From NCBI GenBank assembly GCA_004369045.1, contig ML213508.1, forward strand, positions 1,350,976 through 1,414,975: 64,000 bases of DNA, read 5' to 3'. The DNA is from Heliocybe sulcata. Lineage: Eukaryota; Basidiomycota; Agaricomycetes; Gloeophyllales; Gloeophyllaceae. The position numbers were made by a program, and so were the translations under genes. Within the stretch, counting starts at the first letter, position 1; every line of letters begins with the position of its first letter. The notes under the pieces are model-generated. The model was not told the origin of the DNA. It did not search any database and was given only the letters and a program-made list of their open reading frames with translations. Positions 1 to 64,000 of the stretch are shown piece by piece.

Positions 1-418
1 ATGCCTACATTCCACACCACAGATGCACAGCTCAATCAACAAGTTCGCATTTGTCTGTCTAGTCCTATCTTCTGCTTTTTCCACCACTTCGCCCACTCCA
101 TCCTCAGCCATGTCGGGTCCCAGCCATCCTCAAATGCCTCGACCTCAAGCATCTTGCAAGCTCTAGCCTCAGTCTGTTCGCCACACAATGGAGTGTATCA
201 TCCAGCCACTCTTCAAGGCATCCTTCGGGACTTCAGAGGTCATCATGCTCATGCTAGTGTGAAGGGTGATAAGGGCAGTGCCATGGGTTGGAACTGAGGG
301 CCAGGAAGGAGGCAGAGGACTTACGGATGGACGAGACCAAGGTGTGTGCACTGACAGTCTGCAAGAGAGCTGCCAGCTCAATCCGAGAGCTCCTGAACCA
401 CTGTCCTCTCCCCTGGCA

Positions 419-683
419 CTCACTCCTGTGCAGCAGGCTCATCCCCACCCCCTCGGCAATGGTCTCCCCATGCACGTCCTCTGCCTCCCAGTCACATATC
501 TCATCCTTGCGTGCATCTGCCTCACCGTGATGCCACCTTCATCACCTGCCTTCATCACCTTCCTGCAATGCAAGCACAACTTTGTCATCAACGCAGGCCG
601 CCTACGACACGCACTCACTCCTGCACAGCAAGCTCATCCCCACCCCCTTGGCAATGGTCTCCCTGCGCATGCCCTCTACGTCC
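419..683 (+). repeat. Diverged direct repeat, two copies of about 73 bases
   Basis: Positions 419-491 and 609-683 are copies of the same segment, both starting CACTCACTCCTG and both containing the phrases CTCATCCCCACCCCC and GGCAATGGTCTCCC. They differ at roughly ten positions and lie about 190 bases apart. In one frame both encode a similar peptide with the core QQAHPHPLGNGLP. I do not recognise it. Confidence 0.75.
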
Positions 684-1202
684 CGATGGTGATGCAGGGT
701 GGCTATGACTAGGATGCTGAGTTTGTCTGGCAAGTCTTCCATGACACTGACCTCCTCTGCCAATTCTGCCAGGCCGATGTCCAATCTCTCACCACCCCGA
801 ATGCAAACATCACTACAATGTCCACATCACCGAGCCTGAATCCGGTACGTATCTCTACCACATCTATCTGCTCCACCCTCACCCTCACTTCAGTGTCTGC
901 CAAACATCTGGAAAGACACCAACCACGTGTTGGTACATCATATGCAAGTGCATGTAGAGTATGGGGAACAGAGTGCCACGGTGTTGTGTTGTGCGGGAAT
1001 GGGATTGAATGGGATGATGGGGTGCAGGTACGTCTTGGGCACGCTCTCATCTTGTAATTGCCGGCTAAGGTTGGATTCAGGCATGTGATATTCCGAGCAA
1101 CATTGCACTCTCCATGCCCATTGTATCGCCTGGCCTGACCAGCTGATATGGTTTGATCACAATCTAGCATGGGAGATCGCTCACTTCTGCTGACCCGTGC
1201 CT

Positions 1203-1495
1203 TTACAACACACCACACTCATGCGGCTCTCTCCAGTTTGCGATCAATGCCCCAGCATCAGTCAACTCCTCGCTGTCTGACAGTCTGACGCCCCCTCGAT
1301 CCGAGAGCTTGCTCCTCATGTGTGTCTACAACACACCACGCTCAGCTCTTGTGCAGCTCCCTCTCATCGGCCAGTCCGCGATGAATGTCTGAGCAGCACT
1401 CGACACCTCGCCATCCGACAATCTGCAAGAAAGATGCCCATTTGATCTGTGCTCACTCAATCCGAGAGAGCTCGCTCCTTGCACATGTCTGGCTC
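1203..1495 (+). repeat. Degenerate tandem duplication, two units
   Basis: Two units start with TACAACACACCAC (about 1204 and 1327) and continue with matching phrases in the same order: a gap-rich CAGCTC stretch, 'CGATCAATG' / 'CGATGAATG', 'CAGTCTG' / 'CAATCTG', and a shared 'ATCCGAGAG' near the end. A more diverged third version of the last part may lie near 350-400. Function unknown. Confidence 0.5.
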
Positions 1496-3049
1496 ACCGC
1501 AAATGCACTTGGAAGGATAACACCCTCTATCAAGCCTGCCGATCTTGCGACACAGTTTCAAGCACTTGCCATTCCCTTCCTGTCTATCACCCAAGAAACT
1601 GAGCAACAGCTATCTGCACAAATCCACATCCTTACCACCATATCCTTGCAATCCCGAAATAAACATCAAGTGCTAGTTCTCAACCACTCCCAACACCGAC
1701 ATGATGTACCGTCATCCATGAAGTGAGTGGTTGGCCCAAGGCTTGGGCATCAATATGTTCTGCAACATTCCTGAGTTTTCCAAGGTTGGCCTGTGGGTGA
1801 AGATGGGTCCGCACCCCACAATGCTGGCTATGCTCAAGGCGAACCCTACTGTTTGCCACGACACCAGAGCCCCCGTGCACGGCACATTCGATTCCTCCAT
1901 CATGCTCACCATCACCCTCCTCCACATCCCACACTGCCGTCCAGACATGCTCGCTCTTTCTGCCAGCTTGCAGCTGCCTGTGACTGCCTTCGTTGTCTAC
2001 CATCACTTCTAGCAACACTAGAACTTGCGCATGCTTGTGATTGGAGGACAGGAATAAAGGCTCTTGAATGCAACAACAGCGCTGGGACAATGTTTCATCA
2101 TCCCCAGAGCAGGCAGTTGAAGGCATGAGGCTGAGAGTTGAACGGGAATTTGATGCAATGTCATACAGGTGCGTACTGATACACTACTTAGCTGTTCACG
2201 CACTGACTAGCTGCTCAGTGTAAAGACATCCTGCGGCAGCCCTTGATCAGCTTTCACACCCAGCACACCTTCCCATACTCCATGCCCACTGAACCTCCCT
2301 GTCCCCACTCTATCCCTCCATGTTCCTCCTATCAAATAAATCCAAGCCCACCTCTCAAGATCCCAGTGACCTATTGTGCGACCGCGTCTTCTTGCCACGA
2401 GCACTGTTTGGGCAGCACAGGACATGCGAGGAGGTGGATGCACCATGCGTGCACGAGCCCAGCTCACATTGTTTCGCGAGAGAGGTGGATGATCCCAATT
2501 TCATCAGTGTGTGTGAGGTCACTCCAGCTGTTTGTTCTCTGTAGGCAAGGCTGAGTGAGAACATCAGGCAATTTGGGTGACAAGTGGTTCAAGCCATGTT
2601 TCCACAGCTGGCTCTTCTTGTCTGAGGTAGAGTTAGAGCGGCAAAGAGGAGAGGATGGATGGGCAGGGCCATGTCGATGAGGAGGATACAGTCATAGCTA
2701 AATGGTGGCTGATGGGATGGCACTCAGGTTGAGTAGGTCTGTGGCAATGGCAGATGGGTTTAGGGGTTGTGCTTGAGACTGCCGGCTGTGCTGGGACCGA
2801 GTGAGAGAGGTGGCTGATGGCCCCCGTAATCCGGCAGTACATAACACCAAGCAGGTTCTCGCACCCCCATCATCCTGCTCTCTTGCCTATCCATCATGCC
2901 AGCCTGCAATGGAACTATGGGTGATGGAGCCCCATGTCTATGAGAAAAACAGCATGCTATCTACCAAGAGGAAATGCGAGTGTCACCACAGGGAGAACCT
3001 CCATGCTCTGGAGGAGGTGACTACAGGTGCTCCTGACACTGTGTGATCT

Positions 3050-4548
3050 ACTATTGCATCTATTGTCAACAAGTATTTGAATGACCTTGGGCGACTCCTC
3101 CCGGAGAAGGCTTCAGATGGTCAGGCAAGACAGGAGGCTTGTGCCGGATTCCGGAAGCTATCTCAAGTTGGCGAAAGTTGGTTGGGGAAGGCTGCAGAGA
3201 AGGTGATGGGCAAGGTGGTGAGAGGAGTGACTCGTTTCAAGGTCTGTGGATGCCGACATAGTCCTTCATACATGACTCACTCATCTATTACAGGTTGCCA
3301 AAGCGCCAAAGCTGACTCATCCTATCAGAATCAGGCGGGTCATCCTGTTGCCGTATGGCATCAAGGTATGTTCTGAGGTCATGGCATTGTCTGGCAAAGC
3401 AGTGCTTACAATGCAAGCAGAGCAATAACAAGATCCGTACAACTGTTGCCCCTCAGCCTATGGATCTCCAGACAACACTGCATCCAGATGGCCTTACCAC
3501 AGAGCGTGATGGCAACTCAGTGTTGGAGTTCTGATGGGAGTGGAGCTCCAAGGCTATTGACAACTGGCTCTGCAATCTACTCCCAAATCCCTTTGAATAT
3601 CTGGATGCTCATTATGGCATACCTGAAGAGGGTGTATACCACTGGAAGCTGTGCATCAAGAGCAGGAAAAAGCTAGCTGTGGTAGAGAGGACTGGGAAGT
3701 ACACTGGTCAAGACATGTTTGTGGTCAGAGGTGGCCCTGGCAAGAACAGCGACAATTATGCTGTCTACTTCAGTAAGCCCCATTGTGGCTGCTGGGATCC
3801 TCTTTCATCTGATGTCCTCTAGCCACAGTCAATCATATCCCAAAGTTGGTTTATACCAACTGGGCCATCGCCCTCAGCCAGGCTCAGGAGGGTCTACCTG
3901 AAGTCATTGGTGCAGGGGAGGATCCTGGCGATCCAACCACTGCTGAGGAGGCCTCTTCTGACTCTGAAGAAGAGGGGTCGTCCCACCTGTTGTACAAGGG
4001 CAAGTCAGTGGCCAGGCGAAAGGAGAGATTGTTTGTGGAGAGCGATGTTGAGGGTTCCGAGAGCAGCGAGTCATCAACTTCTGGCAAGGAAGGGCATGGG
4101 TCAGATGGGGGTGAGCGAAGTGAGGCTCTTGTGGAGGGCAGTGGGCTGGCTGGATGTAAGTCTGCTCATTTGTTGAGGAAGAGGAAGTGGAGCTATGTAG
4201 AAGTCAGTGACGGAGAAGACATAGCTGGAGGGTGGGATGCGGAATTTGTCCAGGGCACCAGCACGAAGAGGCTGCAACTGGACAACAACAACAGCAATGG
4301 AGCTGGTTGTGAGTGGTCACCTCCTGGTTGATGAACATTTGAACTAACATTCTGTGACAGCACATGCAAACCCCTTTGATATTGATTCTGACTTTAATGC
4401 ATATGCTGGTACTACAAATGACTTCTTCTTATTTCCAACAGCCAGCAATATCACTCAGCCCTCTGCCTCCGGAAGTGGCTCCGGTCTGTCCACCTCAAAG
4501 TTCACAATGCCATCACCAGGCAAGCTGTGCACAAACCCGTGGGCTTAA
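3050..4548 (+). pseudogene. Decayed multi-exon gene of an unrecognised family
   Basis: Several exons join cleanly in frame across consensus introns: about 3050-3239, 3287-3364, about 3434-3769, 3821-4307 and about 4363-4548. The central part contains VAPQPMDLQTTLHPDGL and NPFEYLDAHYGIPEEGVYHW. The C-terminal half is an acidic, Ser/Glu-rich low-complexity tract followed by a Ser/Gly linker and a stop at 4546-4548. The core resembles, from memory, hypothetical proteins present in many copies in mushroom genomes; I cannot give it a function. One in-frame TGA near 3530 interrupts an otherwise continuous frame, so the copy is probably dead or carries a recent mutation. The 5' end is uncertain: an open frame from 2801 may hold earlier exons. 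It lies directly upstream of a Helitron fragment and may be cargo of mobile DNA. Confidence 0.45.
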
Positions 4549-4895
4549 GGATGGGAACCCTAGGATCACAGCCAAGTACATAGGAAAATAGGTTGCAGTA
4601 AAATACAATAGTCTATATAATGGAAGTCATCATTGAATGCCATCCTTGGCTGACTGAAGAGTGTTAGTCTGAAACCCATGGCAGCCCTATGGGAAATAGG
4701 TGGCATACTTGGAGTTGAACAATGTGGATGAAAAAATATGTGCTCGCTCCGAAGGATGATCAATATATTTGTGCAAGTGATGGGACACTGAATGCTGTTG
4801 TCCCAATAATGGGTAATGATTATGCGGTATTAATCAGGAGCAAAAAATATATGCGCAAAACATTGTACTATATGCGGTGGTGATTAAATGTTCAA
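4549..4895. other. AT-rich spacer before the Helitron
   Basis: No gene seen. GC content falls sharply here relative to the preceding gene. The last bases (4892-4909) contain CAAATGGACCATCATAG, which recurs exactly at 15925-15941 at the other edge of the transposon island. Confidence 0.5.
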
Positions 4896-6460
4896 ATGGA
4901 CCATCATAGTTTATCACTTCCTCAGTATAAATATTTTGGTTCTGCTCTTATTTGGATATGCCTGGGATTAACTTGGGTTAACTCTGTTTCAGTTTGTACC
5001 AATCAGCCAAGATTACTCGGACTGCTAGCAGAGTTTGATGCTGTGAATAATAGCTCCAATATATTAGCTTCAATGTCTTTATCTGATCCCTTCCCTGCTC
5101 CATGTCTTCCTTCAGAAAATATAGATATATATTGCACTTCTGATGCTGCTGCTTCTCATTCCATTTCTTATATATTAGAATATGATTCTGCTGAAGGTAA
5201 ACAATATCCATTATATCTAAGCTTTTCCATGATCCAATCAATCCATGAGAATATTGTCATGCTTTTCTTACAATTTCAATCAGAAAATTGGGCTATCTTT
5301 GCTGCTACTCTTGTTGGTCTCTCAATTGTCAGGAATACCATAAGGCATCATAATTGTATTGCCATGATACACAAATATCTCAAATTATTTCATAACAAAC
5401 TCCTCCACTGTCAGTTGAATCAATTCTTCTACTATTTGATGCAGGGAAATGCTTCTTTGTATCCACAGGTTAAGAGTCAATGTGGGACAGCCAATATTGC
5501 TAAGTTTACCAGTAGCGATCCAAGTGCATATAACATACCCAGGATAAATCAAATTGGAGGGGCAGTATGGCTTACCAGAGCCATATTCAGCAAAGAAGAT
5601 ATCCTCAAATATCCATATGTGATTCCGGATAGCTCTCATTCTTTGTCTATTTTGAATAGCCCTCATGTCCACTTCAAGTTCTTGGATTATTGCTTGTGGG
5701 ATGAAGCTGTGTATATGTACAGAAGTGAAGATAGTGTAATCTTTAGCAAGATACCACACTCCCGTTTAGCAATGAATTTACCTAAAGTCAGGTTACAGGT
5801 GCTGGCTGAGCTGCATGGATTAACCATTCCGGGAAAATGCTCAGTTGCTGAATTCAGAGATACTATTATGAGACATGAGTGCAAGAATTGTCCAGAGTAT
5901 CATACTGTATTGTTAGCTTATATGCCTGGTTCCAAAACAGCCTACTTTCAAGAAATCACAGCACAAAGACGGAACAACAATCACAGGAATTGAAGGGTGA
6001 CAACCAGAAAATGATGTATATAGCGTCAAGTGATAGTACTGAAGATATTAAATTTCCACCCAAGTCTACATCCAAAGAACTGTTACAGAAAATTATCTAT
6101 GATTTTGTTGATGCTCAGAAACCTACATTAATATAAGAGTCTGGCTGTACTGTATGTGGAGTTCTTTGTCCTCTATCAGTAATGGGTGATATTGGAAATT
6201 ACCAGCATCAAATGCATCTTTTAACTATTCCTGACAAGCTTGTTACCCAGAAGGAAAGATTTACATCAGCAGATCCCATTGAAAGTATCCCTGAACCTAT
6301 CCTAGCACATAATAAAAAGCATGTATGTCTTGAGTGTGTTATTTCTCTGGAGAAAGGCTGAGCTCCAGACCAAGCATTAGCTAATGGTTTATGGTCGGGT
6401 AATATACCTAATGAGCTACAAGACCTTACACTAGCTGAAAAGTTCATGGTAGCAAAGGTG
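4896..6460 (+). mobile_element. Helitron fragment, N-terminal part (DUF6570-like region)
   Basis: AT-rich open frame 4896-5993 (365 codons) reads into a Cys/His-bearing segment with LHGLTIPGKCSVAEF followed by HECKNC, the arrangement seen ahead of the Helitron helicase-like domain in fungal Helitrons. The homology continues in another frame (from about 5960) with KSTSKELLQKIIYDF and then CTVCGVLC, HVCLEC and finally ALANGLWSGNIPNELQDLT and LAEK. That last block matches the consensus 'LANGLW-G-IP-EL-LTF-EK' that precedes the Rep domain. A frame change near 5960-5990 and in-frame stops at 6134 and near 6360 show it is dead. The homology stops at about 6460, exactly where the long inverted repeat begins, so the Rep and helicase domains are missing. 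Confidence 0.75.
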
Positions 6461-6530
6461 CGGTGAAAGGCACTAACACGCAATGAAACCCGCAAAATGA
6501 GACCTAAAGGGAGACACACCCACAAAGCAT

Positions 6531-6550
6531 AGCACCAATCCCTTGGTGCT
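6531..6550. other. Short hairpin B, left arm
   Basis: AGCACCAA and TTGGTGCT form an 8 bp perfect stem around a 4-base loop, extendable by one pair. It is the mirror copy of 11424-11443. Confidence 0.75.
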
Positions 6551-7521
6551 AGATGGATGCGAGGTCCAGGGTAATGAGGGGTATGATAACATTCAGAGGG
6601 ATAGGGTGTGGGTAAGACATGTAGTTGGGGCTAAAGGTAGGTTGGCACTGACCAGTCAGAGTCATGTGGTAGTCTCAGATCGATACACTCATTTCAGGAG
6701 TTGCTTGTATCGGACTCCGCTTGACAATGCAATTCTAAGGCACTCGGTGCATGCTTCTAAAAATAACTTCTCAAGCTGTTGCGGAGCGCATGCTGGTCAC
6801 ATGGACTCGGAGGGAGTGGATTCAGGGTCACCTATGTGATGCGATCGAGGCATGCATACAACACCATCAGTGTGCTGCGCGTAACTCTAAAACTTGAACA
6901 GACTCAAACACGATTAATGATACTATCAGTGCATGAGGCTGGACTTAGGAAAACTCGAACTTGAGGGATTTTACTCGCCGCGCGTGCTGTTGGAAGGTTC
7001 GCGATAAACTCTGGGTGAAGTCGGAAGGCAGACGAAAGCCTTATTCTCTGGAGGAAACTCTGGTGCCGAGAATGAAATATGAAGGGTGAAGATAACTTGT
7101 ATTTCTGAGACAAAGAGACAGAGATTAAGTACAAACATCGCCACTACACTACTCACAGTTGAACATGCACAGAAAACCAAACTCCCGCAACCCATCTCCT
7201 GTGCCATGCGCTCACCCACAAGGCGCACATTGCCCCAACTCCTTCTACCAATCCCGTTGTCTCCTTGCAGTGCAGTGCCTGCATGAGTACGCTTGTAGCC
7301 TAGCTTGAAACACGCGGTAAGTCTTGTCCTCACGCTACGCCATATGAGACCTTGTGTCGATGCAGCAATGCCACAGTAACTTGAGTGGCAGGTGTAGTTG
7401 CCGAAGAGGGGTGCAGGCATGCCAAAAGAGGAAGTGGGTTGGGCGGGTGATGCGTTGATGAGACACTGACACTTGACAAGACCCGAAACAAAGACCTAGA
7501 AAGAACAAACAACCACACAAT

Positions 7522-7541
7522 ACCACCAAATCCTTGGTGGT
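7522..7541. other. Short hairpin A, left arm
   Basis: ACCACCAA and TTGGTGGT form an 8 bp stem around a 4-base loop, extendable to 10 pairs by flanking A-T pairs. Mirror copy of 10433-10452 and paralogous to hairpin B. Confidence 0.75.
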
Positions 7542-8274
7542 ATGTAGTTGCAAGGTCCGGCGAATCAAAGGGTATAGATTAGTTTGAGGGGAACAATGAG
7601 ATGGAAGACATGCAATGGGGATGGGCCTTTGATACGAGGATCATAGCACACAGCATTTGTATGGCCGGTGCTAACAAACTGAAGTTGCTAAAGCGAAGCA
7701 GCAACAGTGACAGTGACAGCAGTGCTGACAGTGACAGCAACAGTGACAACCTAAACTTTTGACAATGATGGTGAACAGATTTACTAAGACACATGAGGTC
7801 GCTTCGGAGAGGAGTACTGGATTGAGCGCGTACAATACTAGCAGTTGTTGACTTTTAGAATGATGTTGGCAGAAACTCTTGACGAAGTCAGAAGACACGA
7901 TGAGCACCTTGGTCACTGAAGACTCTGATGCTTAACTGAGATGAGAACAGGAGAAAGTAACTTGGATTGTACAAACAGAAAATTGTCCTTAAATACAAGT
8001 ACACTACAGTCTACTAACGCTACCTTGTTGTCCTCCTATTGTCTCGCTGTTCACCTGAGTCACTTCACCGATAATCAAACCATATGCTGTGCCCGGTTGT
8101 CACTCGCCCCGCTATTGAGCCCATTGTCCAATCCTAACCCACTAACCACTCCTTCAACCAAAGCACAGTGATGCTGCACATGCTATCTCGAGCGAGTCAT
8201 ATGAGCGCCGCCACTAGCCCCACTGTGCGAAACAATTGTAGATGTCGATAGTGTGTTGGCGAGCGAGATCAATA

Positions 8275-9699
8275 TGTAAATTAAGGTACATCACTATAGA
8301 GATAAAATCAGACTTCCAAGTGGCAGAATAGGTGGATGGTAACATTCTAGGAGGCTGGAGCTGGGGGGAGAACCAGCTGGAAGGGTAGGGGGGTGCACTA
8401 ATTCTATCCTGAGAGATATTGCCCAAGTTATTGGGTCAAACTGTGGTCCCATATGGGGTCATAAGGATCCCTGATTTATGGGAGATTCCACCCAGCAGGG
8501 CCCCCCCAATTTGGATATAAATCTCATATAATGTGACCAGATCTCCCCTACAGTTATACAAAGTGCCCATACATTTTATATAAATCCAATATAAAGCAAC
8601 CAGCAAAGGTATATAGCTTATATATATGCATATAATATGAGCCAGATTTGGTATAACACTATATAAATGCACCACCAAATGGCATGTATCCAGTATAACT
8701 GCCCTGCAAGTTTATATAAAGGCACCTCAATATCATATACCCCATATACAAATACAGCAGTGCAGTATACAATTCCATATAAACTGACAAACGGAGCATA
8801 CAAATGCAGTACAAACCTCCTGCCACATCTCATAAACCCAGTATAAATAGCCTGACATACCCTACAATTCTGGTATAAATCCAGAGCAATCCTATACACA
8901 CACAGTATAATGTCCCCTTAACCATACACAGTCAATATATACATCCTATATAACCCTGGCTCAATCATGTATAAGCATACCATAACATGGTCACATTATA
9001 TCCAGTATAATGTGACTACAAGCATAAACATATATGGAGTACTAAAGTGGTGCATATGAGTTTACCATAGTTGTGGTAAAATATATATATGAGTTAGGGC
9101 CCACTAGTGGGTTTCCGGCTCCCTCCATGCAATGCTGATAGGCCCCAATACGTTCTGGCCCCAGAAAACATGTTTCTCGATGCTTCTGTGTCATACAAGG
9201 GAACTCTGTGCTATTCTCAGTGACAGCGTCTATGGACTCTATATGCCAAACTGGACTATTCTTGGGCCACAGCACTTCCAGTTGACGTCAGCAAGGCCAC
9301 GTCAGTGCCGGCAACTGCTGCCTATTCAGTGTTGTCATCAGCAACTTGGCCAACATCATCATATCGGCCAACCTGTATTCAGTCAGAATGATGGCCCGCT
9401 CCTAGGCATCGGCGCTCTGCTCTCGACTCTGGTCTAGGTGTTGGCATGTCACTATTGAATGATGCATCACTTGCTGAAGCTCCAGCTGTGGTCCCACATG
9501 CTATTGTCCCTGCTTATCTGATCATATCGAGTCACATCTGCTTATGCCAAACTGGCCTGGCTCATCAAACAATAGACACTCGGTGCATGCTAGCAACATC
9601 CCCAATGTGGCCGACTTTGCTGATGTGCCGGAGCTGCTTGCCAAGACTCGGACTTCGGACCAGCGCTGCTTGAGCATATTCACTCACAATTAGACACCT
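8275..9699. other. Loop region between the inverted-repeat arms
   Basis: This 1.4 kb segment is single-copy in the window. The first two thirds are AT-rich and dominated by TATA-type motifs (see 8500-9015). From about 9100 to 9690 the base composition becomes GC-rich, with short frames that show no recognisable domain. No gene is called. Confidence 0.6.
8500..9015. repeat. TATA-motif-rich degenerate repeat array
   Basis: About twenty-five near-copies of TATAAA/TATACA/GTATAAT are spaced roughly every 10-35 bases through about 500 bases, separated by C-containing spacers. Longer recurring phrases include CCAGTATAA (near 8691, 8839, 9002) and a close relative ACAGTATAATG (8903), and TATATAAATCC / TATATAAATGC / GTATAAATCC. 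On the minus strand the frame reads as a degenerate Leu-Tyr/Ile-Tyr repeat of roughly 12 residues, consistent with an old minisatellite with a unit near 36 bases. No protein is claimed. Confidence 0.6.
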
Positions 9700-10432
9700 T
9701 ATTGATCTCGCTCGCCAACACACTATCGATATCTACAATTGTTTCGCACAGTGGGGCTAGTGGCGGCGCTCATATGACTCGCTCGAGATAGCATGTGCAG
9801 CATCACTGTGCTTTGGTTGAAGGAGTGGTTAGTGGGTTAGGATTGGACAATGGGCTCAATAGCGGGGCGAGTGACAACCGGGCACAGCATATGGTTTGAT
9901 TATCGGTGAAGTGACTCAGGTGAACAGCGAGACAATAGGAGGACAACAAGGTAGCGTTAGTAGACTGTAGTGTACTTGTATTTAAGGACAATTTTCTGTT
10001 TGTACAATCCAAGTTACTTTCTCCTGTTCTCATCTCAGTTAAGCATCAGAGTCTTCAGTGACCAAGGTGCTCATCGTGTCTTCTGACTTCGTCAAGAGTT
10101 TCTGCCAACATCATTCTAAAAGTCAACAACTGCTAGTATTGTACGCGCTCAATCCAGTACTCCTCTCCGAAGCGACCTCATGTGTCTTAGTAAATCTGTT
10201 CACCATCATTGTCAAAAGTTTAGGTTGTCACTGTTGCTGTCACTGTCAGCACTGCTGTCACTGTCACTGTTGCTGCTTCGCTTTAGCAACTTCAGTTTGT
10301 TAGCACCGGCCATACAAATGCTGTGTGCTATGATCCTCGTATCAAAGGCCCATCCCCATTGCATGTCTTCCATCTCATTGTTCCCCTCAAACTAATCTAT
10401 ACCCTTTGATTCGCCGGACCTTGCAACTACAT

Positions 10433-10452
10433 ACCACCAAGGATTTGGTGGT
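10433..10452. other. Short hairpin A, right arm
   Basis: Stem ACCACCAA / TTGGTGGT with loop GGAT; flanking AT and AT extend it to 10 pairs. Compare hairpin B at 11424, where the second pair is swapped from C-G to G-C. Confidence 0.78.
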
Positions 10453-11423
10453 ATTGTGTGGTTGTTTGTTCTTTCTAGGTCTTTGTTTCGGGTCTTGTCA
10501 AGTGTCAGTGTCTCATCAACGCATCACCCGCCCAACCCACTTCCTCTTTTGGCATGCCTGCACCCCTCTTCGGCAACTACACCTGCCACTCAAGTTACTG
10601 TGGCATTGCTGCATCGACACAAGGTCTCATATGGCGTAGCGTGAGGACAAGACTTACCGCGTGTTTCAAGCTAGGCTACAAGCGTACTCATGCAGGCACC
10701 GCACTGCAAGGAGACAACGGGATTGGTAGAAGGAGTTGGGGCAATGTGCGCCTTGTGGATGAGAGCATGGCACAGGAGATGGGTTGCGGGAGTTTGGTTT
10801 TCTGTGCATGTTCAACTGTGAGTAGTGTAGTGGCGATGTTTGTACTTAATCTCTGTCTCTTTGTCTCAGAAATACAAGTTATCTTCACCCTTCATATTTC
10901 ATTCTCGGCACCAGAGTTTCCTCCAGAGAATAAGGCTTTCGTCTGCCTTCCGACTTCACCCAGAGTTTATCGCAAACCTTCCAACAGCACGCGCGGCGAG
11001 TAAAATCCCTCAAGTTCGAGTTTTCCTAAGTCCAGCCTCATGCACTGATAGTATCATTAATCGTGTTTGAGTCTGTTCAAGTTTTAGAGTTACACGCAGC
11101 ACACTGATGGTGTTGTATGCATGCCTCGATCGCATCACATAGGTGACCCTGAATCCACTCCCTCCGAGTCCATGTGACCAGCATGCGCTCCGCAACAGCT
11201 TGAGAAGTTATTTTTAGAAGCATGCACCGAGTGCCTTAGAATTGCATTGTCAAGCGGAGTCCGATACAAGCAACTCCTGAAATGAGTGTATCGATCTGAG
11301 ACTACCACATGACTCTGACTGGTCAGTGCCAACCTACCTTTAGCCCCAACTACATGTCTTACCCACACCCTATCCCTCTGAATGTTATCATACCCCTCAT
11401 TACCCTGGACCTCGCATCCATCT

Positions 11424-11443
11424 AGCACCAAGGGATTGGTGCT
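11424..11443. other. Short hairpin B, right arm
   Basis: Stem AGCACCAA / TTGGTGCT with loop GGGA; one more T-A pair extends it to 9. Relative to hairpin A one stem pair differs on both sides so that pairing is kept, although the surrounding sub-units have diverged considerably. Confidence 0.78.
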
Positions 11444-11479
11444 ATGCTTTGTGGGTGTGTCTCCCCTTGGTCTCATTTT

Positions 11480-12840
11480 GCGGGTTTTGTTGCATGTTAG
11501 TGCCTTTCAGCACCTTGGCTGCATTCTCCTTGAACTTGCAGTTGGCCTCCAGATGCCCCTTGTAGTCACAGAATGTGCAGCGCATGCCTGAAGAGGAGTT
11601 GGAGCTGGCAGCAGTGATGGTACACATAGCGAGTGCAGTGTCGATGTTGTGGGTGGTGCACTGTGGAACACAGCATGAAGCTTGGTGCGGGCGAGGGAGT
11701 CGAGGAGGAGAAGGGAGGAGATGAAGCTGTTGTACTTGGTGGGAAGAGCACAGATGAGGGCCATAGCAGCAAGGTCATCACTGAGTTGGTCGATGGTAAA
11801 GCCAGCAGGGTGCAGGGCCTTGATATCCTGCAGCAGCTTGTTGCTGCAAGCAGTGAGAGAAACAAGGGTCTCCCCTTCCTCCTTGCGAAGGTTGAGGAGC
11901 GAGTCATAGGCATTGAAACATGCACCTGGCTTCTGCTGGATGTGCACATCCCGCAATCACTGCCACATCAAGTCCAGCTTGTCCTTCACCTCCTTCACAT
12001 GCACCTTCTGTGTGTCCTCAATTGCCAACCATATATGCCCTGCTGCCTGCACCTTGTGCTTCTCCCAGTCTCTTATCTCCTTACACTCCTCCAGGGTGAT
12101 GTTGGTCATGTCAGCAGGCAAGGGCACAGCACTGGGGTTGCTGGTGACATCCCAGAAGTTGAGAGTCTTCAGGAAGGCCTCCATGCTGTCAGCCCAGGTG
12201 CCGTAGTTGTGCTCCCTGAGGTCAGGGAACATTCACTTGGGTGTAGACATGACAGGGGAATGACATAGAGCAATGTAGAGCCATGGGATGTTGATGTGAG
12301 CAATAGGAGTGTAGGGTGAGTGTGGAAAGCAATAGGGAGTGCTAAGAGCTCAGAAAGACAAGTTGGAGTGAAAGCAGGAGAGTAGAAGCTCAGAAAGCAG
12401 TTCTGGCTGTCCAGAAGCATTCCTAGGCGAAATTGCGCAGTGAAAAAGTGTAGAGCAGAAATAGAAGGCTAAATTCGAGGTTCTGCAGTCTGGATGGACC
12501 ACTAGAAGGCGTGAAAAGTCGAATTGGAGATGGATGGAGGATGGATGGGTCCAGATGAGGTTGGATGTACCTCTAGAGTGCAGATGACAGGCTAAAAGTG
12601 TGATTTGAGAGTCCTAAAGTGTTGGGCTCATAACCTATCAAGCTGGGAAGCCTGGAGGTCTCAAACAGTGCACAGGGAAGCCTGAGTTGAGCTCTATTAA
12701 GTTGGATAAAGAAGAGAGCTTGACTCAGTGCCATTTTCACTCTTTGCAGAGCGTGGGAAGTGGCTTGGAACTATATAGACAAAATAGGAAAGTGAGAGAG
12801 AAAAGGTAGCTAAGAGGTCAAGTCAAAGAGGTAAGCAACA
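11480..12840 (-). mobile_element. Broken Ty1/Copia LTR-retrotransposon fossil: LTR-like end, primer site, gag
   Basis: On the minus strand the segment from about 12250 to 11480 encodes a Copia-type gag: a stretch reading NYGTWADSMEAFL, then VHVKEVKDKLDLMW, then LRKEEGETLVSL, and a CCHC-type zinc knuckle CTFCDYKGHLEANC. Protease, integrase, reverse transcriptase and RNase H are absent from the window. Upstream (12636-12840) is an LTR-like stretch beginning TGTTGCTTACC with a TATATAG box, followed by a probable primer-binding site at 12624-12635. The element is broken, with a few breaks in gag and everything beyond the zinc knuckle lost where the inverted-repeat arm begins. A second LTR was not found, so the age cannot be estimated from LTR divergence. 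Confidence 0.8.
12624..12635 (-). other. Probable half-tRNA-iMet primer-binding site of the Copia fossil
   Basis: The plus strand reads GGGCTCATAACC, identical to the anticodon stem-loop of eukaryotic initiator tRNA-Met, so the element's sense strand is complementary to it. Drosophila copia is known to prime from an internal (half) initiator-tRNA fragment in this same region. Position between an LTR-like stretch and gag fits. Confidence 0.65.
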
Positions 12841-13060
12841 GTTGAATGGTGTAGTGGCAAGGGCACCTACCTGCAGTCTGGAGGCTGCAGGTTCAATCCC
12901 AGGTAAGAGCACATTTTGTTTTGCACAAGTCTTGAGTGTTGCTGACCTCATAGGCATGAATGCTGACAAGTCTTTACTGGAGAAAAGTGTGCCAACCTTG
13001 ATAGATGTGGGAATTTGTGCCAAGAAGATGTGTGAACTTTATCTGTAGTCTTATTTCAAA
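12836..13060 (+). repeat. tRNA-like segment, possible SINE head
   Basis: A Pol III A-box-like TGGTGTAGTGG (12847-12857) and a B-box-like GGTTCAATCCC (about 12891-12901) are spaced as in a tRNA. A D-stem GTGT/GCAC can form, but the anticodon and T stems contain mismatches and no acceptor stem closes, so this is not a functional tRNA. The body beyond the B box has no known domain. A tRNA-derived SINE or tRNA relic is the likeliest reading. Its 5' edge coincides with the start of the LTR-like stretch at 12840. Confidence 0.4.
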
Positions 13061-13593
13061 AGTTGTAAAAATATAGGAACTCCGCTTGTAGTCTTTACTA
13101 CAAAATCTGTTTGTAGTCTCAGTTTTGGGTAATCGGGATGGTGGCTCATCCCATCTTCTCTGTTGCTCCTGATGTTTCAAATATATTATCTACACATATA
13201 TTGGGATGTCTCCCAATATTTCTGTCAATTTAGAACCACACAGTCAGGTCCTGTGGATTTGTTTCTGTTTGGCCAGTCAGTAACATGTTCCTTACCATGG
13301 GAATCAATGTGGCGCAGACATTCCCATGCAGGCTGGGATTCCTGGCCTCTGATTGGCTGCTGGCATGTCTCTAGAGTGCTGCTTGTTACTGACTACAAAG
13401 GTTTGCAGTCAGGCTATAACAGACTCCATTTGGGGCAACTATGATGCATTTGCAGGTCGACAATTGCAACTTTCGACCCTGCAAGTGTGTCATAGCTATG
13501 CTCTGATGTAATCATCATTAGGTAAGCTTTTTCCACCTGCATTGAGGCATACCAATATCCATGAAATACAGGAAAATTTGCAGAAAAGTCGAA

Positions 13594-13920
13594 ATATATT
13601 ATCAGGACCAGAGGCAGTGCTATAAGAGCTCTTAATAGTGCTTCTTCATGTATAGAGCCCCAGCAATCACTCCTGGCAGACAAATGAAGGCAAAAATGGG
13701 TAAAAAATCGCAAAAAAATCGGGTAAATGGAAGCACTCAGTCAACCAAGAACTAATGCTTATATAGGCATAGGAGCATGTGGCATTGCTCAGACTGCCCT
13801 CAGACATCCATACAGTCATCAACCGCTCCTTTACACACAACTACTCATTTACACACTTCATTCCCATTGCTTCCCTGTAGGCTTTGATGCCCGGATTTTT
13901 TCTGATAATATATATATATG
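13594..13920 (+). repeat. Diverged promoter-like repeat, copy 1
   Basis: Shares with 14943-15340, in the same order, a block around CAGTGCTATAAGAGCT followed by 'AATAGTGC', then 'AGCACTCAG', then a TATA box in GCTTATATAGGCAT, followed by a C/T-rich stretch. A TATA box followed by a pyrimidine-rich region is the layout of a solo LTR or a Pol II promoter unit. No TG...CA ends were defined. Confidence 0.5.
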
Positions 13921-14768
13921 ATCCCAGTGCACTATCTACAAAATATTTTATCTGGTTTGAATCTGTAGTTTGGAAATGAGAGCCTTATCAATGCAAGCCC
14001 CAGACCAGTCAAAGAAACTTGAGAGAGGCCTAGCTCAGGAACATGAAAAAATGGTAACTCCCTTATACCTGCATTATATGAGTACCATTCTCAGCATTAT
14101 TTATGGTATAGAGAACTAGTCAATCGGGGCAACACCCATTGAGTTATGGCCAAAATATGGTCAAATGGTGGGCCACTGTGGTGGCACATCATCCAAATAA
14201 GGCAGGTGCAAGCCACGTGATGCCAGTGGCACTCACAATGCTCAGAAGAAACTAACCCTCGCCGCTCTTAGAAACACATTTGCTAAGACCTCTGTGTCTT
14301 GTAAAACTCCTACATGTCAGTTTAGAAGATCAAAATGAGTTGGGCAAGGCAGAAGACAATGAGAAATGAGCATGTCACACCTGTGACATGGCCATGTAAA
14401 GGACACATGTTCATGCAAATAGTCCATCCAAAACTTTTGATTTCTATCATGACAAGTCCATGACATTTTGGGCTCAAATTTTGTGTAAACATACATAGTA
14501 CATATGTGGATCATCTTGTCACACAAAAACCATTTTTTGACCCTTACATTAATGGCAGGAGATCAATGGAATTTCAGCATGTAAAGGAGTGGTTGATGAC
14601 TGTAAATGTGGGGAAAATCACACTAAATTGTAAGCCTGGTGGCTTACTAGGTTCCCATAACTAACATATATACCAGTGAGTGGTTGAGATATCAGTTCTC
14701 AGTTATACTGCCTTTTGGTGTAATTGTAAGGGCTACCTTAACAACCAGTAAGCTGGCAAGGCTGCACA

Positions 14769-14817
14769 TTGTTGAAGGGAGTTCCAAAGAGGAACAGGTT
14801 AAAGAGCCCTTCAACAA
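14769..14817. repeat. Nested 49-base palindrome
   Basis: TTGTTGAAGGG (14769-14779) is exactly mirrored by CCCTTCAACAA (14807-14817). Just inside, GTTCC and GGAAC (14781-14795) form a second small stem. It could be a very short terminal-inverted-repeat element or a hairpin; the ends resemble TG...CA LTR termini but the interior is far too short for an LTR. Confidence 0.6.
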
Positions 14818-14942
14818 GTGCAAAACACAAAGTGGCTGCACTGCATGACATGTGACAGTGGCTGAAAGTGAAGGTTATGAGTCCTGAGTTTATGAGTAAT
14901 GGTTAAAGCATCACTGGTCTTGACCCTCTTACATAAATCAGG

Positions 14943-15340
14943 ATATATTTCTGGGACCTGAGACAGTGCTATAAAAGCTACTAATAGCACTATATGATGT
15001 CTAGAGTACTGAACAAGGGCTAATAGCAGCCTGGATAATAATGTCTAGAATACCAGTATCCAATACCTCAAGCAACTGGGATAATTACAGATTTGCTTTA
15101 TTTGGAATAATTTGAAACACATAAAAGTGTGCAATAAAACTAGGAGCACTCAGGTGTGTGCTTATATAAGCATTGTTGAGATTTGTATTGTACAGCACGA
15201 TACACTGCCACTAGGGACAAATAGGTACAAACATAGATACCTTTGTATCGACAGTCTTGCTATATTTTACTCATTCTGTGTTCATCTTCTGTCGATCGAC
15301 TGCACTCAGCTGCTTGATTCTTATCAAGCATAAAAGTACT
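14943..15340 (+). repeat. Diverged promoter-like repeat, copy 2
   Basis: Paralogue of 13594-13920. Matching blocks are CAGTGCTATAAAAGCT, 'AATAGCAC', 'GAGCACTCAGG' and the TATA box in GCTTATATAAGCATT. Spacing between the blocks is longer than in copy 1 because of insertions. Confidence 0.5.
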
Positions 15341-15893
15341 AGCATAGTTAGAGCTTGTATTAATGCATAGGAGGTTCATAATTGCATGCTGGGTGCCAGG
15401 ATCCTGATATAATGACATCTGGTTTTTCTTGTTCATGAAAATCTCATTATATAATTAGGCAAGGTTTTTTCCAACATCAGTACATAATAAATTAAAGCTT
15501 ATATGTCTTAGTCCCAGACATTGAACATTTAAATAACACTCAGGGCTCGAAAACCATGCCATGCATGCAATGGCCCACTACCCGCAAGTGATCCATTTTG
15601 ACCAACATATTGCAACATTCAAAACAGTGCAACTCCTGCTGTGTCAGCTCCCCTCCCACTCTCAATTATCTTAGGTATTTTACCAAGCTATTTCTGGCCG
15701 GTCACACAACACTGGGAGGTACAGACCACAATCAAGGCCTCTACTGAGCTCCAAGGCCTGCTGGTCCACAATCGCAGGCTGCACTGCACTCTTCTATGCA
15801 GTCTCAATACATTTCTCAAAGTATATATGTAGAAAATATATGTGATGCAAGATATATAGATGCATGCCTGACAAATTACACACGGCCTTTATT

Positions 15894-15941
15894 AAAAGTG
15901 CAAACAGACCGTCATACTAAAGTGCAAATGGACCATCATAG
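15894..15941 (+). repeat. 24-base tandem duplication at the island edge
   Basis: Two adjacent 24-base units both beginning AAAGTGCAAA; the first continues CAGACCGTCATACT and the second TGGACCATCATAGC. The second unit's CAAATGGACCATCATAG recurs at 4893-4909, about 11 kb away, in the same orientation. Confidence 0.7.
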
Positions 15942-16052
15942 CAGGCCAGTACAGTAAAGAACAACTGGTATCACGCAATGTCCAGGGTCCAAACGCTACA
16001 GCAGCAAAAAGGCATTAAATCAAGCGGGGTCAAAGAAAAAAAGCGGAGCCGT

Positions 16053-18293
16053 TCATGGCATCAACAGCCACCGAGCCAGCAACTTGGCGAAGTTGGGCGT
16101 GCCGAGACCCGTAACGGGATCCCAGCCGGGCTCGGCGTCGAAGCCAACAGTGCCGCAGCCAGGGTTGGTACCATTGGTGATGTCGTTGAACGCGCTGGTG
16201 AAGGCGGAGGAGTAGATCTGTGGGCGCGTGAGCTATCAGAAGGCCAGACCAAGCCAGGTTGGACTCACGGTAGGGTTGATGAACCCGATGGGGCCCTTGC
16301 CGATGGCGAGGCGGGCATCGTTGATGGACGTCAGGATGGTGCCCACGACAGGGGAGGACGCGGAGGTACCGAACACGAGGGAGAACTCGCCGGCGACTGC
16401 TACGACGTAGTAGGCGCCGTTCGCGGACAGGTCTGGGAACGCACGCGACTATTCGGGATTAATTCATCAATCATTCTACTCAGGGTAGATAAGAAGGGGG
16501 AACGTACAGTGCCGGTGGTGTTGTACTGCGCAGACGAGTACTTGGGGGGGTATTTCGAGAGGTAGTGCTCGACGGCGCTCTTCTGGTACGAGGGCATGGC
16601 GAAGTAGTTGCTGAAGCCGCCGCCGCTCTGGATGACGTCCATGCAGGCGGACTCGGGCTGGTACACGCTGTGTCCCGAGACGACCTGGGTCGCGCCAACC
16701 GAAGTGATGTACGGGCACGTGCCGGGGAAGGAGGGGTTGAACCCGACCGCGTCAGCCGACTGGGAGCCTAATGCATTGCACCGCGCAGCTGAGTACAAAC
16801 GGCGCGAGCAAAGCGAGAGCGCGGCACCCACCATCGGAGTTCAAGCACAGCCCGCTGTTCCCTGCGACGCCGTTGTCGCCTGAACTGTACAGCACTGTCG
16901 TGCCCATCAGCCCGAGCTTCGCGTACTCGGCGCACTGGCGCGCGGCGTACGCAGGCGACAGGTCCGCCTCGTTGTACGCGTACGACGTGGAGATGACATA
17001 CGCGGGCTTGGTGGTGCCGCAGTCTTCGGGGCCCTCGTAGCCGCCGTACGGGTCGGGGTAGACGGCGTCCTGGGTGGGGTCGTCGCCGCCCTCGAAGGTA
17101 CAGTAGGACCCATCGAGGGCGTCGAGGAAGTTGTTGAAGGACGCGCCTTCCTCCATGTCGCCTGCTTGGTAGAGCGTGACCGGTTGAGGGTTCGTGAGGG
17201 CCATGCCGTATTGCAGATCGAGGTCGCTCTCGCCGTTGTAGCTGAATCCGGTGTAGTCGGTTTGTGCGTAGCCTGAGGGGGATGTCAGAAGATGGAAGAA
17301 ATAAATTCAGAACGGACTTGCCTCCGTCGATGGATACCTCTACTGGGGACTTGCCGACCTGGCTGGTCGAGAAGTTCTTGAAGAACATGTCCAAGTCCGA
17401 CTGCAGGTATGCCTGGGGAGTATATTCGACTACGGGGTATAAAGTCTGCTACTCGCATAGAAACTGCTAATACACTCACCAATACCATAGCTGTTCTTGC
17501 TAGTCGCAACAGGCCAGTAGACAAAGTCGTAGAGCGCCCTCAGACAGATCGGAGTAATCTGCTCATCACAGTTTGCCAACTGTGTAAACAGGTTCGCGAT
17601 CGTCCCCGTAGTCTTTGGTGACAAACCCGCCCCCGGCTGACCGATGTTGCTGAGCTTGTGACTGGACGCCTGAGTTGACTCGCCGCGCTTGATAACAGCA
17701 TCGAAATGAATGGAGGGCATAATGATGTCGACATGCTTGCTGACATGCTCGGGAACGTGATACGCGTCGCAAGCTACCGTCCCATTTTAGCTACGATATC
17801 AGCTAGGATAGACGATCCCCCACTCACCAACGTGCTCCTTGCCGGACTCGTGCCTGTATACATGGTATTCGGTCTGCAGAAGCTGCTCGGCTTCCTCCAC
17901 CGTCGCGTTCACCTCAATCCACGTCTTGGCCTTGCTGACCTTGATCCTGGAGGGAGCGATCCCAGATGCGGTGAGCCAGTCGTAGACGGTGCCAACCGTC
18001 TCCGGGGTGGGCCTGAAGGTTTCCGCCACCTTGCCGGCATTCCAGTGCTTCCCAAAGTTGGGCGACTCGGGATGCGACACGTCAAGCAGCAGCTCCTCGA
18101 GCCTGTCCATGTTGTTCTGCGTCAGTCCAATCCTCAATGGCAGCACCGCGGCGACATCATGCTTGTGCGAACGCGTCCATCCGGCGGGTGTGTGCGACCG
18201 CTTCTCATGCAGGACGTGCGGAGAAAGCAGGGGCTCCGCGACGACGAGGGCGACGAAGGAAAGGAGGGACAGAAATGAGCGCGAGAACAACAT
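16053..18293 (-). CDS. Sedolisin-family (S53) acid serine peptidase, TPP1-like, secreted
   Basis: Seven exons (18293-17828, 17773-17480, 17429-17322, 17272-16832, 16767-16508, 16448-16269, 16217-16053) give 637 codons in a single frame, a normal length for the family. Residues 1-20 form a signal peptide (MLFSRSFLSLLSFVALVVAE), followed by a Pro_kumamolisin propeptide. The catalytic Glu and Asp lie in GESDLDLQYG and the nucleophile Ser in FGTSASSP. RAFPDLSANG and GFDAEPGWDPVTGLGTPNF are the usual flanking blocks. The enzyme would act outside the cell or in an acidic compartment, removing tripeptides or cutting proteins at low pH. Intron 3 has a GC donor (GCAAGT). An upstream in-frame Met at 18341 is possible, but the chosen start places the signal peptide at the N-terminus. 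It is the first intact host gene after the transposon island. Confidence 0.93.
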
Positions 18294-20422
18294 GGCGGGC
18301 GTCGTTGCATGCGGGCATGGTGGGCATGCTTTTATGTGCACCCAGAGGCCCTGGCTATTACTGGACTCGACATCATAGATAAGAAGCCATGCTTGCAGGG
18401 ACGGGCGGATGAGATCACGAGCTTCCTTGATGGAAATTCCGTCGTCGGCTTGGAACCATCATTTATGTACGACACAAAGAACCCTGCCGTGCGTCCTCAG
18501 AGAAATGTGCAGACTCGCACTCACAAGACATTCGTCAGAGCTGCATAGCCCACCAAGCACACAGATGGCAGCTGTAGCACGTCGTTAAAACGAGGTGATG
18601 AAAGGACAAGACGACCGCCAGATTTTCGACGATCTGCGGGGAAATAGCCCAACCTGTAGCCGCCGGGAACAATCTCGCGGGTCCACGCGACTGCCGCAGG
18701 ACCCAGTGTACCCTCGCACATACAGCGAGTACCAGCGTCCGAGCAGTCCGTCTGTGAATGAGGGTCGGTGAAGAAAGAGTACCGGTCGTCGCTTTCCCCA
18801 CTGGTGGGATTTCTACCCGTGATGCTAGTCGGAGTCTGCCCAGGGACATTGGGAAGCAGCAACAGCAATTTTCAAGGCAGTTAGGCAGATAGACTGGATT
18901 GGGAGAGTGATATCGTGAGCTCAGACATGACCGAGGATTGAGCTTAGTTTTTGAGTCCTAGAATGAGCAGCGTGAGGAGTGAGTACTGAAGAGCTTCATC
19001 ACCTATGACCCTTCCGTGGATAAGAATTCAAATCCAGTTATGATGAGAATTACACTCCGGAAAGCATGACGTATTAAAACGGACATTATCAGAGGCAGTT
19101 GTACCGGGATGCATTTGGAATCTGGATGAGTTGATGTCCAGACAAGAGAAATATCTCCCAGATGGGCAAGGAACATACCAAATCAAGTCTCACATAACCA
19201 GATGAGACGGAGTCGTCGTCAACAGCGCCTTCAATTCACGCATGGCCCACAAATCCTGGGGGCTACTTTCTTCAGCACCACTCCTCGAGATGTGCACTGG
19301 ACTCACTCGGGCACGACCTATATCCCGCCATCCAGCTGTCCTCTGGGTCTCCGCCTGCTTCAGAAATAGACTTGCGCCAAGCACCGCTCTATAGATGCCT
19401 TTCTCCTCGATGAGGTTTAGCTGCGTCTTCGTCGGTCATATTACCTTAGGCCCGCTCGATGGCCTGAAACGCAAACCTGTTTCTGTCTGTCGTCCTGGTG
19501 ATACTCCATCTCGCGCTCATCGAGGTTGCGAGCGCTATACTCTCCTAGCTACTACGCAACCAAGTAAGCCTCACTTCAGGCCTCCTCCATTGGAACGCTA
19601 CCGATAACGTCCAAAATACCCGGAAAGCAAGCCTCGATATATCGTTTCCTGGCCAATCAAAGACCGAACAGGAACCCATTGACAGCAGGCCGAAAGAGGG
19701 ACAACGGAGAGAGGATGTCCTTACTGCATTCCGCGACTTAGATTTCCCACCAGGTGCGAGGATACTCCGCAACTTGTATCGTCTTGTGATCAGCGCGACA
19801 AGGTCAAGCCCGCGAACTTGGCTGAGACCGGATAGGTTAAGACAGAAGTTAACAAGTTATACGGCATGCCACATGGATACTATCTCCAATGAGGGCTGAA
19901 AGCACTTACTTTGCATCGCCGCGCTGTGAACATCCAGATTACGTTGCAGAGTTGCTCCGAGAGAGAGGTGGAGGAAGGCCCCTGCTTAAGTAAAAGGCGG
20001 GTTCTTGCCCTCGATGTTCGCTCACCGGAGAACTGAGCCCTGACTCATCCGCCGGCGTTAACTCGTAACAGGATTAAATATAAGTGATGCGCCCAACAGG
20101 GACAAGGCAAGTCGTAATAGAACGCCACCACATACCAGATCAGCCGTACCAGGAAAAGGCGGGAAGAGAGCTTGATACCGTCAACTTCTGTCATACGACA
20201 TCATGACAGTCTGGGGCACCGCGCTTATGTATTTGGATCCGGGGGCATCTTAAGTACTATATATGGCGAGAGTTATGAAGTTGCGTGCCGGACAGCAGGA
20301 GGGTTCGAACAGCCATTGACTAGACGATTGTAACCAGTTAAGGACGCGTATTAGACGACATTCCAAGTATCAAACTGTGATTCCACACCTTTCCCACTCG
20401 CATAGAAGCTCTGTCTGCCTCA
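18294..20422. other. Intergenic region, no supported gene
   Basis: About 2.1 kb between the sedolisin start and the end of dus3. A 115-codon minus-strand frame (18521-18868) and several shorter frames show no domain. I see no repeat or RNA gene. A TATATA stretch lies near 20259. Confidence 0.5.
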
Positions 20423-21132
20423 TCATCCCTGCGCCTCTTCATTCCCGTACGCGTTGCTCTTATGCTTCGGCAGGAAACTCCATCCCTCCGGCGCAGCACC
20501 GAGGAACATCTCCGAAATCCGCACCCAGTCCCGACTATCCCCGCTCGCCAGCAGCGTCTCTGTTCACACAACCCCAGATCCAGCATAAGTCTGACTGAAC
20601 AAGTAAAACGACGCACCCAACTCATCCCGCCCCCTAAACGCCGGCGGGCGATCATTGATCCTCGGCGGCATCACCTCAAGCAGCCCAATAGGCACATAAC
20701 GGTACTGGAACGAGAGGGCCTCGCACAGGTACCGTCTCGTCGTGTTCACGCCTGCCGTGTCCGAGCCAAAGTGACTGTATCACCCAAACTTGTTAGCAGC
20801 TGCTCGCCACCTTCGTAACGTGACTGTGAAGAACCTACTTCAGCCCATATTCCGCATACTATCAACTCAACGTATCAGCTGATTGTTCCGGGATTGACAA
20901 AACGCTCTCACCCTCCTGACCAACTCCAACCTCTCCCGACTCGTGATATCCCATTCTCTTCTCTCCTTAATCTCCGTAAATATCCACGGCTTGATCAGCG
21001 CACCCCTCCCAATCATCGCCCCGTCCACACCGTACTTCTCTATCCTCTCATAATAATCTTGCGCAGAGAAGACATCGCCGTTGCCGAAAATCGGGATGCG
21101 CGGCACTGCATGCGAGGTATTAAGGATGCCAC

Positions 21133-21176
<44 letters not shown>

Positions 21177-23397
21177 GCCAGAGGGGAGGAGATAGGTACT
21201 CACAATCATCCTCCTCCTCCTTGGCGCGTACCATCTCCACACACGTCTTGATATACTCCCAGTCCGCGAGCTTCGTATACCGCTGCTGCCTCGTCCTTCC
21301 ATGCAGCTATACCACCACCGATACCGGAAACGAGAATCATGGCCTTCACTCTCATAGCTGAAAAGCAAGCGTCGCACTTACAGTCATCGCACCCACCCCC
21401 CAAGCCCCCGCCCGCTCCATAACTTTATGCACCGTATTTTTCCCCTCCTTCACGCCCGTTCTCAATTTTATCGTCAATGGAATCTCACCCAGTGCGCGGT
21501 TCATCCCGACGAGGATCTTGCCCAGACGGGCAGGCGCGTCCAGAACTGTAACCAATGATCATGCCATTTAGCCGGGCTCGAGAACTTTAGACTTGCATTA
21601 CTTACGCGCGCTCCCGCTCCCCTGCTTGAACACTAGATCAATCGGACATCCACAGTTCAAGTCCACAAAGTCAAGGCCGCCTAGCGTCCAAAGGTGATAA
21701 GTCTACCCTCTAAGGATTTTTAGGAGCACGGGTGTGAAGGAGCGTACCGTTCCCAAACTCCTTCGCTAAGATCTCAGCAGCCGGCACCAGAAGATTAGGT
21801 CGCGACCCTGCCAGCTGTACGCCGAACGTTTTCTCGTCTGGATGCCTACAGACATGTACTTAGGGCATTTCGTCCTCCAGGGAAGGAGGGATGCTCACCG
21901 CCTCACCAAACTCCACTCCTCCTTACTCCCCTGCAAAAAGCTCATCGCGAGGCCCATCTCCCCACACGTGATCTCCGCGCCCAGCGATACGCAGAGGCGC
22001 CGGAAGGGCAGGTTGCCGGTGGTTGTTAGTGGGGCGAGGTCTGTACATTCACACGAGACACGCATCAAACGCACACATCACAGACCAGATCCGAGTAAGC
22101 CAGGAACGAAGGAAAGTAAGCGGGAGGAAATCACTGAGGAGGCGAGCACTTACAGGTCTTCCCTTCCCAGCTTAACCTCTTTTTTTCCTGGAACCGGATG
22201 CGGGCGTCAGGTGCATCCGCCTGGGCGGGATCGTGTGCATGTCCGTTTGCCTTCTCCTTGTCCCTGATATCTTTCATTGGCATATCACCCTCCCCGTCAG
22301 CGGAGGGATGTGCCTGCGAGTCCTGCTCCGGCTCGGTGAATACGAGCGGTTCTCCGTCCTCCAAGGTCTTAGTCTCCTCCTTCTGATTCTGATGTTGGTT
22401 TTGAGCGGCTTGTGCTCGGGGTTCTTTGGTATACTCGTCTGCTATAGGCGTGGGGTACTAATGCAGAATAAGCTGGCTCGCGCCTTACCAACCGCAACAA
22501 ACACTCACTTTTTTACTTCGAACTTTCTTCAGCACCTCCGCGTCCACCTTGTTGATCTCCTCCTCGGTACTGACAGCCCTTGCTTTCTTCTGCTCATCGA
22601 ACACCATTTCCAACTCACTCTCGCCTTCTTCTGCACAACACAGTTCATTGCTCATAAATTACTTGACACCACATGTTACACACCTTTGTCGGCGATCTTG
22701 ACGTGCCCGCCAAGGAAGCGGCACTTCAGCCCGTACCTGCATTCGCCCAGGGCAGCAAACACGGGGCAGGTAGTATTGAGGTCTAGCGAGGGGTGTCGAG
22801 GATCGGAACGCGACGGCGAGGGACGTGCGAACGGAGGTGAGGTGGAGAGGGAGGATGTGGGCGGGATGGAGAGATCAGCGGGCTTGGAGGCAAAATAGGC
22901 AGGGATGTCATGCGATTGGCGGCAACTTTTGCATTGAGGTCTTCGATGTTACGATAGAAAATAGCAGGGATGTATGCACTCACGTCTCGCCGAACTCGCA
23001 CACCGTTCCCCGTGCAATCCGCCAACACAGATCAACATCCTCTCTTACTTTCTGAAAGCGTCTGCCTTTGTTCTGTCCCCTCTCTTTCTTCTTCTTGTCC
23101 TTCTTGTTCAGCTTTTTGCCTCCTCCGGACCTAGCGTCACCTTCACCAGCAAGATTGATGGGTGCGCTGGAGGAGGCGGGGTTGGTAGAGCCTTCGGCAG
23201 CGTCGTCATCAGGGATTGCGCGCGGCTCAATGGAGATGAGGTACCTGGCAGAGCCAGGGCGAGTGTGAATGGGATGGGTATCTGAGGCAGAAGACCAAGG
23301 CCTGCATGTAGGGTGACACTCACTCTGATTTGATAGGCGTAGTACCGGGTGGAAACCAAGAGGCCGCTGGTACAGCCGTGCTATGCATGTCGTCCAT
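20423..23397 (-). CDS. dus3: tRNA-dihydrouridine(47) synthase, Dus3 type
   Basis: Reduces uridine 47 in the variable loop of tRNA to dihydrouridine using FMN and NAD(P)H. The start at 23397 gives an N-terminus ending in TTPIKSEYLI, the conserved Dus3 opening, completed across the first intron. Then comes a Lys-rich linker, a CCCH zinc finger (CEFGETCRQSH) and a second Cys-rich element CRYGLKCRF. The FMN-binding Dus barrel follows: [11 protein letters not shown] with the catalytic Cys, [16 protein letters not shown] with the active-site His/Arg, and IPIFGNGDV. The C-terminus is a helical domain with SEMFLG near the end; stop at 20423. There are about a dozen short introns. One holds a run of 37 T on the coding strand (A on plus, 21137-21173). 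The exon downstream of the linker probably uses a GTAAAA donor (uncertain). Divergent from the USP-like gene with 853 bases between starts. Confidence 0.93.
21137..21173. repeat. 37-base homopolymer inside a dus3 intron
   Basis: An uninterrupted A run on plus (T on the coding strand) sits between the exon ending near 21210 and the acceptor before the [11 protein letters not shown] exon. It lies in the pyrimidine-tract side of the intron. No target-site duplication is evident from the surrounding intron sequence. Confidence 0.9.
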
Positions 23398-24250
23398 AGA
23401 TGCAGGCGAGTTGAGATCAAACGAACAAAAGATGTCCGAGTGCAATCCGAATGTGGCGCTTACAATCGGCGGTCAAACTTTGTTTACTTGCGCGGCTGCG
23501 TGAGTAGGATTGCGGCGGTGCTACAGAAGTGTAACCTACATACATATTGGCATGAACAATACCTGTGAAGGAGCAACGACGGTCATCGAGGAAGTCTAGC
23601 CAGATGAATCTCGGGCTTTGCGAAGTCCTCACGGGACCCCAAGTAACTCTAGAGAAGTGACTATAGCTAGAGGGTGTTGTTAAGTATTCTATCGGGACTG
23701 AATTGGAGGAAGACAAAAATGACTGGAAGCGCGGCGCAGCACTCAAAGGCCACTCGCGACGGAAGGAGATGAAGGGAGGAGAAAGAGAGCGAAGGCTCGA
23801 CAGCAGCCTTTATAATCGTTGACGAAATACAGATGTAGAAGGAGGTAAGTCAGAAACAATGTACGTAAAGGAACGAGCGCAAAAAGGAATGAGCCACAAA
23901 AATATCCGAGCACATGCCATGTATACGATTGTGGCTCACACCATGAACTTGCATTGGACGTTCAACAGACTCTACAGTAAACTTTCATCATGAACATATA
24001 TTTTACTTTTGCCAAAAGCATACCGCTTTCCGCCAGGCAAGCAAACGATGCTGAACTTATACATAAGACGCGGTTCACATTGCCACATCACGTGCTTTCA
24101 TGATATTTAGATGTCGTGTACGTCACTGTCACAAACTTGGGCGATATGAGCCACAACTGCCACAACCTGACGCCACACTGCTTGCACATTGGCTGAAGTG
24201 ATCTTCTCTGCTTCCCAACTGCAATAGGCTCGAAGTCTACGGGAAGGAGA
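23398..24250. promoter_or_regulatory. Shared upstream region of dus3 and the USP-like gene
   Basis: The two genes are transcribed away from each other. No open frame with a domain is present. A TTTATAAT motif near 23808 is a possible TATA element; otherwise nothing specific is recognised. Confidence 0.4.
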
Positions 24251-26850
24251 ATGACTGCTATGGACATCTCCTCTGCACCCATGAGCCCTGAAGAACAAGA
24301 GAATGTCGAACTACTAATAAGTATGATGGGCGGCGACGTGGACTCTGAAGCAGCTCGACGTGTTCTCAAGAAGCACGGAAACGATATCCAGAAAGCGGCC
24401 TCCGCAATACTTGAAGGCGACCGAGCAGAGGAGTACGGTCCGCGCTCGCCTCCTCGTGAATATCTGTGCGTTTAACACTGGCAAACACAAACTGACACCG
24501 AACGTATCGTACCGATCGCACAGCGTCTCGACCAGAGAAGGAGAAGGACGTGATTGACTTGACCGGGGATGAAGAATCGCAGATGACGGAGGCGCTGCGG
24601 ATGTCGCTCGAGACGAACCAGGAGCAGACGTTTGGGCCGAGCAATAGGGCGCCGGATCCCAGCTGGGCGATGGTTCCCTCGAATGTACGTTTCCATTTCT
24701 TGCGTGTCGAAGGAAATGTGCGACGCAGATATTACTGCAGAAGCCAGCCATGTCTAGCGAGGATCAGACGCTGAACCGCGCAATTGAAGAGAGTCTCGCG
24801 ACGAGCTACAGCCAGTTCGAGAAGGAGGAGTTCTTTGAGCGGCCGCTGGGTGAGCAAATCCGGAAGGACAATCGGTACGACGTTTGCCGACACCTGACTG
24901 GCATCGTGCTAACATGCGTCAGACCACCGGCCCTAAGGCCCACGCTGCCCACGCTGCATTACGCTGGCCTCGTCCTCCAAGCGCTCTATTGCGTGCCTCA
25001 AGTACGGGAAAGTCTAGCTGCCTGGCGACCGGCTCCTCCGCCTGAAGTAGCAAGCTCCGACGATGCGATGGTGGTCGAGCCGCCAAAAAGCGGACCTGGT
25101 AAGCAACGTTCAACCTTAGCCCACGCAGGTATGTGATGTCGCTGGTAGAGGCTCTCGTATACATTATCGCGGAAGTCTTCGCGAACATGGAGTTCGCCGT
25201 CCTCTCCGAGTTGTGCATAGACCCGCTCCTGCAAGAGCTCAGGACGCAGATGGCGAGCGCGGTAGACAACTTCGGCGATCTGACAGAACGTATGTTATCT
25301 CACCCTCTGGGCGTCCCTTACAGCTGACATATATACCGGATGCCAGAGTTCTTGGGTACAGTAGCGTGCATAATTGAGAATGTCCTGAATGGTGACGCCG
25401 CCAATAAATCGTCAAAGTATGCCAGCCTTTTCCCTATCCTGCTGTCTCGCCACTCATCTTTTTCGTTCTCAGACGCCTTTTCCATTTCCAATATGGCTCG
25501 ACCCCTACCACGTCGGCCCACCCCCCAGAGCTTCAAGAAAAATCCATCATCCGCATCGACGTTCTCGGGACCGAGACCACTTCCGACCTGCTATCGTGCC
25601 TGATCTCCCAGTTCAGCAACAAAGAGGTGATCTACCTGCCCTCGGATGTTGTCTCCTTCCACCTCGTTCGGAATCAGCCCCCGCCCTACCCAGGGAGGGA
25701 CGAGGGCACGAAAATATTCAAGTACCCAAAGTGTATTTATATGGACCAGTTCTTGAGTGAGAACGCAGAGCTCGCTGGGAGGAAGAGGGAGGAGCAGAGG
25801 GAGGTGGAGGTGGAGGTGGCGAGACTGAGCGAGCACAGGGGGAAGACGTTGAATTTCAAGGTGCGCTCGCTTCCTTGTTGCGTCTTCTACTTTTGTTGAT
25901 CAGGAGGGCGCGATGTAGGGGAAGGACGTCTTGAGTAATCTAGAGGGTGCGATGCACTTCTATGAGAATGTTATTGATAGGGAGACAGTGGAGGAGAGGG
26001 ATTACGCAGATGCGATGCTGGCGAAGCTGAGGGGGGTGAAGAGTGGGGTGGAGGGCGATTTGAAGGGTGCGCGCAATTCATCTCTCCTACTAGCACTACG
26101 AATGACATGGCTGTTGATGCGACAGCCATCGATGACAAGATGGCGGAGCTCAAGAACCGGGCGGCGGCAATCTTGGACGATCCGCAACTGCAGAAGCATC
26201 GGGTGAGTGCCGTCATCCCACGTCCTCGTATGCCTGCCTTATACATATTGGCCGTGGGCCCACGGATTGTAGTACGACCTCCGCGCCGTCATCATCAACG
26301 AAGGTCCTCTGGGCAGGAAATATCTCTACTCGTACACCCAGCACGCGGGCAAGTGGTGGAAGACGGTGGATTGGCTTGTCGAAGAGGTGGGCTACTGAAG
26401 CCTGCGATCTCGAGCCCTGTGTTCATGCGCGTTTACTCCTGTTGTTGATAGGTATCGGAAGAAGTCGTCCTCAACGACCCGGCTGGGCTGCACTACGGAG
26501 CGGGACCGTACCTGCTGTTATATAGCCGCGCAATGTCGGAGGAAGAGGAGAAGACGTTGCCCGAGAGACTGCAGTGGATGGATACTATGCGGGTGAGTCC
26601 CACCCCTGTCTTTCATCTCATTCCGTATGGCCTTTGACCGTTGCATTTCTTTCATGTCCCCACCATTCAGGACGCGGTATACGACAACAACAGCGTACTC
26701 GTCGAACAACTGGCGGACGGCAGGGCCGAGATCGAGTCGCAGTTGTCCGAGCTGGGGGAATATTATTTGAGGCCTCCGAGTACTGCACCGAGTACGTCGG
26801 TTGAGCCGCCTACGCCGAGGGGCGCGATGACACCGATGGATGAGAGTTAG
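24251..26850 (+). CDS. USP25/28-like protein with UBA and UIMs, catalytic Cys and His replaced
   Basis: Exons from 24251 to the stop at 26848-26850 encode, in order, a UBA-like domain (ENVELLISMMGGDVDSEAAR), two ubiquitin-interacting motifs (ESQMTEALRMSLE and DQTLNRAIEESLATS) and a USP-type peptidase domain with coiled inserts. This order (UBA-UIM-UIM-USP) is that of USP25/USP28. The Cys box, normally GNTCYLNSLLQAL, reads PTLHYAGLVLQAL, with His (24957-24959) where the nucleophile Cys belongs. The His box, normally GHYWAY, reads GRKYLYSY, with Lys (26318-26320) in place of the base. The Asp of KWWKTVD is kept. The frame is otherwise intact over many exons, so this looks like a conserved pseudo-deubiquitinase that binds ubiquitin chains rather than a decayed gene. 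Several middle splice junctions are by eye. Confidence 0.8.
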
Positions 26851-27263
26851 CCGGTGTTTAGAGTGCTGCTTATAGTTGCCTTGAGTTTGGTCTGCTAATC
26901 GAAGCGCTTTTTGTGTTGGTATTGTCATGCCAGTCAGATTACTGCATCACGCCTGGTCAATGTTGTCTGCTGCCTGCTGGACTCGGGCGGGCTGTGGGCT
27001 TACTCCCGCCAGAGGCCGCCTTGGCTGTCAAGGTGAGGGTGCTGCGCCACGGTCGAAGGGGGTAGACGCGGTGCGTGTGATGAGATGCATGCTGGCCTTC
27101 TCCACTGCTACATGGACTCCTTGCACGTCCCAACCGTTCATCCAGGGCAGGGCCATTGCTGTAAATTCTAGCATTAACCCTGGTAAGCAGTATGCAATGC
27201 TGGGGAGGATAGTGCACGTGAGGGCCCACTACATAAGCTCAGTCCGCTATCTGCCCAGTCCAC
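26851..27263. other. Convergent intergenic region
   Basis: 413 bases between two converging genes. Nothing beyond presumed 3' UTRs is seen; one open plus frame (from 26927) runs antisense into the next gene and shows no domain. Confidence 0.4.
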
Positions 27264-28982
27264 CTAGGCCAGGCTATCCGACCGCACCTCTCGGCCTTCC
27301 TCACCGTCACCTCTTGAGCGAAGGCGACCTGCAAAAGCGCGGGATAGCTGCAGCGTCAATTGTGCCCACTCCCCGGGCACGCACGAGGAGCGCAGCGGCG
27401 CATCCCCCGCATCCGGCACGATCTCGTCGAGCTCGATCACCGTCGACGCTCGCGTGGGCGACGTTGTTATTCCGCCTGTGCGCGCTGCGCGGTGCAGGCG
27501 CAGGATCATGCACGTCGCGGACGCGGTCGGCACGACTGTCACCCACGGGAAGAGAATCAAGGACGGGACGTCGAACGCGTCGCTTGCTTTGAAGTCGCGG
27601 AGTACGACGACGGTGAAGACGAAGAGGATGCTGAGGGGCGAGTGAGGAGAGCACGAGGCCGAATATTCGGGGCGTACCAGATGTAATATTGAATGGAGTC
27701 TCTGGTGAGCGTGACGAGCAGACGGCCGCCGTACCCCCAGGAGGCGGGGATGTCCATGTGCCGCCGCTGAATGGTATGGCGAACTGCTTTGTAGACGATG
27801 ACCAAGGCCACGACGGCGTCAAAGGCCATCGCTGGCACGCTGCACGGAGGTTAGAACCGGAATCGGGATGACGGGCGCGGGACGCACAGACTGAGGCTCA
27901 GGCGGGTGTCGCAGAATTCGATCTTGAGAAACCTCATCGTTGCGGCCTTGGAGTAGCGGACACTCAGGCCGACGACGGAGCCGATCTCGAGGACGAATAG
28001 CGCGGTGATGGCGTTGACGTGCGCACGCTCTATGATTCTACGTTTGTCAGGCCGTTAGGCGAGTACAGTTTTGACGCACTGTTCTTTAGTATCGCGCGAG
28101 CACGGACTTGGAGGATCACTGTGGTGCGGCAGATTGAGTCAGTGAGCTGGAAGGAGAGAGGATCGGTCGCGTACTTTGCACGACGAGGATCAATATTGTA
28201 ACTGGTCGGAGATCAAGGTTATACTAAGCAGATCTAGCTTCCAGCGAACTCGACTACTTACCGACAGTGGCGACGAAGAAATGGAAGGAGTTGCCTAGCG
28301 TGCTCTGCCAAGTTAGGAGCGCGACATTGAAGCGCCGGCAACGCCGTCGACCTACAAGAGCTAAATACCACTTGAGATACGCAGCACATGCAACAAGCGA
28401 GACCACGTACATATGACCTGCGGTCTGGAGCCACGCGACTTCACGTCCGTGAGTGACGCCTTCGAAACGAGATAGATAAATCCAGGACTCACGTGCTGTA
28501 TTCGATATCACAACCGCCAGCCCGAAATACCGATTCTACAACACGGCAGGTAGACTTAGTCCTACCCTGATGATGGAAGGCGAGCGACTCACGATGAGGT
28601 ATAGTATCTTCATCGTTGTCCAAGGAGCACTCTGGCAGAAGAGAGATCAGCTAGGAGACGGTTTAGGCCTTGCTTGCCACAGACCCAGACACACTCAACC
28701 TAGCCCGTAAATCAGTTTCAGTATGTAGCGGGACGCATCCTGAACGCAAGTCACCTCTGCACCGATGGTGGTCACTAGTAAGACATAACTTCAACAACTC
28801 GTGGTGTAGGACATTCTGATGACCGACGCCATACCAAAGTGATGTGCATAGAGCGCAGTCGCCGCACCTGAGTTAACCTCTCCAATCAGCCTTCTCTCTC
28901 GGATCCCAGGAAGGCGGTACTCACAAAACGAATAACTGCTCAGCTCGATAGCCCTCAATGTCGCGAGGATCTCTTTCTCCAT
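27264..28982 (-). CDS. DUF6533-type seven-helix membrane protein
   Basis: A multi-exon gene starting MEKEILATLRAIELSSYSF and, after the first introns, giving ATALYAHHF, TTIGAEV and APWTTMKILYLI followed by NRYFGLAVVISNT. That combination (a Trp-containing loop, then K-(I/V)-LYL-NRY) is the signature of DUF6533, which opens a large family of putative seven-helix proteins in basidiomycetes. Further hydrophobic segments follow (MYVVSLVACAAYLKWYLAL, FHFFVATV, VTILILVV, ITALFVLEIGSVVGLSV, AMAFDAVVALVIVYKAV). The tail after IELDEIVPD is polar and ends at 27264. Function and ligand are unknown. Exon joins in the first third are uncertain, and one may contain an extra small intron. Confidence 0.72.
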
Positions 28983-31038
28983 GAGCGCCTCTGAAAAGGT
29001 AGCTCCGCAGCGCACGGGTCAAGGGCGCGTGCTTTATAACGGGATCAGCAGCGGGCGGCAAGAGAATAGCGAGATTTCAGCCCGTCCCGAGAGACGTTGA
29101 AGATGGCATGCGATGTAGGAGTGGAGCGGGTCTTCGTAGGAGCTTTGCTTGCGCCGAGATGCTAGTTGGTGGCGCTGTCAATGCAGAAGTCTTCGACATC
29201 GAAACCTGGTTATGTCCTCCAGCATTCGGCTGCCCATTCCTTGGAGGCCGCATTCCGCAGGCACGGAGTCCGAGTTATATCTGGCCATCGTTGTTCTCCC
29301 GCCCGCGTTCTTTGGCTGCAATCATCCAGTCCAGATATCTGCCATTGTCGGATAGAATGGTCGTGTCCATCTGCAATTTGACAGTCTGGCTAGACGCCGT
29401 ATTCGGCTCCGTTCCTCGCCGGCTCCTTCTTGACAGGCTCGGACACTCTAATCTTCTGTAATTCGTGCTCTTGATAAGGATTAACCATTCGATGTTCAAT
29501 AGCATCGTGTCAGTATATATGACCCATATTCGGGAGCGCCATTAGGATGACATTGAGGAATCATTCCAGGCTATCAGTGCAACGTACCTTACTACTCACG
29601 ACGAGAGCGTGCTCCAAGCCAAGCGTTCATTGCGCGACCGTTGTACGGAAGGTCTCCGGTGCATCGCTTGGCCCTAGGCAGGGTCTGCATCGATGCTAAT
29701 TCGCGCGTTCTGTTCGAATACTCCGGCAGGTTTGCCTCTGGACGTTAGGGGGTCTCGGGCGGCAGCTGGGACGAGTTGCTATTTCGCTCAACGTGCGAGT
29801 TTGAGAAGGAAAGAGCTATGGGTGCTTATCTTCTGCAGCGTGGACGGCGCGAAGGTTCGGATAGGCGGTTGGCTTACTTACCTTGGAGGCGAGCAGAGCG
29901 GGCTTCCTGTAAGTGAGCAGGATTAGTAGAAGCTTGAGGAATCATTGCAACGGACTTTAATATACCTACCGCTCCCCTTCCGAACTACACACGACAAGCG
30001 CGTACTCCCTCGCTCGAGGGGTGAGCGGAAGGGTACTTGGACACGGATAGGATTGAGGTCATGCGCCGTCCGATCTACCTCTGGACACAGACGTAGTGCC
30101 CAAGAAGGGCACAATCGGGACGAATTGCTATTCCGCTTAACGCGCAAGCTTGAGAAGAGATCTCTAGATGCTTGTATTTTGCACCATGAACGGGGCGAAG
30201 GTTCGGATAGGGAGTTTGCTTACTTACCTCGGAAGCGAGCAGAATGAGCTTTTGTAAGCGATCATGAATAGGACATAACTGAGGAAGCATGCCAAGCCAT
30301 CAACGCAACGTACTTCCATGTACCCACCATCTGACCTTACGAACTGCATACGCTAGCCTCGGGGCAAGAGCGTACTCGAAGCCAAGCAGACCTCACGCGC
30401 AACTGATGCGGAATGCGCCGGTTCGTAGCTCGGCCCCAGGCAGGACTGGTACAGTTGCTCTTTCTACACCTGCGGGGGATTATTCTAGACCCGCATTGCC
30501 GTGCTAGAACTCGAATGACCATGGGATGGGCTTACCTCCGGGCGCATATATAGTGCTCAAGAGGGGCCCAGCTGGGACGACTTGCTTTTCCGGTCAACGT
30601 GCGAGTCCAGAGGAAGGAGAAGAGAGAGCTGTAGCTCATCGTCTTTCTCTCGCGAGGAAGCCCAGGCTGTTTGGATTCTTCGAGGAAAAACTGTAATTGT
30701 CTGCCTTTTCCGAGAGAAAACTGTAGCTGCTTGCCATCTTCGAGAGAAAGCAGCGAAGAAGGTGCAAAGGTCGGGTTAGGCATTTTGCTCGCTTACCTCG
30801 GGAGCTAGGATAGTGGACATCCTATAAGTGTGAGTTCCTTCATGGGCGTATTAAGATAGAGTATATAGGAGAGGCGGACCGACCAATGCTCGAACCGCCC
30901 CCTAGACAGAGCGCCTGAGATGTCTATGGAAGTCAGGCTGAGAAAAGGTCATGTCGTATGCAGACACGCAGATGCAGAAGAGGAGGGATAGCATTGACGA
31001 CGCAATGTATAAATAATGCATGCGAACTGGTCTAGGTG
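28983..31038. other. Intergenic region with triplicated repeat
   Basis: About 2.1 kb between the DUF6533 gene and the ferredoxin gene. Nothing is recognised up to about 29560; from there a degenerate three-copy unit fills the sequence to about 30830 (described separately). TATATA elements occur near 29513 and 30862. Confidence 0.5.
29570..30830. repeat. Three degenerate tandem units with a shared splice-donor-like core
   Basis: The phrase GGGACGA(G/A/C)TTGCT occurs at about 29769, 30117 and 30572. Each is followed, after a variable insert, by a block starting GG(C/G/T)GC(G/A)AAGG and ending in GCTTAC(T)TACCT or GCTTACCTC, then a final TGTAAG or TATAAG. On the minus strand that block reads as a 25-base or shorter segment bounded by an acceptor-like TTACAG or TTATAG and a perfect donor AGGTAAG, as a micro-exon would. 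Minus-strand frames ending ...GHYVCVQR and ...EHYICARR are also related. A short 30-base minisatellite with CTGTA cores lies inside unit 3 (30640-30760). Confidence 0.65.
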
Positions 31039-31885
31039 TTAATGATGTGTAGGCTTCTTCCCTGCAATGCCGTCTTACTTCGCATACGAGAACAACAGGC
31101 GACAGACTCACCGTCCACAAACATATTTCGTGTCGCGGCCGGGAGCTGCGCCACCATCCCGTCCAGCTCCCTCGTCAGCTTCACCTGGCACCCCAGTCGG
31201 CTCGTGTCTGTCAGGCCAAAGGCCATGTCGAGCATGTCGTTCTCGTCGTCGGAGGGCTCGGGCAGGAGGTCGTAATGTTCTGGGGTGAGGATGACATGGC
31301 AGGTCGAGCAGGCGATCGAGCCTTCGCAGGCGCCTGGGGGGTGTTGTCAAGCGTGGAGTACTGGGGGTGGAAGGGGGAGGTGGAGGCAGGGGACATACCC
31401 TCCAAGTCAATGTCGTGTTCGTGCGCTAGCGAGAGCAGATCATCGCCTTCGTTCCCTTCTATTGTTTTGAGTTCGTTCCCTTTCGCGTCTTTAAAGTGCA
31501 CCTTGATCCTACCATCGCCGTCAGACCAGCATCAGTCATCCACAGCGACAACTCACCCAGTCCCCGGCTTCGGCCTCGTAACATCTCCATGCCGCACGGC
31601 TGTCACAGAAGTCAAGCAGCGTCAGAAGCTTGGATTCAAAATACTTCATCTCGGGTGGGTGAACCAGGTAAGCGCGGCCTCACCTGCCGTCGTGTGCATT
31701 GCTCGGGATTCCGGGGTAGTTCGCGCAGATGGAGACACAGGCACTCGTCGTCGCTGCTCGGTCCAGCACAGAGATGATACCCAGGGCGCGAGTTGTCGAG
31801 ACTTGTGCGCTTGGATGCGGGAGGAGAGGCTCGTGCTGGTGGCGGCCAGAGACGTGAGAAGGGGTCGTGCGGCCATCGTGTACAT
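31039..31885 (-). CDS. Mitochondrial 2Fe-2S ferredoxin, adrenodoxin type (Yah1-like)
   Basis: Electron carrier of the mitochondrial matrix, needed in fungi for Fe-S cluster assembly and also haem A and ubiquinone synthesis. The N-terminus is rich in Arg, Ser and Ala and lacks acidic residues, a mitochondrial presequence; starts at 31885 or 31876 are both possible. Later exons give [20 protein letters not shown], then EHDIDLEG joined to [15 protein letters not shown]. The cluster ligands follow the C-x5-C-x2-C pattern with the fourth Cys in SRLGCQVKL. The tail is MFVDG joined across a final intron to KKPTHH and a stop at 31039. Five exons. The acidic helix [16 protein letters not shown] is the conserved partner-binding patch. 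Confidence 0.94.
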
Positions 31886-34027
31886 TGAACAACAGCAGAA
31901 AGCGTAGCAGTTAGAGTTAGCAGCAATTCCGGCTCACTTGCACAGACGCCGAGGAATGTGTGGACTTTACAAATTCATCGGCATGCCGTACGCGGAGGCA
32001 GATCACGTGCATGACACACGCCCACGTGCTGTGGCCTAATCTTGTCGGTGTGGCCATCGATTTCCTCCAATTGAGCCTAAAGAGACTCGGTTCCACTCTT
32101 CGCAACATCTCTGGACTACTGAGATTTTACGTCTGCCGTAGAGTACGACCTGAATGGGATCGGTAGTCCGACGAATCAAAGCGCATTGATCTACATTCGT
32201 GCCACACAGCTGCTACAAGGGATTGGACCCTCTTCAAATGAGTGAGAGGCTAGTCTCCCAATTCTTAGTTTGAGCTGCTCCTCAGACCCATACGTACTAT
32301 AGTATATGGGCGCCCGACGGCAGTGTGGCATGCGCAATCCACGTGCGGGGCGGGACTGCCAGGATGCTAGCACAAAAGCCGTCTGTAGTCAGCGACGAGG
32401 AGATCAATCTAACTTGCAGGACCATCTCCGAGTGTCCGAGGATCTAGACATTTGTCTAGCGCGATGCTGTCTGACGCCGACACCCCAAAACATGGCCGGC
32501 CTGCGCCATTCCTTCGACGTCATTCTGAAGACTCGGACAGTGGACTCACGAGAGAGGTTGCTGCTCGGCGATTGAACTTGAAACGCGAAGTACGACGCCG
32601 AGCTGTCTGATCGCCAGGGTCGCGAGAGGGTAGTCACAGCGAAGCATGCGGTGCCAGAGCCAATGTGCATGGCTGAAGATCGTCAGTCCATCGAGATACG
32701 CACCGTTGAGATGGAAGAGTCCGCGCGCCCTCACAATGCCGCAGGCAAGGAGGTGAGGCCACGGTGGTGCGGACCTGTGCTCGGCGACTCTGCATTATTC
32801 ACGCAGAAGAAGTAGATCTCGCGGTTGCATGTCCGTCAGAGTCAGCCAGTGAACTAGAGGTGCCGGGGTCCCTCCGTAAATCGAGTAGACGGCTGCGCTC
32901 GAGAACGCTGTAGCATGGTTGGTCAAGGAAGTGGACTTGTGCAGTGGAGGAGAGCAATATAATCCCTCAAGGACATGCCCGGCTGGACATGACTCACCGA
33001 CAAAAGGGGCACTTGCGGGCTAGGCTACGTCAGCCGCACATCGCCTGTTGCAGATTAACGAACATAAGCTGCAGGGAAACATGAAACAATCGCGTCAGAC
33101 CCTTCTCAAGTATGTCCTTCTGGCGGGGGCATGATCAAAAGCCGTCCATACCAGCGGACCTCATCTCCGTGATCCGCTCAAAAATCCCGAGGAGTCACTC
33201 CTGCAACAGGCCGCCAGGGCCAGAAGCTAAGGACTAAGTACCGCCGGCCCTGTCAATAAGAGTCGTCGAAGCCGATGGTAGGTCCTAGAGCGGGTGATCG
33301 ACGGATTATGTCTTCGAATGCTCGGCGTCGGTATGCTTCGAGAAGCACGGCGCGTACCCGCCATCGAGATGTAAAGGAAGCACTCCACGGCATCAGTAAG
33401 GACGGAGCGGGGAGGACAGCTCGCCCGCGGAGTCAAGGAATATATTGCTCCCTATACGAGCCCTCGATCAATTCAGTTGACGAGGACGATGTGACGGGCA
33501 CTGTCTCTCAGAGCCTGTCCTCGGAGCGCTGGAGAGATCGAAGGGCAGCGGTCTCATTACGTCCAAGACGCGCAGGCGGTCCCGACAGTGTCTCGAGGTT
33601 CTTTGTATCTCGATCGGCCCTGGGCATTTGAATGGAACGGAACCAGGGAGATAGACTTGCGTTTTGGCCTTCTTCAGAGCCCAGACCGCGAGCGATCTGG
33701 AAGATCAGTCTCCGGAGCTCTGGAGAGTGGTCACGTCCTTACGTCGTTCGCCTTTGACGATCGGCAGACCGCTCAGTCTTTACCAGGCTAACGCTTTGCC
33801 CTCGCCATGCTCGCCGTGAATATATCCAGGCCAGACAGCCTATGGACCCTCTGAGCGATCAGTCCTCGGAGCTAAGGGGAGTGAAACAGCATTACGTCCT
33901 CCGGTCGTGACGATCGTTACGCCGCTCAGTCTTGAGCCGTACCAGCACCAGCCCTATCGTTCTGGCAGTTCATGTATGTTCACTGTGATAAAGTAAGCCC
34001 AGATTCAAGGACCACAACCCGTTTCGG
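31886..34027. other. Intergenic region with a triplicated repeat
   Basis: About 2.1 kb between the ferredoxin start and the nitrilase end. Open frames are short and without domains. The last part (33505-33950) holds three degenerate copies of a unit described separately. Nothing else is recognised. Confidence 0.5.
33505..33950 (+). repeat. Three degenerate tandem copies of a unit of about 90 bases
   Basis: Units near 33511, 33701 and 33858 share a CAGTC(C/T)(T/C)CGGAGC-type opening, a GGAGAG or GGGGAGTG phrase, TTACGTC, GACGATCG and CCGCTCAGTCTT, the last two ending close to TACCAG. Spacing is about 155-190 bases. The most complete copies are 33701-33786 and 33858-33946. No coding potential is apparent. 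Confidence 0.65.
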
Positions 34028-35564
34028 CTAATTCGGCACCTTCCCCACCTGCCCGCTAGTATGCACCCCAGTCAACCCCGGCATAACTCAGGACAATCCT
34101 AAAGCCCACTTACATAACGGCCCTCGCCTCCCGACTCACATCCGGGTACACATCGAACCGCCGCTGGGTCGTCACAGGGATGCCCGTGCGGGCGGAGTGG
34201 AAGGTTGCGGGGTCTGGTGAAGGTCAATCGAGGAGCCTGAGAATCCGGGGAGGAGGGGCTCACCGATGTCGGCGTAAACTACTTCCTCGAGATGGCCCGC
34301 TTGGGTTAGGACGGTGCCCCTGCGATTCATTGATTCCTTAGAGCATAAACGATGAGAGAGGGAGGATACTTGCATTGGATCGACTACCATCGAGTGTCCG
34401 TACTAAGTATGATAAACCGCATGAAGTCAAGGCCATAATGGAGACTAGAAAAACGGGGTGCAGTCGCACTTACTGCTTGATACCCTTCAACGCTATCCCG
34501 GGCGGGACTGCACATCGACATGAATGCCTGATTGTCCACCGCTCTGTTGGAATAAGGCACTCGTTAGGACAGGAGAACCGACTAGTGCACGACAATATAC
34601 CTTGCACGATGTAGCGTCTCCCAATGTAGTGGGCCCGTGATCATATTGAAGGCAGCCGGGTATATTATGACTTGACAGCCTATGGGCGCAGAGAATCAAT
34701 ACTTCACAGCTCTGAAGCGGACGACGAAACCGCTAACCGCTACGCGCAGCGATCATAGCGAGCTCGGGGAAGCGCACGTCGTAGCAAATGCCGAGACCTA
34801 TTCGCGCAAAGGGGGTATCAAACATGTTCATTGTGCTGCCGCCTGTTAGTGTTTCACTTTCCTGGAGATGAATGGGTGAGGACGCTGAAGACACAAAGAT
34901 GGCACATAAAGTACAGTACTTTGAATGTGATCTTTCCTGGGATGTCTATATCGAATAGATGGATTTTGCGGTGGATAGTTACCAGCTCGCCTGAACAGAG
35001 CGAGAACTCTTAAGAGGCAATTGAAGAGATAAAGCAAGCACCAAACCTTGCGGCGAGTACACAGTACAGGTATTATACAACTTCGAGCCGTCCGACGCAT
35101 CTCGCTCAGGTATGGAACCTACGAGTGATACCAACTTGTTCACAAACACCAAGCCCGAATGAAATCACCCACCTCCTATGAGCCAGATGCCTGTCTCCTT
35201 CGCAGCACCCGAAAGCATCTTTACTGTCTCGCTTTGACTTGTTTTTATATCATAAGGCTGACCGGACGTGAATCCGATCGTCTCAGCATAAAGTAGGAAG
35301 TGCATAACGCCGTAGGGGGAATTGAAGCATTCCTTCGCACGCATTTATGCTCGGTATACCTAGTAACTCGTAATGAGAATGTATTATGTTGCTTACTGGT
35401 AGCACAATCAGGTCTGGTTTCCGCCCTCCCTCTCTCGATGCCGCCTTCAGAATCATCTCCCGTGCGTGGGGCAAGTTCTTGCTTTTGTCGGACGTCACCT
35501 GGCCAAGCTGCACCAGCGCGATTGTGAAAGGCTTGAGTGAAGGTGGCTCAGTACTGGCGGCCAT
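34028..35564 (-). CDS. Nitrilase-superfamily omega-amidase, Nit2/Nit3 type
   Basis: Cytosolic C-N hydrolase expected to deamidate alpha-ketoglutaramate and alpha-ketosuccinamate, clearing the by-product of glutamine transaminases. The start at 35564 gives [20 protein letters not shown], then [14 protein letters not shown] with the catalytic Glu, [19 protein letters not shown] with the catalytic Lys and [15 protein letters not shown] with the catalytic Cys. [17 protein letters not shown] and WGHSMVVDP follow as in human NIT2. About eight exons with introns of 50-60 bases. The last exon is uncertain: either the frame ends at 34110, or a consensus GTAAGT donor there leads to a short exon ending VGKVPN at 34028. 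Confidence 0.92.
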
Positions 35565-36275
35565 TTTGCGGTGGCGAGTTGAGGGTAAGCAGGAGAGTAG
35601 TGGTGTGTACCCTGTCAGAATAAAGTCGATGCCGCCGGAAGAGAGGCGGGGAGATAAGATGATGATGCCAAATATCGTCAATGGGAGTCGAAAAGAAACT
35701 ATTCATCCGAATGCCCGCCCTGATAGCCGTTTCAGTTAAAGATTTTTCACATCCATGCTGTAACGACAGGCAGGGCGAACACTGGATGGAGACAACAGCG
35801 TGCTTGTCGAGGAGATTATAGTTGCATGGGTCCCGACAGACGCGAACGATCTAGGCCAGGATAAGCGGATACGACTCGAGTAGCGATAAAGAATTCTTCT
35901 CTGTAAGTGCATCTCGAACATAGCAAGCCACATTCCACTGTTTCCAGTGATGCTGGTTGGATGCTGGACGGTAATGTTTCAACACGCGGGAACGTATCCG
36001 GCCAAAGGTATGTTATTCTCACGGTCAGTTATGTCTCAAGACACACTTCTCCTTTATCTTTTCTGTCTTTTCATTCTACACATGCATGTGCGGCTATAAT
36101 CCCTGCGTCTGATCTCGCTGCTATCTAGTCTTGGGGTGCAAATATACGCATATACGCATCTCGGGAGGCGTGAACTTCGTGGCCATTACGGATCCTGTCA
36201 CTGTGATCACATGTTACGAATGCTTCAAATGATGTCTCCGCTGTCCTGATTCACGGTTCGACGCTCGTTCCGACT
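35565..36275. promoter_or_regulatory. Divergent upstream region of the amidase and HMG-CoA lyase genes
   Basis: 711 bases, the 5' regions of two divergent genes. No domain-bearing frame and no obvious repeat. No specific operator recognised. Confidence 0.4.
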
Positions 36276-37672
36276 ATGCTGGTACCTGTCTTAATCGCTC
36301 GAAAGCGTCTGGCGTCTGGCGTTGGTGCTCTGTATAGGCCACGGCATTCGTTTCACCTGCAGTCCTCTACCGACCGCAACATTGTCCGGATAGTCGAAGT
36401 CGGTCCACGAGATGGCTTACAGAACGAGAAGGGAATTGTTTCGACCGATGTGAAGGTTGAGCTGATCAACCGGCTCGGTAGGGCAGGGATGACCCTCATT
36501 GAGGCGGGGAGTTTCGTCAGTCCGAAGTGGGTACCCCAGGTAAGCAGCGCCCAGGTCCCGAAGGTGCCCGGCACTCTTTGCTGTTCGAATGAAGGAACGC
36601 TGTCGAGACCGCATCCTCGAATAGCTGGCTGAGACGCGAGGGTCTGAGAGTGAGGCTGTATGGTGCTGACGCGCGTGTAATACGACAGATGGCAGGCACT
36701 GCAGAAGTCATAACTCGCATGGAGAAACTGCCTGGTGTACACTACCCAGTCCTCGTACCGAATATGAAGGGTCTCGACAACCTTCTTGAGCTTTTGGCCT
36801 CGACAACATCGCAGTCTGTCGATTCCTCGTCAACGCCGACGTCCACTATCCCACCTACAAACGAAATCGCCATCTTCACCGCTGCCACAGACGCTTTTTG
36901 TCTGGCAAACACGAATTGTACCATCGAAGAGTCCCTGAAACGCCTTGCCCCAGTTGTACAGAAGGCACGGGAGAAGGGACTGCGAGTGCGCGGGTACGTG
37001 AGCGTAGTGATCACCTGTCCGTACAGCGGCAAGGTGGAGTACCGTAAGGTTAGAGACGTGGCGAAGGAGCTGTTAGCTATGGGCTGCTATGAGGTGAGCT
37101 TGGGCGATACTACGGGAGCTGGGAATCCGGCAACTGTGGGAGACATGCTGGATGTCGTTATTGGTGCGCTTCCAGTGGAGAGACTAGCTGTGAGAGATTT
37201 TTCGCCGTCTTTCGTGCTCGCTCTCTGACCTGGCACTCGAAGGGTCATGTAAGCATGCAAGTCAATGTGTTCGGAACACTTGAGACGATCTCCTTCTGCA
37301 GTTCCACGATACATACGGGATGGGCGTTGCAAACGCCTTGAAAGCTCTTGACGCGGGTATTCGTACGCTGGACAGCTCCGTCGGTGGTCTCGGAGGCTGT
37401 CCCTACTCGCCAGGGTAAGCAGTGCTCTTCTTACTGACCCCATTCAGTCACCTCACGACGTACGAAGGGCAACTGGGAATGTCGCGACGGAGGACATTCT
37501 CTACTCCGTTCAAGATAGTAAATACCGAACGGAGAAAAAGATCGACCTGGGGGAACTTGCAGACATCGGATGGTGGATAAGTGAGAAGCTGAACAGAGAT
37601 AATGCGAGCCGGGTTGGACGAGCGTTCAGGGCCAGAAAGGAGCGGCAGAGGAAGGACGAGAAGGAGAATTAA
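36276..37672 (+). CDS. 3-hydroxy-3-methylglutaryl-CoA lyase
   Basis: Splits HMG-CoA into acetyl-CoA and acetoacetate, the last step of leucine breakdown, in mitochondria. The N-terminus ([20 protein letters not shown]) is basic and fits a mitochondrial targeting peptide. [15 protein letters not shown] carries the metal and substrate residues, then [31 protein letters not shown] and [11 protein letters not shown]. After an intron follow [12 protein letters not shown] and the signature [14 protein letters not shown] with the catalytic Cys, then [12 protein letters not shown]. Four exons with the stop at 37670. The C-terminus (RKDEKEN) lacks a peroxisomal tripeptide. Length is close to the family norm. 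Confidence 0.95.
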
Positions 37673-38450
37673 CTCATATCGTCTTCTATGATGTAGCCAC
37701 GTCTGGTGTAGTCGTTGAAGTGTGCGCTCCGGTTGACAAAATTCAGTCATTCTGACTTCAGATCTTGTCATATTCGTAAATATACGAAGGCAAACGAGCG
37801 CTATGTAGCTTTGTCTGTTGTTGGTCAAAGTGGGAAACTTATAAGACGTCGTGTCTAGATATTTAACATTTAACGGTGGCTAAACTTAGTAAATTTTGAG
37901 GACGCGGTTGTTCGGGAATTGGCGAATTCATGCTTTCCACCTGGATACTTTCGCCGCGGATGCTTTCTGCTCACCTACGTCTATAACGCTTTGCCATATT
38001 GACTTCACCCCCTACGCTCGTCGCTGGGTGAAGGTGCCTACATAGAACAACCCCGAAAGCTATTCTTAGCTGAAGACAGACTATATATTCAACCTTCTTT
38101 ACCTGCGATTCCTGGAGCTGGACTGACTTCCAGGAAGATTAATGCACCTGCTTTGGCATTGACAAGCTACCTTGCAGTCTTCGAACAATTCGGACTTTGT
38201 TGCATGAGCTTTGGGGGCGGTAGACATCTCACCAGAATTGCGATACGCCGCACTCCCGTTTGATGAACAGCATTGCGCAACAAGAAGGCAGAATTTGTTG
38301 CTCAGTTTGTCATCTCATTAAAGCCCAGTTTGACATTGTTCTAACTATAACCTGAGGATATCCCAATACTCTTGTCTGAACAAGGTTTCTCCGAATCCTC
38401 TGACACATTTATACACTTGAAAGGAAAGGTATTCACGAGTTGGAAAGATC
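37673..38450. other. Intergenic region, nothing recognised
   Basis: About 780 bases between HMG-CoA lyase and the F-box gene. AT-richer than its neighbours, with no domain-bearing frame. Confidence 0.4.
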
Positions 38451-40274
38451 ATGAACATCACTCTGGAGGATGTACCGTCGGAGCTCCTGATACAAGTAGT
38501 CAGTCTGTTGCCGTTTCAAGATATCCTCAATACTCGAGCGGTAAGTCGTGCGATGTTCGGTTACAAGTCGGTAAAAGAAGCCTCTTATGATATTCTCTAG
38601 GTGTCGAGGCGTTTTGAGGTGCTGATTAGGACATCAGTGCGACTCCAATACATCGTCGAGCTGGGCGTAGCGGGGTATACTGATAATCCCCTGGAACGAT
38701 CGTTTACCGAAGAACGGCTTCGGATGCTCCTTGAACACCAAGCAGCGTGGAAGAGCCCTCAACTTCACGTCGCGAACACAATTCCGATACCAGGACTTGG
38801 GGACTACCGAAAATACGATCGGGGTATCTATTTACGACTGGATGCGAACGCGATGCCTGGTTTCGATACCCTCGACGTGTTCGACCTCATGTCTCCCGAC
38901 CTTCCGTCTTGGAGCATCCAAACCGATTTTGAATTTAGCAACGACTGCGAGGTTGACCCCGTCCAAGACCTAATCATTCTCTCGCACGTGAGCCCGGTAC
39001 AGCAAGGGTACGGCAGTTCCCAAACATGAGATCGCAGATATCGATTGACTTTACGGCAGGTCCTCGTTTGACATCTCCGTCCTTTCTCTCAGGCACGGCA
39101 CCGTTCATCCGCGTGCTTCCTTCAGTCCTATTAGAGTGGGATTTCAGACCTGGGACATGCCTCTATGCACTTCTGTGCAACTGGCTGATGATATAGTCGC
39201 ACTCTCCGTCTACACGCACAGGTTCGCGCACAAATTCGAGGTGGTGATTCTAGAATGGATGACAGGAGCCGTGAAGATGGTAAGTACCTAGACCATGACA
39301 CCTACATCCTGTTTTCGGAGAGCTGAGAGCCTTTGCAGAGATTGCCTCAACCTTCTGACAGAGTTCTTCGAGACTTTCATCTCGTATCTCCGCACTGGCT
39401 GCTTGTAACGTCCGTAACACGGTATCCCGGGCGACTTCCTGCCGTGGATGTGTATTCGCTAGATCGTGTGGCATCAACGGCAGAAGATGGCTCTACGCCT
39501 GTCCCTACTCACATTGCGACATATGAACTTCCATCTCCTCGCCCAGAGCACGTAGCAAGGATCCGCATCAATGGGAATAGATCTTGGAATTATCATGAAT
39601 CGTCGTCGCACCAGGGTGTTCTTGGGTGTCCTTTCGGCATTTCGAAGCTACGCTCTGTTGTTCATGTGACTCTGCGAGTCGTGGAGATTTCATCGAACCT
39701 GGACGTTCCGGATGGGCGCAGGCAGCATGTCTTCGATATTTTCACGCCTCTGTCCACTTTCCTCGGCGACACTATGACCCTGAAAGAAGGGAACTCCGCC
39801 GAGCCTCTATTTGTGCCTTGGAATGCGTGGGGTCCGAGGTCGACCCGCTGGTTCCGAGATTTGGCGGCAATCCATACGGCAAGCACCAATGGGTGCCGAG
39901 TCATCTGGCCTGACCGGGTTTGGGATTTTAATCGTGTCGACAATGCTAGGGATCTCAGTCGTGGGGAGGCTGTGTTGCTCAGTGAGGATACGCAACTGTC
40001 CCGCATTCATAAAGACCCAACTATACTCGAAGCGGGAAATGTCTTTCTGGAGGATGTCGTGTCCTGCCTGCCGTATCGTGAGACGTTGATTCAACCTCCG
40101 TCAAACCTGCAAGGGATATGGACTACAGACAGGTTGATTGGCTGGAACGTGAGTATCAGCATCTTATTCCTCTGAAATGCTGCTGACCATGGAACTTCTC
40201 AGATCACGGAAGAGGGCATCGATGTTCACTTCCTTGAGGGAGTTACTTTACCTCCGCTCTGCGAGTCAACGTGA
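38451..40274 (+). CDS. F-box protein
   Basis: Starts MNITLEDVPSELLIQVVSLL, with PFQDILNTRA joined over an intron to VSRRFEVLI: a typical F-box of about 40 residues that binds Skp1 in SCF ubiquitin ligases. The remaining roughly 450 residues have no repeat I can identify as LRR or WD40. They contain HWLLVTSV and VDVYSLD, which recall the beta-strand repeats of many basidiomycete F-box proteins. Exons: 38451-38540, about 38601-38987, about 39061-39280, about 39339-40149 and about 40202-40274. Such proteins are numerous and fast-evolving in mushrooms, so the target cannot be inferred. The second and third exon joins are by eye. Confidence 0.8.
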
Positions 40275-41779
40275 GCCTGCGAGCAAGGTGAGAGCCGTAT
40301 ACGTTAATAGTGGCCACGATTGTTTCAAGACGTAAGTATTGGTAGCAGCTGGCATATCTCCTTCTGACTTTTGGCGTCTAAAGCATGTGGCAATCACGTA
40401 CTCATCCGTGTTGAGACTTCGCCTAGAAGACACTACCTGCTATACGAGATTGTCGTCAAAGGCAAAAGCTTCTCATCATCTGTCGTAATACCGTCCTCAG
40501 TACACCCCGAATTCCCTGATTGATATCACGATGCAGCAATACTGGCACAAACCTGCCCGCTATAGTCTTATCTCACGGCGTCCCAGACGAGTCCCCGTGC
40601 TGTGCGACCGTTCCATGTCGGAATTCGGCATCACGAAGACGGCGTCGTCTATGGCATTACGTTTAGGTAGTTCGACAACGCCTATCGGCAATTTCATGAG
40701 CAGCCACCGGCATGCAGCGCTCTGCTAGGGAAGGTCGAGGTAGGGCATAACGTTGGTTACTCGGGGGTGACCAATTTACATTCAAATCAGATGCAACACT
40801 CTTCCACTGGTCGGCGGAGGTCCGCCTTGCGAACAACATGGAGTGTCCCAATCACGAGTAAGTGTGCCCAGTCTCGGACTCGTCATCCTCTGCTGGCTGA
40901 GTATATTATTCTTGAGACGCTCGCCCGATGGGCACTTGTCTCCATGAGACGTTCTCCCTGTCGAGCCGGCCAGCAGCCCACAGCTAATAATGCTATTTTC
41001 AGTGGTGCACTTCAGGGTGCCCATATTGTCACCGTGGCGTCTGCGCTGACGACAGCTCAGTCCCTTCACTTCTGTGATTCTGGCACCCGCGCCGATGGGA
41101 AACTCGATCGCATGCCGGAGATGGGTCGTTCTTCTAGAAGGACTTACCTACCCTCTAAACGCTAATGGTTGCCCATTTTATTGGTCTCCCGAGCTTGACA
41201 ATGCGCCGTTCCTTGCTTGCTACTCTGGAATGAGATGAAGTATTAGGCTGGCCGGCAACTACCGATCGTTGAGAATTCGACTACGTTCGGGTCTGGAAAG
41301 ACTAGCTACGCAATTTGTTCGCATCAGACAATACCCTGGAGAGTCATCATTCCTGTAAATCAGAATTCAAACTTGCGAGAGACGACGTCCGCGGACCGTG
41401 CTACCGTGACTTGTGGGTCCTCCGTGATGCATGATTATCGTGTTGTTTAACCGGGTGGACAAGTTGGGATAACATACGTACAGTCCCGCGTCGCTCAACC
41501 GCCCGGGCGGATTTCGGTACCACAGCTATCATATACATATCCAGGATCTCGGAGTTTCATCCAAAGTTCGGACTCGCGTAGGCGCCGTGCAAGCCTTACC
41601 GACCAGCGAGACGCCACCGTGGTCTGATAGCTGCCCGGTCACGAGGAACAGACCAACAGATGATCAATCGCTTTTCTCCATATACAAGTACACCCCCCAC
41701 ACCGGCCCGAGGCAGAGAACTGAACCTTACGCGCTACATGGCCATCACGAACCCGTATCACTCGCATCTAATCCATCCA
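40275..41779. other. Intergenic region, no supported gene
   Basis: About 1.5 kb between converging genes. A 132-codon plus frame (40767-41165) and others show no domain, and no repeat stands out. Confidence 0.45.
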
Positions 41780-43571
41780 TCAGACCGTCTTCTTGTCCGC
41801 CTTCTCCTCGTTCTCGGAGCTGCTGTACCCAGAGTCGCTGCCTACGGCATTGCTCGCGAGGTTGCGCTGCGCCACGCCGTCTTGGTTCTTGTAAAAGACA
41901 ATGTCGCCGTCGTCTTCGATGAAGCAGCATTCGCTGAAGGAGCGGTACAGCGCGTAGAAGGTGTTCTGTCGAGTAATGCCGGGTCAGGAAGGCTATGTGT
42001 AAAGGAACCCGGCTGGACTTACGGTGGAGTCGTAGTTGTATTGGTCTTTGAGCACTGCCTTGATTCGTTCGGTCACCTCCGGCTGGTTGTCTGTGATACA
42101 GTCTAAAAGTAAGCTCTTGGAATAGAAGAACAGCACTGACAGAAGGGTATGATTGAGAAGAAGTGATGCGCCACATGATCATGCGAGACCTGTCGGTGAG
42201 GCGAGCTATCAATGCGCGCCGATATGGACGGGGAGATGGTAGAACGCACGTTGTGCAGGAAGAACCGCCCAATCCACCCGAGCAGCGGTCTGTCGACGGT
42301 GGCGACGGCTCCGCGCAGGAACGACCATTCTTTTCCGCGGTAGTGAGGGATGGTAGGGTCGGAGTGGTGCAAGAACGTCAGCATCACGATCCAGTGGTTG
42401 GCAAGCTGGGGTCACAGGCACGTCAGAACTGCGGTGACTCTGGGACACGAGAGATTGGCCATACCAGGTATGGTATAAAGTAGAACTTGACAAAGTCGGC
42501 GAGGCCGACCTGTTTGGCGTAGTAGTACAAGATGGCGGACATGCCGAGGAGGCCAATGTCGGAGATGATGATGTTCCAGCGCTCGTGTGCCTTGAAAAGC
42601 GGCGAGTACGGGGAGAAGTGCTATACAGACGTGTTCATGTTGCGGGGCTGCGCGACAAGCTGAGCGGTACTCACGTTCGTCCCCATACCTGGAGGGTACA
42701 TCTTGCTCCCGAGGGCGTTGTAGCTCAGGTACGCGTGCCATCCGAGCAGCTGCATCATGACGATCCGGACGAGCGTGTAGATCGGCGTCTCCTCGAAGAT
42801 GTCGTGGTAGTCCATGACATGGGCCACGCCTTCAGGGGGCAATTCGTAGTCTGTCCGAGTGCGAGGAACGTAGTTCTCGTCCCGCTCGATGGATCCAGTG
42901 GCTTTCTGTCGAACCCTCCGTTTGAGCGAAAGCGACCACAAGCGAGGCTGTGCACTTACATGGTGCGCATGATGGGTCGACCGCCATGAATAATACGGGA
43001 CCAGAATAGACTGGAATGGCTACATCAGTGCTCTCCACATCAGCGAGGGGAGCGCGATCGTACTGTATGTAACGCGAAACCCAAGATGTGGTTGACGCAA
43101 GAATACGGCGACATTGTGCCGTGCCCGGCTTCATGGCCTGTCAGTTCCAGTTTAGCTCTCGAATACCTCCGTGGCGCAGAGGCAAGTAACCGACCTAAGC
43201 ACCACCAGCCGGCCAGAGCAACGCCCTGCCAGAACCAGTACACCGACCACAGCGTCCATCTGAGGACCTCGAACGCTCTGTAGTGACCTGCATACTGGCT
43301 GTCCAGTGCTCGGCACAGCGGGTCGATATACGTGGCTGCGGCGTAGAAGAGCGCGGCAAAGAACACGTCTCGCGCTACGTATTGCAGAGACTTTCTAGTC
43401 GACTTCTGGTAGAGGTGCTTGGGGATAGCAGCATGGATTTCTGCTAGAGTCACCTGGACCGCGGTCAACTGGCTGAAGCACTGATTAGCAAAGGGAGACA
43501 CTGACCTGGGGCGGGGAGAAGTCAGTGTTCTTGCGGTGCTCGTATTCGGGGCCGTTTTCAAAGATTCCCAT
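41780..43571 (-). CDS. Delta-12-type fatty acid desaturase, copy 1
   Basis: ER-membrane di-iron desaturase expected to convert oleoyl to linoleoyl chains on phospholipids. Starts MGIFENGPEYEHRKN (start fixed by the ATG at 43571) and runs through about nine exons to a stop at 41780. Histidine boxes: HEAGH (box 1), HHAHH (box 2, just before an intron) and HDHVAHHFF (box 3). Hydrophobic hairpins flank them (VFFAALFYAAATYI, VYWFWQGVALAGWW, LLGMSAILYYYA). LANHWIVMLTFLHHSDPTIP and the C-terminal GDIVFYKN are family blocks. Box 2 differs from the HRRHH or HHRHH form seen in copy 2 and resembles copy 3. It is divergent from the hydrolase gene at 44009 with 437 bases between starts. Confidence 0.92.
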
Positions 43572-44008
43572 GGTGCGTTGAGTTGAGCGACGAGAGGGCA
43601 GCCCTGGGCGGGTGAAGGGGTGCGCATGCCGGGTATAAGTACGAAACGTTTCCTCTACGGAATATCCTGCGATTAACGTTTAACATGGAAATACACCGGA
43701 CGGATGGGGACGAGGACCCCGGGATCACGATCGATGGTATTACAGGAAATGCATGCGATTAAGAAAAGGTGGATGCCGTAAAGCAGCGGTCGATATGATC
43801 CGGCTAGGACACGCGCGGCACGGAAGCAAATTCGTGATGAATCCGGCGATTGCCGCGTCACCTTGGTCCTGATTGATGCTATACACTCCGCTGCGCTCGA
43901 CTATTACTTGATTTCATGAACGCGTTATCCATCATTAATTTGGCGGCGTCTGCCTTGCTTGCGACTCCATTTACATAGTCAAGATCGACCGCCCTTGACT
44001 TGCTCACA
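43572..44008. promoter_or_regulatory. Shared upstream region, desaturase 1 / hydrolase
   Basis: 437 bases between two divergent starts. No reading frame with a domain. I see no definite TATA element or operator, but the region must hold both promoters. Confidence 0.45.
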
Positions 44009-45830
44009 ATGTTCCACAGCACTGACCATCTCTGGTCACCGCTTCTCCGAGTCCTCCCTTCAGCATTAATATTGCTTTTGATTTACTTTGGAATAACCTT
44101 CCTCCGAAGTATATCGGCCTCTCGAATCAGGCTTCTGCACTCCGCCAAACCAGCTTCTCTGATTCCAGATGGATCACTCACGCTTGTCGACCTTGTGAAG
44201 AATGCAGTCCCCGCTCTTGTCGGGCCGGAATCTGGGTTTCGCTCGGTGTGGTGGCTGCCAGGGTGAGACCACATGAGCTAACAGAGCCTCGCAGACTCGT
44301 GCTCAACTTTGCAGAGGTAACGCCCAGACGATCTACTGCTCGCTGGGCGACTTCAGTCAAGTTGATCCAATAGTCTACGAACGGTGATTGCAACAGCACT
44401 GTCATCTGGAAAACCTAGCTAATACTGCGAAACAGGAAGCTTCTCTGTGTCCCTGACGGAGGTGCGATTATCTATTATCCCCAGTTTCAACCTCCTGGCC
44501 TATACCGTTTATTGAACATCGATGTAGGCACCCTGGCTCTCGATATCACTCCTCCATTCAGCGCCCAGCCCTTGGAGGTCGGAGAACCGGTTGTCCTCGT
44601 GACGCACGGGCTTACGGGAGGCTCGCATGAATCCTACGTCCGTGCGGCCTTGACCGCGTTGGCCAGTCCGGAGGCGCCCAGGTTCCGAGCAGTCGTCCTC
44701 AACTCCAGAGGGTGCAACGGCGCACCCGTGACTTCGCCCAAACTCTATCACGTACGTCCCCATAGGCCATCGTCTGTTGTGCAATGCAGGGTACATCAGA
44801 TTTGACGTTCTCATCCCCGACAGGCAGGAACGACTGATGATATCAGAAACGCGGTGCTCTGGATCTGCCACACGTTCCCCCGTTCGTCGATATTTGGCTT
44901 GGGTGCGTGCGACGTTACTCTGCTCCATTCGTCGCCGCTCATAGATATTGGTAGGATTTTCGCTTGGTGCTAACGCGTTGACAAAGTACGTCGGCGAGGA
45001 GGGGCCCGAGTGCCCTATCAGCGCGATTGTGAGTCTCGCTAATGTATGGGACTTTGCGCGCGGGTCGCCGCACATTGAGCGCGGGACGTGGATGAACAGA
45101 TTCGTCTATGATTTCGTGCTGGGCGGCGCACTGCAGGCGCTGCTAGGCAAGCATCGACGGATCTTCTATGAGGACCCTGCGTCCCCGCTGCCGTCGGCGC
45201 TTCTGGACGAGTTTTTGCCGCGCAAGAACGTAAGGTTGAGGGAGTATGATAGTGCCATCACTCCGAGGCTCTATGGGTTCGAGGACGCGATGGACTACTA
45301 CTCGGCTATCAGTTCTTGCAGAGTTGTGGAGCGCATTGCTATTCCATGCTTGGCTATCAACGCAGGGGATGATCCTATTGTCACGGTCGACAATATTCCC
45401 GTATGTCAGGTACGTAGGCTATCTATCCCTATCATCCTTCTTTCCGTGATTGTCGTGCATCCATTGCAGATCCTACAATCCCCATGGGTTATTCAAGCTA
45501 TCACCGGGGGCGGCGGTCATATGGGATGGTTCGAACCTTCGACTGGAGGGGGTCGAACGTTCGAGCGCTGGTACGTCAAGCCAACGGCACAATTCTTATT
45601 GGCGATTCGCGAGGTACGCTTGCATCTAAACGTGACGACAATCGGCTCTCACCGTATACTCCCGTGCACAGCTTGGCTTGGCTGCCCGACCGAGGCCTCG
45701 AATCACCGAAGACGCGGCGCGGGGTATGCGCTTGCAGGAAGGGCGCCCAGATATCGGTTTCCGAGAAGTGGAAGAAGAGGCTGTCGTGAGCAGCGGCACC
45801 GGGGAGTCGAAGCTGTTTTCGGGGTGGTAG
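44009..45830 (+). CDS. Membrane-anchored alpha/beta hydrolase, YheT/ABHD1-3 type
   Basis: The N-terminus has one membrane anchor (VLPSALILLLIYFGITFL). The hydrolase domain then shows VVLVTHGLTGGSHESYVRA, the family HG-LTGGS oxyanion block, and LNSRGC. The nucleophile elbow GFSLGAN carries the Ser, NAGDDPIV the Asp and GGGHMGWF the His. These features match fungal EHT1/EEB1/YMR210W-type enzymes, which make or cleave medium-chain acyl esters or monoacylglycerols. After the His the protein has a polar C-terminal exon ending FSGW at 45830. About seven exons. The substrate is unknown; position beside a desaturase suggests acyl lipids. Confidence 0.88.
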
Positions 45831-46755
45831 GGCGAACGTGGGATGATGAACGATCTTCTAATCCGTACGCCGCGTCGTGGACTCGGAGGCTTCCCTTGTC
45901 CGGGACGTCGGAGGTCCTCACGTAGCGCAGGGATTTGGAATGAGGGATTTGAAAAAGGTGGGATGTTGATCATGATAAGATTAGAAGGAGAGGTTACTGG
46001 GCATACTCTGTCTGTTTAAGCTAGGGATGCAGCACGGAGTCTGTTCGTCTGGAATGGTTTGTGAATTGATCCTGTGATCCAGCTTCCGCTGTGTACGGAA
46101 GCTTAGCGCCTCCGTATTTGTGGGCTCTGCTAATCTTAAAGGCACCTAGCTAGGCTTCTTCGAAGTTTGTGGCGTTAGGTGGTTGACAGCCTATCACTTC
46201 CCCGCCACTGCTGCGTTAACGTGATACATGCTCCGGAACAGTGGCTTATCTTGCGTCGCATAGGGTGCTGCCTCTCGTTAACGAAACAGGGATCAGAAGT
46301 AGCTTGGGAAGGATCACTGGTTCTGGTCGAGGACATATTTTCCGTCCTGCAGGACTCGGCTTACGGCAATCGTGGGCGTGCCATGCCTCTTCGCGACGTC
46401 AGGTTCTTCGAGCGCATGTGGGCGAGGGAAATTATCTGCGTAAAGACTTTTCTTTGCGTGGTTTGAGAGAGCGTTCTGATGTGGCTAGGTTGGGAGGCTG
46501 CATCAATGAAATCGACTGGCGCAAGATCCGCGGGTGTCGATGTCGATTTCTGATCTAAGCGAGCAGATCTCGATTCTGGGCTGTGCACAAACGCTAAGCG
46601 AGATCCGCTCGATATAAGGATATCCATTAGTCAACGAGCGGTAATTACTCTGGAATTCAGTACGTCCTGCTATCACCGTGCCAATGTATTCCATTCATGG
46701 ACAGGGACATTGCCTAGGCAACATTTCGTCTCAAAGAAGAGTATCATTCGAGCGG
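45831..46755. other. Convergent intergenic region, nothing recognised
   Basis: 925 bases between two converging hydrolase genes. Short frames without domains; no repeat seen. Confidence 0.4.
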
Positions 46756-47936
46756 TCATTGCGAGAACGCGAAACGCAAGGCGTCAATTATGTCTGCCCT
46801 CTTCTTGGCGCTGAGCGTAGTGTCATGGAGCAGCTTGTCTGATACGTGGAAAGTGGACCGATAATTCTGCACGGCCGGGTAATCGAAATTAGCACAGGCC
46901 CTGAAGGGAGCAGACGGACTTACGTGAATTTCAGTAGGCACCCCGGCTTCCAGGAGCTTGTGGCCAAAGGCAATGCCGTCATTTGTCAAGTCGTCCCACT
47001 GGGCGCAGAGGAGCATCGTCGGAGGTAGGTGATGCAGATTATCGGCAAGATTTGGCACGGCGTACCCCCTCACTTTGGGGTCAAGACTTTCCAGGCCCTG
47101 TGGAAGATAGAGCTCCCACATGTACCTGGTAACGTTAGCGTTCCAGATAATATTAACGGGGTTGTGATACGTGGAATAAGAGGATGGCCGGTATTCGAAC
47201 GCGGCATCTTCCAGCAGCAGGAGGCGGATGGCGTTTCTGGCAGCTTCTACGCCGTGTTCGTCGCGGTATCGAAGGCAGACACCGACGGCGAGGGTGCCAC
47301 CCGCTGATGTGCCTCCGACGGCGATGCGAGTAGGATCGATGAAGTAGTCTGCAACCCTGGATGAAGTCGTGAGCCACAACAACACCTGGTAGACGTCTTC
47401 GAAGGCTGTAATATCCCAATATGGTAAGCGCCTCGTGGCGCCGATTAAATGTTACGTACGCGCGGGAAAGGGGTCCTCGGGGGTCTGGCGATAGGATGGT
47501 GCGGCGACGACGACACTGGCGCCTGCTGCGAGGGCACTGCAGAACGCATCGAGGCGCAGAGGCCCTGCGGAAAAGAAACCGCCATGATGCTTCCGAATCA
47601 TCTATCAGCGCTGTGTCAAGCACGCTGGGAATTACTCACCATCCACATTACCACCGGCAAGGGTCGCCCCTCTGCGCGAATAGGGATGTACAATCGGACA
47701 GCCGTGGGCGGCTGCGATAGGTTTGCTGTGCCAGCCGAGAGATACACATCCTTCTTGATGACCCCAGCGCTGTCGTGGGGTCTGGGAGGAATCGCGCGCA
47801 TAAAGTCGACCACGACCTGCGCGCGCTGGGCCCTCTCCACTGTCTTTGGAAATATCGACACAAACTCGCGCAACTCCGGGTCGACGCGGCGGAGATCCGT
47901 CGTGGTAGGGGTGGGTGTCATCGCAGGTGTGACCAT
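46756..47936 (-). CDS. Alpha/beta hydrolase fold-3 esterase, HSL family
   Basis: Cytosolic esterase or lipase of the hormone-sensitive-lipase group. The start at 47936 gives MVTPAMTPTPTTTDLRR. VRLYIPI and LPVVMWM lead over an intron to HHGGFFSAG, the HGG oxyanion motif. The nucleophile lies in GGTSAGG and the acid in AQWDDLTNDG. The terminal exon begins near NYRSTFHVSDKLL, whose His is the probable third triad member. Stop at 46756. About four exons. Arylacetamide deacetylase-like enzymes cleave short acyl esters; the true substrate is unknown. An upstream in-frame Met (48059) would add 41 residues without a recognisable signal. Divergent from desaturase 2. Confidence 0.86.
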
Positions 47937-48418
47937 GTCCGCGTCCAAGGGTGCGTGGCATTTTATACAGCTAAATCTGTTTGGGAAACTCATGCACCGG
48001 ATAGGATCCGCCTGAATCCGTGACCCAGCGCCCTGCGAGTGCAGGCATCTCGATTTCATATCGTTATGCCGAACAAGATCAGTTGACGTAAAGTTCCTGG
48101 ATCACCTTCCAAAGATTCCCTTCATACTGTGTGGAGATCGCGAGGCGTGGTCCACGAACACGCTCTAGTCTGTTCGCTAATCGGGGTAATCGTTAAGTTT
48201 GTGCTCTCACCGTAAATGGGATGACCTGCAGAAGCATCATGCCGCCTGATCGAACAGCCCTTCCTTCCGGGACAATCTCGTCTGCAGGTTCGAGGACATA
48301 TCTCTGGTCCATATTTTTGCAAATTATAAGTACCTCCTACTCTCGAGGGGATTAATAGCACGGCCTGCACCTGGTGTCTCCTCAGGTCTCGCCTCGATTT
48401 CCACCTCCTTTCGACGCA
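47937..48418. promoter_or_regulatory. Shared upstream region, HSL esterase / desaturase 2
   Basis: 482 bases between divergent starts. No coding frame with a domain and no obvious repeated operator. Confidence 0.4.
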
Positions 48419-50129
48419 ATGGGCGCTCCTATTAACCTTTCCACTCAGCCTGCTCCTCAGGCGAAAGGCCACAGCGTGCGGGAATCGCCCGACTACACGC
48501 CCATGCCATGGTGAGCAGGCCGTCACGGGCTTCCATTCGGCACTGGCTGACTGCACGTCATGCAGGACTCTCAAGGAGATCAGGTCTGCTATCCCTGCCC
48601 AGCTCTTCGTCAGGGATACGCCCAGGGCGATTCTCTACCTCGTACGGGACCTGCTCATGGCCGCTGTCGTGTGGAAGCTGGGTCTCCAAATAGACCCGGC
48701 GTTCAGGCACTCGCGTGTCACCTCTGCGTTGACCGCGACAGGCGCGGAAGTGGCGAGATGGGCGGCTTGGTGTGCCTAGTACGTAGCGCTGGGGAAACTG
48801 ATGCCACTGGTGCTAACGGGGGGACCTTCCAGCTGGTGGGTTCAAGGGTTGATCTTTACCGGCATATGGGTCATTGGCCATGAAGTAGGTTTACGGTTTA
48901 GCGCGTCGCAGGTGATCGGGAGATTAACCTCTCGTCTCTAGTGCGGCCACGGTGCCTTTTCTGCCCATAAGTGGGTGAACGACATTATTGGCTTTGTAAG
49001 CAACCATTCATCGTGTCTGGATGCGCTGAGCTATATTCGTCTTTCAGACCACGCATATCTTCCTGTGGACGCCGTACTTTAGCTGGAGGATCTCGCACCA
49101 CCGCCACCACAGCAACCATGCCTCTATGGAACGCGACGAGGTCTATGTCCCCAAGACTCGGACTGACCTGGGGATACCGAAGGAGTCTGAGGGCCACCAC
49201 ATGGACTATGACGACTACTTCGGCGATACTCCTATTTACACTATGTATATGTTGATCCGGCAACAACTTCTGGCATTCCCTGCATATCTCCGTGAGTGCC
49301 TAACTCTATTCTGCGCGTCTTGCCTGACGCCAGGCACATACAGTCTTCAACGTGTCTGGCCAGAAGGACTACCCAAAATGGACGAATCACTATGATCGTA
49401 AGCATGCGCGCTATTTTTGACCGCGCCCGTGGCTGAATGGCCATGCAGCCAACTCTGTCCTGTTCACGAAGGAGCAGCGCAATGTCGTCATCATCTCGAA
49501 CCTCGGGACAGCGGCGATGGCATATCTCGTCAAGGCGGCCTGTGCGCAGTACGGCGCGTCCAGCGTGGTGAAGCTCTACGGAATCCCTTGGTTGTGTGTC
49601 ACGCACTGGTTCATTATGATCACGTACCTCCACCACACGGATCCAGAGCTGCCGCACTACCGCAAGGCAGAGTGGAACTTCCAACGTGGCGCCGCCGCCA
49701 CTGTGGATCGCGACTTTTTGGGCTGGTGGGGTCGTTACTTCCTGCACGATGTCGCGCACTTTCATGTCATCCACCACTTCTTCCCCAAGATGCCGTGGTG
49801 TACGTCTCTCATATTTGGCTGCGCCTTTTCATGCCTGCTCACTATTGTTGCGTGTAGACAACGGGGAGGAGGCGACCAAGTACCTGAAGGAGTTTATTGG
49901 CGAGCACTATGCCTACTCGAACAAGCCCGTCTTCAGTGCGCTCTGGCACAACTACAATGAATGCCAATTCGTCGAAGATGAAGGTACGCATTGATCGCGC
50001 AGTCATAACGCACTTGTGTTCTAAGAGATGATCGGTATAGGCGATGTCTTGTTCTACAAGAATCGTAAAGGGGAAGCTGTGAGACGGCCGGCGCAGAGAC
50101 TCGCGCCTCCTCCGCAGGAGAGCACGTAA
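48419..50129 (+). CDS. Delta-12-type fatty acid desaturase, copy 2 (canonical boxes)
   Basis: Starts [20 protein letters not shown], then DYTPMPW joined to [14 protein letters not shown], the usual opening of fungal FAD2. Histidine boxes are canonical: HECGHGAFS (split by an intron after HE), SHHRHHSNH and [24 protein letters not shown] and [11 protein letters not shown] match the loop after box 2. [18 protein letters not shown] precedes box 3 and DVLFYKN lies near the C-terminus; stop at 50127-50129. About nine exons. This copy is the best candidate for the housekeeping oleate desaturase making linoleate in the ER. Confidence 0.93.
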
Positions 50130-51380
50130 ATAGGCGGCAGATCCGGTCCGGAACGGTACACGTTGCTCTAAAAGTGGCGACGCAATATCTATCCTTTATG
50201 TTATCTTCTTGGGCCTCCATCCGCTGCATTAGAGTCTCGCGTATCTCGTAATTATGTACATCAAGCTGGCGTGTTGCACCATCAATGAGATTCATTCCTT
50301 TGAATTTGTCAAGTGTTTCAGTATGCAACTACCTCTCGTCGTATGGAAGGTATGAATTACGTTGTTTATGCGAAGGCGAGTCAGTGAATTAATTACACTT
50401 CATCTCCCATACCATTAATCGAGGGTGACGACATTAATTTCGCCAACGTTCAATCTATGTCCACTGACATTAGTTATCAGCATGCTGTACAGTGCGCCCT
50501 GCCTTCTACACCAGTTCTCTGGATACTCAGACAAACTACAAGTCCTTAATACACTTAATGCAGCAAATGATGCACGAGGACCTGGCTCCAAGACCGGAAC
50601 TTAAGAAGCGCCGCATTAATAAGTCGAGCTCATCGCTGGTATCCAGTCTGCTTCCGTAGGCTTGCATTATCTAGAGGCTACGAAGAGGGCTCTGGTCACG
50701 ATCGTTCGGTTTTTGCAGAGGCTGCCTACCAACAGAGCGCATCTCGACAGCGGTGTGGCCACCCTACCCTTTTATGAAGAGCTCATGGCCTTACGACCTC
50801 TGTACTTCCCTTGCAGAGGCTCCCGGCCAACTCAAGTGGTCTCCACAGGGAAAGATCACCAGGCGCGCATCCAGGTTACAAACTGGACGACCTCTTGGCC
50901 TCTCTTCGCCCTCCAAGCAGACACACTTGTAGGTGACCAACGCCAGAGCACTCGCCAACACCTGCGAGTACGCTGGGACTCCTCGCCGTCCGTCCTCGAA
51001 CCTAGTCCGACTCGGACGTCGTTCCAATCAAAACACGGAAGCAAATCTGCTATCGATGCAACACAGGATCGGTACGCATCTGATCTCCAAATCGTTGTGG
51101 ACAGCTTCTGTCTCACTCGCATCGCGAGTCGGGATCTTCTGTCTCAGTCGGCCAGCGCGGCGCTTCCTGATGCGATCTTGTGGCGTTCAGTAGAACGTGG
51201 CGAGCAGCGTTTAAACGCTTAACTACCGACGGACGACTTCTCAGTCCCGAGGGGAAGCGCTGGGTATTATTACATTACAGCGAAGTAATTATCGAATGGC
51301 AAGCCAAGGGCATCCGGGATCTATAGGTATGAACAGAATCCAATCCAACCGTAAAGTACTAATGGTTCACAACCCAATCT
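50130..51380. other. Convergent intergenic region with one doubtful open frame
   Basis: An open plus-strand frame of 186 codons (50662-51222) has no domain I know, and its composition does not look like the neighbouring genes. It lies between two 3' ends. Two related phrases, GCAGAGGCTGCCTACCAAC and GCAGAGGCTCCCGGCCAAC, lie about 95 bases apart inside it, suggesting an old duplication. I do not call a gene. Confidence 0.4.
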
Positions 51381-53534
51381 CTAGTCGCGGCTCGGGCGCT
51401 CCATATGCACGAGCTCGACCGCACTGCTCGTGATCCTCTCCAAAGGCCACCTCTCACCCTCGCCATGCTTCAAGTCCAACACTTCGCCCACATAGTCGCA
51501 CGCCTCCAGCACAGTATCGATATCCTCCTTGGTGTGCGCAGCACTGACGCAGAACCGCACACGCGAGGTAATCAAAGGCGTAGCAGGGTACGCCACGACC
51601 ACAATGACAATCGGCGTGCTGTACTGCCGCAACAGCCGGTGGAAGGGCGCCATCTTGCCAGGATGGAAGATGAGCAGCGGGACGATGGGCGAGTCGTCGT
51701 GCCCGTAGACGATGAACCCGAGCTTCTCGAGCCCTCGGTGGAGATACCGCGAGTTGAAGGTGATACGGCGCAATCGGTCAACGCCCTCCGTACCATCGCG
51801 CACAGAGGGCGGGAGGTCCATCCAGGACGGCAGGGAGGAGGCGAGGGCGCGACCGGGGTACGCCTCTTTGACTTCAGGCTCAATCATGCGGCTCTTGGTG
51901 ATAGTACCAGCGGATGTAGATGTAGGCAATGCGGGCGTGACACCCATGATACTGGCCATACTGGCGATGACTTGGGCGAGGACGGGCGGAGTCATGGCCT
52001 CTGCATAGGCGTGCGAGTGGCTGCGCACACGGAGACGGTCGATGACGGTCTTCGAGCCGGAGATGTAGCCACCAGCGGCCCCGAACGACTTGGTGAAGGT
52101 ACCCATGAGGATGTCGATTGAGCGGGGGTCGACACCGTAGTAGTCAGCCACACCCCGGCCGTGCGGACCGAGGGCGCCGATCGAGTGAGCCTCGTCGATG
52201 AAGAGGTAGAACTGGAGGAACGTGAACCCATGCAGACGCACAGTCAGACGAAGCAATTTACCTTGTATTTCTTCTTGAACTCCATGATAGCCGGCAGATT
52301 GGTCATGGTGCCCTCCATGCTGAAGAGACCCTCTACGATGAGGAGGATCTTCTTCCATGGCCTGTGGGTCTTGGGCTGTCCCTGACTGATGACCTCCTTC
52401 AAGAGATTCTCGAGATCCTTCATGTCGTTGTGCTTGAACATCCTGACATTCGCTCCACTCAGCCGCACACCGAACCGGATCGACGCGTGATTCAGCTCGT
52501 CCGAGATCACGAGGCAGCCTTTGCTGACCAAGGCCGGGATGATGGTTGAGTTGGTCGCGAAGCCCATCGAGCAGATGAGGGAGTCCTCCTGCCCGACGAA
52601 ATTGGCGACCAGCGCCTCGGCCTGAGAGTGTAGGTCCAGAGACCCGCCCTCGCGACGCGTGCCGCATGCAGAGACACCGTACCGCTTGATGCTCTCCTCC
52701 ACGGCGTCCGCACATCCGCCCCGTGCTTGAGCGAAACCGAGGTAGTTGTACGAGGAGATGTTGAGCGCACGGACCTTGCGCCCCGTAGGCTGGAACGTGA
52801 TGTTGTAGTCCTTGGAGTCGCGCTCGAGAAGCACGATGGTGCGACCCGCCACGCCCGTGACGGGATATGAGAAGCAGTCATCGATACGAGTTTTCAGCCT
52901 CCGGGTGTAGAATGAATCGAAGTCGGAAGTGATAGGAGCGTAACCCTAAGACGGGGTGATGTTCAGCTAGGGGTAAGAACAGGCCAAAGAGCGAGCTCAC
53001 GTCATGAGGTACCAAGTGCTTGAACTCTCCTGGGTTGAAGTACTTGCGGAAGAAGTCACGAAAGTGCCCGAATACGATGAGGATTATGTAGCTGATATAC
53101 GTCGTAAACAACACATAGTAAGGCGGATCTTGCTCGACCTGGGGCTTCACAGGCTTCCCGGGCGGATGCTGGGAAGTGTACTTATACTCGTCGTTGGAGC
53201 AATGGCCGAACTCGGAGTGTACAGTCGTATAGACCTGCTCGGACGTCGGGGGTACCGAGGGGTATGTCAACATGTCCGAGTACGACTCCTCTCCTTCGTC
53301 CAAGATGGTATCTTCGCTGCTCGCCGTGACCGACGACGACAAGGACAGTGCGGGCGTCGCCAGGGGCGTCTCTCCCCGCGCGCGGGCGCGGGCGTCGGCC
53401 GCCCTGACGGCGGACAGGTAGGACGCGGCGGTCGACATGGGGCCGAGGGACGAAGACGACTTCTTCTTCCTAAACATCGACGGCGTGGGTGACGGGGGGT
53501 TGATCGCCATCGGCGACGGCGTCTGCGCGGGCAT
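51381..53534 (-). CDS. lcb2: Serine palmitoyltransferase subunit 2 (LCB2)
   Basis: PLP-dependent catalytic subunit that condenses serine with palmitoyl-CoA to 3-ketodihydrosphingosine, the first step of sphingolipid synthesis in the ER. The N-terminal third is Ser-rich and acidic, with a membrane segment YYVLFTTYISYIILIVFGHF. Then come NISSYNYLGFA, the conserved GTRREGGSLDLH, SDELNHASIRFG and FIDEAHSIGALGPHGRG. The PLP Lys lies in GTFTKSFGAAGGY. SHSHAYAEAMTPP and RVRFCVSAAHTKEDID follow; stop at 51381. Only three exons, much fewer than its neighbours. The partner LCB1 is not in the window. Confidence 0.95.
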
Positions 53535-55432
53535 TAGGTTAGGGCGGTCGCTGTCGTCCTCGTCGTCCTCGGAAAGGAGCGCAAAGTCGCCAAAATGCCT
53601 GGGCGCCCGGTCTCGTTCGCGACGGGGGATCTGTTACTATATTTGGGAAGCCGATAGTTCCGAAGTGACTTCACTGACTACACGCGCACTACGTAACACA
53701 GCCATAATGTAAGGACTTTGGAGTAAACAGAAATATCATGCAGGGCGAGATGAAAATAACAACTGGTTGGTACCGCCATCCTTGTGAGCATCGAGCAACA
53801 CGAGTACGAATATGCCCGAAACAGATAGAGAGCAACACTGATATTGGGTACCTTGCTGGGCGGATGGTGCGCTCAGAGGACGAAGGCACAAGCAAGAGGT
53901 GGTAAAAGCAACAGAACCTGGGCAATATGCATTCTTCAGCGTCTCCAGTCCAAGCCTTGCACTTCTCAGCATAAACCCGCCTCTCCTGATTGAGAGGTGC
54001 ACGGATAGGTGCGTGATGGTCAACAAAACCCGAAGTCAGCAAGGCTACTGAAGGAACTGATGTCGAGCTTGTCCAAGGCGCATTGAGATCGAAGTATAGT
54101 GATAGAAGGGGACAGTAGCACGCCATTACTCGTTTTGATTGTCGAATTGTAAGATTGAGGAGGGCTGGCAGGAGGTAGTTAAAGAAGGAGTCCATCCTGG
54201 ATTTGCTGGCGGATGTCTCCTCGATGAAAGCGAGTATGCGAGGAACGGATTTCATTCTGAAGGGACGAAGCGGACCGAGATGCAGTACAGCAGGGCCTCT
54301 CTTCTTTAGCAAGTTATTGGGCAATTGCTGGGGATCAAAGATTTTCAGAGCTTTGAATTCCTTCAGGATAGCAGAGGAAGCTGAAATGCTTATATTTCTT
54401 GGGAATCAGTGAGCGTTGTGACCGGACAATATTCAACTGAACGTCGCACTTGCGCACCTAGTTCCCCAGTGAAGTTGCTTGGCCAGCCAGACGCAAGACT
54501 GGATCCCGTCATGCTAACGAGAAATCCCTTGCGAGTTGGTGCAGCCGTTTACTCTATAGTAAGTGTACTGTGAAGACGACAGTGATGAAGAGAAGGATGT
54601 TGGCTGAAGAGTGTGTATTACTCGAACCTGGAGTCATGCCGCGCGAGCTCGGAAGATCCCGGGATCAACGAGCACCAAACCGCAGGTTTCTCATCTCTTG
54701 CAACAACATTTTGTTTGATACACGCCCTCTGGGGTTCCATACCCCCGTAGGAACAGCCTGCCCGCATTGCGCCACAGCATATGCAGCCCATCAGAACCCA
54801 TCAACCTCTGACTTGGTTCTATCTGGCGCCGTCGATAGGTCATATTCCGTGGCTGTCTCTGCTAATACGCGACGACCAATTCTCGCACTATCGATGTAAG
54901 TCGGCGGAAGTGAAATGGAATGCGATGATGGGATGCTAAACTAATGGTCCACCGTCCTTACCAAAGCGCCGACACAAGGGTCGACGATTGGCGGTAAGAG
55001 GATCTCGATATACCTTTGCTGGGAAAGATTTCAGATACAGATGGAAGATGATCGTGAGCTAACTTCCTATCTCAAATTCATATCTCTCCCTGAGAACCTG
55101 ATTCCGGTGGACTGGTAGGTCCATTGAGCCTTGAGGCGTTCTCGTCATATGTAAACAAGTAGGCGCCTCTCGCAGTGGGGAATGGTCCCCAGGGACTCCC
55201 GCAAAAATGTCTATGGTGGCGTGATGAACGCAGAGATCCTGATCCGGTACCAAGTGCAGTCAAGGATATGGCCATGGATATTCCTTCCGGTGGTGGCTGA
55301 ATCCGTAATATTCCCTGGGTCACCTAGGTCAGAAGCCTTCATAGTGGCCTCTGTCCCTCGTTTCTCGAGTGCCGTCGTCCTTCTCGCACTCGATACGCTG
55401 CCTTGCCCCGCTCAATCCAAGGGTGCTCTGCC
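53535..55432. other. 1.9 kb divergent upstream region of lcb2 and desaturase 3
   Basis: Long for this locus. A 211-codon minus frame (53689-54324) is open, but it has no domain and an unusual composition; I treat it as chance. A second open plus frame (54570-54899, 109 codons) is equally featureless. No repeat recognised. The unusual length could reflect a lost gene or extended regulation. Confidence 0.4.
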
Positions 55433-57437
55433 ATGCAGTGGTATCAAATATTCCAAAACGGCCCAGAGTACGAGGCTAGGAAGCAGAACTCGACCTTCAC
55501 TCCCTCGAATCTCTCTCTGAAGGACGTACATGCCGCCGTCCCCAAGCATCTGTTCCAGAGGGACACCGCGAAAAGTCTCTACTACATCCTGCGACATGTG
55601 GCCTTGACCTACGCGTTCTACGTCCTCGGCACTCGGATAGATGCCTTTGCATGGACACTCGGCACGACATACGCCCTGCGCTACCCTGTCAGGGTTCTGC
55701 TGCGGTCAGCACTCTGGGTTACCTACTGGTTCTGGCAGAGCATCGCGTTCGCGGGGCTGTGGTGCTTAGGTGAGTATAGCTCCAGTCTCCTTCCACCGTA
55801 GTCCCCAGAGCTTGACAGTCCACTCAGGACATGAAGTAGGCTTGCCAACTCTGATGGTGGTGGGCGCGCGCAGCTCATCTCTTCCGTGTTAGACGGGACA
55901 CGATGCCCTATCGCCTCGCCCCTGGTTCAACGCCGTCGCGGGCATCATTCTGCATACGTTCATATTGGTCCCGTACTACTCCTGGAGGGTCACCCACCGC
56001 ACGCATCACGTATGCCCTGACTTTTCGACTGCGATCATTGCAGCGGCTGACAAGCGCCATCTGTCCTAGAAATCCACAAATAACACCGAACGTGATGAGA
56101 CGTACATTCCCCCGACGCGCAAGGATCTCAAGCTTCCTGATGGCAAGGTGGCGGTCAAGATGGACTACAAGGACATTATCGAAGAAACACCGGCGTATAC
56201 TCTGTTCAAGTTAGTCATGCGGCAGCTTTTGTAAGTGCCTATTTTACTCTGGAAGAGCGGTGGTCAATACCTTTGCCGATGTCAGGGGTTATCAGCTGTA
56301 TCTTTTGTGAGTTCAGTATGTTGACCCGCCCTTCACGGAGGAATGACTAGTGTACTATAGACACAATCGAAAAGGCAACCCGAAGTATCCGCCTTGGACC
56401 AGCGTAAGTTGGTAGAGGACCTCGGCCCGACTTCGTTATGTCTGATGCTCTTGCTATCTTTAGCATTACAAGCCGTCCTCACAGATCTTCAAGCCTGAGC
56501 AGCGTAAGTGGTCAATCCACCTCAAGTCAGTCCTCGCCGCTCAAGTCGACTGACGACTTTCAGGGCAATCCATCGTCGTCTCTAATGTCTGCATCGCGAC
56601 AATGCTCTCCATCCTCGCGATTTGGACGCACCAGACTAGTGGGCTATATATGTGGAAGCACTACTGGGTGCCGTGGTTGGTAAGCTCGTCGACGCTGATC
56701 ATTTGTGTAGAGTCTCTGACGTACTGGAATGGAAGTTTGCAAATAGCTGGTACGTGCGAAACTCGTCTGTATTCAATGTATTGTGGACTGACTTGTGTTC
56801 AGGATCGTCACCTTCACGTACCTCCAGCACTCGGATCCTACCATTCCTTACTACCGCAGGGTAGGTCGTGGAATCCCAGCCGTGCTCGGTGTACTGAGAT
56901 GATTTCTCTCTTAGGATCAGTGGACCTTTGCTCGAGGTGCTCTAGCTACGGTAGACCGACCTTTCTTCGGCTGGGTCGGACGGTTCTTCTTGCATAATGT
57001 TGGTTCATTGATTTCCCTTGCGTCTTCGGAGAAATACGAGAGCTTATTCATCATTGCAGATTGCGCATGACCATGTCGCCCACCACTTTTTCTCGATGAT
57101 CCCATTCTGTAAGTGCCCTTATACCATGAACAAAACGGTTATCTTACATGTGTTCAGACAACCAGCCCGCTGTTACAGAGGCAATTAAACCCGTGCTAGG
57201 CGACCATTACAATTACGATTCTACGGTGAGTCCCACCACAACCCTAAGGAGGATCCATTCACTTAGACTTCCCGACCCTTTCGGACGGTGATGCAGGGCA
57301 CGTTGTTTGCGCTGTGGCGATCCTTCCGGCAGTGCACGTTTATCGAGGATGACGGTGACGTTGTGTTCTTCAAGAACCAACAGGGAGAGGCTGTCCGCGA
57401 AGTCGCAGGATCTGCAGGGGTGGCGGGTGCTCAGTAA
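55433..57437 (+). CDS. Delta-12-type fatty acid desaturase, copy 3
   Basis: Starts [20 protein letters not shown] (NGPEYE also opens copy 1), then [20 protein letters not shown]. Histidine box 1 is HE joined over an intron to TGHDALSP, box 2 THRTHH and box 3 [25 protein letters not shown] and [19 protein letters not shown] fill the loop; [16 protein letters not shown] precedes box 3, and [14 protein letters not shown] lies at the C-terminus with the stop at 57435-57437. It has the most introns of the three copies, about eleven. It resembles copy 1 more than copy 2, suggesting a second, shared lineage of desaturase. Activity could be delta-12 or another regiospecificity. Confidence 0.9.
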
Positions 57438-58117
57438 TTCAAGCATGGCCGGGCCGAGCGACGGTGGCGTCTGCTTCTCAGCCTGGTTGTGAAGGGACCA
57501 TCCATGGTCACCCTTTGCGGTGAATATATATAATTTGCGGCGTATTCTGTCAGTGACCTGGCAACTATCGAATGATCTCCGTTTCTGAGTGTAGTAGGAC
57601 GCCGACTCTGCAAGCACTCTTTGTAGTGGTTACCCTCCTCGATCCGCTAATGAGACTAGTGGATCCTGCGTCGGGCGCGTTGCCATCGGGCTGCTGTGGC
57701 AAGTCGCGCGTCGCGACGCTGCATGCACCTTGTACTCTTGCTCCTCCGCGCGCGCCAAGTATACCTTCTGCGTCGACAGAGACCCTGCTACTGTCGATGT
57801 AACTCCACGATCGACAGCAGTTGCTGCGGCTGCCAGGGCTAGATCCGACTAGTGGTCGTTCTGAATACACTGAATCTCTGCCTCTTGTCGCCGTATTCTT
57901 GATTCGCGGCCTCTTCTCCTCGATACTGGCCCGAGGATCCAACCCTTTGACATTAGCTGGTAAAGACCGGGATGGCCGGTGTCCATCAAGACGATCTCAA
58001 GTCGAATGACTAGGCGTGCTATAACGGGGCCATCTGCGAGATTCCTGTCTTGTCCAGCAGTTTAAGAGGGACCAGGTATGGAGGATAATTGGCAACGACG
58101 ACTCCTCCACTGCTACA
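57438..58117. other. Intergenic region, nothing recognised
   Basis: 680 bases between desaturase 3 and the thioesterase. Short frames only; a TATATA stretch occurs near 57526. Confidence 0.4.
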
Positions 58118-59027
58118 ATGTCCAGACTGTCCCAGCCATTTACACCGACCGAAGAGGCGGTGCTCAACGAGTACGATCTGACGCCAGCGCCGACGCCGTG
58201 CTCATCCTCTACCAGCAAGCACCGCGGTTCTCGCTTAAATTGCAGTCGCGGTCAAGTTTGGGTGGATCCTCAATCTCTACCGAACTATGGCGACGCATCC
58301 CAGATAGGAGGCAATGCCCCAGAATGCGTGAAGCAACTCAACAATAACACGTTTGGCGCCTACGGCTTGGGAGATGAAGGGTGTTTTGGCTATGCAGTAG
58401 GAAAAGATCTGAGGTTTGTGGAAGTCAGTATAGACCGCCGTCAGGACAAAGGCGGGAGAATGGAGGCAACTACTGTGGCCGAGGTCGATGTGACGAAAAG
58501 TAAGGCATCTGCCCTCTCTCAGGAGATATTTCGCACTGAATATTACAATTTAGAGATGTTGAACGGTGCCGGTATGCTGCACGGGGGCTGTTTGGCGTAT
58601 CTCGTAGACATGTGAGTTCGTGTCTTCCGAATTCTTTCCCCATCTAACATTCGCCGTGCGGTTCCCAGGTGCTGCGCTACACCCTCCATCGTCTTGGGTC
58701 TAGTGCAAAGAATCAACGGAGTTGGCGTAACACAGGCTATGAACATTCTTTATCATTCTCCGGCACCATCGTAGGTTTGTTCAATACGAAACCGGTATCA
58801 AAAGGTTTATCTCTGCGTCACAGAGGCACAACGCTGCGAATCGTTAGCACCTCCGTTACCTTGGGTGGGCGCTGCATGACTTCTCGCTGTGAGGCAAGTT
58901 CTCCATGTAGCTTTCCGCGACACCTCGCAGAATTTTGATGGCGCAGTAGGTGATTGATCACCACAGTGGCCGATCAATAGCTTCGGCGTTTCTCAACAAA
59001 ATGCAGCCTAACACGGCTAAGCTATGA
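58118..59027 (+). CDS. HotDog-fold acyl-CoA thioesterase, PaaI/ACOT13-like
   Basis: Hydrolyses acyl-CoA to free acid and CoA. Exon 1 (58118 to about 58610) ends in LNGAGMLHGGCLAYLVDM, the HotDog 'HGG---LVD' motif. Exon 2 reads CCATPSIVLGLVQRINGVGV and exon 3 TTLRIVSTSVTLGGRCMTSR. The last exon (VIDHHSGRSIASAFLNKMQP) gives the final strand, with a stop at 59025-59027. Exons 3 and 4 are joined by an intron with a GC donor (GCAAGT, 58894). The N-terminal 130 residues before the HotDog core are long for this family and include a Ser/Pro-rich stretch of unknown role. It follows desaturase 3 on the same strand, in keeping with acyl-lipid metabolism. Confidence 0.85.
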
Positions 59028-59459
59028 CTTCTCCGTGGACGTCTCAGTTCGGTGAAAAAGCCGCCGATGCTAGAACGATGGTGTACGATACATCAAGCCC
59101 GAGTCTGGCCTCTGAACGTTAACCTTGAAGTCCACAATGTAAAAGAAACCTCGGAGAGGGGTTTATGTAATATGGTTGTATTTTCCAATGTTCAGCGTTA
59201 CGAGGTATCCGGAGTCCGTGTCTGGCGGATTCGGTCGACAAGTCCGGTCAGTCTTCGTCTTCCTCTTGAAGATACGCGCTATCCGCGGAAGTCTCCCTGG
59301 CATCACCGTCATGAGATGATGCCAAAGGCACCCTTTCATCGGGCAGGCCGACTTTACTGATCATTGAATCGCCCTATCGAAGGCTTATGAATTTCAACCA
59401 CAATTAGTCAACTAGCGACGTCCTTCTCTCACTTGCTGGCGCACCCCGAGCTCGCCCTC
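59028..59459. other. Gap before the GMC gene, possibly holding its first exon
   Basis: About 430 bases. The GMC reading frame stays open upstream of its first ATG (ATSFSHLLAHPELAL, from about 59412), so a small first exon may lie here. Nothing else recognised. Confidence 0.4.
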
Positions 59460-61828
59460 ATGCCCACCCATCCGCGCGTCTACTCTGCCCACCATGCCGC
59501 CTTTGCGAAGACGAAGTTTGGCGACGGCGGCTCGTCCACACCTGAGTTCGACTTCATTGTGGTGGGAGGCGGCCCCGCGGGATGCGCCCTAGCAGTACGC
59601 CTTGCCGAAAGCCCCGCCGGGTACTCTGTCCTTCTGCTTGAGCAGGGCACAACGTAAGAGACGTCGCGTGGTCGCGCTGGACTTGTAGTCTTAATTTATC
59701 CAAGTGTCGAGCAAAATCCAGAACTCCAGAATTCCACCAGGTTGCCGCTGCTTACCCGTTCTTTGCATGGCAGTTCCTTTGACGTCCAGTATCCAACCGT
59801 CGGGGAGAATCAGTTTGCTCACAAGGAGCTGAAGATTAACAATGGTGCGATTTGTTAGGCGTGTTCGACTTGTATATCACTGACGGCATCTTGCGTCTGC
59901 AGGCAAGGTACTGGGTGGATCCACCTGCATCAACTGGGGTATATGGACCAGAGGGCCGAAACGTACGATCTCTCGGACATCGCTCTCGAGTTACTGAGAG
60001 TAACTCTCATCCAGACGACTACGATCTATGGGCGCAACTGACCGGCAATCAGGAGCTATCGTGGGATGCGATGCTTCCGACGTTCAAGCGTGTAAGAGCC
60101 ATACCCTCGTGACGAGTACGTTTACTGATCGCCGTCTAGATCGAACGCCAGACAAGCGTGACCGTTGACAGCCCGCAAGGGCCCATATCCATCCGCTCGA
60201 GCTCGGAATCGCCCAGGGATAATTACTGGTCCGGTACGGCTGCTCTATCTCTTGAACAGGCAGGCTTCAAGAGACTACTGAATATTAATGATGGTGATAT
60301 GCTCGGGTACGGGGAACTTGTGGAGAACGTGGGTGAGAAGGGGCAGAGAGCCACCGCAAACGAGTATCTGAAGAAGACGAGCGCGGCAGGGCTGGAGGTG
60401 TGGACTGCCGTGCGGGCGGAGAAGATTGTGTTCGAAGGTGAGGGGGGAGACGGGAAGACGCGCGCTGTTGCTGTGTCTACGCATGTTGGCTTGGTGAGAG
60501 CAAGGAAGGAGATTGTAGGTGCAGCTTTCCCTCCTCATTGTTGCCGGTTTCAGTCATTTGTGGCTCGATTTATTAGATCTTGAGCGCCGGTGCTGTCCAG
60601 AGCCCGCATATCCTTCTGCTGTACGTTCTTGCCTTGCTGTGCAAATCGGTAACTGACACAGTGAATGATTTATTTAGCTCAGGCTTGGGCCCTCGCTCGC
60701 AATTGGACACTCACGGGATTCCTGTGATACATGACCTACCTGACGTGGGCCAGAACTTATGGGAGCATCCTTTCGTGGATATAAGGTTCGTATGTCATCG
60801 AAACATATAGCATGACACTCGTCAGTAACGGGGCTGTGGAATGTAGGTTCAAGCTGCGTAGTGACAAGCGACGAGACACGGCAGAGGACCTGGCTAGCCT
60901 CAGGACTGCCGGACGGCATTTGGACAAGTGGGCGAATGAAGGAAAGGGCATGATTAGTGGTATGCTGGGTTGTCGCATCGTTGCTGCTCATGGTACTAAA
61001 CTGAGAGCAGGGATCCCCGTGGAATGGTTCACGTTTACGAATCTGAAGGAGAGAATAGAGCCGATCTTAAATAAAGGTGCGCCTATTAGGAGTACTACTC
61101 GGGAAGTTGTAACGCGTCGTTGTTAGACTCCTCCATGACGGAATACGAGAAGAGCACTCTCCTGCGGCCTACTGTACCGCATGTCGAGCAATTCTTGCAC
61201 TACGGTCACGGTCTTACCGCAGCGCCCGACCCCTTCCAGTCTTCCTACATTTCCATCTCCAATGTCCTCCTGACTCCCCGGTCGCGAGGCTCCGTCTCTC
61301 TTGCACCAGGATCATTCAATGCAGCTCAGGAATCCCCGTGCGATCCGATAGACCCGCGCATGCCCCGTATCGAGGTGAATCAGCTGAAAGAGGAGGTGGA
61401 CCGCGAGATGATGGTCGCCTCGATCGAGAAGGCGTATGATGTGCTGAGTTCGAAGGCTTGGGAGGAGTTCTTGGAGCCCCAGGAGAAGCCTAGTAGAGAG
61501 GCGATTTTGGAGATCATTAAGGAGAGGCTTACGACGCGTGAGTGCCTCCCGACGAATCCTTGATTCGATGATTGAAGTAGGTATCCGCGTCTCAGTTTGG
61601 CATCTCGGAGGAACATGCGCGATGGAAACGACCTTTAACAAGGGAGTAGTCGACTCTACCTTCCGGGTACATGGTGTGGAGGGGCTGCGGGTGGCCGGTA
61701 TGGTGTCTTTCACGTCCTAGACTGACATACCGTTGATCAGTTCCATGTCCTCAGACACCAGCGTTATTCCCTTCCCGATATCCGCGCACACTCAGGCAGT
61801 GGCTTATGCTATTGGCGAGAAGGTATGA
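59460..61828 (+). CDS. GMC-family FAD oxidoreductase
   Basis: Glucose-methanol-choline oxidoreductase oxidising an alcohol or sugar with FAD. FDFIVVGGGPAGCALAVRLA is the FAD-binding Rossmann motif; GKVLGGSTCINWGIWTRG is GMC signature 1. ILSAGAVQSPHILLLSGLGP (joined over an intron) is GMC signature 2. The C-terminal catalytic block WHLGGTCAM carries a His, and SAHTQAVAYAIGEKV holds the second catalytic His; stop at 61826-61828. About eleven exons. No signal peptide is visible, so it may be intracellular, but the start is uncertain: the ATG at 59460 is the first Met, yet homologous-looking codons precede it. The substrate cannot be set from sequence; aryl-alcohol, alcohol or pyranose are all possible. 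Confidence 0.88.
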
Positions 61829-62347
61829 GGTGAATCAGGCACGTAGTTTCGTCGGTGTATTGATTGCTTCCTCGATAGGCTGCCGTCTTTATTGGGAGAG
61901 ATCATCCGTGAGCTGTTAATGCTATGAGGGTACGAGCATACGGGGTTGCATGCATACTTGCCACTTGCCTTCTGGGCAGACTCCCATGCTGCCCCATCCG
62001 AAATGACATAGATATTGAATGTACGAATAATGCACTGCCGACATTGCAGAGTCATTAATGAACAGAAACGTGGTATGCTATGCGCGCCGTAGTAACGGTC
62101 TCGTCGAGGAGACTTCCCTAGCGAGTCTAGGCTGTTCCTGCAAGCGGTTCTGCTTTCACCTCTTCTTCCTCCTCCTGTACACAAGCTGTAGAACGCAATG
62201 CATCTGGCGCGCATCGCTCAGTACAGCAATCCTCTGTCCAATGTCCGTCGGACGCCCGAGCATTTCGCCTACAAAACCCTGAGAACTGTCTCGCCTGTCT
62301 CTTTCCGCATGACTCGTGCTGGTCTATAAACTGCAGCTGTCTGGGGC
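61829..62347. other. Intergenic region, nothing recognised
   Basis: 519 bases between the GMC and aminotransferase genes. No frame with a domain. Confidence 0.4.
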
Positions 62348-63955
62348 ATGGTTGCTGGGATCCGTCTCCCTGCGCGTCCACGCTTACCTTCGCGCTTCTC
62401 GAGCAGTATGCCGGTCAGGCCCCTAACCCTCGACTCTGTGAACCCCGCTATTTTGAAGGTGCAGTATGCCGTCCGAGGCGAGCTCGCAATCAAGGCAGAG
62501 GAACATCGTTTGAAGCTCACGAAGGACGATCATGGCTTGCCTTTCAAAAGAGTTATAAACTCGAATATTGGGAACCCTCAGCAGAAGGGGTTGGATCAGC
62601 CGCCAATAACATGGACGAGGCAGGTGCGTTGGCGCGTGGACAGTAACCTTGAATCGTGGTCTCAGGTCGACAGTCTTTAGATTTGTGCGTTGATGGAATG
62701 GCCAGCGCTCATGGATCTTGCGCCGCAAGTCTTTCCGAAGGATGTTATTGCTCGCGCGAAGGAGCTGCAGGAGGATATCGGGTCCATTGGCGCTTACTCT
62801 CATAGCCAGGGTGTTCCCCTCATCCGCAAGAGCGTCGCACAGTTCATCGAAGGCGAGTAGCATTCTCCCAAAATGATGAATGATATACTCATTCGCATCC
62901 TGTTAGAACGCGATGGCTATCCATCGAACCCTGACCATATCTTCTTGACTGCTGGAGCTTCCGCCGGCGTCTCCCTCCTCATCTCAATGCTCATCACTCC
63001 CCCAAAGTCCGGCATTCTCATTCCTATTCCTCAATACCCCTTGTACACCGCTACTCTCGCTCAACATTCCGGAATTGCTATCCCCTACCATCTCGATGAG
63101 GCATCGGAGTGGTCCACGTCTCTCCATGAGATTGAAGGAGCGCTGGAGAAGTCCTACAAGGACGGCATCGAGCCCAAGGCTCTCGTCATCATCAACCCAG
63201 GTAACCCAACAGGTGCTCTCCTAGACGAGCACACCCAGGAAGAGCTTATCAAGCTCTGCGAGAAGCACAATCTCGTTCTACTAGCAGACGAAGTGTACCA
63301 GAGCAACCTACACAGCCCTGACTCTCATCCCTTCATCTCCTTCAAAAAGCTCGTCTGCCGCATGAACTCCCCCGTCGCGCTCTTCTCCTTCCACTCCATC
63401 TCCAAGGGCGTGCAGGGCGAGTGCGGGCGGCGCGGCGGGTACTTCGAGTGCACGAACGTCCCCGACCCCATCCTCTCCCTGATCTACAAGATGGTCTCTG
63501 TCGGCCTCTGCCCGCCGCTGACGGGCCAGATCGGCGTGGACTGCATGGTGCGTCCGCCCAAGCCCGGCGACGAATCGTACCCGCTCTGGAAGAAGGAAAC
63601 GGACTCGACCCATGCGGCCCTGGCGTCGCGCACGAAGATCATGGCGGAGAGGCTGAACAAGCTGCCGGGCGTGTCGTGCGTGTCCTCGCCGGGCGCGTTG
63701 TACCTCTACCCGAAGCTTGAGCTGCCCGAGAGCGCGATCGAGGCGGCGAAGCAGGCTGGCAAGAGTCCGGATACCTTTTACGCGCTGCAGCTGTTGGACG
63801 AGACAGGTATTTGCGTCGTCCCCGGGGAGGGTTTCGGGAAGAAGGATGGGCACAACTATTACCGACTGACCTGTTTGTGCCCTGGTGTGGAAGAGTATGT
63901 GGGTGCGCTGGAACAGTTCCATGTGAACTTCATGAAGAAGTATGGTGGCTTGTAA
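62348..63955 (+). CDS. Alanine aminotransferase
   Basis: PLP-dependent transaminase interconverting alanine and 2-oxoglutarate with pyruvate and glutamate. The first exon gives MVAGIRLPARPRLPSRFSSS, a basic, acid-free stretch like a mitochondrial presequence, followed by a second Met (62408) opening PVRPLTLDSVNPAILKVQYAVRG, the cytosolic-type start. Then INSNIGNPQQKG, YSHSQGVPLIRKSVAQFIE, HIFLTAGASAGVSLL, IINPGNPTGALL, LLADEVYQ and the PLP Lys in SISKG, followed by GECGRRGGYFE. The C-terminus is FHVNFMKKYGGL; stop at 63953-63955. Only about three introns. One likely uses a GC donor (GCGAGT at 62853) because that keeps the conserved FIE-x-RDGYPS spacing. Confidence 0.95.
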
Positions 63956-64000
63956 TGCCAATGACGATATCAATCCATGTCTTGGATGGATATTCGCGTG

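What the first reader, a model, noticed from the sequence alone, without database searches (positions are those of the whole stretch)
6461..11513. Very long near-identical foldback: 1.8 kb arms, 1.4 kb loop
Arms 6461-8274 and 9700-11513 are reverse complements with centre near 8987 and only a handful of differences. Such a long, young palindrome is rare, and the outer ends interrupt a Helitron on one side and a Copia fossil on the other. If transcribed it would form a 1.8 kb double-stranded RNA, a possible natural trigger for RNA silencing of related elements. Alternatively it is a foldback transposon or a mis-assembly.
Basis: partly seen in the sequence, partly recalled or inferred. Interest (0 to 1): 0.7.

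Follow-up and report, generated by a model that had tools for sequence, protein, structure and literature searches.

The report
Recent mirror duplication of nested transposons
A 5-kb mirror-image stretch in an apparently fungal genome is a recently copied-and-flipped piece of a pile of dead transposons, most likely made during repair of a broken chromosome; it is not itself a mobile element, and a role in gene silencing is untested.

Summary
The foldback is real: arms 6464-8274 and 9700-11509, with 6 mismatches and no indel over the inner 1,766 bp. It is not a transposon. The right half (8275-11509, minus strand) is one TE nest inside a copia-type gag: a solo LTR "A" (family about 1,512 bp) carrying an inserted solo LTR "B" (1,383 bp) and half of a foldback element "R3". 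The left arm is an inverted copy of A 1-995 plus B 1-819. It abuts R3 some 15-25 bp short of the inner end of R3's inverted repeat. The 1,425-nt "loop" is the part of the same nest that was not copied. The outer 45 bp of the arms differ as much as unrelated A copies do (0.111; median of others 0.119). Left A interrupts a Helitron gene and right A interrupts gag, so the outer ends look like two separate A insertions. Among 43 genome matches to the A|B junction, only the two arms span it. Best explanation: a break near the centre of the R3 foldback, then inverted duplication with one homologous (A/A) and one non-homologous (B|R3) join. Misassembly is unlikely but not excluded without reads. Silencing is permitted (Piwi and RdRP genes present) but untested. 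By-product: R3 is a foldback family with 8-bp target duplications.

The parts
4896..6462 (+). Helitron gene fragment (left flank), cut inside DUF6570 by the left A insertion
   Evidence: Three other genome copies match through window 6462, two at 96%. Both 96% copies continue with ACACAATCGATG where the window has A. The C11 copy L057 has DUF6570 and Helitron_like_N. The window ORF 4896-5993 itself gave no Pfam match.
6464..7455 (+). Left arm, outer part: solo-LTR family A positions 1-995; the first about 45 bp belong to an independent A copy, the rest is copied from the right arm
   Evidence: Preceded by GCGG, fitting the family's NCGN 4-bp target duplication; the uninterrupted Helitron copies read GCGA there.
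7456..8274 (+). Left arm, inner part: solo-LTR B positions 1-819, truncated
8274..8275 (.). Non-homologous junction B819|R3, 1 nt of microhomology (A)
   Evidence: Of 28 genome matches to the 100 nt around it, only the window itself spans it.
8275..9109 (+). R3: one terminal inverted repeat of a foldback element (outer end CACTAGTG at 9109); its core and other repeat are absent
   Evidence: the R3 core has no match in the window
9110..9135 (-). 26 nt of LTR A that continue A beyond the B insertion; includes the 3' target-duplication copy GCAT (minus strand)
   Evidence: Same sequence follows A position 995 in other A copies
9136..10518 (-). Complete solo LTR B, TGATGAG...CCTATCA, 1,383 bp, inserted in A; flanked by GCGT / GCAT (one CpG-type difference)
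10519..11509 (-). Right arm, outer part: solo LTR A positions 1-995, inserted in gag at GTGC
   Evidence: the uninterrupted gag copies read GGTGC|AGAAGGTC at this site
11510..12232 (-). Degenerate copia-type gag fragment (right flank), cut by A; about 15 longer and many shorter related copies in the genome
   Evidence: weak Pfam match, below cut-off

Best explanation
A nest of dead transposons suffered an inverted duplication during repair of a chromosome break. SHOWN: two solo LTRs of family A lie in opposite orientation, one in a Helitron gene, one in a copia-type gag. The right one carries a nested solo LTR B and, 22-26 nt further on, one repeat of an R3 foldback element. The left arm is an inverted copy of A plus B 1-819 and joins R3's inner end directly. 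The 1,425-nt loop consists only of right-nest sequence that was not copied (B 820-1383, 26 nt of A, R3), with no filler. The missing continuations (rest of A, of the Helitron gene, of gag, and the R3 core) are not in the window. INFERRED: (1) a double-strand break near the centre of the R3 foldback, whose long inverted repeats can extrude a cruciform or hairpin; (2) inverted duplication, either by head-to-head joining of broken sister ends (one ending in R3, the other cut back to B819) or by invasion of the right A by the broken left A followed by copying and end joining; (3) on the Helitron side, the homologous junction lies inside A, between the last outer difference (6508) and the first inner one (6880). 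The polarity of the event cannot be read from the sequence.
For: Inner identity 99.66% (6 of 1,766 differ), while the next-best relative of either arm's A is 85-86% identical. Outer 45 bp: arm-to-arm distance 0.111 against a median of 0.119 among 703 pairs of 38 other A copies, and arm 1's outer end is closer to L020 and L041 (0.022) than to arm 2. Only 2 of 43 listed matches to a 201-nt A|B junction probe span the junction, both of them arms (40 of 85 candidates scored). Uninterrupted Helitron and gag copies define the two A insertion sites. Loop composition. R3's paired structure elsewhere: 18 of 26 other R3 inner ends are in inverted pairs. Helitron continuation, gag continuation, A remainder and R3 core give no match in the window. 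DSB near inverted repeats gives inverted duplications in yeast, with later capture at repeats (PMC10622511, abstract and outline seen); quasi-palindromes break (PMC3855049, abstract and outline seen).
Against: The outer-end argument rests on 45 bp in a family with much CpG decay, and the boundary was set after seeing the data; gene conversion that simply did not reach the arm ends could leave the same pattern. Pairwise distance 0.111 is typical but not extreme (45% of other pairs are as close or closer). The lost sequences were sought only in the window, not genome-wide. The R3 break is inferred from where the join lies (15-25 bp short of the repeat's inner end), not from an intermediate. No related strain shows the state before.
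Confidence: 0.7

Rival explanations
1. Old inverted duplication kept young by gene conversion: the arms arose long ago and the interior was homogenised recently, with the outer 45 bp escaping.
For: Another inverted LTR pair in this genome, L035 (1,520 bp, 96.6%), are each other's nearest relatives (0.975, next 0.934), as local conversion or local duplication would give. Difference-rich outer ends are expected where conversion tracts stop.
Against: Needs an inverted duplication of the A|B unit in any case, so it adds to the first explanation rather than replacing it. Other inverted A pairs are not homogenised: L017 82.5%, L029 71.8%, and L042's minus copy is closer to L040 than to its local partner.
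Confidence: 0.15
2. Assembly artefact: one A-B nest entered the contig twice, once flipped.
For: Long near-identical inverted repeats in TE nests are hard to assemble; no reads were available; the join 8274|8275 is unique to this place.
Against: The arms differ at 6 inner sites, 5 of them transitions and 3 CpG-type, with no homopolymer indel, and at 4 sites plus an indel near the outer ends. The two outer flanks are different elements cut at fitting LTR target sites, unlike a read that simply turns back on itself. No N in the window.
Confidence: 0.1
3. The palindrome is a foldback transposon (arms = its terminal inverted repeats).
For: Long inverted arms, short loop.
Against: A and B occur separately as dispersed solo LTRs with their own ends and 4-bp target duplications. 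The joined A|B unit occurs only here. The flanks come from two different elements and show no direct repeat.
Confidence: 0.02
4. A functional hairpin-RNA locus that feeds RNAi against A and B elements.
For: Piwi-domain genes at three places above cut-off and RdRP at six places. 244 of 927 A-part and 147 of 799 B-part 21-mers of the left arm match other copies exactly in the 44 loci examined.
Against: No transcript or small-RNA data. Dicer was not searched. Nothing in the sequence marks a dedicated promoter; the structure is fully explained as a rearrangement.
Confidence: 0.05

Closest known systems
DSB-induced inverted duplications (foldback inversions) in Saccharomyces cerevisiae, PMC10622511 (abstract and outline seen)
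   Same: Near-identical inverted arms; inverted repeats near the break; one end later resolved at a dispersed repeat
   Different: Here the arm is only 1.8 kb before the homologous exit in A, the inner join has 1 nt of homology, and it is a fixed product in a genome rather than an experiment
Foldback transposons, e.g. Tetris of Drosophila virilis, PMC4079207 (abstract and outline seen); FB and Galileo (recalled)
   Same: R3 inside the loop has long terminal inverted repeats, a short core and 8-bp target duplications, and no coding capacity seen
   Different: The 1.8-kb palindrome itself is not such an element; R3's relation to any transposase family was not determined
Solo LTRs of fungal LTR retrotransposons (general knowledge, recalled)
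   Same: A and B start TG, end CA, and lie between short target duplications
   Different: 4-bp duplications with a leaning to NCGN; full-length parent elements were not looked for

Membership tests
Foldback transposon (the whole palindrome 6464-11509) | Direct target-site duplication outside both arms | tested here: not met
   Left flank ...GGTGCGG and right flank GCACCTT... are no direct repeat; they belong to a Helitron gene and a gag
Foldback transposon (the whole palindrome 6464-11509) | Repeated as a unit elsewhere in the genome | tested here: not met
   Only the two arms span the A|B junction among 43 listed matches (40 of 85 candidates scored)
Foldback transposon (R3) | Long terminal inverted repeats with a short core, in several copies | tested here: met
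   18 of 26 R3 inner ends outside the window lie in 9 inverted pairs; repeats 94.7% alike over 850 bp in L053, 99.4% over 462 bp in L020; cores 122-199 bp in five loci
Foldback transposon (R3) | Target-site duplication | tested here: met
   Read by eye in the four pairs with both outer ends shown: L020 CAACCAGG, L014 CATCCTCC, L011 7 of 8 nt, L012 (same place as L053) TGCAAACA but 3 nt off the usual right end. The window copy cannot be tested, its other end is lost
Foldback transposon (R3) | Related autonomous transposase element | not tested
   No search made
Solo LTR (A) | TG...CA ends and short target duplication | tested here: met
   23 copies with both ends: 4-bp duplication exact in 6, one mismatch in 8, two or three mismatches in 9
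Solo LTR (B) | TG...CA ends and short target duplication | tested here: met
   7 copies with both ends including the window's: exact in 3, one mismatch in 1 (the window's), two or more in 3; two interrupted copies, L032 and L045, also read as exact by eye
Inverted duplication by break repair | Near-identical inverted arms with a single-copy loop that continues one arm without filler | tested here: met
   Loop = B 820-1383 + 26 nt A + R3, all contiguous with the right arm
Inverted duplication by break repair | State before the event in a related strain | not testable with these tools
   No relatives of this genome are held
Hairpin siRNA locus | Transcription and 20-25 nt RNAs from the arms | not testable with these tools
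   No RNA data

The most novel reading that the evidence does not exclude
Foldback transposons of the R3 type act as break points that seed larger palindromes from whatever transposons surround them. Such second-generation palindromes then make long hairpin RNA that matches the surrounding LTR families and feeds silencing, so that a transposon nest produces its own silencing locus.
Probability: 0.07. Interest if true: 0.65.

Novelty: new member of a known kind. Interest (0 to 1): 0.27.

Why it matters
It shows, in one readable case, how a long young palindrome can arise in a transposon nest without being a transposon: the loop is not an insertion but the unduplicated remainder, and the join lies almost at the centre of an older foldback element. 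If R3 elements turn out to mark many such junctions, foldback transposons would be testable as natural break sites in this genome.

Tried and rejected
The first idea that A is an LTR continuing into R3 (one 1.85-kb LTR) was dropped: all other A copies continue past position 995 with a different sequence, and A ends near 1,512. Autointegration of a retrotransposon into itself was considered, because the join first looked like an LTR end against an LTR interior; it was dropped once R3 proved to be a separate foldback element. A single insertion of the whole palindrome was rejected because the two flanks are different elements. The similarity of the two flanks (AGC[A/C]AAGGTGC) next to both A ends was considered as a template-switch microhomology; since both stretches are native to the intact Helitron and gag copies it is taken as coincidence, though a helper role cannot be excluded. 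Literature searches on palindromes, foldback elements and inverted duplications found no description of this case in the listings seen; one search returned no papers at all.

Full report
OBSERVATION. The inverted repeat is present as described. It is the only inverted pair of 60 nt or more that the repeat finder reports in the 64-kb window. Aligned over 6451-8274 and 9700-11520, the arms show 11 mismatches and two small indels. The differences cluster: 6 mismatches and no indel in the inner 1,766 bp, 4 mismatches and one indel in the outer 45 bp (Fisher p 3e-6, mismatches only 6e-5; boundary chosen after the fact). The window has no N.

WHAT THE ARMS ARE. A search of the window's own genome (31.6 Mb, 51 contigs) with the left arm gave 50 matches besides which the arm breaks into two separate dispersed repeats, positions 1-995 and 996-1814 (the list includes the two arms themselves). 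The first, A, starts TGAAAGG; its copies run to about 1,512 bp and end in TATCA. Among 23 copies with both ends in the fetched loci, a 4-bp target duplication is exact in 6 and has one mismatch in 8; 9 have two or three mismatches. The second, B, is 1,383 bp, TGATGAG...CCTATCA; of 7 copies with both ends, 3 have exact 4-bp duplications, one (the window's, GCGT/GCAT) has one mismatch and 3 have two or more. Both look like solo LTRs of related families. B also sits inside A in L032, L033 and L041, so the nesting is not special; but the particular A|B junction of the window is spanned only by the two arms among 43 listed matches (40 of 85 candidates were scored).

WHAT THE LOOP IS. The loop, 8275-9699, is not an insert. 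From right to left it is B 1383-820 (9699-9136 read on the minus strand continues the right-arm B), then 26 nt (9135-9110) that continue A beyond the B insertion, as seen in the A copies, then R3 (9109-8275). R3 copies elsewhere are 92-97% identical over their length in the best cases. Outside the window, 26 R3 inner ends were listed; 18 of them lie in 9 inverted pairs some 120-245 bp apart, 8 are single. Where both outer ends could be read (L011, L012, L014, L020) an 8-bp direct repeat flanks the pair, exact in three, 7 of 8 in L011; in L012 the right copy lies 3 nt beyond the usual end. R3 is therefore one terminal repeat of a foldback element. In the window its core and its other repeat are missing, and its inner end is cut 15-25 bp short of the inner end of the repeat, judged from the self-alignments of L053 and L055.

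THE TWO ENDS. Two Helitron copies (96%) match the left flank up to window 6462 and then continue with Helitron sequence; a third, at 73%, also ends its match at 6462. The C11 copy has DUF6570 and Helitron_like_N, and the A insertion falls inside DUF6570. Two gag copies continue past the right junction with gag sequence; the gag assignment by Pfam is weak (E 1.7e-4, below cut-off). So left A interrupts a Helitron gene and right A interrupts a gag. The Helitron continuation, the gag continuation, the rest of A and the R3 core have no match in the window; they were not sought as such genome-wide near this place. The outer 45 bp of the two arms are as different (0.111) as random pairs of A copies (703 pairs of 38 other copies, median 0.119; 45% are as close or closer), and arm 1 is closer there to L020 and L041 (0.022) than to arm 2. 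Over the first 992 bp the arms are 99.1% alike while the next relative is at 85-86%. The simple reading is two independent A insertions whose interior was made identical by copying.

MECHANISM. Shown: the anatomy above, a join B819|R3 with one shared base, no filler, a homologous transition within A between 6508 and 6880. Inferred: a break near the centre of the R3 foldback, then inverted duplication. Two routes give the same product: joining of sister ends, one ending in R3 and one cut back to B819, followed by exchange at A with the Helitron-borne A; or invasion of right A by a broken left A, copying through A into B, and end joining to R3. Yeast work shows that breaks near inverted repeats give inverted duplications and that these are later stabilised at dispersed repeats (PMC10622511; abstract and outline seen), and that quasi-palindromes cause breaks (PMC3855049; abstract and outline seen).

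RIVALS. Gene conversion may have kept the arms alike after an older duplication. For it: L035 holds another inverted A pair, 96.6% over 1,520 bp, nearest to each other. Against it as a general habit: the inverted A pairs in L017 (82.5%) and L029 (71.8%) are not homogenised, and in L042 one partner is nearer to a copy elsewhere. The loci were chosen because they hold these repeats, so this is no census. Misassembly cannot be excluded without reads, but the six inner differences are substitutions (five transitions, three CpG-type) without indels, and the flanks and target sites fit two real insertions. A silencing role is possible in principle: Piwi matches above cut-off lie at three places and RdRP matches above cut-off at six (Dicer not searched). 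Of the left arm's 21-mers, 244 of 927 in A and 147 of 799 in B match other copies exactly in 44 loci. There is no RNA evidence.

NOVELTY. The palindrome is a new instance of a known kind of rearrangement. Its interest lies in the clear anatomy and in the join near the centre of an older foldback element. The R3 family may be undescribed, the only search aimed at foldback elements in basidiomycetes, returned no paper, which is weak evidence. Age is not given: 0.34% divergence fits a recent event, but ongoing conversion would make it look younger.

Noticed in passing
window 8275-9109; L011, L012, L014, L020, L053: R3 foldback family: repeats of about 0.83-0.85 kb full of TATAAA-like motifs, cores of 122-199 bp, 8-bp target duplications, one end CACTAGTGGGCCC and the other AGTYGTGGGCCC; high identity suggests recent activity. 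Autonomous partner unknown.
   Followed up: partly
L017-L048 (A and B copies): A and B solo LTRs share a start region and lie in 4-bp duplications leaning to NCGN (CCGT, GCGG, CCGC, GCGC, CCGG), which suggests an integration preference around CpG.
   Followed up: partly
L035 1555-5477: A second long inverted LTR pair: two A copies head to head, 1,520 bp at 96.6%, about 890 bp apart, each other's nearest relatives.
   Followed up: partly
window 4500-13000 against 20000-60000: CpG observed/expected 0.19 in the Helitron and copia flanks and 0.54 in the palindrome, against 1.02 in the genic part: transposon sequence is losing CpG, as under cytosine methylation; six DNA_methylase matches above cut-off exist in the genome.
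   Followed up: partly
window 16400-18341 minus; 62873-63955 plus: Ordinary genes beside the nest: a sedolisin-like protease (Pro-kumamolisin activation domain) and an alanine-aminotransferase-like protein.
   Followed up: no
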